A stretch of DNA of 36,588 nucleotides from the IMG/VR virus record IMGVR_UViG_3300042896_000649, positions 1 to 36,588 of that record; one strand, written 5' to 3'. Below the pieces are notes generated by a model. It was not told where the DNA came from. It saw nothing but the letters and a program-made list of their open reading frames with translations, and searched no databases. This DNA is from a virus. Below, piece by piece: positions 1-36,588 of the stretch; position 1 is the first letter of the stretch; every line of letters begins with the position of its first letter. The position numbers were made by a program, and so were the translations under genes.

Positions 1-208
1 AACGATCTGTACTATATGCTTCTCCAAGTTCATGAAGTGAATTGTCCATTACAATGTATCGTGCTATATTTTTTGAATTTTGGAAAAATACACGATATTC
101 TTCGTTTTCATCCATTAAATGGGGTAAGCAATAATCGTAATCGTTAAATTCTCTACTTTTTGTTAATAGACAAAATGGCACCTCGTGGCTAATTTTTACT
201 TTTTTCAT
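1..208 (-). CDS. Partial small phage protein, cut by the left edge
   Basis: An open frame begins at ATG 208 and is still open at base 1, giving 69 residues. It starts MKKVKISHEVPFC and holds a YIVMDNSLHELGEAY segment near the cut end. The D-N-S-x-x-E-L-G pattern recalls phage TIM-barrel proteins that are often labelled queuine-tRNA-ribosyltransferase-like. That is a recollection of a motif, not a domain match, and the C-terminal part that could confirm it lies outside the window. The start is 3 nt after the stop of the cytidylyltransferase-like gene, so the two look co-transcribed. Function is unassigned. Confidence 0.6.
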   Translation of the reverse strand, partial: MKKVKISHEVPFCLLTKSREFNDYDYCLPHLMDENEEYRVFFQNSKNIARYIVMDNSLHELGEAYSTDR

Positions 209-211
209 AAT

Positions 212-634
212 TTATTTTTTGTTTAAACTATCTGCTATTAATTGTTTGTACATTGTTGTTGACCATCCATGATCTCTATTTAAATACTGTATAGGAATAT
301 CTAAATCATCTCCAGTAAATGGTTTTCCTATATAATCATCACCTAAAAATCGAACATCAAAGTTTCCTTTAATTAAAGTTTCATATAAATCTTCCTCTGT
401 TTGATATTGAAATACATAATCAACTTGCCTAAGTGAAGAAAGTATCTTTACTCGATCGGACCAATGTAAAATTGGTTTAAGTTTTTCCGGTCGTTCAACG
501 GATGGATCTTCGTGTAAACATATTATTAATCTATCACAGTATTTTTTACATTCCTCAAACATAGCAATGTATCCTGGATGGAGTACATCAAAATTTCCTG
601 CTATAACTCCTCTTTTTATATTAATTTTCTGCAT
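212..634 (-). CDS. Glycerol-3-phosphate cytidylyltransferase-like nucleotidyltransferase (TagD family)
   Basis: This 140-residue protein has the nucleotidyltransferase Rossmann-like core of the TagD family. GNFDVLHPGY (residues 13-22) is the nucleotide-binding loop, RVKILSSLRQVD (61-72) follows, and WSTT (124-127) matches the C-terminal STT motif that contacts the triphosphate. The family transfers CMP to glycerol-3-phosphate or related phosphosugars, making activated precursors for surface polymers. The usual HxGH signature here reads HPGY, so the second histidine is a tyrosine. Phage members of the family commonly seem to carry this form, so it may still be active on another substrate. The start overlaps the preceding gene by 14 nt. 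A role in modifying host surface sugars or nucleotides is inference. Confidence 0.8.
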   Translation of the reverse strand: MQKINIKRGVIAGNFDVLHPGYIAMFEECKKYCDRLIICLHEDPSVERPEKLKPILHWSDRVKILSSLRQVDYVFQYQTEEDLYETLIKGNFDVRFLGDDYIGKPFTGDDLDIPIQYLNRDHGWSTTMYKQLIADSLNKK

Positions 635-869
635 ATGCGTGTTCGTATGATTCTATAGCTATTGATTCTAGGTTTGCAAAACGAGCTGAATCATATCCAA
701 CCCAACGTAGTCCCATTTTAGTTGTTCCTTCATTTTTTATTCCAGCTATAATAAACACTCGTTGATCGTAATTGTTTAAAAATTCTTCAACAACTTCATA
801 TTCTTTTCCATTTACAACTTCAGCACCCTCAGGTAACTTCCTGTCATTGATACAAACTACTTTTTTCAT
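621..869 (-). CDS. Small conserved-type protein of unknown function
   Basis: An 82-residue protein starting MKKVVCINDRKLP. I chose ATG 869 because it forms an ATGA overlap with the stop of the transglycosylase gene, a usual sign of translational coupling. A TTG two codons upstream would add only two residues. The pattern of short beta-strand-like segments (VVCIND, GKEYEVVEEF, RVFIIAGI, LRWVGYDSARF) with a central GKEYEV resembles small SH3-like/KOW-like phage proteins of unknown role. No catalytic motif is visible. It sits between a lytic transglycosylase and a nucleotidyltransferase in a tightly overlapping accessory operon. Confidence 0.7.
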   Translation of the reverse strand: MKKVVCINDRKLPEGAEVVNGKEYEVVEEFLNNYDQRVFIIAGIKNEGTTKMGLRWVGYDSARFANLESIAIESYEHAYAEN

Positions 870-1387
870 CTCCAATCTATTTTATGATTATATACTCTTT
901 CTGCGTATCCATTTACTCTAGGGTAACCGGTGTTGTAATATCCAAATACAATTTTCCAATTTTTATATTGGTTATGTAACATTCTTAAATATTTCATTGA
1001 GGTCATTATGTTATACTTTACATCATTTAATAATATTTCTTTAGATACTTGATCTTTGTTTACCCAACGTGCTGTTGATTTTAAAACTTGCATAGGCCCT
1101 AAAGCTCCGGTAGGGGATATTTGAGTATTTTTATATTTCCAATGAAATGGACCTTTATATCCTGTTTCCAATGATGCTATTCCATATGCATATTGTCTAG
1201 GGATATTAAATGAATCTGCATAAAATTCAATACAACTATATACTTGAATGCAAGGTGGATCAGTTACATTTACTGTAAAACTTTTTCTTATTGGGGATGT
1301 GACGACTTCTTCAGGGGTTAAAAGCCTAAAGGAGGATATAACCGCTAAAAATATAGCGGCTACACCCAAAAATTTTAATTTATTCAT
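866..1387 (-). CDS. Membrane-anchored lytic transglycosylase (SLT/lysozyme-like fold)
   Basis: A 173-residue protein with an N-terminal hydrophobic helix (about residues 5-23) that would act as signal or signal-anchor, then a compact SLT domain. The markers are in order: ASLETGY with the probable catalytic Glu74, GALGPMQ (94-100) followed by KSTA, and YYNTGYPRVNGYAERV (150-165), the family's YNxG motif. Such enzymes cleave the MurNAc-GlcNAc bond of peptidoglycan without water, forming 1,6-anhydroMurNAc. With its membrane helix it could be a signal-arrest-release endolysin or a periplasmic enzyme. It overlaps the preceding membrane-protein gene by 8 nt and the following gene by 4 nt. It is separate from the CHAP-type peptidase in the tail module. 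Confidence 0.85.
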   Translation of the reverse strand: MNKLKFLGVAAIFLAVISSFRLLTPEEVVTSPIRKSFTVNVTDPPCIQVYSCIEFYADSFNIPRQYAYGIASLETGYKGPFHWKYKNTQISPTGALGPMQVLKSTARWVNKDQVSKEILLNDVKYNIMTSMKYLRMLHNQYKNWKIVFGYYNTGYPRVNGYAERVYNHKIDWR

Positions 1388-1697
1388 TTACATTTGCATT
1401 TTGGTAAATTCTATTTGAATACATTTTAAATATTGTCATTCCAATTGAATCTGAATATATTTGATAGTTTCCGCTTGCACGGTCAATTAGCATTAATTCA
1501 TTTCCTTCATTTACCGCAATTGATACATTAGAGGTAGAATAAATATTTGAATATGCATTTGATTTTGGTGTAGGGGGATAATTTTGAGTATATCTTCCAA
1601 TGAAAAATCCTAATACTAATGCTCCTACGATTATTCCGTAACTAAATATTTTTTTTAATGTTGATAATACTAATTCTTTATTCATAACTGATTTCAT
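1380..1697 (-). CDS. Small single-pass membrane protein next to the transglycosylase
   Basis: A 105-residue protein with one clear transmembrane helix (IIVGALVLGFFIGRY, about residues 22-36), a short basic cytoplasmic start, and a Ser/Asn/Tyr-rich exterior part of about 65 residues. A second ATG at residue 5 (MNKEL) is an alternative start. No lipobox or enzyme motif is visible. The 8-nt overlap with the transglycosylase gene suggests they are made together, so it may be a lysis accessory or spanin-like protein, but nothing in the sequence proves this. Confidence 0.65.
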   Translation of the reverse strand: MKSVMNKELVLSTLKKIFSYGIIVGALVLGFFIGRYTQNYPPTPKSNAYSNIYSTSNVSIAVNEGNELMLIDRASGNYQIYSDSIGMTIFKMYSNRIYQNANVNE

Positions 1698-1715
1698 ATA
1701 ACTGGTTTTAGGGGG

Positions 1716-1967
1716 TTACTTTTTTTTAGGTTGTTTAAATTTTACTGAATTTTTTAGTTCATGATAAACATGGAGTTCAGATAAAAATGATTGGTTATTT
1801 AATGGTACTTTTTCTACAAATCCACCATGTTCAATTACTTTTCCATCGGGCATAATTGTTCTTGAAATTCGAACTCCTTTTCGAGGTGGTTGTTTTTTCT
1901 TACATAACATTCCAAATCTGCGTAAAAATAATCGAAATTTGGTTTTAAATGTTTTTGTTGATGTCAT
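1716..1967 (-). CDS. Small basic protein of unknown function
   Basis: Using ATG 1967 (MTSTKTF) gives 83 residues. A longer reading from 1997 would start inside the promoter -7 region and adds only a hydrophobic AT-rich stretch, so I rejected it. The protein is strongly basic, with Lys/Arg clusters near residues 20-35 and a C-terminal PKKK, suggesting nucleic-acid or membrane-surface binding. It has its own promoter 20-50 nt upstream and is followed by the membrane-protein/transglycosylase group. I do not recognise a family. Confidence 0.6.
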   Translation of the reverse strand: MTSTKTFKTKFRLFLRRFGMLCKKKQPPRKGVRISRTIMPDGKVIEHGGFVEKVPLNNQSFLSELHVYHELKNSVKFKQPKKK

Positions 1968-1985
1968 AACTTTTATTTTTATAAT

Positions 1986-2017
1986 TAAAATATACAAAAG
2001 GAAATTAATATTTCCAA
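1986..2017 (-). promoter_or_regulatory. Bacteroidota-type promoter before the small basic gene
   Basis: On the minus strand AAACTTGG (TTGG = 2017-2014) is followed after exactly 19 nt by TATATTTTA (1994-1986), matching the Bacteroidota TTG/TAnnTTTG consensus apart from the last G. The predicted transcript would start about 15 nt before ATG 1967. It is one of five sites with the same spacing in this window. Confidence 0.7.
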
Positions 2018-2032
2018 GTTTTTTTAAATATT

Positions 2033-2533
2033 TTAGAATTTTTTAGGACGACCACGTTTTTCTACTTGTTTTCCAGAACGATCGAATGTTTTTAAACAAT
2101 ACATATAAAATTCCTCAGTTGTACCATCAAAATCCGTAATATGATCTTCATATTCTTCTTTTGTCATTATAAATTCACGTAAAAAACCATCTTGAAGTGC
2201 TTTTAAACGAGTGTTTTCATCTTTTTCAAAATCCTCTATTAAACGTTTTCTACGAGCTAGATCTACTCCGTTTTTTTCGAGTAATTTTTGTACATCTCCG
2301 TTGTATTCTATGTATTTTTCGTTGATTTCTAACTCAGATAATTTCCACTGCCAGTAGTAATGTGAAAATTCATATTCACCATTTTTAATGCGATCAATAA
2401 ATTTAACCCCACGTGGTAATGGTTTAAGTTTGGTATCAAAACGCCTCCACCATTTAAATTGGTTGTAATTTAGGGGTTGTAATTTTGATATTTCTTTAAG
2501 TACTACTTTTGGATCAGATGTTGTAAATAGCAT
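2033..2533 (-). CDS. Protein with a C-terminal AT-hook, function unknown
   Basis: A 166-residue, mostly helical, highly charged protein. The last residues, KRGRPKKF, contain the RGRP core and flanking basic residues of an AT-hook, a motif that sits in the minor groove of AT-rich DNA. The body (for example FKWWRRF, and EFSHYYWQWKLSELEI at about 55-70) does not match a family I know. It is preceded by its own promoter of the TTGG-N19-TATATTTA class and separated from the structural genes upstream, so it is probably expressed early with accessory genes. A DNA-binding or transcription-control role is inference from the AT-hook alone. Confidence 0.75.
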   Translation of the reverse strand: MLFTTSDPKVVLKEISKLQPLNYNQFKWWRRFDTKLKPLPRGVKFIDRIKNGEYEFSHYYWQWKLSELEINEKYIEYNGDVQKLLEKNGVDLARRKRLIEDFEKDENTRLKALQDGFLREFIMTKEEYEDHITDFDGTTEEFYMYCLKTFDRSGKQVEKRGRPKKF

Positions 2534-2546
2534 AACCTTTATTTTC

Positions 2547-2578
2547 TTAAATATACTAAAAGTATTTTAAAAAGCCAA
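2547..2578 (-). promoter_or_regulatory. Bacteroidota-type promoter before the AT-hook gene
   Basis: Minus strand AAACTTGG (TTGG = 2578-2575), 19 nt, then TATATTTAA (2555-2547). The expected start of transcription lies about 10 nt before ATG 2533. It sits just after the end of the fibre module and would start a new transcription unit for the accessory genes at the left. The 2580-2611 stretch before it holds several TTTTA units and no hairpin terminator. Confidence 0.75.
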
Positions 2579-2611
2579 GTTTACTTAAATTTTATTTTAT
2601 TTTATTTTTAT

Positions 2612-2854
2612 TTATGAAGGATATAGTGGGATTATAACTTCAAATTCTGTCGGTGTCCCAAGAATAGGAAGTAAAGAATCATCATAAACAATATACCAAA
2701 ATTGAGGTGTGTTCAATTCTGCAAATTGATAGTCAATCCAATTCTGTGTTATATCATCGGGAGTAACAGGGATGCCGTAGTAAGCATCACATAACTCACG
2801 AGAGGTGATTGCTTCTGCTTCTGTGTTGTATTGGTATCCTTTAATAGATTGCAT
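2612..2854 (-). CDS. Small conserved-type protein at the end of the fibre cluster
   Basis: An 80-residue acidic protein, MQSIKGYQYNTEAEAI at the start, rich in Tyr and Trp, with YYGIPVTPDDITQNW (25-39) and FWYIVYDDSLLPILGTP (52-68). It resembles small proteins found at the end of tail-fibre operons in marine phages, but I know no function for them. Its start overlaps the end of the arabinofuranosidase-like adhesin gene by 14 nt, so translation is probably coupled and the product may be a fibre chaperone or small virion component (inference). Confidence 0.7.
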   Translation of the reverse strand: MQSIKGYQYNTEAEAITSRELCDAYYGIPVTPDDITQNWIDYQFAELNTPQFWYIVYDDSLLPILGTPTEFEVIIPLYPS

Positions 2855-3791
2855 AGTATGTGTTTATGTTTGATTCCGCTCCGTCAATATCTGCTTGAGA
2901 AAATACACTTGTATAAACTACAATTTCTTGAATATCTCCTAAAAAAGAACCCCCTTGAGATGCATCAAAAGAACCAATGTATCGTGGAGAAGTAGCTAGC
3001 GCTGCAGGGGTAGATCCGTAAGCTGTAAGGGTTTGATTTACGCCATTAATTGCAATTATTGTATTGCCATTTGTTTTATGTGTTGACCAATTCTGCCATT
3101 GAAAGGTAGCAAGATATTGTGTATTGATATTTTGTAGTCCACTCGTAGACATACCCCCCGGTGCGAAAACATCAGTAGACGCTTGCGTAGTCGTATTTGG
3201 GTATTGTTGCCATTGTATTCCTGCTGCGCTATTTCCACTTCCTCCACCTTGTGAAATTATAGAACCATATTGAGATCCTCCATTATTTCGATTTCTTGAA
3301 GTATGAAACAATGTAGAATTTCCTGTATATGTCCAAAGAGAGGTTGGGTAACTAAGTAATTGTGCACTTCCATTTGTGAATTGCAAACACGGTTTAGAGT
3401 TTACATTTATTACTACACCACTACTAACAATTTGTGGTTGATTTGCAGCTGTTGAATTTGTTGCATTATTACTATTACCACTTTGGTCGTACCAAGTTGT
3501 CACAAATCCATTACCAACACCACAAAAGGAAGTTAATGCAGTTGTATTAAGACCTCCAAGTGCAGTAAATCCAATATCTTGCTCAGTGTTATCACTTGAC
3601 CTTCTTACACGAATAGCACTGCCACTATAAGCCTCACGTAATAAACGAAGTGAATAGGCGGCAGCTGCATTTGGGTATATATCTAATAATCCGGTACTTA
3701 TTACTATAGTACCAATCGTTCCTAAATTTGTAGGAACTTGACCTGCAAATGTTTTGTCGCTAAAGCCACGAAATAATCCAAAGTCAGCCAT
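2841..3791 (-). CDS. Tail adhesin with arabinofuranosidase-B/LamG-like fold
   Basis: A 316-residue protein. Residues about 44-125 resemble the catalytic-domain family of alpha-L-arabinofuranosidase B: AAYSLRLLREAYSGSAIRVR, then TTWYDQSGNSNNA and QPQIV. The C-terminal half looks like a LamG/concanavalin-type beta-sandwich ending FLGDIQEIVVYTSVFSQADI. In phages such domains on tail proteins bind or trim surface polysaccharide, so this is a good candidate for the receptor-binding tip. Whether the glycosidase active site is intact cannot be judged by eye. It overlaps the next gene by 14 nt and the preceding gene by 1 nt (TAATG). Base composition here looks less AT-rich than in neighbouring genes, consistent with recent exchange. 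Confidence 0.75.
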   Translation of the reverse strand: MADFGLFRGFSDKTFAGQVPTNLGTIGTIVISTGLLDIYPNAAAAYSLRLLREAYSGSAIRVRRSSDNTEQDIGFTALGGLNTTALTSFCGVGNGFVTTWYDQSGNSNNATNSTAANQPQIVSSGVVINVNSKPCLQFTNGSAQLLSYPTSLWTYTGNSTLFHTSRNRNNGGSQYGSIISQGGGSGNSAAGIQWQQYPNTTTQASTDVFAPGGMSTSGLQNINTQYLATFQWQNWSTHKTNGNTIIAINGVNQTLTAYGSTPAALATSPRYIGSFDASQGGSFLGDIQEIVVYTSVFSQADIDGAESNINTYYAIY

Positions 3792-4195
3792 TAGTAATCT
3801 CCTTTAATTGCAAATACATTTACTCCTGCTGCTGTTGCAACAGTAATTCCAACCTTCACCACTTGACCTGCTTTAAGTTGTAAATCAGAATAAGTATTAA
3901 CTTGTCGTTGTGATGTTGCTGTTGTTGAAGGTGTTATTGCAGCCAAAGCAATCTCATCAAATAACTTAAAGTTAGCACCTGCGGTATCACTTATAAAGAT
4001 AAGAACTAAAGTCGCGGCATTTGTTCCTGCTACCTTTGCACCTATCTGTGTTATTTTAGTTCCATTAGTTGCCGCTGTTAAAAGTGTAACAGTGTTAGTC
4101 ATTGTTGCACCTGTGCGGTCTGTTGTTGCATCAGTTACTGTAGCGAAAGACGTTTCAGGTACAAGTGCGAAGATTGGTTGTAAATTTGCTGGCAT
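3791..4195 (-). CDS. Small Ala/Thr-rich virion-type protein
   Basis: A 134-residue protein beginning MPANLQPIFALVPE with predicted beta-rich composition: many Thr, Ala, Val and Gly, and no Cys, Trp or His. It has a conserved-looking centre, ITQIGAKVAGTNAATLVLIF (48-67). The neat TAATG coupling to the adhesin downstream and its place between two fibre genes suggest a structural part of the fibre or an adaptor between fibre and adhesin. No enzyme motif is present. Like the adhesin, it is visibly richer in G and C than the surrounding genes. Confidence 0.65.
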   Translation of the reverse strand: MPANLQPIFALVPETSFATVTDATTDRTGATMTNTVTLLTAATNGTKITQIGAKVAGTNAATLVLIFISDTAGANFKLFDEIALAAITPSTTATSQRQVNTYSDLQLKAGQVVKVGITVATAAGVNVFAIKGDY

Positions 4196-4196
4196 T

Positions 4197-4218
4197 GTTT
4201 AATAATTGTTTAATAATT
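4197..4218 (-). repeat. Tandem 11-bp duplication of a gene end
   Basis: GTTTAATAATT occurs twice back to back (4197-4207, 4208-4218). On the coding strand the unit is AATTATTAAAC, which contains the last two codons and stop (N-Y-stop) of the fibre gene at 4210-5235. The second copy lies directly before ATG 4195. It could be simple replication slippage or a short version of the gene-end duplications seen at 5243 and 7906. Confidence 0.7.
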
Positions 4219-5235
4219 GTAAAATAAATATAGTGAATTTCCGGGAGATGGAGTAGATAAATAAGATGCTGTAGCAGAAAAAGAAGCACTTACTGCATTT
4301 AAAACATAAGAGGACGTTTGAGCATTTTGAACATAAGATGCAGTTTGAGCATTTTGAACGAATGATGCAGTTTGAGCATTTTGAACATAAGATGCAGTTT
4401 GTGCATATGAAGCACTTGTTGCATATGATGCACTTGCGGGGGTAGTAGTAGAAGATACATAATCCTGTGGAGAAAATTTCATAATCCAATCTCCTCCTGA
4501 TGTTGTATTTTTATAGTAGGTATATCCTAAAACTCTAACTATATTTGGTGGGACTGTTGGGGGAGTACAGTCCATTACACCTACTCCATCTGATTGTAAA
4601 TATATTGGGGCTCCTCCTATATGACCTGCTATATAAGGGCCAAAAGTTCCATAATCATCATGTACTACTAATTCTCCTTCTAATAATACAAGATTGCCTG
4701 GAAGCCAAATACCTAAAACATATGTAGCTTGGGTAGATTTTGTAGCTACTGGGTTCCAAGTAAATGTATCTTTATCATAGGCTACAACATTATATAAAGC
4801 TGCTGAAGATGAACCTTGAATTGTTTTTCCTGCATATGATGATGTTGCAGAAAAAATATTTTGAGTAATGTTTACAATTTCACTTGTATAGTATACTGGA
4901 GAAATAAGATTTAAATCATTTTGCCAATTTAATACTCTATTACCACCTGTAGATACTAAAACTCTTCCTCCCCAATCTACACTTCCAACACCATATTGAT
5001 CTGTTAAATTTAAACTTTCCCAAGATAATACAGCAGTTCCTGCAGAGTTATATAAAAATCTATTAGTAGTATCAATACCATCAATTACAGTACTTTGTAA
5101 ATCAATTTTATTTGTTGAAGGTACATTTTTTTGTGTAGAATATACGTTAGGATCAGGAGTAAATTCATAGGTTCCATCTTCCTTTATTGTTTGAACCCAT
5201 TGGATTGGGACTATTCTTGAAATTTGTTCAGCCAT
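4210..5235 (-). CDS. Tail fibre protein with VQNAQTASY repeats
   Basis: A 341-residue protein. The N-terminal part (MAEQISRIVPIQWVQTI and onward, about 1-255) is beta-rich with many Ser, Thr, Asn and Tyr. From about 265 to 330 it consists of alternating short repeats: SYAQTASYVQNAQTAS, then FVQNAQTASYVQNAQTSS, then YVLNAVSASFSATASY. These nine-residue repeats are typical of trimeric fibre shafts in marine and Bacteroidota phages. The same repeats occur in the fibre gene at 7954-9402. The region before its start codon carries a 47-bp copy of another gene's 3' end and an AT-rich late-promoter-like element (5241-5251). A short tandem repeat overlaps its stop codon. Confidence 0.8.
   Translation of the reverse strand: MAEQISRIVPIQWVQTIKEDGTYEFTPDPNVYSTQKNVPSTNKIDLQSTVIDGIDTTNRFLYNSAGTAVLSWESLNLTDQYGVGSVDWGGRVLVSTGGNRVLNWQNDLNLISPVYYTSEIVNITQNIFSATSSYAGKTIQGSSSAALYNVVAYDKDTFTWNPVATKSTQATYVLGIWLPGNLVLLEGELVVHDDYGTFGPYIAGHIGGAPIYLQSDGVGVMDCTPPTVPPNIVRVLGYTYYKNTTSGGDWIMKFSPQDYVSSTTTPASASYATSASYAQTASYVQNAQTASFVQNAQTASYVQNAQTSSYVLNAVSASFSATASYLSTPSPGNSLYLFYNY
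4316..4396 (-). repeat. Three 27-bp tandem repeats inside the fibre gene
   Basis: Units start at 4316, 4343 and 4370 with the core GTTTGAGCATTTTGAAC on the plus strand. Each encodes one VQNAQTAS(Y/F) repeat. Nearly the same unit occurs in the fibre gene at 8309-8437, so the two genes share direct-repeat homology that could recombine. Confidence 0.85.
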
Positions 5236-5242
5236 ATCACAT

Positions 5243-5289
5243 ATAAATATTAATATGTCTTTGTGTTATCATCGTTTAATGAAGATAAT
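5243..5289 (-). repeat. Copy of the 3' end of the membrane-protein gene, in an intergenic gap
   Basis: These 47 bases match 10307-10353 at 45 positions. Read on the minus strand they encode LSSLNDDNTKTY-stop, exactly the C-terminus of the gene at 10314-11327. Both mismatches are synonymous (Leu TTG/TTA, Asn AAT/AAC). A TAA stop lies one codon upstream in frame, so only the tail of the gene remains. The copy ends 8 nt before ATG 5235. The AATATTTAT element in the copy may serve as a promoter for the fibre gene. Confidence 0.85.
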
Positions 5290-5330
5290 TATAATAAATA
5301 TCCAAGTTTAAGTTAATTGAACATATGAAG

Positions 5331-5498
5331 TTAAAATATACTAATATTTTCTTTACCTAATAAAGTTTGTGGAAAATAAACTGTTGAAGCTTCAATAAAA
5401 ATAGGACTGCCTACTGATCCTGATGCAGGAAGAAAAATAGTAAAAGTATTACCAATTCCTGATCCAGTTACGGCGAATAGTATATCAGTTAGTGACAT
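5331..5498 (-). CDS. Small 55-residue protein after the large fibre gene
   Basis: ATG 5498 opens a complete 55-codon frame ending TAA at 5331. It begins MSLTDILFAVTGSGIGNTF and ends LLGKENISIF. The start is only 3 nt after the stop of the 801-residue fibre gene, which supports coupled expression. The composition (Gly/Ser/Thr/Phe, beta-prone, no charged cluster) matches the structural proteins around it. I recognise no family. It may be a fibre accessory protein or a separated C-terminal piece. The frame is easily missed because of its length. Confidence 0.6.
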   Translation of the reverse strand: MSLTDILFAVTGSGIGNTFTIFLPASGSVGSPIFIEASTVYFPQTLLGKENISIF

Positions 5499-5501
5499 TT
5501 T

Positions 5502-7907
5502 TTAAGCTTGAGTTAATAAGGCCCTTACAGTTATACCATTACCTAAAACACCATTATCAGCGGTATATCTAATATAATTCCCAATAGTATCTGCTGATGA
5601 AGACCATGCGAGCCATGTATTACCTCCATCTGTTGAATATTCCCAGGTCCCATAAGTGTTAGAAGTAACATTATCATCTAATACAGTAGCATTATTAGCT
5701 ATATTAAATAATCTAATTCTTAGATTAGGAATGGTTCCCCCCCATCCTACTATTTGTCTCCAAGCAAATTGTCTATTTTGAGCTGATGATTTTGTTAATG
5801 ATGGTTCATAATGTGAATCTTGTGATCCATCTTCATATACACAACAAATAGAATATATTCTTGTTGGCACACAAATCTCACCCATTATATCAAATGCTAT
5901 TTTAAATTGAATGTATTCTCCATAAGCAGCGGCAGTTAAATCTGCACCAATTGGAACTTCTGTCCAGGCACCACTATTATCATCTATACCAGAAGTTCTA
6001 TACCATATTTTGTAAGATTCAACAGGGAATCCTAAATTAGATGTTCCAGCGTATTCCATATGGTCGATGTAAACACTGTATAATTTAGTTACATTTGGAG
6101 TAGCTAATTTTGGTGTTATAATATATTGTTGTGAAATATCTATATAAGAACTATCAGCTGCAAAAGGAAAAATATATAACCAGTTACCCCCGGAGGTGGT
6201 TGAAGAAGGTATAACAAACATCCAACCATCTTCAGTCCATATAGTTGGGGTTCCTTGAGGAAATAATCCATCGCTAGCACCTGTTGGGGTTGTAGTTAGT
6301 TTTAAACGACTTAGGTTAGCTCCAATATATTTATCAAACTGATCTCCAGTTGTATTATATTGAGTTACATATGTCCCTAATCTACCGCCAGTGTTTGTAA
6401 TAAATAACTTATCAATAGTAGTTGAGTAGTCAACCTGACTCATTGTTGATAAAGCAGAATATGTTGTTGAACCTCCAGGAGGAACCTCAATCATAAAATC
6501 TCCTAACCAACTAGTACTCCCAGCTGTTATATTAGCTATAGGGCATCTAAAAATTCTTGTAGTAGTTGTAAACCATAAACTTGTTACACCAGAAGAAGCC
6601 CCATGTGATACAGAAAATATTCTACCAGAATTCACTTGAGATACTGTTCCTGTTATAGACATTGGGTTTGTTTTTAATATAAAAGCAGAAGGAGAAACAC
6701 CTGAAGAAGGACCTCCTGTTAAAGCTCCTACTGTTAAAGCCGCTCTTAAATTATATTTTGTTATAGTAGCAGCTAAAGTGTTAGAAGTAGCATTAACCAA
6801 ATAAACTGGGTGGTTTGTATTATCTATTTGATCATCAACAGCTAAAGTAGCTGCTATTACATTACTACCAGCATGAATTGTATGTGTACCAGAACCTGCT
6901 GCCGATATACTGGCTATTGCTCCTCCATATGCAGTAGAAATAGAAAATTGGTTTACTCCGTAGTTTGTAGCAATTACATAATAAGCAGTGTTAATAGTTA
7001 AACCTGTTGGTAATGTATTCGTGGTTGTAAAATATACAACATCCCCAACAACTAATCCATGTCCTGTACAGGATAATATATTTGTAGTACTATAGGTTAC
7101 TGTAGCTGTCTGACCACCTGCTACTGAAGCGTCTTTCAACAAATAGGATGCTCTAATATTATCTACTGTGGTTGCTTCTGGGATTGAAGTACCGCCGGGT
7201 GCAAATGTATCGTAATTTAGTCCTTTAATTAAATGGACACCACCATTAATAGAAGTAACATTTGTTACTGCTAAAGCTATTCTAACCTCTTCAATCACAT
7301 AAGGGGTGCTCGGTGATAAGGTTACTGGTGCATTTATGGTTAAAGTCGTATCATTAGTTATAGTAGTAATTTCATACCATGTTGTTACTTGAGTAGGGTT
7401 TGTAGTACCAAATCCTATACGAGCTCCAACAGCAATTCCTTCAGATGTGAATCCGGTACCGGAACCACCTATAGTTGCAGATGTTCCAGATGTTGATACG
7501 GTACCCGTTGTGTGTTTATACACAAACCCTCTCATTGATCTTATCGTTTTATTACCTAAAATGGTTGTACCAGATAAAGTTATATATCCTTTATATGTTA
7601 TTGTTTGTGAGGTTGAATTAAATTCAAATAAAGTAACAGTTCTGGTAACAGCTTGGGTAGCATTTGTACACGCAAATATCCAATAAATATTATCAGACCA
7701 TTTAATAACATGAGGCATAAACTGTGAACCTATTGCTACCTCAGGTATATTTACTATTTCTGAGGGTTGGGTTGTAATATAGTTATCTTCAGCATTAGAT
7801 CCAGTAGTTTGTTGTAGTAAACTAGCTATTAAAGTTTTTGTAGAATTATAAGAACCTGTTAAAGGTGCTGTAGGTCCATTAAAATGATGTTCAACTGCGG
7901 CTTTCAT
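5502..7907 (-). CDS. Large tail fibre / adhesin protein
   Basis: An 801-residue beta-rich protein, dominated by Thr, Ser, Gly, Ile and Asn, with few charged residues. Around residues 275-345 it has a phage-type beta domain: CTGHGLVVGDVVYFTT, TGLTINTAYYVIA, then GSGTHTIHAG. This pattern occurs in many phage tail proteins. A WYRTSG and WTEVPIGADL region at about 640-660 and a C-terminal WEYSTDGGNTWLAW module look like carbohydrate- or protein-binding beta sandwiches. No hydrolase motif is evident. It begins at ATG 7907, whose first bases overlap the TAATG of a duplicated gene end (7906-7944). It probably builds the long fibre together with the neighbouring repeat-bearing fibre genes. Confidence 0.75.
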   Translation of the reverse strand: MKAAVEHHFNGPTAPLTGSYNSTKTLIASLLQQTTGSNAEDNYITTQPSEIVNIPEVAIGSQFMPHVIKWSDNIYWIFACTNATQAVTRTVTLFEFNSTSQTITYKGYITLSGTTILGNKTIRSMRGFVYKHTTGTVSTSGTSATIGGSGTGFTSEGIAVGARIGFGTTNPTQVTTWYEITTITNDTTLTINAPVTLSPSTPYVIEEVRIALAVTNVTSINGGVHLIKGLNYDTFAPGGTSIPEATTVDNIRASYLLKDASVAGGQTATVTYSTTNILSCTGHGLVVGDVVYFTTTNTLPTGLTINTAYYVIATNYGVNQFSISTAYGGAIASISAAGSGTHTIHAGSNVIAATLAVDDQIDNTNHPVYLVNATSNTLAATITKYNLRAALTVGALTGGPSSGVSPSAFILKTNPMSITGTVSQVNSGRIFSVSHGASSGVTSLWFTTTTRIFRCPIANITAGSTSWLGDFMIEVPPGGSTTYSALSTMSQVDYSTTIDKLFITNTGGRLGTYVTQYNTTGDQFDKYIGANLSRLKLTTTPTGASDGLFPQGTPTIWTEDGWMFVIPSSTTSGGNWLYIFPFAADSSYIDISQQYIITPKLATPNVTKLYSVYIDHMEYAGTSNLGFPVESYKIWYRTSGIDDNSGAWTEVPIGADLTAAAYGEYIQFKIAFDIMGEICVPTRIYSICCVYEDGSQDSHYEPSLTKSSAQNRQFAWRQIVGWGGTIPNLRIRLFNIANNATVLDDNVTSNTYGTWEYSTDGGNTWLAWSSSADTIGNYIRYTADNGVLGNGITVRALLTQA

Positions 7908-7944
7908 TATTGTCTTGCTTGTATATTAATAAATATAGTTAAAT
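7906..7944 (-). repeat. Copy of the 3' end of the upstream fibre gene
   Basis: These 39 bases match 7953-7991 with one mismatch. On the minus strand they encode LTIFINIQARQ-stop, against LTIFIDIQARQ-stop in the intact gene. The stop overlaps the next start codon as TAATG (ATG 7907). The copy also carries TATATTTATTA, similar to the late-promoter element found before other structural genes. Confidence 0.85.
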
Positions 7945-7952
7945 TTGTTTTT

Positions 7953-7991
7953 ATTATTGTCTTGCTTGTATATCAATAAATATAGTTAAAT
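7953..7991 (-). repeat. Partner copy: 3' end of the fibre gene at 7954-9402
   Basis: Direct-repeat partner of 7906-7944, 47 bp away, with 38 of 39 bases identical. It forms the real C-terminus of the 482-residue fibre protein. The 8 bases between the two copies are AT-only apart from one base and encode nothing. Confidence 0.85.
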
Positions 7992-9402
7992 CTGTGATAT
8001 ATAGTGATGATTGGCTCACATAAAATTCTAGTAAATCATTTATGTTTAATTGAGTAGTCCAACCTGTTAAAATTGTATCTAAAGATGAAGATTGGTTTGT
8101 TAAAGAAATAGTACCTAAGGTTATTCCATTTCTTTTTATATTAACATCTATATTACCATTAGTATTAGCTATAGTTCTAGTTTTAACTATATTAGCATTA
8201 TAACCAATATGTTTATATCCTTTTGAACCTTCTATAATATAAATATTATCTGTTATTATTCTAGTACCAATAGTTGTTATATAGGGATTAAAAAGAGCAT
8301 AAGAAGCTGTTTGAGCATTTTGAACAAATGAAGAGGTTTGTGCATATGAAGCACTTACAACAGTTCCACTAAAAAATGAAGCCGTTTGAGCATTTTGGAC
8401 ATATGAGGCCGTTTGAGCATTTTGAACGTATGAAGAGGTTGAAGCAAAGCTTGAACTTATAGCATTTAAAACGTATGAAGCAGTTGTAGCGGTTCCAAGT
8501 AAAGATCCTGTAAATGAAGTAGCTGTTAGTGAACCTGTAAGGTTATAGCTACCTGTAAGTTGTTTTGTGTTTATCCAAATACTACTACTATATACTAATA
8601 AGTCGCCACTTGTTAAAGACCCAGTATTTATTCTAACATTATGTAATTCATCTATTTCATAACCATTATCTACTTTAACAAATATTGTACCGTTATTTTG
8701 ATGAGCATAAACAACATATCCTATAGTTATAGTATGTTGTGGTGCTTGAGGTTTAACTTTTGTTATAGATCCTGCTGTAGTTGGTGACAAATACAATGCA
8801 TCACCATCTAACCAAGTTTCGCCTTGAAGTGTTCCAGTAGTATCTATACCTCTAACTAATCCGCTATTAGTAATAAAACCCTCTTGGTTTACATTAATAT
8901 CTTCTGTTACTAATCCTAATGTGTCTACTGAGTTAGCATCGTTATTGGCTTGAGCTAGGACAATTGCTAGTCGCTGTCCTTGGGCTCCTCCTTCATCTAC
9001 TCTACGTATACGAATAGCTTTGTACTGTGACTCTAGTAAATTAGCTCCAGTTTTATTTACTACTCTAACAACTTGTTCTTGACCTAGTTGTAAAGTAACA
9101 TTTCCACCTTTTAATCCTAAATCTAAAGTACCATCAGTATTATTCCATACTAAGCGACTTGCGGCTCCTGATCCAGAAAAGTATATTGAATCTGTTATAT
9201 TTAATGAGCCTGTTACTATTTGGTTACCTATAAATCTATTTGAACCGGTGGTTGCAAATGATCCTGTATCAATAGTACCTCCAGATCCTGAAATTGTAAA
9301 CAATGATCCTGTTCCATCATATATAAGGGTTCCATCTGTTTGAAGAACACGTTGGTATGTGTTTTCAATATCTTGACCTGTTAAATCAAAAGGTCCTGCC
9401 AT
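7954..9402 (-). CDS. Tail fibre protein with conserved MAGPFDLTGQ start and VQNAQTASY repeats
   Basis: A 482-residue protein. It starts MAGPFDLTGQDIENTYQRVL, an N-terminus shared by tail fibres of marine T4-like phages and probably the attachment to the baseplate or tail. Residues about 108-265 form a conserved beta domain (QVVRVVNKTGANLLESQYKA, EGGAQGQRLAIVLAQ, TWLDGDALYLSP, VDNGYEIDELHNVRI). Residues about 285-370 are repetitive shaft sequence (SYVQNAQTASYVQNAQTAS). The final 110 residues are a small beta domain ending FIDIQARQ. It follows the conserved virion-type gene at 9412 after 9 nt. The 3' end has been copied in front of the next gene. Confidence 0.85.
   Translation of the reverse strand: MAGPFDLTGQDIENTYQRVLQTDGTLIYDGTGSLFTISGSGGTIDTGSFATTGSNRFIGNQIVTGSLNITDSIYFSGSGAASRLVWNNTDGTLDLGLKGGNVTLQLGQEQVVRVVNKTGANLLESQYKAIRIRRVDEGGAQGQRLAIVLAQANNDANSVDTLGLVTEDINVNQEGFITNSGLVRGIDTTGTLQGETWLDGDALYLSPTTAGSITKVKPQAPQHTITIGYVVYAHQNNGTIFVKVDNGYEIDELHNVRINTGSLTSGDLLVYSSSIWINTKQLTGSYNLTGSLTATSFTGSLLGTATTASYVLNAISSSFASTSSYVQNAQTASYVQNAQTASFFSGTVVSASYAQTSSFVQNAQTASYALFNPYITTIGTRIITDNIYIIEGSKGYKHIGYNANIVKTRTIANTNGNIDVNIKRNGITLGTISLTNQSSSLDTILTGWTTQLNINDLLEFYVSQSSLYITDLTIFIDIQARQ
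8309..8437 (-). repeat. 27-bp fibre repeats shared with the 4316-4396 repeats
   Basis: Units begin at 8309, 8384 and 8411, with the core GTTTGAGCATTTTG on the plus strand. A shorter relative, GTTTGTGCATATGAAGCAC, occurs at 8336 and again at 4397. Each codes for a VQNAQTAS(Y/F) or AYAQT-like unit of the fibre shaft. Confidence 0.8.
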
Positions 9403-9411
9403 AACTTATTT

Positions 9412-9957
9412 TTATATTAATGTTTGAATAATTCCTTCGATTATTCCGCTTTTTTCACCATTGCTGATTTTATTGATTTTTAAGTAAGAAGATATAATAT
9501 TATTTAATTTAACTTTATTTAAAGCCATATTAGTTAAGCCAATATTTTCTTTTACAAGTATTCGAGTTAAATTTTGAATGTGATCACCAGCTTTAATGTT
9601 TCTTACACTAATTGATGGTTTAGATTCAGATATAATATTTTGGTTTGATTGTGATTTCACTTCTACTGTTACCTTTCTTGCTGTTTCTACTTCAAAATTT
9701 GATTCCCATGGTGTAAAATACGTATCATCTGCTATAACTTCAAGCCTTATTTTGCCTTTTGTTGATTCTTCTAATAAGTTTTTTAATTTTTTAATAGGAA
9801 CGGTACATTTACCGTTAGAGTCAATAGTTCCTTTAAATAAAAGGTTTAAATTATCTGATTCTACTATTAAACGTGCTTGACTATTTTTAACAGAAGCACC
9901 CTCTAGTGAAATAGAACATTCAAATACTTCTTGTTTATCCGTGTATAATATATACAT
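9412..9957 (-). CDS. Conserved T4-superfamily virion-type protein
   Basis: A 181-residue protein. The N-terminal half is beta-rich (ARLIVESDNLNLLFKGTID, then KIRLEVIADDTYFTPWES at about 70-87) and resembles a protein family present in many marine T4-like phages next to fibre or neck genes. The C-terminal half (about 100-181) is helical and charged. I recall the family as structural but with no defined role. It starts at ATG 9957, overlapping the stop of the preceding gene by one base (TAATG), and is followed by the fibre gene after 9 nt. A role in holding the fibre or in virion assembly is inference from position. Confidence 0.7.
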   Translation of the reverse strand: MYILYTDKQEVFECSISLEGASVKNSQARLIVESDNLNLLFKGTIDSNGKCTVPIKKLKNLLEESTKGKIRLEVIADDTYFTPWESNFEVETARKVTVEVKSQSNQNIISESKPSISVRNIKAGDHIQNLTRILVKENIGLTNMALNKVKLNNIISSYLKINKISNGEKSGIIEGIIQTLI

Positions 9958-10301
9958 TACCTATTTATTTTAACATCAATTCCTAGTACTTCTTTAGCCA
10001 CTAGTGTTACATCGGTTATACGTATTTGACGATTTAGTACCTCTTTAGTTTCTTTGTATTCTATGCCCTCAACTTGACATAAAAGTTTAATAAATCGTTT
10101 TTTCTTTTCGGGATGTTTATTTAAATAACTGCCAAACCCTTTTCCTCCTACATTAATTAATTCAATAATTAAAGCGCAATCATCCCATCTATTTGTTCCT
10201 GTTACCGTTTCATTTGGTGGATATGTTTTTCCATCAGTTGGATTTATAGCATCCCATTTAAAATTAGCTGTGTTCCATTGAAATGGGATTCTTGTAGCCA
10301 T
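9957..10301 (-). CDS. Conserved small virion-type protein (FxWN start)
   Basis: A 114-residue protein beginning MATRIPFQWNTANFKWD. A central VGGKGFGSYL is followed by HPEKKKRFIKLLCQVEGIEY (64-83) and a basic end. The first half looks beta, the second helical. Similar short proteins appear beside the 9412-type gene in marine T4-like phages. Function is unknown. It shares the IP(F/I)QW N-terminal motif with the fibre at 4210-5235 (IVPIQW), and both genes are preceded by the same duplicated sequence, so the two starts may be related. Confidence 0.65.
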   Translation of the reverse strand: MATRIPFQWNTANFKWDAINPTDGKTYPPNETVTGTNRWDDCALIIELINVGGKGFGSYLNKHPEKKKRFIKLLCQVEGIEYKETKEVLNRQIRITDVTLVAKEVLGIDVKINR

Positions 10302-10306
10302 ATATA

Positions 10307-10353
10307 ATAAATATTAATATGTCTTTGTGTTATCATCATTTAATGAAGACAAT
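10307..10353 (-). repeat. Partner copy: 3' end of the membrane-protein gene
   Basis: 45 of 47 bases match 5243-5289. Here the sequence is the real C-terminus (LSSLNDDNTKTY-stop) of the 337-residue membrane protein, plus the first bases of the short gap before ATG 10301. It contains AATATTTATTATAT, a late-promoter-like element that ends directly at the start codon. Confidence 0.85.
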
Positions 10354-11327
10354 CTATTATTAAGAGTATTTAATGCTGAACTTCTAGAAAAACTAGATCC
10401 TTTACTACTATTTTGGATTTTTTCCATTTCCTCTATTATATTTTGTTTTTCTTGTTCAATAGCGGGATCTGGTTGATATTCTTGGGTTAGTAGAGTAGGT
10501 TTTGGTTCTCCATAAATGTTAAGTTTTGGTTTTAAATTATTAAATGATTGATTTGTAGCAATTACAAGTATAATAGCTAATGGATCAAATACAAAAATAA
10601 TAAGCAAAATAAATATATTTGCTGTTTTTTTAATAGGCATTCCCGTAAGCTCACTTACATATTTAATAGCACCTAGTTCGTTCCCTAATTGAGATTTAGA
10701 TTCCATATTTAACACCTGAATGTCTAGGTTGGTTAAACTGTCATTTAAAGCTTCTATTTTTGTAGATGTTTTGGTTTTATTTTCTAAAGCTAATGTTAAT
10801 TGTGATTCAAATGCTTTACGATTTCCTGTATTTGCTTTGCTTATAACTTGGCCTGTTTTTTTGTCTACAGTTTGGGTTGTAGTATTTATTGAAAGTGCAT
10901 TTCTAAGTTGTGAAATATCCTTATCTAATGTAGTTTTTTCTAAAGTATATTCTTTTTTAATTTCATTAAATCGATCTCTTTTTAATTGGACATTTGCAAC
11001 CTCTTTTCCACCAATTTCAAGTTTAGATATATTTTCTTGAAACCCAGTAGTTAATAGTCCATAAATTCCTAAAGAAGTAATAAATGACAGAATTACTAAA
11101 GCAGTAGTTAAATACACTTTTAACATAGTGTATGTTTTTTTCCACTGGTCGTGTAAATATGTTGTGATTGCTATTTTAGATAACTCTAAAAATGAACCCA
11201 TTATGATTACAGGAATAGCTACGCTTGCAAATAGGATTGATAATCCCATAACACTATAATAAGCGGCTGTTAAAGATAGTCCTACTGCACAAAACAGTAG
11301 GAACCAAGATAATAGTTTTTGTTTCAT
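10314..11327 (-). CDS. Multi-pass membrane protein with long coiled coil
   Basis: A 337-residue protein. Three hydrophobic helices lie in the first 92 residues (about 7-27, 30-50, 68-92). A long heptad-rich, charged coiled coil spans about 100-225. A fourth helix contains FDPLAIILVIATNQSFNN (about 250-268), and a polar tail ends NDDNTKTY. The FDPLA...IA segment recurs in membrane proteins of cyanophages and other marine T4-like phages, whose function is not known to me. Possible roles are lysis timing, superinfection control or membrane anchoring. Its ATG lies only 13 nt after a strong terminator hairpin, so its expression is probably lower than that of the gene before it. Confidence 0.75.
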   Translation of the reverse strand: MKQKLLSWFLLFCAVGLSLTAAYYSVMGLSILFASVAIPVIIMGSFLELSKIAITTYLHDQWKKTYTMLKVYLTTALVILSFITSLGIYGLLTTGFQENISKLEIGGKEVANVQLKRDRFNEIKKEYTLEKTTLDKDISQLRNALSINTTTQTVDKKTGQVISKANTGNRKAFESQLTLALENKTKTSTKIEALNDSLTNLDIQVLNMESKSQLGNELGAIKYVSELTGMPIKKTANIFILLIIFVFDPLAIILVIATNQSFNNLKPKLNIYGEPKPTLLTQEYQPDPAIEQEKQNIIEEMEKIQNSSKGSSFSRSSALNTLNNRLSSLNDDNTKTY

Positions 11328-11330
11328 AGA

Positions 11331-11360
11331 TAAAAAATAAGGAGGCTTTTTTAAGCCTCC
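11331..11360 (-). terminator. Intrinsic terminator after the L,D-transpeptidase-like gene
   Basis: GGAGGCTT (11341-11348) pairs perfectly with AAGCCTCC (11353-11360) around a 4-nt loop. On the minus strand the hairpin is followed by TTATTTTTTA. It ends transcripts of the gene at 11367-11960 and lies within the leader of the next gene (ATG 11327). Confidence 0.9.
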
Positions 11361-11366
11361 AAATAT

Positions 11367-11960
11367 TTATTTAATATCTGTTGATTCAATCAAAGTATAT
11401 GTAAACGAGTTTCCGTGGATATCTCTTGCTTTACGACAAATTGCCATAAATTCTTCAAAGTCCTTAGCTTTTTTAAATACTTGACATCCTTCTGACCAAT
11501 TTTCTACATAAGTAGAATCAACTCCTGCTTTGTGGATGTTGATTCCAAATACACCTTCATCGATTTTTGTTTCATCAAACTTTAAATCTTTATTAGCATC
11601 ACGATATACTTTAACGTTTTTTGCTTGACCTAAAGCCTCGTATTTTCCTTGATGTAATCTAATAGTGTGTGATCCTCTGTATTGGCCTTCTACTAAACGT
11701 GCAACACCACCTTTGTTATGAAATTCCATAACACCTTTTTTACCTGGGTCAGTTGTGTTTGTCCATTCTTTGTATTGCCATTCACCTCCTACTTTATAGG
11801 ATACTGTAATAACGTCATCAAATACATTTGTTACTGTTTGTCCAGTTGCTGCGTTTCTAACACCTACGATGTTTACGTCATAATCTTTTGCTCCTTCAAA
11901 CCAAGCATATCCTTTTGATTTTACTGCTGCTTCTACTTGTTCTTTTGTGTACTTTGCCAT
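11367..11960 (-). CDS. L,D-transpeptidase/carboxypeptidase-like protein, lysin candidate
   Basis: A 197-residue protein with a mixed alpha/beta appearance. Residues 139-160 contain GINIHKAG (His143), a spacer, and NWSEGCQVF with Cys159. This resembles the His...S(H/x)GC active-site arrangement of YkuD-type L,D-transpeptidases, which work on peptidoglycan stem peptides by a Cys nucleophile. The usual SHGC is SEGC here, so catalysis is likely but not certain. There is no signal peptide, so release would need a holin. It is followed at once by a strong terminator, which marks the end of a transcription unit, and it sits near the holin candidates. It could be the main endolysin. Confidence 0.65.
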   Translation of the reverse strand: MAKYTKEQVEAAVKSKGYAWFEGAKDYDVNIVGVRNAATGQTVTNVFDDVITVSYKVGGEWQYKEWTNTTDPGKKGVMEFHNKGGVARLVEGQYRGSHTIRLHQGKYEALGQAKNVKVYRDANKDLKFDETKIDEGVFGINIHKAGVDSTYVENWSEGCQVFKKAKDFEEFMAICRKARDIHGNSFTYTLIESTDIK

Positions 11961-11966
11961 TTTATT

Positions 11967-12569
11967 TTATTTATTTAATATTTGTGCACTTGGTGCTGTT
12001 ACTGTTAAACATTTTCCTATTGCTGTATTTGTTATTGGTCCGTAATGTAAAAACCCAACTGGTAGTGATGTAGTTGAAGACGGTTTGTCAAAATTTACAT
12101 AACCAACTACTCCACCTGTTGTCATTTCCCATACAAAACCAAAATCGGTATTTGGGTTCCATGTTGTTGATGTTGAAACTCTAAATGTACCCATAACTGC
12201 CCCATCTCCAGTTGGTATAATAGGAGCTGTTTCATTGGTAAAGATGTTTGTTGCTGAAGAGAAGTTTAATTTTCTTGCACCTGAGATATATGGTAAATTA
12301 GTAGTTCCTTTATTAGGCCAGCCTAACAATAACGAATGCGCATTTTCATTTAATGCTTTCCAAGTTATTGTTCCTGTTGTTATCTTTGGAGAATGAACTC
12401 CACGAATAATCAATGCGTTGAATTTAACTGCTGTTGTACCCGTGCTTGTTAATCGGATTTGAAAATCTGCAGTGTTTGTTGTTGCACCTAACCACTCCAT
12501 ATCCATTTTGACTGATACTGTTGGAGCAATGTTAGTTAATTCTTGTAATCTTTGTTCTTTAAGGCTCAT
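11967..12569 (-). CDS. Virion-type protein of unknown function
   Basis: A 200-residue protein starting MSLKEQRLQELTNIAPTVSV. It is rich in Thr, Asn, Gly and aromatic residues and probably all-beta. Segments such as DFQIRLTSTGTTAVKFNAL (35-53) and FGFVWEMTTGG (about 143-153) resemble Ig-like or jelly-roll structural domains, not an enzyme. An ATATTTATAA element 34 nt upstream suggests late expression, and it precedes the lysin candidate after 6 nt. It may be a decoration or fibre-associated protein. I do not recognise a family. Confidence 0.65.
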   Translation of the reverse strand: MSLKEQRLQELTNIAPTVSVKMDMEWLGATTNTADFQIRLTSTGTTAVKFNALIIRGVHSPKITTGTITWKALNENAHSLLLGWPNKGTTNLPYISGARKLNFSSATNIFTNETAPIIPTGDGAVMGTFRVSTSTTWNPNTDFGFVWEMTTGGVVGYVNFDKPSSTTSLPVGFLHYGPITNTAIGKCLTVTAPSAQILNK

Positions 12570-12603
12570 TTTTTTATTGGTTTTTTAATTGGTTTCTAAT
12601 TTA

Positions 12604-12613
12604 TTATAAATAT
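12604..12613 (-). promoter_or_regulatory. Putative late-promoter element ATATTTATAA
   Basis: The minus strand reads GATATTTATAATAAATT, 34 nt before ATG 12569. The same decamer precedes the tube, tape-measure and two other structural genes. There is no TTG-type -33 box at the usual distance. Confidence 0.5.
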
Positions 12614-12630
12614 CTTTTTTAATTTTTTTG

Positions 12631-13065
12631 TTAAAAATCTTTGTTAATGCCAATTGAAAATGATTTATACGAAGTGCCAAACGCAGTTTGTAAAGAATAT
12701 GAAAATACTGGAGTATATCCTTTTATTCTTGGAAAATTATAATTAATATCATATTCCATGGTAATATCTTTTTTATAAAAAAACCAACCACCAGCAACAG
12801 AAACTGAAAATGGGCCATATATAGGAGATGTAATCATTAACTCTGAATACAAATCTTTTATGTCTAAAGAAAATAGACCAGTATTAATACCAACAGCAAT
12901 ATCTCCAAAATATTTACCTATCTCAACAGTAGCACCCAATAAGTTTTTTGGATCACTAACTTTTGTATCAAATGCAACATTTGGGGCAACCATTACGTAG
13001 TAGGATGCCTGTGCAATAGCAACTGTGCTAAAACATAAAAATAAGATTGTGATTAGTTTTTTCAT
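12631..13065 (-). CDS. Secreted outer-membrane beta-barrel-like protein
   Basis: A 144-residue protein with a textbook signal peptide, MKKLITILFLCFSTVAIAQA, cut near residue 20. The AQ end is common in Bacteroidota exported proteins. The mature 124 residues alternate polar and hydrophobic/aromatic positions (VEIGKYFGDIAVGINTGLFS, FSVSVAGGWFFYKKDI, FSYSLQTAFGTSYKSFSIGI) and end in Phe. This is the pattern of a small outer-membrane barrel of perhaps 6-8 strands. Phages seldom encode such proteins. Likely roles are superinfection exclusion by blocking a receptor, or a lysis role at the outer membrane. It is coupled by TAATG to the two-helix membrane protein before it. Confidence 0.7.
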   Translation of the reverse strand: MKKLITILFLCFSTVAIAQASYYVMVAPNVAFDTKVSDPKNLLGATVEIGKYFGDIAVGINTGLFSLDIKDLYSELMITSPIYGPFSVSVAGGWFFYKKDITMEYDINYNFPRIKGYTPVFSYSLQTAFGTSYKSFSIGINKDF

Positions 13066-13754
13066 TATGCTTTTCTAGGTTTAGCTGCAGGTTTTTTTGC
13101 AACCGGTGTTGTTTTTGTTCTTCTAACTGGCTTAATAGGTAATTTTTCTTTATTAAATATTTTTGGGTATATTATAGAACCAAGCATTATAAATGCTAAA
13201 GCAATTGCCCCAACCATAAAATGAGAGAATCTTTCTAGTAACGCTATCATTTTCATTGTCTCTTCTTGTCCAACTTGAGTTTGTAAATCAAGTAGCCAAT
13301 TTATATCATTCATGGTTGTATTCATATCAGCGTTGAATCTATCTGAAGTTATAATTGATTTTACTTTTATTGTATCGGGTGATGTTAGGATAAAATCAAT
13401 AGTATTATCCAATTCATTCATTTCAATTTTAACTTTATCAACCATTTTAGATTCCGAATCTACTAAATATGTGTTGGTGTATTGATTCCATAAAGTATCT
13501 CTTTTTATTTTCTCTTCAAGTATAGCGTCGCGATGCTGTTGAATGTTTTGTACGTTAATATTGGAAGTTGTTATTGCATCTTGTACAGTCGTGCCGTAAT
13601 AGTCAAAAATGCGAGATAGCGCCGGGACAGGCTTTAATCGATTCTCTAATATACTTGTTGCTGATGTAGTGATATTAGACTCGACATATTTTCCGAAACT
13701 GGCTATAACAATAATAATACCAGTTAAAATAACCATTAACGTTGTTTGTTTCAT
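13065..13754 (-). CDS. Two-helix membrane protein with extracytoplasmic helical domain and basic tail
   Basis: A 229-residue protein. It has a transmembrane helix at about 6-22, a helical extracytoplasmic domain of about 150 residues that looks like a four-helix bundle as in bacterial sensory receptors (no binding motif seen), a second helix at about 177-197 (FMVGAIALAFIMLGSIIYP), and a cytoplasmic tail of about 30 residues packed with Lys, Arg, Pro, Ala and Thr. Its start overlaps the preceding holin-like gene by 4 nt (ATGA), and the secreted barrel gene follows by TAATG. The three genes are therefore likely one functional unit, perhaps lysis control (inference). Confidence 0.65.
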   Translation of the reverse strand: MKQTTLMVILTGIIIVIASFGKYVESNITTSATSILENRLKPVPALSRIFDYYGTTVQDAITTSNINVQNIQQHRDAILEEKIKRDTLWNQYTNTYLVDSESKMVDKVKIEMNELDNTIDFILTSPDTIKVKSIITSDRFNADMNTTMNDINWLLDLQTQVGQEETMKMIALLERFSHFMVGAIALAFIMLGSIIYPKIFNKEKLPIKPVRRTKTTPVAKKPAAKPRKA

Positions 13755-14152
13755 TTTGTTTTTTTTGTTGTAGGCTTTCTAGTTGTTCTAGTTGGCGCTT
13801 TTTTTATTGATGTAATCTTGCCTGCTCTCGCATTTGAAATAAATTCACCTGGATTTTCTGAAAATTTGGTTGATATTTTAATAATACCAGATAATAATTC
13901 TGGAGAATTTAATCCTACTAAACCGTAAACTAATGCTTTCCATATAGCTGCAATTTCAAACTGTTCTAGGATAAACCATGATATCAAAGATGCTAACATG
14001 GCAGCTGCCATGTTATTAATAATTTGTAAGATTGTTTTCTCTTCGGGATTTTTGCTTGTAGCGACTCGGGCCAACATTCCTGCAGCTCCGATCACTAATA
14101 CAATCCATCCTCCGCCAATAAATAACGGTATAAATTTTCCTAAATCATCCAT
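13751..14152 (-). CDS. Holin-like membrane protein with basic tail
   Basis: A 133-residue protein with two or three hydrophobic segments: FIGGGWIVLVIGAAGMLA at about 11-28, MAAAMLASLISWFIL at about 48-62, and a weaker one near 68-80 (IWKALVYGLVGL). The order and the WKALVYGLVGLNSPELLSGI segment resemble phage holins. The last 25 residues are rich in Lys, Arg and Thr, like the tail of the next protein in the operon. Holins form inner-membrane holes that release endolysin at lysis time. Position among several small membrane proteins supports this, but no experiment-defined family match can be claimed. Confidence 0.6.
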   Translation of the reverse strand: MDDLGKFIPLFIGGGWIVLVIGAAGMLARVATSKNPEEKTILQIINNMAAAMLASLISWFILEQFEIAAIWKALVYGLVGLNSPELLSGIIKISTKFSENPGEFISNARAGKITSIKKAPTRTTRKPTTKKTK

Positions 14153-14164
14153 CTAAACTATTTG

Positions 14165-14404
14165 TTAATCTTCTTTTTTACCCCAAATTTTATCTACCGA
14201 TGCTAATCCTAAACATCCAAACGCTAGCATTGCTACTGCGTTTACTAAAGTATCTGCTGGTTTAATATCTCCGTGGGTATAGCTATTAGCATATAGTGTG
14301 ATACATAAAGTAATACCACACAATATACCAATAAATCTTTTAGATGATGGAGATCCTTTTTCGTCTTTAAATAATCCTGTTATCCAATTAAGAATCTTTT
14401 TCAT
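14165..14404 (-). CDS. Small two-helix membrane protein, holin/antiholin candidate
   Basis: A 79-residue protein. A charged N-terminus contains DEKGSPSSKRFIGILCGI, a segment shared by many small phage membrane proteins. It is followed by a helix at about 25-40 and a second at about 55-70 (VAMLAFGCLGLASVDKI), with a charged KKED end. Size, two helices and charged termini fit class II holins or antiholins. It lies 4 nt downstream of the 62-residue holin candidate and 12 nt before the next one. Confidence 0.6.
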   Translation of the reverse strand: MKKILNWITGLFKDEKGSPSSKRFIGILCGITLCITLYANSYTHGDIKPADTLVNAVAMLAFGCLGLASVDKIWGKKED

Positions 14405-14408
14405 GGCT

Positions 14409-14597
14409 TTATTTTTTAATAGGAGTAACTACTTTTTTATTAATAATAGACCAGATAGCACCAGTTAAAGTTAAAGCACCACCAATGCACTCGGTTACAA
14501 GTGTTTCATCAACAAGACCTCTTGCTATAACGATACCACCAATAAATGTTAAGGCATGTCTAACAATACCCAATACTTGTTCTTTAGATAATTTCAT
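14409..14597 (-). CDS. Putative phage holin (Pam3 gp28-like)
   Basis: A 62-residue protein: MKLSKEQVLGIVRHALTF, a hydrophobic segment GGIVIARGLV, a short DETLVTE turn, a second hydrophobic segment IGGALTLTGAIWSIINKK, and a basic end. The pattern (QVLGxVRHALTFxGG... then GAxWSxxxKK) fits the small holin family named after phage Pam3 gp28, as far as I can recall it. It opens the membrane-protein cassette that follows nrdA. A weak late-type element (TATGTATAATAAA) lies about 20-35 nt upstream on the coding strand. Confidence 0.65.
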   Translation of the reverse strand: MKLSKEQVLGIVRHALTFIGGIVIARGLVDETLVTECIGGALTLTGAIWSIINKKVVTPIKK

Positions 14598-14632
14598 AAT
14601 TTGATTTTTAAATTAATTTATTATACATATGT

Positions 14633-16360
14633 TTAACCTTCACAACTAACGCAAGAATCATTTCTTGAGATATTGTCTCCTCTTAAAATGCTTTCACTTC
14701 TGCAATAATATAATGTTTTAATACCTTCTCTCCATGCTAATTTATGCACCTCACTAATGTATTTTGGTGAATCAGATGGATCAAATGTTAAATTTAAGGA
14801 AATTGCTTGGTCAACATATTTTTGTCTAATTCCATTTTGACGAACAATTTCGTAAGGGTTAATTTCTTTAAATGTTAAAAATACTTCTTTTTCCTCAGCA
14901 GATAAAATATGATCAGGTAAACCTATTACAGATCCTTTGTCTTTAGCTATTTGTTCCCAAATGCTATTAATGTTATATCCTTTTTTTTCAAGTAAACGCT
15001 CCAATGTTGGATTACGTTTAATAAATGTACCTTTAGCTGTTTTTAAATTAAATACATTTGCGGGGATTGGTTCAATTGAAGGAGAAACTCCACCTGAAAT
15101 GTTTGCATTTGATACTGTTGGAGCAATTGCTTGGTGATGTGTATGTCTTAAACCTGTTCCTTTACACCATTCTGGTTCCCCATATTCTTTTGCTTGGTCT
15201 CGGGATGCTTTTAATGTCTCTTCTTCAATAAATTGAGACATTATTCGAGTGTATGAATTTGCTTGTAAACCTGCAAAAGGAATTCCTTTTTCTTGTAAAA
15301 ATGTATGCCATCCAAGTACTCCAATACCAATTGCTCTACCTTTAACAGCAGAACGGTGAGTATTTTCCATAAATTTAAGACTTTTAGAACGATCTATAAA
15401 TTCTTGCAATACACCTTCCAAAAACCAACAAGTTAATTCAGGTAAAGTCATTCCATTTTCAAATTTATAGTCTTTCCATTCATCCCATCTTGCTAAATTC
15501 AATGAAGATAAACAACAAATAAATGAATGTAATGGATCTGTGTATAGTGCAATTTCAGAACAAATATTTGTCATTGAAACATTCAAGTTAAAGTTTTTAT
15601 ATGCTTGAGGGTTTGCATTGTTTATATTATCTTCAAACATCAAATAAGGTTCACCTGTTTCTAAACGAGTTTTTAAAATTTCACCCCATAATCTTAAAGC
15701 ACGTGGTTCTTTTTCTTCTAACTTGTTCATAAAATCATCATCTATAACAACGCATTGATGCATGTTTAGGCATTGTCTGTTGACATCTCCTTTAGGGCGG
15801 CGAACCATTAAAAATTCCTCTATATCGGGATGATTCACGTGTAAATTAACTGATGCTGCACCACGTCTAACGGATCCTTGATTGGTAGCTAGGATTGTTG
15901 AATCATATATTTTAATCCAAGGAACTACACCCTCAGATACACCATTTCCAGAAATTTCTTTACCTCTACCTCTAATTCTAGACACACCAATTCCAACTCC
16001 ACCACCTTGGGATGACAAACGCATTAATTCAGAATTTGCTAATGCAATTCCCTCAATTGAATCGTCTGTATCTATTCCAAAGCAGGAAATTGGCATACCA
16101 CGTTCTGTACCTAAATTAGATAAAACAGGGGATGCTAAACACAACCAATTTTTTTCCATTGCTTCAGCAAAAAATGGTTGAAGATCTTTACGTTTTAGTC
16201 TACGAGAGGCTGCTTTTGATACTCGATTAAATGCTTTAAATACATTTTCCTCCGGTAGTAAATATCCTTGTGAAACTATGGATTTGCCAATTTCATCTAA
16301 CCATTCAGGGTAATCTTTACCCTTCACCCATTTACTGGTGTCTATGTTTAATTTGCTCAT
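14633..16360 (-). CDS. nrdA: Class I ribonucleoside-diphosphate reductase, alpha subunit
   Basis: A 575-residue catalytic subunit that reduces ribonucleotides to deoxyribonucleotides for phage DNA synthesis. Visible active-site features are the redox Cys93 (PISCFG), the N-x-C-x-E motif N265-C267-E269, the partner Cys near 282-283, the radical-transfer pair Tyr551-Tyr552 (TLYYC) and the C-terminal CVSC tail (Cys570, Cys573) that takes electrons from thioredoxin or glutaredoxin. It is much shorter than the roughly 750 residues usual for the family. No ATP-cone precedes the catalytic barrel, so dATP feedback at that site should be absent. It lies 9 nt after nrdB. A bulk dNTP supply for an AT-rich, fast-replicating genome is the expected role. 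Confidence 0.95.
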   Translation of the reverse strand: MSKLNIDTSKWVKGKDYPEWLDEIGKSIVSQGYLLPEENVFKAFNRVSKAASRRLKRKDLQPFFAEAMEKNWLCLASPVLSNLGTERGMPISCFGIDTDDSIEGIALANSELMRLSSQGGGVGIGVSRIRGRGKEISGNGVSEGVVPWIKIYDSTILATNQGSVRRGAASVNLHVNHPDIEEFLMVRRPKGDVNRQCLNMHQCVVIDDDFMNKLEEKEPRALRLWGEILKTRLETGEPYLMFEDNINNANPQAYKNFNLNVSMTNICSEIALYTDPLHSFICCLSSLNLARWDEWKDYKFENGMTLPELTCWFLEGVLQEFIDRSKSLKFMENTHRSAVKGRAIGIGVLGWHTFLQEKGIPFAGLQANSYTRIMSQFIEEETLKASRDQAKEYGEPEWCKGTGLRHTHHQAIAPTVSNANISGGVSPSIEPIPANVFNLKTAKGTFIKRNPTLERLLEKKGYNINSIWEQIAKDKGSVIGLPDHILSAEEKEVFLTFKEINPYEIVRQNGIRQKYVDQAISLNLTFDPSDSPKYISEVHKLAWREGIKTLYYCRSESILRGDNISRNDSCVSCEG

Positions 16361-16369
16361 GTGTTGTTT

Positions 16370-17320
16370 TTATAAATCGCTCCAGTCAGCGGTTGATTTT
16401 GAATAATCTGTTACTCTTCCTGCGAAGAAATCTTGGTGTGTTTTACCACTTGTTAAATGTCCGAACCATTCCATTTGTTTTAATAAGTTTGGATCGATAT
16501 CGTTGTATAAAGGATTATAACCTAATTCAATTAATTTTTGGTTGGCACGTTCCTTAATAAAGTTTTTTAATTGGTCTTTATTTAAACCTTCAACTTCACC
16601 CATTTCAAATGCTTTGTCAATAAAATCAAATTCTAATTGTACTGATATATCACAAGCTATTGAAATTTGGTCTTCAAATTCTTTTGTAGCTAAATGTGGA
16701 TTTTCCTCCATTAATGTTCTAAATAACCAGCATCCTGCTTTTGAATGTAAGGATTCATCTCTAACACTATATTCTACAATTTGGCCTGTTCCTTTCATCA
16801 TGTTTCGTAGTTGAAAAGACATTAAAATAGCAAATGAAGAAAATAAATTTACACCTTCAGTAAAGGCAGAAAATATAGCTAATGAAAGAGCTTTTTCACT
16901 TAATGTTTCTCCAGGAGTTTCGATTAAACGATCAATTTTTGCTTTAGCTTCTTCATCTTCCATAAAAGCTGCAAAATTATCTAAACCTAGTTCTTCATTT
17001 AAGCGTGCATATGCTTCAGCATGTATTGATTCAAAATCAGCAAACACACGAGCCATAGCTTGAATTTCTGGTTTTGGAAACCACATTGATACTTTTGTGG
17101 ACCAATAATCGTTAACATGTACTTCGGTTTGAGTAAATGATTTTAGAATATTTCCAATTAAGTTTTTTTCTGATTCGCTTAATTTAAGTTTCCAGTCATT
17201 CAAATCTGAAGATAAAGGTACTTCATCTGCTAGCCAGTGTACTCGATGTTGATCTTTAAAGAAATCAAACGCAATTTGATATTCAAATGGTTTGTAAAAG
17301 TGTCTTGGTTCTGTTATCAT
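16370..17320 (-). CDS. nrdB: Class I ribonucleotide reductase, beta subunit
   Basis: A 316-residue ferritin-like protein that makes the radical used by NrdA. Probable metal ligands are in the right order: Glu66 (FTQTEVHV), Glu97 and His100 (DFESIH), Glu155 (FTEGVN), Glu189 and His192 (RDESLH). The radical tyrosine is probably Tyr104, four residues after His100 as in standard R2 proteins, so this is a Tyr-radical enzyme and not the Phe-substituted class Ic type. The first ligand is Glu, not Asp. ATG 17320 overlaps the helicase stop by 4 nt (ATGA), which couples dNTP supply to the replication operon. Confidence 0.95.
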   Translation of the reverse strand: MITEPRHFYKPFEYQIAFDFFKDQHRVHWLADEVPLSSDLNDWKLKLSESEKNLIGNILKSFTQTEVHVNDYWSTKVSMWFPKPEIQAMARVFADFESIHAEAYARLNEELGLDNFAAFMEDEEAKAKIDRLIETPGETLSEKALSLAIFSAFTEGVNLFSSFAILMSFQLRNMMKGTGQIVEYSVRDESLHSKAGCWLFRTLMEENPHLATKEFEDQISIACDISVQLEFDFIDKAFEMGEVEGLNKDQLKNFIKERANQKLIELGYNPLYNDIDPNLLKQMEWFGHLTSGKTHQDFFAGRVTDYSKSTADWSDL

Positions 17321-18675
17321 GTGTTTAATTCAAAAAATTTATTACTTAACATTTGTCTATCTAAATCATCAAAATTACCATTTAATGATTTTCTTGGTGC
17401 AACTGTATCTGCTTCTTCATCGTAATGGTCTCCAATAATAATGTGGCCATTTGATGTATTAACATCTACTTGGAAAGTTAATCCATCCATCCCATATCTA
17501 TTTTTCATGATATGGAATCTTCCGGTTCCATTAACTTTATCTTCTTTTTTTCTTGATAATGAAATTGATAAATCGGTAATCATCATTTTATCGTAACTAC
17601 CTGCGGCTTTATCACCTTCAATAACATCATCTTTAGCTCCCGCGCGATTTACTTGGGAAACTGACCAAATTGGTAAATTAAGCTCTCTAGCTAATCCTTT
17701 GGTACTAGTATAAATATCGTCTATTTCTCCCTTACGGTCAACATTTCTTTTTCTTGTTGAAAGAAGATCAATATAATCTATAAGGATAAGGTCAGGTTCA
17801 ATCCCTAAATCTTTTACTTTTTGTATGTGAGATTCTATAGTATTTATTGTAGTTTTTCCCATAGGATATTCCTTAATTATCAATTCACCTTTTAGATCAG
17901 ACATCATACTATTTACTTGATCTTTATTTTTGTCTAAAGAATCTACTGGTAAGCCTGTAAAAAATGCATCGTATCTTCGTCCTGTATAAGATTCACTTAA
18001 TTCTAAAGTATAGTGAATAACATTGTATCCCATTTTAACAGCAAATCCACCTAAAGCAACTAATGTCCATGATTTTCCTCCACCTGGGCTACCAAAAATT
18101 AAACCTAAATCTCCATTTCCTAAACCACCTTGAATTAATTCATTAATAGCGGGCCAAGGAGATGGAACTATTGTTCTGTGATCTTCGCGGTAACGTGATT
18201 CAGTATCTTTTCTGTATTCGTGGCCTATGTTTTTATCTTGTCCAGCTTTCATTGCTGATTCAATCATATATTTAATTGAATCGTAATCTCCTGCTTTAAG
18301 TAAATCTACACTATTTAGTAGTGCTTTTTTTAGTTGTTGATTTTTGCAAAATGTTGAGAATTCAAGTTGAACATACTCTAAATCTTCTAAATCTGCTCTA
18401 TATGCTTCACGTAATTGCTCTTTAACAGATACTTTAAGTACCTCATTATCTAACTTTTTCATTTCAACTTTTAAAATATCCATTGAAATGGTAGTGTGAT
18501 AACTTTCGTAATATTGGATAATTTGATTTATAACCCATTTATGTGCAGGGTTAGAAAAATATTCATCGCTTAGTACATCATTTATGTTTTGTAAAAATTC
18601 TTTATGTGTTAATAAAGAAGATATAACTTTCATTTGAAACGAGGGACCGTATTCATCAATTGATTGAAGTGTCAT
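17317..18675 (-). CDS. Replicative DNA helicase, DnaB/T4 gp41 family
   Basis: A 452-residue protein. The N-terminal helical domain (about 1-145) is followed by the RecA-like motor. Walker A is GSPGGGKS (195-202), Walker B is LILIDYIDLL with Asp300, then WSVSQVNRAG (sensor/H3-like) and an arginine-rich SISLSRKKED region. These are typical for hexameric 5'-3' helicases that unwind ahead of the polymerase and load primase. In T4 the equivalent is gp41. The gene has its own TTGG-N19-TATATTTA promoter, whose -33 box lies inside the end of the nuclease gene, and it overlaps nrdB by 4 nt. Confidence 0.95.
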   Translation of the reverse strand: MTLQSIDEYGPSFQMKVISSLLTHKEFLQNINDVLSDEYFSNPAHKWVINQIIQYYESYHTTISMDILKVEMKKLDNEVLKVSVKEQLREAYRADLEDLEYVQLEFSTFCKNQQLKKALLNSVDLLKAGDYDSIKYMIESAMKAGQDKNIGHEYRKDTESRYREDHRTIVPSPWPAINELIQGGLGNGDLGLIFGSPGGGKSWTLVALGGFAVKMGYNVIHYTLELSESYTGRRYDAFFTGLPVDSLDKNKDQVNSMMSDLKGELIIKEYPMGKTTINTIESHIQKVKDLGIEPDLILIDYIDLLSTRKRNVDRKGEIDDIYTSTKGLARELNLPIWSVSQVNRAGAKDDVIEGDKAAGSYDKMMITDLSISLSRKKEDKVNGTGRFHIMKNRYGMDGLTFQVDVNTSNGHIIIGDHYDEEADTVAPRKSLNGNFDDLDRQMLSNKFFELNT

Positions 18676-18689
18676 TTTATAACTTTTAT

Positions 18690-18721
18690 TTAAATATAAT
18701 AACTTATTGTTGGTTTTCCAA
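18690..18721 (-). promoter_or_regulatory. Bacteroidota-type promoter before the helicase gene
   Basis: Minus strand GTTGG (TTGG = 18721-18718), 19 nt, then TATATTTAA (18698-18690), about 11 nt before the expected start region of ATG 18675. The -33 box sits in the last codons of the upstream nuclease gene. It therefore gives the helicase and nrdBA genes a promoter of their own. Confidence 0.75.
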
Positions 18722-19735
18722 CAAATCTTTAAAAATATCGCGAACCCAATAATCTGTATTTCTTATTAGGTTCCCAATTTGATCTTCATTGCACATTTCA
18801 ACAAATGTATCAGGAAGAAAATTTAATGGTGTATTTTCTACAAATTTATCAATAAACATTTTATCTTTATCATCCATCATAGGATTTGATAAATCCATTA
18901 CTCTATATTTGTCTTCTAATAGTGGTATGTTATGTAGTACTCTTGCATATATAATATGCTCTTTTAATTTAGCTTCAGCCAAGCTTATTAAATCATCAAA
19001 GGATAAATCTTGAGTAGTAAGTTCAGGGAATCGTTTAAATAAACCTTTTGCCCCTAATCCTTTAATTCCAGTTACACCATCTGAACTATCTCCCATTAGT
19101 AATTTGTAAAGTAAAAAGTTATGGGGGGTAATGTTGAATTTTTCTTTTACTGTATCTGTAGTGTAATATTCTTTTTCAATTGGTCTGTATACTATAACTT
19201 TATCGCTAATTAACTGCAGGTAATCTTTATCGCTAGATACTATGAATACTCTGTCTTCGGGTTTTGTAGGCAATGTACTGCTTAAATATGCGATGATATC
19301 ATCCGCCTCTACTGTAGGTAGAGATACTGTTTTAACAGGTAATGTTTTTAAGTATTGGATGATGCGAACAATTTGATTTATTTTAGAGTCATCTTCTTCT
19401 TCTAAATTGTCAAATAATTCGTGTTTAGTTATTCGAGATGTATTTCTATTTGATTTATATTCAGGAATAATATTTTTTCTATTGTTAGAGGAGCCTACAC
19501 CATCAAACACCATATAAACTTGTGTTGGTTGGAGTGTTCTAATTAAAGCACCTAAAGATCGAAAAAATCCCCCTAAACCTCCTATATGAACTCCATTTGA
19601 ATTTACGGCATTTATAGCACTAAAATTTCTAAAAAATAAGTTAAGTCCATCTATTAGCAGGTAGCGTTCTGATTGTGGCAATTCTTCTCCATGTTCTTGC
19701 ACAGTATCAAGGAGGTTTAAGAGGTCTTTTTTCAT
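18704..19735 (-). CDS. 5'-3' exonuclease of the FEN / T4 RNase H family
   Basis: A 343-residue nuclease that removes RNA primers and flaps during lagging-strand synthesis. I chose ATG 19735 (MKKDLLNLL), one base after the uvsX-like stop. A longer reading begins with TTG inside that gene. Numbered from this start, the acidic metal ligands are visible: Asp29 (LLIDGLN), Asp78 (MVFDG), Glu143/Asp145/Asp146 (VEADD), Asp169/Asp171 (SSDKD) and Asp216/Asp219 (MGDSSD). The helix-hairpin-helix GIKGLGAKG follows. The basic RKNIIPEYKSNR arch segment is also present. All catalytic positions look intact. Confidence 0.93.
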   Translation of the reverse strand: MKKDLLNLLDTVQEHGEELPQSERYLLIDGLNLFFRNFSAINAVNSNGVHIGGLGGFFRSLGALIRTLQPTQVYMVFDGVGSSNNRKNIIPEYKSNRNTSRITKHELFDNLEEEDDSKINQIVRIIQYLKTLPVKTVSLPTVEADDIIAYLSSTLPTKPEDRVFIVSSDKDYLQLISDKVIVYRPIEKEYYTTDTVKEKFNITPHNFLLYKLLMGDSSDGVTGIKGLGAKGLFKRFPELTTQDLSFDDLISLAEAKLKEHIIYARVLHNIPLLEDKYRVMDLSNPMMDDKDKMFIDKFVENTPLNFLPDTFVEMCNEDQIGNLIRNTDYWVRDIFKDLLENQQ

Positions 19736-19736
19736 A

Positions 19737-20831
19737 TTAATCTTCGGTTTCAAATAAATCTGGGGTAGCTACTTTTTCATCCCACTCACTAGTATCTTCT
19801 TGGACTGAGTAGTTACCTTGTCCTAATATATCTGCCCATTCTTTAACGTGTGCATCTTTATACTTTTTAACTGCATTTGGATCATCTTTAATAAATCCAT
19901 GTACTGTTGATATAATAGTTCCCATTGTAGTAATTCCATTAATGTGATTTTTATCACAAGCAATTTTAGTACGTAATGCAAATTCAACTTTTTTCTTATC
20001 TTTAACAGCATTAATTTTTGATGTACCTGCATTTGTAACGTTACCAAATGTTAAACATAAAGAAACATCGTAATAAAATGTATCTCCACCTTTGTTTGTC
20101 ATTCTAGGTTGTGACATTGGAGTTAAGGCAGGTGCTACACCTACTTTGTTTACAATAAACAGAGTATTCGTGTATTTTGAGCTTTCCTTACGAGACATTA
20201 CAATCTGTTGATTAATAAAGTTACCGAATTGAGTTGCGATAGCTCCTGCGTTCCACATTGGGTTGTTTTTCCCTTGATTAATGGACATATCACATGGAAT
20301 TGAACCAACTGAATCCCATATAAAGAGTAAATCATATGGTAGATTACCTTTCTTTTGTTCAGTTAATAAATCGATCATGAATGCAGCAATATCTTCAATT
20401 GAGTTTAAAGAGCTTCTATCTCTGTAAATAAAGAATCCTGTTTGATCTACTATTTCTCCAGTATCTGTATCAACTACATCATCGATTTCAAACCCCATTG
20501 TTTTCCAGTGGTTCCAATCGTGTTTCATTTCAGTGATGATTAGTACAGGTAATATTCCCATTTTTTGAGCATTAACTGCTACTTCAATAGTCATAGTAGA
20601 TTTTCCTGTGTTACTTTTTCCTCTAACCATTGAATTATGACCTAAAGGAATTCCAGGAATAGATAAAGCTTCTTGTAACGCTGGTGAAAATGGTATCCAC
20701 TTTTGTTCTTTAAATTTAACATTAGATGCTAGACCTTTATTTGCTTTAAATTTGTCTAAACTAAAGGCGGATTTTAATTCTTTATCCGCCGCTTCAGTTA
20801 GCGATTTTCTAGTTGGTTGTGTTTTTGCCAT
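19737..20831 (-). CDS. uvsX: RecA-like recombinase, UvsX family
   Basis: A 364-residue recombinase. Walker A is GKSNTGKST (71-79), Walker B is LLFIWD (168-173) followed by SVGSIP. Further conserved parts are the FGNFINQQIVMSRKESSKYT segment (about 205-225) and NKGGDTFYYDVSLCLTFG, which resembles the DNA-binding loop region of UvsX. The protein forms filaments on ssDNA and drives strand exchange for recombination-dependent replication, as in T4. It lies between the gp32-like gene (13 nt) and the nuclease gene (1 nt), the usual T4-like replication grouping. The acidic C-terminus (DLFETED) fits the family. Confidence 0.93.
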   Translation of the reverse strand: MAKTQPTRKSLTEAADKELKSAFSLDKFKANKGLASNVKFKEQKWIPFSPALQEALSIPGIPLGHNSMVRGKSNTGKSTMTIEVAVNAQKMGILPVLIITEMKHDWNHWKTMGFEIDDVVDTDTGEIVDQTGFFIYRDRSSLNSIEDIAAFMIDLLTEQKKGNLPYDLLFIWDSVGSIPCDMSINQGKNNPMWNAGAIATQFGNFINQQIVMSRKESSKYTNTLFIVNKVGVAPALTPMSQPRMTNKGGDTFYYDVSLCLTFGNVTNAGTSKINAVKDKKKVEFALRTKIACDKNHINGITTMGTIISTVHGFIKDDPNAVKKYKDAHVKEWADILGQGNYSVQEDTSEWDEKVATPDLFETED

Positions 20832-20844
20832 ATTTTAATATAAA

Positions 20845-21663
20845 TTAAAATGGCAAATCATCATCTTCTTCAAATAAAGCATCAAAATTATCTGCTTTAG
20901 ATTTTTTAGATTCTGGTTTTGTAGTTAAACTATAATTTGATTGTGGTTTTTCCTCTACTGTTAATTTTCCATCAGCAGGAGTGAATTCTTCTTCCTCTTC
21001 AGGATTTAACCATTCTGCAAGTGCTGTTTTGATTTCATCAAATGGAAGCATTTTGTAAGATTCTTTTGGATTAACTTGATCCTCTAACCATAATTCTAAA
21101 GATTTTTCATCTTCAGTTAATGGTGAAGTTTTCATGGAAGGTGTAATTGTGGTTTTGTTATAAACTGTTCCTGTAGAATCAGGTCCAACTGTAACTAACT
21201 TAATGTCACGTCCCATTAGAATGTCTGTAAAATCACCTACTTCTTCATCTGCGGCCATTTGTAAAAATGCTTCGTAAATTTCTTTACCAAATTCCCACAT
21301 TTGAACTCCTTCTGACTCTTCACCACGTACAATTACAGGAGCAAAAATCCGGTTTTTAGGGTCTAATTTCTTAGCCAATCTCCAATTTTCCTTGTCATTT
21401 GTACCACGAAGTTGCTTTGCAAATTCAGCAATTGGATCTTTTTCACCCCAATTTAAAGGAGAAGCAATTACTTTTTTATTACCAATTCCATAGTAAAATT
21501 TCATTTCCGTGAATGGAAATTCTTTGTTGTATTTGAACGGAACAACACGTACCGTTTGTTTACCAATTTGCGGTTTAAATCGCTTGGTTTGATTGTTTGC
21601 ACCTCCCCCTGTTGGTTTGGATTGCATCGATTCAAGTTTCTTCTTGATTGCATCTAGATTCAT
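20845..21663 (-). CDS. Single-stranded DNA-binding protein, T4 gp32-like, with SSB-type tip
   Basis: A 272-residue protein. The N-terminal basic region (MNLDAIKKKLESMQSK, then RFKPQIGKQTVRVVPF) and the OB-like core (PFTEMKFYYGIGNKKVI, IASPLNWGEKDPIAEF, RIFAPVIVRGEE) match gp32 proteins of T4-like phages. It protects ssDNA and organises the replication proteins. I see no Cys-rich zinc-binding cluster of the T4 kind; the core has no cysteine at all. The C-terminus is acidic and ends EEDDDLPF, almost the same as the DDDIPF tip by which bacterial SSB recruits host proteins. It has its own strong promoter about 25-60 nt upstream, fitting a protein needed in large amounts. Confidence 0.9.
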   Translation of the reverse strand: MNLDAIKKKLESMQSKPTGGGANNQTKRFKPQIGKQTVRVVPFKYNKEFPFTEMKFYYGIGNKKVIASPLNWGEKDPIAEFAKQLRGTNDKENWRLAKKLDPKNRIFAPVIVRGEESEGVQMWEFGKEIYEAFLQMAADEEVGDFTDILMGRDIKLVTVGPDSTGTVYNKTTITPSMKTSPLTEDEKSLELWLEDQVNPKESYKMLPFDEIKTALAEWLNPEEEEEFTPADGKLTVEEKPQSNYSLTTKPESKKSKADNFDALFEEDDDLPF

Positions 21664-21689
21664 ATATAACTATTTTTTATTGTTTACAA

Positions 21690-21721
21690 CTAAATATAAT
21701 AACCTTTATTTGCTAAGCCAA
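21690..21721 (-). promoter_or_regulatory. Bacteroidota-type promoter before the gp32-like gene
   Basis: Minus strand GTTGG (TTGG = 21721-21718), 19 nt, then TATATTTAG (21698-21690), the closest match in the window to the TAnnTTTG -7 consensus. The -33 box overlaps the stop region of the preceding gene. It would drive gp32, uvsX and the nuclease gene. Confidence 0.78.
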
Positions 21722-22183
21722 CTATAATTCAATGATCTTGAAAATCTTTGTATTAAGTTGCTTAATTTCATTGTGTTGGGTCAACAATATACAATTTTTA
21801 TAATGTTGCCAATTTACTGGGTAATTTGTATCAACTGCTCCACCATTCAATTTTTTAATTAATTCGTTTAATGCATTAATTGTATAGAGTGTGTTGGAAT
21901 CTTTTTTTCTATGTACTAAAATTGTATTATCTGGAATATCGTTTATATTTCCTTGATCTACATTGTATGTTACAACATATTCATTGTTACTTTTAATATG
22001 CAGCACAAACATTTTATTATACATTATTGTATAACGTGATGTAAGTCCACTTATTAATGAATCTAAATCATCTAATGGGGAAAAAGTGCAAAACAACCTA
22101 TTGTTCATAAGTAATGAATCAAATGTGACATTGTAGTCATATTGATCATACATATTAATGGGTTGTTCAAGAATATTGTACAT
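21722..22183 (-). CDS. Conserved-type protein between polymerase and gp32, unknown
   Basis: A 153-residue protein with a conserved-looking centre: FDSLLMNNRLFCTFSPLDDL (21-40), then SGLTSRYTIMYNKMFVLHIK (45-64). Tyr, Asn, Asp and Ile are frequent. No nucleotide-binding or nuclease motif is visible. It follows the polymerase stop by 3 nt and precedes the gp32 promoter, and I recall similar proteins beside polymerases in flavobacterial phages. It may be a polymerase accessory factor, for example a clamp-like or exonuclease-support protein, but the sequence alone does not show this. Confidence 0.65.
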   Translation of the reverse strand: MYNILEQPINMYDQYDYNVTFDSLLMNNRLFCTFSPLDDLDSLISGLTSRYTIMYNKMFVLHIKSNNEYVVTYNVDQGNINDIPDNTILVHRKKDSNTLYTINALNELIKKLNGGAVDTNYPVNWQHYKNCILLTQHNEIKQLNTKIFKIIEL

Positions 22184-22186
22184 AAC

Positions 22187-23434
22187 TTATTTTATATTGT
22201 TGTAGTTTGTGCCGGTTTTAATTTTAAATTGAAAATTTTTACCATTTATTATTTTAGATATTTGTTCTATTACGTCTTTTTCATTTTCATCAAAATCAAA
22301 TAAAAATGAATCGTAAACATATAATACAAGTTTAGTATTTTTCCCTCGTAATATTTTAAATATTTCATATAGTATACAAATATTATTTGCGGTTTCCAAA
22401 TTTTGGAGTAAGTAATTTAAAAGTTTTTGTGGATTCATGTTTTCCATTTCACTTTTTACAAATTTATGCTTTGAAATTGGACACTCAATGTATCCTCCAT
22501 AATTAAATGTATCCCATAAATCATCAGTATATGCTATTACTTTCTTAAAAAATGGGAGTTCTTGATATTCTTTCCAAACTCCTCCATAAATTTGTTTAAA
22601 CGTGATTTCTTTTGCTTTGGCGTAATCCACTCCATACATTTTAGCAAAAGAGCCATGAATATCACTACTATCAAAAGTGTAATTAAGTAAATTGGCAATA
22701 ATGCTAGGGTGATAAGCACTAATGTCCATTTCAATAAAAAGGTCATTACGCGGTATAAAACATTCTCTTTCTCCATTGTCTTTATTTAAAGCTGAAAAAT
22801 TAATTCCTCCAAATGCATTAGAGGGTCTTGTGGTTAGTGTATTTAGGTTATATTGCGTGTATATAAACTCGTTTACCTCTTTATTGAAGTACTGCTCGAA
22901 TTTAGTTTGATCTATTTTTATACCCGCTTGTTCGAGTTGAGCAAACACGGTTGCTGCTTTATTGTAAAACGGGTTTACATCTTCTTTAAAGTTTAAATAG
23001 TTTTGTTCACATACTTCATAGTGTTTTACAATCGGCACTATTATGTTTAAATCCTGTATATTTAAATGCTTATTGTAAATATGGTTGTGAGCAGGTGTTA
23101 ATTGAGGTATATACGGATGAGGGGTAGGGGGTGGTTGGTAAACATGCTTAAGACAGAAATAATGTAAAAATTCCTTTTTATCTCTTACATTGATTTTTTC
23201 TATACTGTTTAATACTCTCTCTACTGTTTCTAAATCAAAGTTTATTATTTCGCTATGGTTTACCGAAATAATATATCCTTTATTGTCGTTTTCAAAACGA
23301 AGATAAATAGCACATACACTGTTTTCAACAGGGTGAAGTGTATGTGAACATGGGATAATATCAATATAAGCTACTTGGTGCTTTGTGCGACAAATTGTTT
23401 CTATATGTTCAATATCTTCTATAAGCCAGTACAT
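22187..23434 (-). CDS. Compact family A DNA polymerase with degenerate exonuclease region
   Basis: A 415-residue polymerase, well short of the 600-900 residues usual for family A. The palm and fingers motifs are readable: TTRPSNAFGGINFSALNK (201-218, template/primer region), motif A EMDISAYHPSII with Asp237, DIHGSFAKMYGV, motif B AKEITFKQIYGG with Lys275, Phe279 and Tyr283, and motif C YVYDSFLF with Asp375. The R at the start of the O-helix is replaced by Tyr271 and motif C reads YDS, not HDE. The first 100 residues resemble a 3'-5' exonuclease fold (AYIDIIP, GYIISVNHSE) but lack the D-x-E pair, so proofreading is probably absent or supplied by another protein. The promoter almost touches the start codon. 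Confidence 0.85.
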   Translation of the reverse strand: MYWLIEDIEHIETICRTKHQVAYIDIIPCSHTLHPVENSVCAIYLRFENDNKGYIISVNHSEIINFDLETVERVLNSIEKINVRDKKEFLHYFCLKHVYQPPPTPHPYIPQLTPAHNHIYNKHLNIQDLNIIVPIVKHYEVCEQNYLNFKEDVNPFYNKAATVFAQLEQAGIKIDQTKFEQYFNKEVNEFIYTQYNLNTLTTRPSNAFGGINFSALNKDNGERECFIPRNDLFIEMDISAYHPSIIANLLNYTFDSSDIHGSFAKMYGVDYAKAKEITFKQIYGGVWKEYQELPFFKKVIAYTDDLWDTFNYGGYIECPISKHKFVKSEMENMNPQKLLNYLLQNLETANNICILYEIFKILRGKNTKLVLYVYDSFLFDFDENEKDVIEQISKIINGKNFQFKIKTGTNYNNIK

Positions 23435-23437
23435 GCT

Positions 23438-23469
23438 TTAAAAATACAAACTATGTTTTACAATTCCAA
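23438..23469 (-). promoter_or_regulatory. Bacteroidota-type promoter touching the polymerase start
   Basis: Minus strand AAACTTGG (TTGG = 23469-23466), 19 nt, then TATTTTTAA (23446-23438). ATG 23434 is only 3 nt after this element, so the mRNA would have no leader or one of a few bases. Confidence 0.72.
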
Positions 23470-23476
23470 GTTTAAA

Positions 23477-24529
23477 TTACAGGATTGGACCTTCTGGTGG
23501 TTCTGGTTCTACTTGATCAGGGGGTTTGGGGTTTGGGTCTACAGGTGGGGTTGGGTCTCCAGGGTTGGTTGGGATATTATCTTCAATAATGGCTATACTT
23601 GCTAAGATTTGAGAGAATTTTGAGTTTTTATTTAGTGATAATTGAGTAGGGATTAAAGTTTCGTGGAAGAATTGAGTGTGGGTTTTTCCTGCCATTGGTA
23701 TTGTACCCTTGTGAATATGGTAAAATCCTATATAGTTTTGTCCATTTTTAGTTGTAAATTCACCGCCTGAAGTGTATAGGTTATTTATGTCTTTTAGTTG
23801 ATAGTATTTTAAATAGTTTTCTTTAGCCTTATTTTTATTTGCAAGTTCTGTGTCTTGTGAGGGGTGGTATTTTAAATAATTTTCTTTAAAGTATTGAGAA
23901 AAACCATACCATTTTTGGTTTTGTTCAATTTTAAAAACAGATGTTTTATTTGTATTGAATACTGTTTCTTGATTTCCTTTAATAACCCATAATAAAGAAG
24001 CAGGTTCATATAAATCCCATGCTATTTTTGGATCTTTAGATTGTAATTTAGTGTGTGTTTCTTTATCTATTTCTAAATATTTTAATTCATTAGTTTTTTT
24101 ACAGAAATATCTATTAAATTGTCCGTTTTGTTTATCTTGATCAGTTGGTAAAGTAGGGTTAAATGTAGGTATTAAACGATTTTGAAACTCATTTAATTGT
24201 GGGTATTCATTATATAATTTTTGATTTACGGGAAATTCAACTGTTAAAGTAGTTCCATCAGGTAATATGGAAGTTTGTATAGAAGGAAATAAAGGTATTA
24301 CTATAGGATTAGAATTATTTGGAAGATTTTGTGTTAATTGAGTAATTTTAGAAATTTCTAAAGGGATTAAAAGAATATTTGGTTTTATTGCAGGATTTTT
24401 TCCAGTATATAATTGTCCTGTAGATATTTCATAATAGTATCCTTTATATTCTTCTTTTGTTGTAGAAAGCATATATTCTTTACCATTAGTAAATAAATTA
24501 GGTTTTATTTGAGATTTTGGGTAGTACAT
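23477..24529 (-). CDS. Virion-type protein with an internal repeat and proline-rich tail
   Basis: A 350-residue protein. Two similar segments are visible: YKGYYYEISTGQLYTGKNP near residue 30 and YIGFYHIHKGTIPMAGK near residue 285, both following the pattern YxGxYxxI...G....GK. The second form occurs in proteins of marine T4-like phages, where it is linked to baseplate or virion genes. The last 35 residues are almost all Pro, Asp, Glu, Gly and Asn, an extended tail. It is the last gene of the tail module, 10 nt after the CHAP-type gene, and precedes the replication operon. Function unassigned. Confidence 0.65.
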   Translation of the reverse strand: MYYPKSQIKPNLFTNGKEYMLSTTKEEYKGYYYEISTGQLYTGKNPAIKPNILLIPLEISKITQLTQNLPNNSNPIVIPLFPSIQTSILPDGTTLTVEFPVNQKLYNEYPQLNEFQNRLIPTFNPTLPTDQDKQNGQFNRYFCKKTNELKYLEIDKETHTKLQSKDPKIAWDLYEPASLLWVIKGNQETVFNTNKTSVFKIEQNQKWYGFSQYFKENYLKYHPSQDTELANKNKAKENYLKYYQLKDINNLYTSGGEFTTKNGQNYIGFYHIHKGTIPMAGKTHTQFFHETLIPTQLSLNKNSKFSQILASIAIIEDNIPTNPGDPTPPVDPNPKPPDQVEPEPPEGPIL

Positions 24530-24539
24530 TTTTTTAAAA

Positions 24540-25067
24540 TTATGCTGTTATAACCATTGCAAATCCTTCTATGTCATTAAGATTTACGGGATGTTTAGAA
24601 ACTTTATCATCCCAATTGCCTCCTATTGAGTCTATGCTTGTGATTTTTTTGTTATTATTTCTAGTAATATTAAGAGCAATTTCACCATGTCCTGTCTTAA
24701 AAATAATTAAATCTCCAGGTTTTACATATGTTAAATTTTTTTGATCATCTGTTACAGAAGCCCATTTTTTATAGTTTTTAGATAAATTTTCAGATTGGGA
24801 AGGTTGTGGGTTAGGGATAGTTTTTGCTTTATCATAAAGATTTTGTATTTCTTGAGATGCTTTAGGGACTATAGCATTACCTGTAGTGTATGCTTCTTTC
24901 CAAACTAACATTTGAAAGTATCCACACCATGCACTACCTGATTTCCATCCAACTCCTGCTAACTTTTTTTGAAAAGATTCATCCCCATATTTTTCATTAT
25001 CTCCACCATATTCACTTTGTCCGACATAAGACAATGCAATCATTAAGATTCTTTCTCTAATATTCAT
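24540..25067 (-). CDS. CHAP/NlpC-type cysteine peptidase in the tail module
   Basis: A 175-residue protein. SAWCGYFQMLVWKEAY (45-60) supplies the catalytic Cys48, and KTGHGEIAL (124-132) supplies His127. A GGNW segment (149-152) fits the third polar residue of the CHAP-type fold. Such enzymes hydrolyse peptidoglycan amide bonds. Placed between the large hub-type gene (TAATG overlap) and the proline-tailed gene, it is more likely a tail-associated enzyme that helps the tube cross the cell wall than the general endolysin. There is no signal peptide or separate binding domain. Confidence 0.8.
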   Translation of the reverse strand: MNIRERILMIALSYVGQSEYGGDNEKYGDESFQKKLAGVGWKSGSAWCGYFQMLVWKEAYTTGNAIVPKASQEIQNLYDKAKTIPNPQPSQSENLSKNYKKWASVTDDQKNLTYVKPGDLIIFKTGHGEIALNITRNNNKKITSIDSIGGNWDDKVSKHPVNLNDIEGFAMVITA

Positions 25068-28003
25068 TATTTTATTTTTAAAGCATTTTCTGTCATTTCT
25101 TTTATTTGTTTTAATGTAAGAGCTTCTGGTGTTAAATCTGATTTGGTTGCATTTTCTCCTAATATACCAACGGTAGATCCTTTTTGTTTAGGGGTATTTT
25201 TATCTTTATTTAATAGGTTTTGAACATCTTCTATTGTAATTTCTGTATCAATTATTGTCCCTATTTTAGGCATAACAGTAGTTTCAATAGATGTTTCCCA
25301 ATCATTATCATTTAATCTATGAGAAACACCAGTTACAATTAAATCAACTGTTTTACCATATGCTCTTGGTAAAAATTCTGTATTAACATGTAAAACATTG
25401 TATATTTTTATTCCAGATATCCCATCTAATGTTAAATTTAATCTAAATGGAATAAATCCAATAGTTCCTCCAGATACATCTTTACCTTCTGCATTTTTTG
25501 CTATTAACCATTTATAATATTCGGTTACTGTAGAGATATTTTTTTCTATGAAATTATCTGAAAATTGAAACTGAGGGTTATTATGTGGAGATAATCCAGT
25601 AAATCCATAACGTGAATATTTTCCCTTTCCTAAAAGAAAATTATCTAAATATAAATTTTTAGGTTCATCTTCATTTATTGCGGCAACTTTAGATGGAGAA
25701 GTAAATTTTTCTTTAAATCGATCTACTAAACCAGTATTCCATTTAGAAAATGCTGTTGCTTCTGTTCCTTTAACATATCCTCCAGCTGTTGCTCCAATTG
25801 TAATCATTGTAGCATAATCAGGAGTTATAGTTGTTCTTAAATCAATTTTACGAACAAAATTTGAAATATAATTATTTTTTATTCTAGATGAAATTTTATT
25901 TATTCCATCTTCTTTATTATACCCATATATTTGAAGTTCATATTTGCCCGGATTCTGTTTATTAGTAGTTCCTGGGATAGATCTGCTATCAATAATCCTA
26001 AGGTAATTAGTTTCTTCATCCATTACTGGTTCTAATTGATTAATTCCACCTAATGCTTTATTTAATCCTGTGCATATATTTGAAAGAAAATTAAATACAC
26101 TAACATTTCCTTTTTTATCAGTAGCTAAACATTCTTTTATAAAATTAAAATTTAAATAAATATTTAAAGGATAAGCTATATTTTGTTCATATTCTTTTTT
26201 ATTATTTTTTGTATCATGTAATTTAAAAGGGTCTAATTCTGGGAATACTTGAGTAATTCCATTTTTAATGGTATTAAATTTATCATTTCTAACAAGGCAT
26301 ACTCTTGGGTCTAATGATATTTGATTTGGAAGAGAATACATAAATGAATTATCATCATTATCATCTATGTTAAATAAAGGAATATTTTTATTGCCATTTG
26401 TTATTGGTATTACATTATTTTTTAAAAAAGTTAATAAAGCTCCAAATCTAAGGTAATGATTTTTATCTTTATCATTAAGTTTAAATGCATCATTACTTAC
26501 AAACGAATCTGAAAGTGGGTTTGGGAGAAGATCTTGATTTTCCCCTATTATTTGATCATCCCATAAAATAGGATAATCATCTGAAATTTCTTGTTTAATT
26601 TTTTTTAAAATCTCCTTTTTAAAATCTTTTATTTGCTCCTTTATATTCCCTTCTATACTATTATACTCTTTTTCATATATAGCTTTAGTTGTGTTAGGGG
26701 CAGGTCCATCTTCTTTAGTTAGCACTTTATTTAATACAGTACCACTTAGATCTACCCCATTATTCATTAGCAAAAGAGCACCAAATATTTTTATATTTTC
26801 CCATATATCTTCTTGTAAATCCTGAGGTAATGGGACATTATATATTTGGTTTTTCATAACCAATTGATCTAGTTGTACATTATTATCTGCAGACTTTTGA
26901 GTTGTATAAGTAAGTGTATGTTTATAAGTTGTCTTTACTCCATTAATATTTGCAGGATTTCCTTCTTGAGTAGTAGATAAAAATCTTCCTACAAATTTAT
27001 ATTTTTCTGGTGCAGTTTCAGCTGTTATAATATTAATTGGATCTTGATCTGTTCTTTTTATATTTACATATTTATAGATAGAAAGCATTGCTGTTATAAT
27101 ATCTGTTTGAGTTTCTTCTTCATCTATTGTTTCTTCAGGTGGATCTGTTGCAGGGTCAGGAGTTGGGGTTGTAAGATTATCAAAAAATTTTTGTGTTTTT
27201 TGATCAATAGCTAAGTTTGATTTTAAAGATTCAACAACATCACCTAAACTAATTATAGTTAATTCAATAGAATATGATCCATCAGTATTAAATGACCAAT
27301 TAAAATTTGATACTTTACCTAATAAAGCATCATAGTTTCCATTATAAAATTTTCTTTTACTTGCTATAGGGCTAAGCATTTCAAGATATGAAGTATTAGA
27401 TTCTGTTTTAAAAAACATATCCTCAATTAAAGTATTGCGTAATATATTTTTATCTGTTCCATTTGTAGTGTAAATACTATTACCCCATTCAAGTAAAACA
27501 GTATATCCTAATCGCATATAAAGCAAATCAATAATATCAAATTGTTGCTTATTATTTGCTGTTAATTTAACTGTTGCTTTTTTAATTGAACCTCTAGTTA
27601 ATGTTTTAATATCGGCACTTTCAATTCCAGACATAGGGGAAAATCCAAAAGAACCATAAGTATATGAACTATTAGCCTCTCGTGGTAAAAATCCTAATGC
27701 TTGTTCTAATTTACCGTCAACAAGTTTAGAGGTGCCAGAAAATAATATATTTTGTTTAGCTAATTGAGTACCTGTTAATTCTGGGGATAAATTTATTTCT
27801 GTTAATCTTTTAATTCCTTCAGATCCTGAAATGATAGAAGTTCCAGATGCTAGTTTAATCCAAGATGTATTTGAATTTAATAAATTTATTTGTTTATCTG
27901 TTCTAAAAGTACCAGTATGACCTACTCCACTACCGTGTAAATTTTGACGAGCTTCAATTTGTGCAGCAACATATGCTTCTACTTCTTGACCTATTATTGC
28001 CAT
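25067..28003 (-). CDS. Large baseplate hub-type structural protein
   Basis: A 978-residue protein, the longest here. The first 60 residues are polar (VGHTGTFRTDKQINLLNSNT). A conserved-looking block, SADIKTLTRGSIKKATVKLT and LYMRLGYTVLLEWGN at about 130-180, is followed by a Pro/Glu/Thr-rich linker near 275-300 and a long alpha/beta body. It ends in a Lys-rich helical tail. I recall related proteins as baseplate structural proteins of marine T4-like phages. Size and its place between the LysM/gp53-like gene and the peptidase gene suggest the central hub (gp27/gp5 role). A 2.9 kb frame with no break and coupling at both ends supports an intact gene. Confidence 0.75.
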   Translation of the reverse strand: MAIIGQEVEAYVAAQIEARQNLHGSGVGHTGTFRTDKQINLLNSNTSWIKLASGTSIISGSEGIKRLTEINLSPELTGTQLAKQNILFSGTSKLVDGKLEQALGFLPREANSSYTYGSFGFSPMSGIESADIKTLTRGSIKKATVKLTANNKQQFDIIDLLYMRLGYTVLLEWGNSIYTTNGTDKNILRNTLIEDMFFKTESNTSYLEMLSPIASKRKFYNGNYDALLGKVSNFNWSFNTDGSYSIELTIISLGDVVESLKSNLAIDQKTQKFFDNLTTPTPDPATDPPEETIDEEETQTDIITAMLSIYKYVNIKRTDQDPINIITAETAPEKYKFVGRFLSTTQEGNPANINGVKTTYKHTLTYTTQKSADNNVQLDQLVMKNQIYNVPLPQDLQEDIWENIKIFGALLLMNNGVDLSGTVLNKVLTKEDGPAPNTTKAIYEKEYNSIEGNIKEQIKDFKKEILKKIKQEISDDYPILWDDQIIGENQDLLPNPLSDSFVSNDAFKLNDKDKNHYLRFGALLTFLKNNVIPITNGNKNIPLFNIDDNDDNSFMYSLPNQISLDPRVCLVRNDKFNTIKNGITQVFPELDPFKLHDTKNNKKEYEQNIAYPLNIYLNFNFIKECLATDKKGNVSVFNFLSNICTGLNKALGGINQLEPVMDEETNYLRIIDSRSIPGTTNKQNPGKYELQIYGYNKEDGINKISSRIKNNYISNFVRKIDLRTTITPDYATMITIGATAGGYVKGTEATAFSKWNTGLVDRFKEKFTSPSKVAAINEDEPKNLYLDNFLLGKGKYSRYGFTGLSPHNNPQFQFSDNFIEKNISTVTEYYKWLIAKNAEGKDVSGGTIGFIPFRLNLTLDGISGIKIYNVLHVNTEFLPRAYGKTVDLIVTGVSHRLNDNDWETSIETTVMPKIGTIIDTEITIEDVQNLLNKDKNTPKQKGSTVGILGENATKSDLTPEALTLKQIKEMTENALKIK

Positions 28004-28013
28004 TTTTTACTTT

Positions 28014-28328
28014 TTATATAACATTATTTAATCTATTATAAAGTGATATTATGCTTGATAACCGAACAGGAGCAGGTATTCTTAATTGTGCTCCAACTGA
28101 GGGAAATAAAGATGCAGGATCTTGGTTAGGATTTGCACGATTTATTATCCACCATAAACTTGAATCTTTATAGAATGTTAAAGCTAAAGAATCATATCTA
28201 TCACCTTGTGTAGTATACACATAAATATCTTGGGAACCAAGGGGAATTTGTGGGTAAATAACATTTACATACCTTAATTTAGGAGATTCGGGTGTTGAGA
28301 TTATACTAATTCTTGAATATCTTGACAT
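28014..28328 (-). CDS. LysM-like baseplate protein (T4 gp53 / tail protein X type)
   Basis: A 104-residue protein. TTQGDRYDSLALTFYKDSSLWWIINRANPNQDP (about 38-70, cited here in overlapping parts TTQGDRYDSLA and DSSLWWIINRANP), followed by GAQLRIP, is the LysM-like pattern of gp53 and of tail protein X. The N-terminal half is beta (YVNVIYPQIPL). These proteins sit in the baseplate wedge or hub, where the LysM-like fold contacts other proteins and not necessarily peptidoglycan. It is spaced 10 nt before the hub gene. Confidence 0.85.
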   Translation of the reverse strand: MSRYSRISIISTPESPKLRYVNVIYPQIPLGSQDIYVYTTQGDRYDSLALTFYKDSSLWWIINRANPNQDPASLFPSVGAQLRIPAPVRLSSIISLYNRLNNVI

Positions 28329-28380
28329 TTATATAAGTGTTAAGTTAAGTTAGTGTTTCTTTATTTTGATTTTGAATTCT

Positions 28381-30183
28381 CTATTTTTTTAATTGTTCTC
28401 TTTCATAACTTGTAGTTGGAGGTCTTTTTTGATCTACATATCTTTGCATTCCTGTACCTAATAAACGAACACTATCTGTACCAAGTATATCATTTTGAAA
28501 CGTTTGTTTTTCTGGTCTAAATTTATGGATTGGGGTAAAATTAAATCCAGTAACTTTTATCATGTGTGGAACTTGTCTAACATCATCCTTACTTTCTATT
28601 TGGTTTCCAGCATCATCAATTCCTATTTCCCAAGGTGACTCTTCAGGGATATCAAAGGTTAAGGATGTTATGATTCCGGGTTGATCATATATGTATTCTC
28701 CTAAAGTAATATAGGCAATATTTCCAGCCATATATCCAGGGAATTCGCTATCTAAATATTCAGGTGCTAAAGAGGAAGCTAAAAAATTTAATTTATCATA
28801 CATTGCTGTAATTTCTTCTCTAGATTGGGCTACTACTGTAAAAGCCATTGATATTTTTCTTCCAAAACCTTTATATTTATATAATTTTTCTGCTCTACCC
28901 ATATAGTCTATAGGTGACCAATCTGCATCGTATGAATCCGAAAAAGAATCTATAAATGCTCTAAAATGCATATTTTTTCTATATGTTCCTGGGTTTGTTG
29001 CTTCTTGGTTGTCGTTATTTAATATGGAAATAATAAATGGTATTATATCTAAATATTCTCCGTCTTTTCTGTATAAAGGATCATTAAGCCCATTTTTAGT
29101 GTTTACCTCTGTTTTATAGATATATGTAGCATTTACTTTATCTAATGCTTTCCCTCCATCAGAACCCTTTGTATAACTTGATCTATTTCTACCTCTTTTT
29201 CCTGGGTTTCCTAAATTAAGACGGGTTTCAATATTTTTATCTATGTAATTAGGGGATATAGATAAAAAATTTTGTGATTGTGTATCTAGTAGGGGTTTTC
29301 TAAAATCTTCATTAATGTCTCCACCTATATTACGTGATTGAGAATTAATTAAATAAGAACCCCATGTTTTGTAACGTGCACCTTTAGTATCTACAAAATT
29401 GCTAGAATTGAATTTATCAAATACTGTTAATTTATTAGCACCATCATTTTTTGTAGCAAATTTTATTTTAGTTGATCCAAAACCTAAAACAGAACCAGGA
29501 CCTCCTCCATATTCAATTAAAGTAGATTCGTTAGGGTAAGTACTATAATTTTTAATACCTGCATAATTAGTAAATGGGGTTTTAGGTGGATTTACTATTA
29601 AATGTTTTAAATTAGTTAGTCTACTTGTTCCATAGTCGGGTTTAATAGAATTTTTATTTTTTTCAGCAATTACATCTTGATATTTGTTAATACTTGCAAA
29701 TGGTGCAAGTCCTTGTTTATTTAAATGTCCTCCCGCAAATCCAATTAAAGCTTGCCCTATAGTAGATAAGGGAGTGTATGCACCTTCATTTAAAGCACCT
29801 CCTGCATATCCTGCACCTTTAGATGCTTCTGTTTTTGTTCCTATTCGAGAAAGAATATTTTCTTTAGCTAAAAATAAAAGTCCTTTAGGATTTTTTATAT
29901 CTGCAAAATATTTTGTTAAACGGGCAACATCCTCAAGTGCGTTTAATGGGGCTAAAATCCCACCACGGATTGTAAAATCATTATAAAATGCAGAATCTAA
30001 AGAAACATTTAATAATCCTTTTTTAATATATGGTTGATTACTATCTTTTCCTCCAACTCTATCACGTCCAAAAGGAATTGTTCTTGGATTTTGGTTATTA
30101 GGACTAATAGCACCTTTTTGATTATCTGTATAGAATTTAAAATCTTCAGGGTTAGTTAATAGTTTTTGTAAAAAAGAACCCAT
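28381..30183 (-). CDS. Tail/baseplate structural protein
   Basis: A 600-residue protein. The first half is glycine- and asparagine-rich with a short hydrophobic stretch (AGYAGGALNEGAYTPLSTIG, then QALIGFAGGHL). The C-terminal third carries a block I associate with tail proteins of Bacteroidota and marine phages: MHFRAFIDSFSDSYDADW, KYKGFGRKISMAFTVVAQSR, MYDKLNFLASSLAPEY, FTPIHKFRPEKQ. No enzyme motif is visible. The gene follows the two small MGLL paralogues with 3 nt spacing, and its own start MGSFLQKLL resembles theirs, so the three may contact the same partner. A role in the tube-to-baseplate junction is inference. Confidence 0.7.
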   Translation of the reverse strand: MGSFLQKLLTNPEDFKFYTDNQKGAISPNNQNPRTIPFGRDRVGGKDSNQPYIKKGLLNVSLDSAFYNDFTIRGGILAPLNALEDVARLTKYFADIKNPKGLLFLAKENILSRIGTKTEASKGAGYAGGALNEGAYTPLSTIGQALIGFAGGHLNKQGLAPFASINKYQDVIAEKNKNSIKPDYGTSRLTNLKHLIVNPPKTPFTNYAGIKNYSTYPNESTLIEYGGGPGSVLGFGSTKIKFATKNDGANKLTVFDKFNSSNFVDTKGARYKTWGSYLINSQSRNIGGDINEDFRKPLLDTQSQNFLSISPNYIDKNIETRLNLGNPGKRGRNRSSYTKGSDGGKALDKVNATYIYKTEVNTKNGLNDPLYRKDGEYLDIIPFIISILNNDNQEATNPGTYRKNMHFRAFIDSFSDSYDADWSPIDYMGRAEKLYKYKGFGRKISMAFTVVAQSREEITAMYDKLNFLASSLAPEYLDSEFPGYMAGNIAYITLGEYIYDQPGIITSLTFDIPEESPWEIGIDDAGNQIESKDDVRQVPHMIKVTGFNFTPIHKFRPEKQTFQNDILGTDSVRLLGTGMQRYVDQKRPPTTSYEREQLKK

Positions 30184-30186
30184 AAC

Positions 30187-30516
30187 TTAAAATGTATTAT
30201 ATAAATCAGAATAGGTTTGTCCAGGGGTTGAAATATATTTTGGTTTATTGTCAGGATCTGCGGTTATTGGATCTAATAAATCAAAAGTAGTAGGTTCTGG
30301 TAGTGGGGTATTTTTTCCATCTTCGTATTCTTGGTATGATAAATTAACAATAGAAAATTGTGTTCCTGTTACTGAGTATCCTGGTTTATCCTCTGCTGTA
30401 TTATAGTGAAGTTGAGATTCTTTAGTAGATAGTGGGTTAGTAAACGGAGTTTCTCCATCACTAAATGATAGTGTAGAACCTTCTCCTATTGTTGTTAATT
30501 TACTAAGTAATCCCAT
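30187..30516 (-). CDS. Small virion-type protein, MGLL paralogue 2
   Basis: A 109-residue protein starting MGLLSKLTTIGEGSTLSF. It aligns with the neighbour at 30533-30913 over the whole first two-thirds: LLxKLTT, STLSxxDG, TPxTNPL, PGxSxxG and a QEYEDG/QYEDG motif followed by P-L-x-x-P. The pair is a tandem duplication that has diverged strongly. Both are acidic, Gly/Asn/Pro/Thr-rich and probably beta or extended. Position between the tape measure and a large tail protein points to a tail-tip or tube-end component. Function unknown. Confidence 0.7.
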   Translation of the reverse strand: MGLLSKLTTIGEGSTLSFSDGETPFTNPLSTKESQLHYNTAEDKPGYSVTGTQFSIVNLSYQEYEDGKNTPLPEPTTFDLLDPITADPDNKPKYISTPGQTYSDLYNTF

Positions 30517-30532
30517 TATGTTATATATTTAA

Positions 30533-30913
30533 TTATCCGAATGGAGTAGCAATATTTGTATCACCAATTAATCCAACTTCAGGTAAATTATTTAAATATG
30601 CACCACCTGCAAAAGAGTTATTAATTGGTATTGTGCCTGCATTTAATGGACCTGTAGGAGGTAAACCATTTAAATCTAAATTTGAAGGTAGTTGTAATGG
30701 ATTTGTTATACCATCTTCATATTGTGATACTAAATTACCAATTGAACTTGCATTAGATCCATTTAGTGAATATGAATTGCCGGGAGTACCATCAGAATGG
30801 ATTGATGTCCCACCATTTAAGGTTCCTACAGCTAGTGGATTGGTTGTTGGTGTTAATCCATCATTAATACTTAAAGTTGATCCATCTGTTGTTAATTTTG
30901 TTAAAAGTCCCAT
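30533..30913 (-). CDS. Small virion-type protein, MGLL paralogue 1
   Basis: A 126-residue protein starting MGLLTKLTTDGSTLSINDG, paralogous to the protein encoded next. The shared motifs are in the same order and spacing, and the last 40 residues (GLPPTGPLNAGTIPINN onward) are unique. It is preceded 14 nt upstream by the ATATTTATAA element, so it starts a late transcription unit that runs on into the baseplate genes. No catalytic motif. Confidence 0.7.
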   Translation of the reverse strand: MGLLTKLTTDGSTLSINDGLTPTTNPLAVGTLNGGTSIHSDGTPGNSYSLNGSNASSIGNLVSQYEDGITNPLQLPSNLDLNGLPPTGPLNAGTIPINNSFAGGAYLNNLPEVGLIGDTNIATPFG

Positions 30914-30927
30914 AATTATTGTTTTTA

Positions 30928-30937
30928 TTATAAATAT
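30928..30937 (-). promoter_or_regulatory. Putative late-promoter element ATATTTATAA
   Basis: The minus strand reads TATAATATTTATAATAAAAA, 14 nt before ATG 30913 and just after the tape-measure gene. No TTG-type -33 box is present. Same decamer as at 33423, 34896, 35526 and 12604. Confidence 0.55.
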
Positions 30938-30958
30938 TATATCTTTATTTCTATTTTA

Positions 30959-33409
30959 TTAAATTGAAGTATTAGGATTAGGTCCACTTCCCATTGCATA
31001 AGTATCCGAAGTATTAACAATTCCTCTTATTTCAGGATTTTTAAGTGATGAAAGCATTAATTCTTTATTATCAATTTGGGTTGATACTAGAATTGGTCTA
31101 TTTACTAAAAGTTCTAAAGTTTTTGCTTGTTTGTTGTTTGCGTTTACTAGAGTTTCTATAAGACCCAACATATCTCCCTTATTATTGCCTTTATCTTTAT
31201 CATCGCGTATTATCTTTTTTAATTTATCTAATGGAGCAATTACTTCAGGGTTTGATTTAGCACCAGGATATTCTCCCATTAATCCTATTGTAGGGCCACT
31301 AACAACTCCACCATCTTCAAATGATGGCATTAAACTTCTTCCCCACGCATAGGCACCTACTCCCGCTATTACACCCGCTACTGGTCCAAATAATCCAGCA
31401 GCAGAAGAAGCAACATTAAAAGCCATTTTAGCAAGAGAGAATTCAGCTAATGATATTAATATACTTTTTAATTTATAAAAATAACCCATTAGTCTGGGCA
31501 TATCTCCTGCAAGCTCAGCTATAAGGTTTACAAATCCTCTAGCAGGTCCCTCAAAAATAGCTCCTAATAGTTTTTTCATTTGATCTAGGGCATTATTAAG
31601 TGTTTCTTGAGCATTAAGTTTTTCTAAAGCTGCTTTTGCATCCTCTTCATTACCTAGTTTAGCTAATATCCTTTGTTTTTCTTCTTCAGTAACAGCTTTT
31701 TTTAAAGCTTGTTCTACTTGTTCTCTTGTATTTGCTGATAGGTTTGCTATATTTTCTTGAGCAACTAAAGAGTTAGCTAATTCATCGGCACTCATTCCTA
31801 TTGCTTTTGCAATAGCTTCTTGTTGAATTACATTCATATTAGCAAAGTCTGCTGCTGATCCTACTTGGGATAGCATTTCAGCTGCTGCTTCTATTGATTT
31901 ACCATTTAAAGCTAATCCTCTAGCTCTTTCTAGGTTTAAAGCCTTTCCAGTTAATAGTTCTGCTGAAAGTTCATTTTCAATTGAGTCTTCAAATTGAAGT
32001 AATCCTTTAGCAGCATTAGCTGCAGTCTCTAAACTAATACCTAATAATTTAGCTTGAATTACTGCTTTTGATATTAAGTCAGGATTATTAGCATATTGTA
32101 AACGTAATTGTCCTGAAACTTTAGCTACATCTTGAAGTATTTCTTTATTATCTAATTGAATTCCTGTTTGTTTAACAAGAGCTGAGGTTTGTTTAATAAT
32201 AGAACCTGTTACTTCTCGAACTTTCATTCCATTAGCTATTGCTAATTGTTGAATACCCTTAGATTCTTCCCCGGTAAGACCCATTAGTTTAGTTAATATA
32301 ACTTGGTCTTTAAGTTGTTGATCAGTAAAGCCCCGAGTAACCCCAAAAGCTTTAGCTAATTCTAATTGAGCTTCAGTTAAACTATATTGATTTATAACTA
32401 ATCTCTCACTTTGATTTGCAGAAGTAGCAACTTCTTCTGCAATTTGTTTAAATCTATCTCTAGTAGCTGTTGCTTCTTCGGAAGAAACAGCCATTGATTT
32501 AGATAAATCTGTAACTTGTTTGTCAACAGCAAATCCTAATTCTAAAAACGTTTGAAAACCTTTTACTAATAATCCAATTATAACTAATGGATCTGTTAAA
32601 CTAGATACTAAACTTTTAGCCATACTTCCCATAGCAACAGTCATTGATGAAATTGCATTTCCTCCTGCTTTTGCTTTTGCTCTAGCAGCATCTAATGCTT
32701 TATTAGTATCAAGTAATGGTCCTACTATTGGTATTTTTCCTAATCCTTCTAAAGCAACTTTAGTAAGACCTAAAGTTCTGTTAACCTTTTTTTCTTTTTG
32801 GATTCGTTCTTCAATTTTTGCATTAAGTTCATCTAATATATCAAATTCTTTTTTTTCAGCTGCTATTATTTCCTGTATAGTTTGCAATTCAGATTTTGAT
32901 ATACCCTGTTTTTTTAATCTTTTAGTAAGCGCTTCTCCATGTAATTGATTGCCATTTTTATCTAAAGTAATTCCTTCATATTTTTGTTTTACTAAAACAG
33001 CTTGTGATTTAGCTTCTTGAGATAAAATTTTTGCTTTATCCCTTTTACTTTCTAATTCTTTAAGAGATAATTCATGTAAACCTGATTGATCATGTTTTAG
33101 ACTTTCAGCTATACTTGAAAGACCACGCATTGCTTTTACAGTACGATTAGTAGCAGTACTTTGTTTATTCATTTCTGCTAATGAAGCTCCTATAGATGCT
33201 GCTATCCCTCCAAAACCTTTTTCTAAATCATCAGCTTGTTTAGTAATTCCTGCTAAAGCAATTTCAAGTTTTTCAATTTCTTTATTACTTGCTGATATTG
33301 TATTAGGATCCATTCCTCGAAAAGGATTAGTTTTTCCTAACTCATCATATACTTTTTGAATTTGTTCTAAAAGTTTTTTTGCTTCTTTAAGTTTTGGATC
33401 TTCAGCCAT
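30959..33409 (-). CDS. Tail tape measure protein
   Basis: An 816-residue, mainly helical protein, rich in Lys, Glu, Ala and Leu, that sets tail length and is ejected ahead of DNA. It has an N-terminal coiled-coil part (1-210), a hydrophobic stretch around 255-295 (PLVIIGLLVKGFQTFLELGF), a long helical middle, and a second hydrophobic stretch near 660-690 (GLFGPVAGVIAGVGAYAWG). After it comes FEDGGVVSGPTIGLMGEYPG, then NPEVIAPLDKL, a C-terminal signature of many tape measures. At about 0.15 nm per residue it would fit a tail near 120 nm (inference). A late-promoter element is 13 nt upstream. Confidence 0.9.
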   Translation of the reverse strand: MAEDPKLKEAKKLLEQIQKVYDELGKTNPFRGMDPNTISASNKEIEKLEIALAGITKQADDLEKGFGGIAASIGASLAEMNKQSTATNRTVKAMRGLSSIAESLKHDQSGLHELSLKELESKRDKAKILSQEAKSQAVLVKQKYEGITLDKNGNQLHGEALTKRLKKQGISKSELQTIQEIIAAEKKEFDILDELNAKIEERIQKEKKVNRTLGLTKVALEGLGKIPIVGPLLDTNKALDAARAKAKAGGNAISSMTVAMGSMAKSLVSSLTDPLVIIGLLVKGFQTFLELGFAVDKQVTDLSKSMAVSSEEATATRDRFKQIAEEVATSANQSERLVINQYSLTEAQLELAKAFGVTRGFTDQQLKDQVILTKLMGLTGEESKGIQQLAIANGMKVREVTGSIIKQTSALVKQTGIQLDNKEILQDVAKVSGQLRLQYANNPDLISKAVIQAKLLGISLETAANAAKGLLQFEDSIENELSAELLTGKALNLERARGLALNGKSIEAAAEMLSQVGSAADFANMNVIQQEAIAKAIGMSADELANSLVAQENIANLSANTREQVEQALKKAVTEEEKQRILAKLGNEEDAKAALEKLNAQETLNNALDQMKKLLGAIFEGPARGFVNLIAELAGDMPRLMGYFYKLKSILISLAEFSLAKMAFNVASSAAGLFGPVAGVIAGVGAYAWGRSLMPSFEDGGVVSGPTIGLMGEYPGAKSNPEVIAPLDKLKKIIRDDKDKGNNKGDMLGLIETLVNANNKQAKTLELLVNRPILVSTQIDNKELMLSSLKNPEIRGIVNTSDTYAMGSGPNPNTSI

Positions 33410-33422
33410 TTAAAATATTTTG

Positions 33423-33432
33423 TTATAAATAT
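33423..33432 (-). promoter_or_regulatory. Putative late-promoter element ATATTTATAA
   Basis: The minus strand reads TTTAATATTTATAACAAAAT, 13 nt before the tape-measure ATG 33409. The same decamer lies at nearly the same distance (13-14 nt) before the starts at 34882 and 30913. Confidence 0.55.
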
Positions 33433-33447
33433 TAAATATTAACATTT

Positions 33448-33768
33448 TTAACCGTATTTAATAGGGTTTTTGCTTGTAGTGGGTTTTTGAAGTAAACCAG
33501 GAAGTTTAACTTTACCATCTGAGTCAATTACAGTTTTTGTATTTAAGTTTTTCCCTTTAGATTGGTTTTGTATAGCTTCATTTTCTTCTTCAAAATGTTT
33601 TTTAATTTCATTAAAAGTAAAACGGCGAAGCCAAATTGGCATATTGTAAACAGTATGCCAATCATATCCTCCGTTTCCGTGAAAAATTATTTGATGTATT
33701 TGAGAAAATAAAGATGCTCTAACAGGAGCAATATTATCAGATGTCAGGCCAAAAAAAGCTAACCCCAA
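33448..33768 (-). CDS. Tail assembly-type protein without an ATG start
   Basis: A 106-residue frame (from TTG 33768) containing GYDWHTVYNMPIWLRRFTF (about 34-52), a pattern known from tail-assembly genes just upstream of tape measures. The first ATG is at the NMP of that motif, too late, so the start must be TTG 33768 or a ribosomal frameshift from the gp26-like gene, whose end it overlaps by 32 nt. The C-terminal 35 residues are basic and Pro/Lys-rich. It lies 38 nt before the tape measure, the usual place for a tail assembly chaperone. The assignment is by motif and position. Confidence 0.65.
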   Translation of the reverse strand: MGLAFFGLTSDNIAPVRASLFSQIHQIIFHGNGGYDWHTVYNMPIWLRRFTFNEIKKHFEEENEAIQNQSKGKNLNTKTVIDSDGKVKLPGLLQKPTTSKNPIKYG

Positions 33769-33810
33769 TTGGGATACTAATTCTGTCGCCCCCGTTGTTG
33801 GGAAAAAAAG
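33737..33810 (-). other. Candidate frameshift window with two T7 tracts
   Basis: Between the last in-frame stop of the downstream frame (TAA, 33813-33811) and the stop of the gp26-like gene (TGA, 33739-33737) both frames are open for 74 nt. In this short span are two runs of seven T on the coding strand, at 33809-33803 (ACTTTTTTTCCC) and 33757-33751 (AGCTTTTTTTGG). A +1 or -2 slip at either run joins the two proteins. Confidence 0.5.
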
Positions 33811-34468
33811 TTAAATCAACGTCTGGTTGAATTTTTTTAATATATTCTCTTAGTGCTCGTGAGTCTTTAGCTAAGAAATAATTTTCTACAAAATCTCGTA
33901 TATCTTTTCTTTCCCTACTTCCCTCCACAGAAGTAATTAAATATTTTAAACGTGTTGATAGTTCTGGTGAAGAATCTTTATTAATTTTTTTAAGTCCTTC
34001 TAACTCACGACTAATATCTTGTTCGTCTTTATGGGTTAAAAGTTTAAATGTAACTGTGTTTTTTGAGTGTGGTAAAGTAAATTCAAATTCATTTAAACGA
34101 TTTGTAAATAATTCTTCTTTGAGTGGTTTATTTTCTAAAGAAGATAAATCTATTGTTTGAGTTTCACCGTTATGTTCAAATGAATATTCTGATCCATATC
34201 CTAAAATACGAGCTGAAATCATTATAGCGTTTTTGTCTCCAATTAATAAATCATCAAATTCAATTTTAGAAACAATTAATGATTTCATTAACTTATCCAA
34301 AACGGTACCATTTCTAATATATGATTGATTTGTTAAAATATCCTCTTCCTTAGCGGTCATATATTTCATTTCAAGAGTTCCTTTTGCTAATTCAGAATCT
34401 TCAGGGTAAAGTAAACCTTTAGAGGGTAATTCAATGGTTTCTGTTGGTAATTTAAATTTTTCGTCCAT
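33737..34468 (-). CDS. Baseplate hub-assembly protein, T4 gp26-like
   Basis: A 243-residue protein. LPTETIELPSKGLLYPEDS at the start, MKYMTAKEEDILTNQSYIRN (34-53), TVLDKLMKSLI and MISARILGYGSEYSFEH (83-99) are the features I associate with gp26-like proteins of T4-type phages. The C-terminus IPIGVSFFWPDI matches the FFWP ending usual for the family, so zero-frame termination gives a normal product. It takes part in baseplate or tail assembly. The end overlaps a second frame by 74 open bases (see the frameshift window). ATG 34468 is preceded by AT-rich sequence with a TATGTATATAA element about 24-34 nt upstream. Confidence 0.8.
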   Translation of the reverse strand: MDEKFKLPTETIELPSKGLLYPEDSELAKGTLEMKYMTAKEEDILTNQSYIRNGTVLDKLMKSLIVSKIEFDDLLIGDKNAIMISARILGYGSEYSFEHNGETQTIDLSSLENKPLKEELFTNRLNEFEFTLPHSKNTVTFKLLTHKDEQDISRELEGLKKINKDSSPELSTRLKYLITSVEGSRERKDIRDFVENYFLAKDSRALREYIKKIQPDVDLTFFPNNGGDRISIPIGVSFFWPDI

Positions 34469-34510
34469 AATTTTTATTTAATATAACTTTATTTGTCTTA
34501 TATACATATA

Positions 34511-34882
34511 TTAAAGAGTAGTAATATTATCAGGATTTACATTAAATGATAAAACTCCTTCTACTTTTAATATTTCTTTACGTATTTCTTGCATTTTTGA
34601 TCTATCAAATCCACCTTTTGCAATCCAAGGATGTCCATCTACTTTAACAGTCATTATAGCTTGAAATCTAGATTGATCTTGTTGATTAAATTCTAAAGGT
34701 TCTTTAGATGATATAACTGTAATACCTGGGATAGAACGAATATCTGAATATATCTCTTTTTGTGGTCTTAAATCAATGTTAGTAATGAGCATACCTATCA
34801 TTTTAAACTTGTCTTGATATTCCTCAGTTAAACGATGGTTTAATGTTTCTTTTATTAGCGCACGTAAATTATCTAATTTCAT
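34511..34882 (-). CDS. Conserved-type tail-module protein, unknown
   Basis: A 123-residue protein. An N-terminal helix, MKLDNLRALIKETLNHRL, is followed by an alternating strand-helix pattern (FKMIGMLITNIDLRPQKEIY, SIPGITVISS, FQAIMTVKVDG, MQEIRKEILKVEGV) that suggests a ferredoxin-like fold. No catalytic residues stand out. It sits between tail tube and the gp26-like gene, with its own late element 13 nt upstream after a terminator, so its expression is separate from the tube. Function unknown. Confidence 0.7.
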   Translation of the reverse strand: MKLDNLRALIKETLNHRLTEEYQDKFKMIGMLITNIDLRPQKEIYSDIRSIPGITVISSKEPLEFNQQDQSRFQAIMTVKVDGHPWIAKGGFDRSKMQEIRKEILKVEGVLSFNVNPDNITTL

Positions 34883-34895
34883 GTTATGGTATATG

Positions 34896-34905
34896 TTATA
34901 AATAT
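34896..34905 (-). promoter_or_regulatory. Putative late-promoter element ATATTTATAA
   Basis: The minus strand reads CCCATATTTATAACATATAC, 13 nt before ATG 34882 and 43 nt after the tube terminator. A terminator followed by this element argues that the element starts transcription, since the gene would otherwise depend on read-through. Confidence 0.6.
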
Positions 34906-34948
34906 GGGTAGATATAGTTTAATTAACGTGTTTATGTGATAATATATA

Positions 34949-34986
34949 ATAAAAAAATAAAAGCTCCAACGAAAACGTTGAAGCTT
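34949..34986 (-). terminator. Intrinsic terminator after the tail tube gene
   Basis: On the minus strand AAGCTTCAACG (34986-34976), loop TTTT, CGTTGGAGCTT (34971-34961), an 11-bp stem with one G-T pair, followed by TTATTTTTTT. It lies 24 nt after the tube stop. A strong stop here fits a gene that needs high, independent expression. Confidence 0.92.
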
Positions 34987-35010
34987 ATATAATTATTTTT
35001 AATTTTAATT

Positions 35011-35499
35011 TTAGTAGTTTAAGATACAATAATCTGGCTGTACTTCTAAAGCAATATTTACTATTGTTCCGTCATCATCATAGTTATAATCTCCAAAGTT
35101 AGCACTTGTTACTACTGCTCCTTTGATTATCCATTCTGAAACGATATCTCCAACAGGGCCAACTACATTAAATGTTAAATCTTTTTTATAGAAATCAGAA
35201 TAACCATCTCTACCCGTTACAGATTCGTGACCTAAACGTATCCATTCCATTACGGCTTGTGCTCCCGATGGTGTGATAGATTCAAATAAAGTCATTGAAA
35301 TTGTACCCCAAATAGTTTTTCCTTTTACATAACGTTGAACGTTAATGTGGTTAAGGGCAACTGCTGTTTGAGCTACATTTATTCCTCCCACTCCTTTTAC
35401 TAAAAATGATGGAATACCATCCATATAAAGGATAAAGCGATTAGATTGTTTTGGTTCAAACGCGGTAAAAAATATTTCGTTCGGATTTAAAATTGCCAT
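35011..35499 (-). CDS. Tail tube protein, T4 gp19-like
   Basis: A 162-residue protein: MAILNPNEIFFTAFEPKQSN, RFILYMDGIPSFLVKGVGG, SMTLFESITPSGAQAVMEW, VGPVGDIVSEWIIKGAVV and a beta-rich end. Length, fold pattern and position right after the sheath are those of gp19-type tubes, which stack as hexameric rings around the tape measure and DNA. It has its own late element 26 nt upstream, an A-rich leader with no Shine-Dalgarno, and its own terminator, so it is a monocistronic, highly expressed unit. Confidence 0.93.
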   Translation of the reverse strand: MAILNPNEIFFTAFEPKQSNRFILYMDGIPSFLVKGVGGINVAQTAVALNHINVQRYVKGKTIWGTISMTLFESITPSGAQAVMEWIRLGHESVTGRDGYSDFYKKDLTFNVVGPVGDIVSEWIIKGAVVTSANFGDYNYDDDGTIVNIALEVQPDYCILNY

Positions 35500-35525
35500 T
35501 TTGTTTTTATTTTAATTTTGTTTTA

Positions 35526-35535
35526 TTATAAATAT
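35526..35535 (-). promoter_or_regulatory. Putative late-promoter element ATATTTATAA
   Basis: The minus strand reads TAAATATTTATAATAAAAC, in the 52-nt gap between sheath and tube, 26 nt before ATG 35499. With the terminator at 34949 it frames the tube gene. Confidence 0.55.
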
Positions 35536-35551
35536 TTAATAATTTAATTTT

Positions 35552-36588
35552 TTATCCAGGAAATTCAGCTCCTGTTGGTAATAAGATAAAATCCAATGAA
35601 ATAAATTCTGCTGTTCTAGTTGGTTGAATATAAATTTGACCTACTAATTGATTTTGATCAATTACTGCGGGTCCATTATTTGATTCATCCATTATTATTT
35701 TATAAGCATATAATCCTTGTTTTTGTTGGATGCCTTCTAAAAATGGAGTTACTCTAGCTACAAATGAATTTCTTGTTGCTATTGTATTTTGTTCAAATAC
35801 TATTGTATCTGCAATTTGACGAATATAATTCTTCATTTCAATCATCAAACGTCTTACGTTTACACGGTCAAGAGCAGATGCTTGTTTTTGTAATGTTTTT
35901 TGTCCAAATACTACAACACCATTTCTAGGTAATGTAGCTAATGGGTTAATGTTATTACTATATAATGAATCTTTATTAGCTTGAGTTAATTTAAATTGGG
36001 CTTGTAGTACTGTAGATAATCCACCACGATTTATTCCTGCTGGTGCGAACCAAGGTGCAGATACTTTATCATTGAAAGCATATACTCCAGGAATTACAGT
36101 TGAAGCAGGTACCCATACTTGTTTCCCTGTTGCAGGATCAACGATACGAACCCAAGGCCAATACGAAGCAGCATATGATGTGTTTCTGGTTTGAGCTTGC
36201 GTTATAGTAGATGCAACTGTGCCATTATAATCGATTAGATCTAACACATATAAATTATCTCCTCTATTTTGAGTATTTGAAATAATTGTAGATACTACTG
36301 AGTGATGTTTGTCGTTTAATAGACCTGGGGTAAATAATAGATTAAATTGGTATGCTTCTTTATTTCCAAATAAAGCAACCATTTTATCATAATCTGATGC
36401 TACTAATCCCTGAGTTATTGTTGATATATTATCGTACATATATGATCCTACATTTGAGGCAACTGTACCTGTAGCACTACCAAAAGAGCTACTTAGATTT
36501 AATGGTAAATATCCAGGATATAAATTATTAGCAATATTTCCGTTTGAATCTAAATAACTAGGGGTTGTATAGGCAATAGATTTAACTC
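35552..36588 (-). CDS. Tail sheath protein, T4 gp18-like, N-terminus outside the window
   Basis: The frame is open through ATG 36439 to the right edge, so that ATG is internal and 345 residues of a longer protein are seen. Sheath features include SYAASYWPWVRIVDPATGKQ, WVPASTVIPGVYAFND, WFAPAGINRGGL, NGVVVFGQKTLQ, DRVNVRRLMIEMKNYIR and the conserved C-terminal RTAEFISLDFILLPTGAEF. The WFAPAG...RG block and the helical RRL region are typical of the domain that locks around the tube and drives contraction. The upstream part (SSFGSATGTVASNVGSYM) is Ser/Gly-rich. Confidence 0.95.
   Translation of the reverse strand, partial: VKSIAYTTPSYLDSNGNIANNLYPGYLPLNLSSSFGSATGTVASNVGSYMYDNISTITQGLVASDYDKMVALFGNKEAYQFNLLFTPGLLNDKHHSVVSTIISNTQNRGDNLYVLDLIDYNGTVASTITQAQTRNTSYAASYWPWVRIVDPATGKQVWVPASTVIPGVYAFNDKVSAPWFAPAGINRGGLSTVLQAQFKLTQANKDSLYSNNINPLATLPRNGVVVFGQKTLQKQASALDRVNVRRLMIEMKNYIRQIADTIVFEQNTIATRNSFVARVTPFLEGIQQKQGLYAYKIIMDESNNGPAVIDQNQLVGQIYIQPTRTAEFISLDFILLPTGAEFPG

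Follow-up and report, generated by a model that had tools for sequence, protein, structure and literature searches.

Gene order in the fibre region and the repeated end of gene M

The window analysed here is the whole of IMGVR_UViG_3300042896_000649, a 36.6-kb IMG/VR virus record that represents a metagenome contig, and all of its plausible genes are carried by the minus strand (Table 1). The region from the membrane-protein gene M to the gene at 2033-2533 forms a variable fibre island, and several distant relatives have a homologue of 2033-2533 directly after M. In the window, M and the fibre gene A are kept apart by genes B, C, D and E and a 55-aa ORF (5331-10301). No Pfam or PHROG family matched any protein of this block, and hence no recombinase could be recognised among them. 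Among characterised phages A has no relatives, and M and C have distant ones only. Otherwise different phages have proteins to which gene E is, for the most part, 57-73% identical, and in these phages it is preceded by a gene with a D-like C-terminus and followed on the 3′ side by a small ORF.

Table 1. Genes, repeat copies and motifs of the fibre region, with positions in the window
Feature	Coordinates	Strand	Basis or remark
Membrane-protein gene M, intact	10314..11327	-	
Fibre gene A, 341 aa, TASYVQNAQ repeats	4210..5235	-	Homologue directly after M in relatives
Gene B, first of the block between M and A	9957..10301	-	
Gene C, block member	9412..9957	-	
Gene D, fibre with TASYVQNAQ repeats	7954..9402	-	
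Gene E, 801 aa, common to otherwise different phages	5502..7907	-	
55-aa ORF behind E, closing the block	5331..5498	-	Weak resemblance to the small ORF behind E elsewhere
Putative displaced M 3′ end (LSSLNDDNTKTY-stop) and leader	5243..5289	-	Repeat match; same as the L002 and L003 M-A junction
M-end 47-mer, genic copy, and leader now serving gene B	10307..10353	-	Repeat match; gene order of relatives
ATATTTAT, promoter-like, 15 nt from the ATG of fibre A	5243..5250	-	Motif enrichment; first base is the last of the displaced TAA
Second ATATTTAT, directly upstream of the breakpoint at about 5289/5290	5294..5301	-	Read from the sequence
Second candidate scar, D end in tandem before the ATG of E, 47-bp repeat	7902..7995	-	Genic copy 7949-7995, spacer copy 7902-7948, each with ATATTTATT

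The spacer upstream of A holds a 47-base copy of the end of M, that is, its last 12 codons, the stop codon and the leader, which agrees with the genic copy at 45 of the 47 bases; a gapped alignment of the repeat reaches 57 bp at 91% (E 8e-18). When the window was shuffled three times, the best 47-base self-match was 33-34 of 47, and the repeat is therefore not due to chance. As the initial annotation had described, both copies encode the same end of M and differ at just two positions of the minus strand, both synonymous (TTA/TTG for Leu and AAC/AAT for Asn). Since an in-frame TAA abuts the copied Leu codon on its 5′ side and the copy has no start codon, the copy in the spacer is not a gene and is not translated. 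The same annotation had argued that a copy decaying as non-coding spacer would not be expected to change at third positions only; the two differences would both fall at third positions by chance with a p of about 0.11, and taken alone the argument is weak. Its further suggestion that the genes following the two copies share a related start, IP(F/I)QW, was dropped, as the N-termini of A and B, compared as profiles with hhalign, gave a probability of homology of 0.4%.

At the RNA level, the fold of 5230-5300 was no better than that of shuffled sequences (z -0.74), with no significant stem-loop, and the 47-mer had no match in Rfam. Extra nucleotide constraint on the last seven codons of M was not significant (six of seven codons identical, against a fraction of 0.60 elsewhere in M).

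The M-A junction in related viral contigs

Searches of viral contigs retrieved 19 loci for M and 56 for A. In two of these contigs, 3300011335_000900 (L003/L024) and 3300020044_011308 (L002/L025), M is directly followed by A. This is the order that the initial annotation had predicted for a relative as source of the copy, next to its other suggestion of a fibre cassette inserted together with its upstream flank. The M protein is 96% identical in both, and the A homologue, which begins 17 nt past the stop codon, is 85% and 78% identical, respectively. When the junctions were aligned, the window spacer equalled the M-A junction of L002 and L003 at all 54-55 bases, a stretch that takes in the leader ATGTGAT and runs up to the start codon of A. 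Moreover, the copy in the spacer carries the M allele of L002 and L003, and the window's own M end carries that of L001, in which B comes after M, just as it does in the window. That the spacer copy has the other M allele means that the differences are exclusively synonymous because they separate two coding alleles, which are older than the spacer state; the earlier observation is thus retained, with allelic differences as its explanation. Together, the M-A order of the relatives and the identity of their junctions to the spacer argue that 5243-5289 is a displaced M-A junction severed inside M.

A degenerate search of viral contigs found nine stretches with the M end, and all nine close an M reading frame, some of these frames being cut by the stored stretch (L023 and L164). 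The next gene, 15-18 nt on, belongs to the A family in eight of the nine and is B in the other (L001). At the ends of remoter M genes that have no fibre gene behind them the motif is missing, and a search of cellular genomes with the motif gave no match. These data bear on the alternative, already considered in the initial annotation, that the 47-mer is a conserved regulatory repeat (a promoter or leader) lying at gene ends by chance, its likeness to coding sequence being incidental. The last bases of the 47-mer do hold a promoter-like motif found genome-wide, and in L028 a sheath-like gene is preceded by AGACATATTAATATTTATAA without M. However, the remaining ~35 bases are peculiar to M: wherever the longer motif was matched in viral contigs, the match was the end of an M reading frame, and other genes have just the short motif in common. 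Before unrelated genes, moreover, the only exception to the lack of full-length copies is a decayed M end in L002 (see below). A regulatory repeat is thus largely refuted and very improbable.

The surroundings of A and B differ between contigs. The order is M-A-B-C in L086, L087 and L089, and M-A-small ORF-B-C-D in L003. The upstream neighbour of B may be an A-type fibre, a lysin gene, phoH or M, depending on the contig.

An assembly chimera of co-occurring strains, joined at 5289/5290, was considered as well, as the window is a metagenome contig whose own breakpoint was found in no second contig, and the near relatives L004, L005 and L007 end within the last third of M, as would be expected if the strains of the sample differed from that point on, which hints at strain mixture. 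Such a mis-assembly is nevertheless unlikely, with only a small chance left to it: no long word is common to both sides of 5289/5290, and a like junction, formed with phoH, is present in two different metagenomes (L156 and L159).

A promoter-like motif at gene ends and other stranded gene ends

The 47-mer terminates in TAATATTTAT, the TAA of which is the stop codon of M. Of the 8-mers enriched upstream of genes, ATATTTAT ranks first in a 129-kb relative, where it stands before 19 of 151 genes; coding regions would predict 0.7, and the other strand has two. The same enrichment is seen in a second relative and in the window. In nearly all listed cases the motif lies 13-37 nt before the ATG, twice right behind a terminator-like hairpin. 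The genes that follow it include two tail sheaths, a tail tube and phoH, and it also stands before sheath genes in many other contigs. Since ATATTTAT is enriched upstream of genes, tail-sheath and tail-tube genes included, the copy at the end of the 47-mer is probably the late promoter of A, its activity being predicted from this enrichment.

Further promoter-like motifs were seen in the window. Within the last codons of fibre A, ATATTTAT at 4224-4231 lies 36 nt ahead of the gene that follows; here, too, a promoter-like element is embedded in a gene end. The promoter-like motif AATATTTATAA is found before several genes (35500-35551, 30914-30958 and 33410-33447), including the tail-tube homologue at 35011-35499.

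Stranded gene ends were also found elsewhere. In the window, E is preceded by a tandem repeat of the end of D (Table 1), with two coding differences that are both non-synonymous (Asp/Asn twice); no relatives of the D C-terminus were found, and this repeat could be a plain local tandem duplication. In L002, positions 15547-15593 hold a decayed M end (64 nt, 83%; LFLLNNNNTKIY-stop) before a gene beginning MEELNTQDPQ. Its changes are mostly from G/C to A/T, several of them non-synonymous, and its motif half is conserved, a pattern that is confounded by the absence of G and C from that half. In L003, the spacer before B (12101-12214) contains the end of a gene X, which matches L104 at 92.6% over 54 nt, as well as a scrap of X's upstream neighbour in L104; that is, this spacer is a relic of deleted genes. 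In L091, an intact phoH (the name being taken from the homologue of the 129-kb relative) stands ahead of B-C-D and a small ORF, after which come a displaced phoH end with ATATTTAT (10657-10772; 88% over 84 nt) and the next gene; the same scar occurs in L156, from another metagenome. Gene E and its neighbours are a module that crosses phage groups, and in L125, from the other phage group carrying E, a displaced gene end lies behind the small ORF after E. Given the scars in the window (D/E), L002, L003, L091/L156 and L125, stranded gene ends before fibre or structural genes are recurrent.

Other matches from the spacer scan, e.g. L069/L083 and window 28329-28380, look like differences in gene calling and were not counted. 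Beside the D/E module of the other phage group, reciprocal gene-end and pseudogene relics were observed at L125:1909-2132 and L126:6688-6960.

ATATTTAT is present at the M-A, M-B, X-B and displaced phoH junctions alike. Furthermore, TAATATTTATTATATATG occurs both where M meets B in the window and where X meets B in L003, consistent with an earlier exchange at this element.

The 47-bp direct repeats could also be working recombination sites, in which case the B-E block would loop out and restore M-A, giving switchable fibre sets. The repeats border exactly the block, both arrangements occur in nature, and in L091 a repeated gene end borders B-C-D too. On the other hand, the block encodes no recognisable recombinase, the repeats of the window and of L091 are unlike in both sequence and length, and no sample was seen with both states, so that a dedicated switch has very little probability.

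Proposed history and comparison with known systems

We consider it likely that what survives in the 47-mer is the front edge of a former M-A junction, displaced by ectopic recombination and kept for its promoter. The older state would be M-A, with an A-family fibre gene 15-18 nt past the M stop codon, as still seen in relatives, and with the probable late promoter of A (TAATATTTAT) and the leader on and just after that codon. Ectopic recombination, most simply a single crossover between co-infecting relatives, would then have joined the far end of an M-B-C-D-E-ORF genome, just after the ORF, to a point within the last codons of the M gene of an M-A genome, and the product would be M-B-C-D-E-ORF-[end of M]-A. 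Such a displacement could equally be described as insertion of the block or as a move of A. Because the probable promoter and the leader of A sit at and after the M stop codon, the untranslated gene end was probably retained for bringing A its promoter and start region, a role that we infer for the copied end from the position of the motif.

Taken by itself, 5243-5289 is a recombination scar of an ordinary sort whose pattern is of general use, and what had been a puzzling repeat now has an identified source arrangement. It suggests a rule for the movement of fibre modules in uncultured tailed phages, namely that a promoter located at the end of the neighbouring gene travels along. More tentatively, fibre modules of these phages might shuffle by breaks that spare the late promoter in the upstream gene end, with scars recording the order of the swaps and with direct repeats that may let a block be lost again; this broader scheme is possible, though we would put it at somewhat below even. 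Gene-end scars could serve to trace the history of fibre genes from single genomes.

In the tail-fibre locus of T-even phages, hypervariable fibre genes are swapped between relatives by recombination at short shared sequences. The exchange there takes place mainly within adhesin genes, whereas in the window whole genes are reordered and the end of a neighbouring gene is stranded. In integrating elements that duplicate a gene-end att site, the insert is bordered by copies of the 3′ end of the target gene, as are the inserts in the window and in L091; unlike such elements, the block encodes no integrase or recombinase that could be recognised by Pfam or PHROG matches.

The T4 late promoter, TATAAATA, is short and AT-rich and lies just ahead of late structural genes (PMC1524935, PMC2988020). 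ATATTTAT is similarly a short AT-rich element before late structural genes (two tail sheaths and the tail tube), but it differs from T4 in that ATATTTAT and not TATAAATA is the element enriched on the coding strand, TATAAATA being present in five coding-strand upstream regions and 14 on the other strand. T4-type late promoters are, moreover, bound by a gp55-like factor and are sites of RNA start.

The closest parallel comes from the PeSLs, mobile promoter/stem-loop cassettes associated with modular shuffling in T4-type phages (Arbiol 2010; Comeau 2014; PMC4503421). As far as the cited account describes them, PeSLs combine an early promoter with a stem-loop, whereas the window has a late-type motif at the 3′ end of the upstream gene, with a scrap of that gene carried along, and the stem-loop terminator of the PeSLs is absent (5230-5300, fold z -0.74). 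The element in the window is thus not a PeSL, as the stem-loop is absent and the promoter class differs. It would nevertheless work like PeSL shuffling in that, within the scope of that account, an intergenic stretch bearing a promoter (a predicted one in the window) travels with or borders exchanged gene modules.
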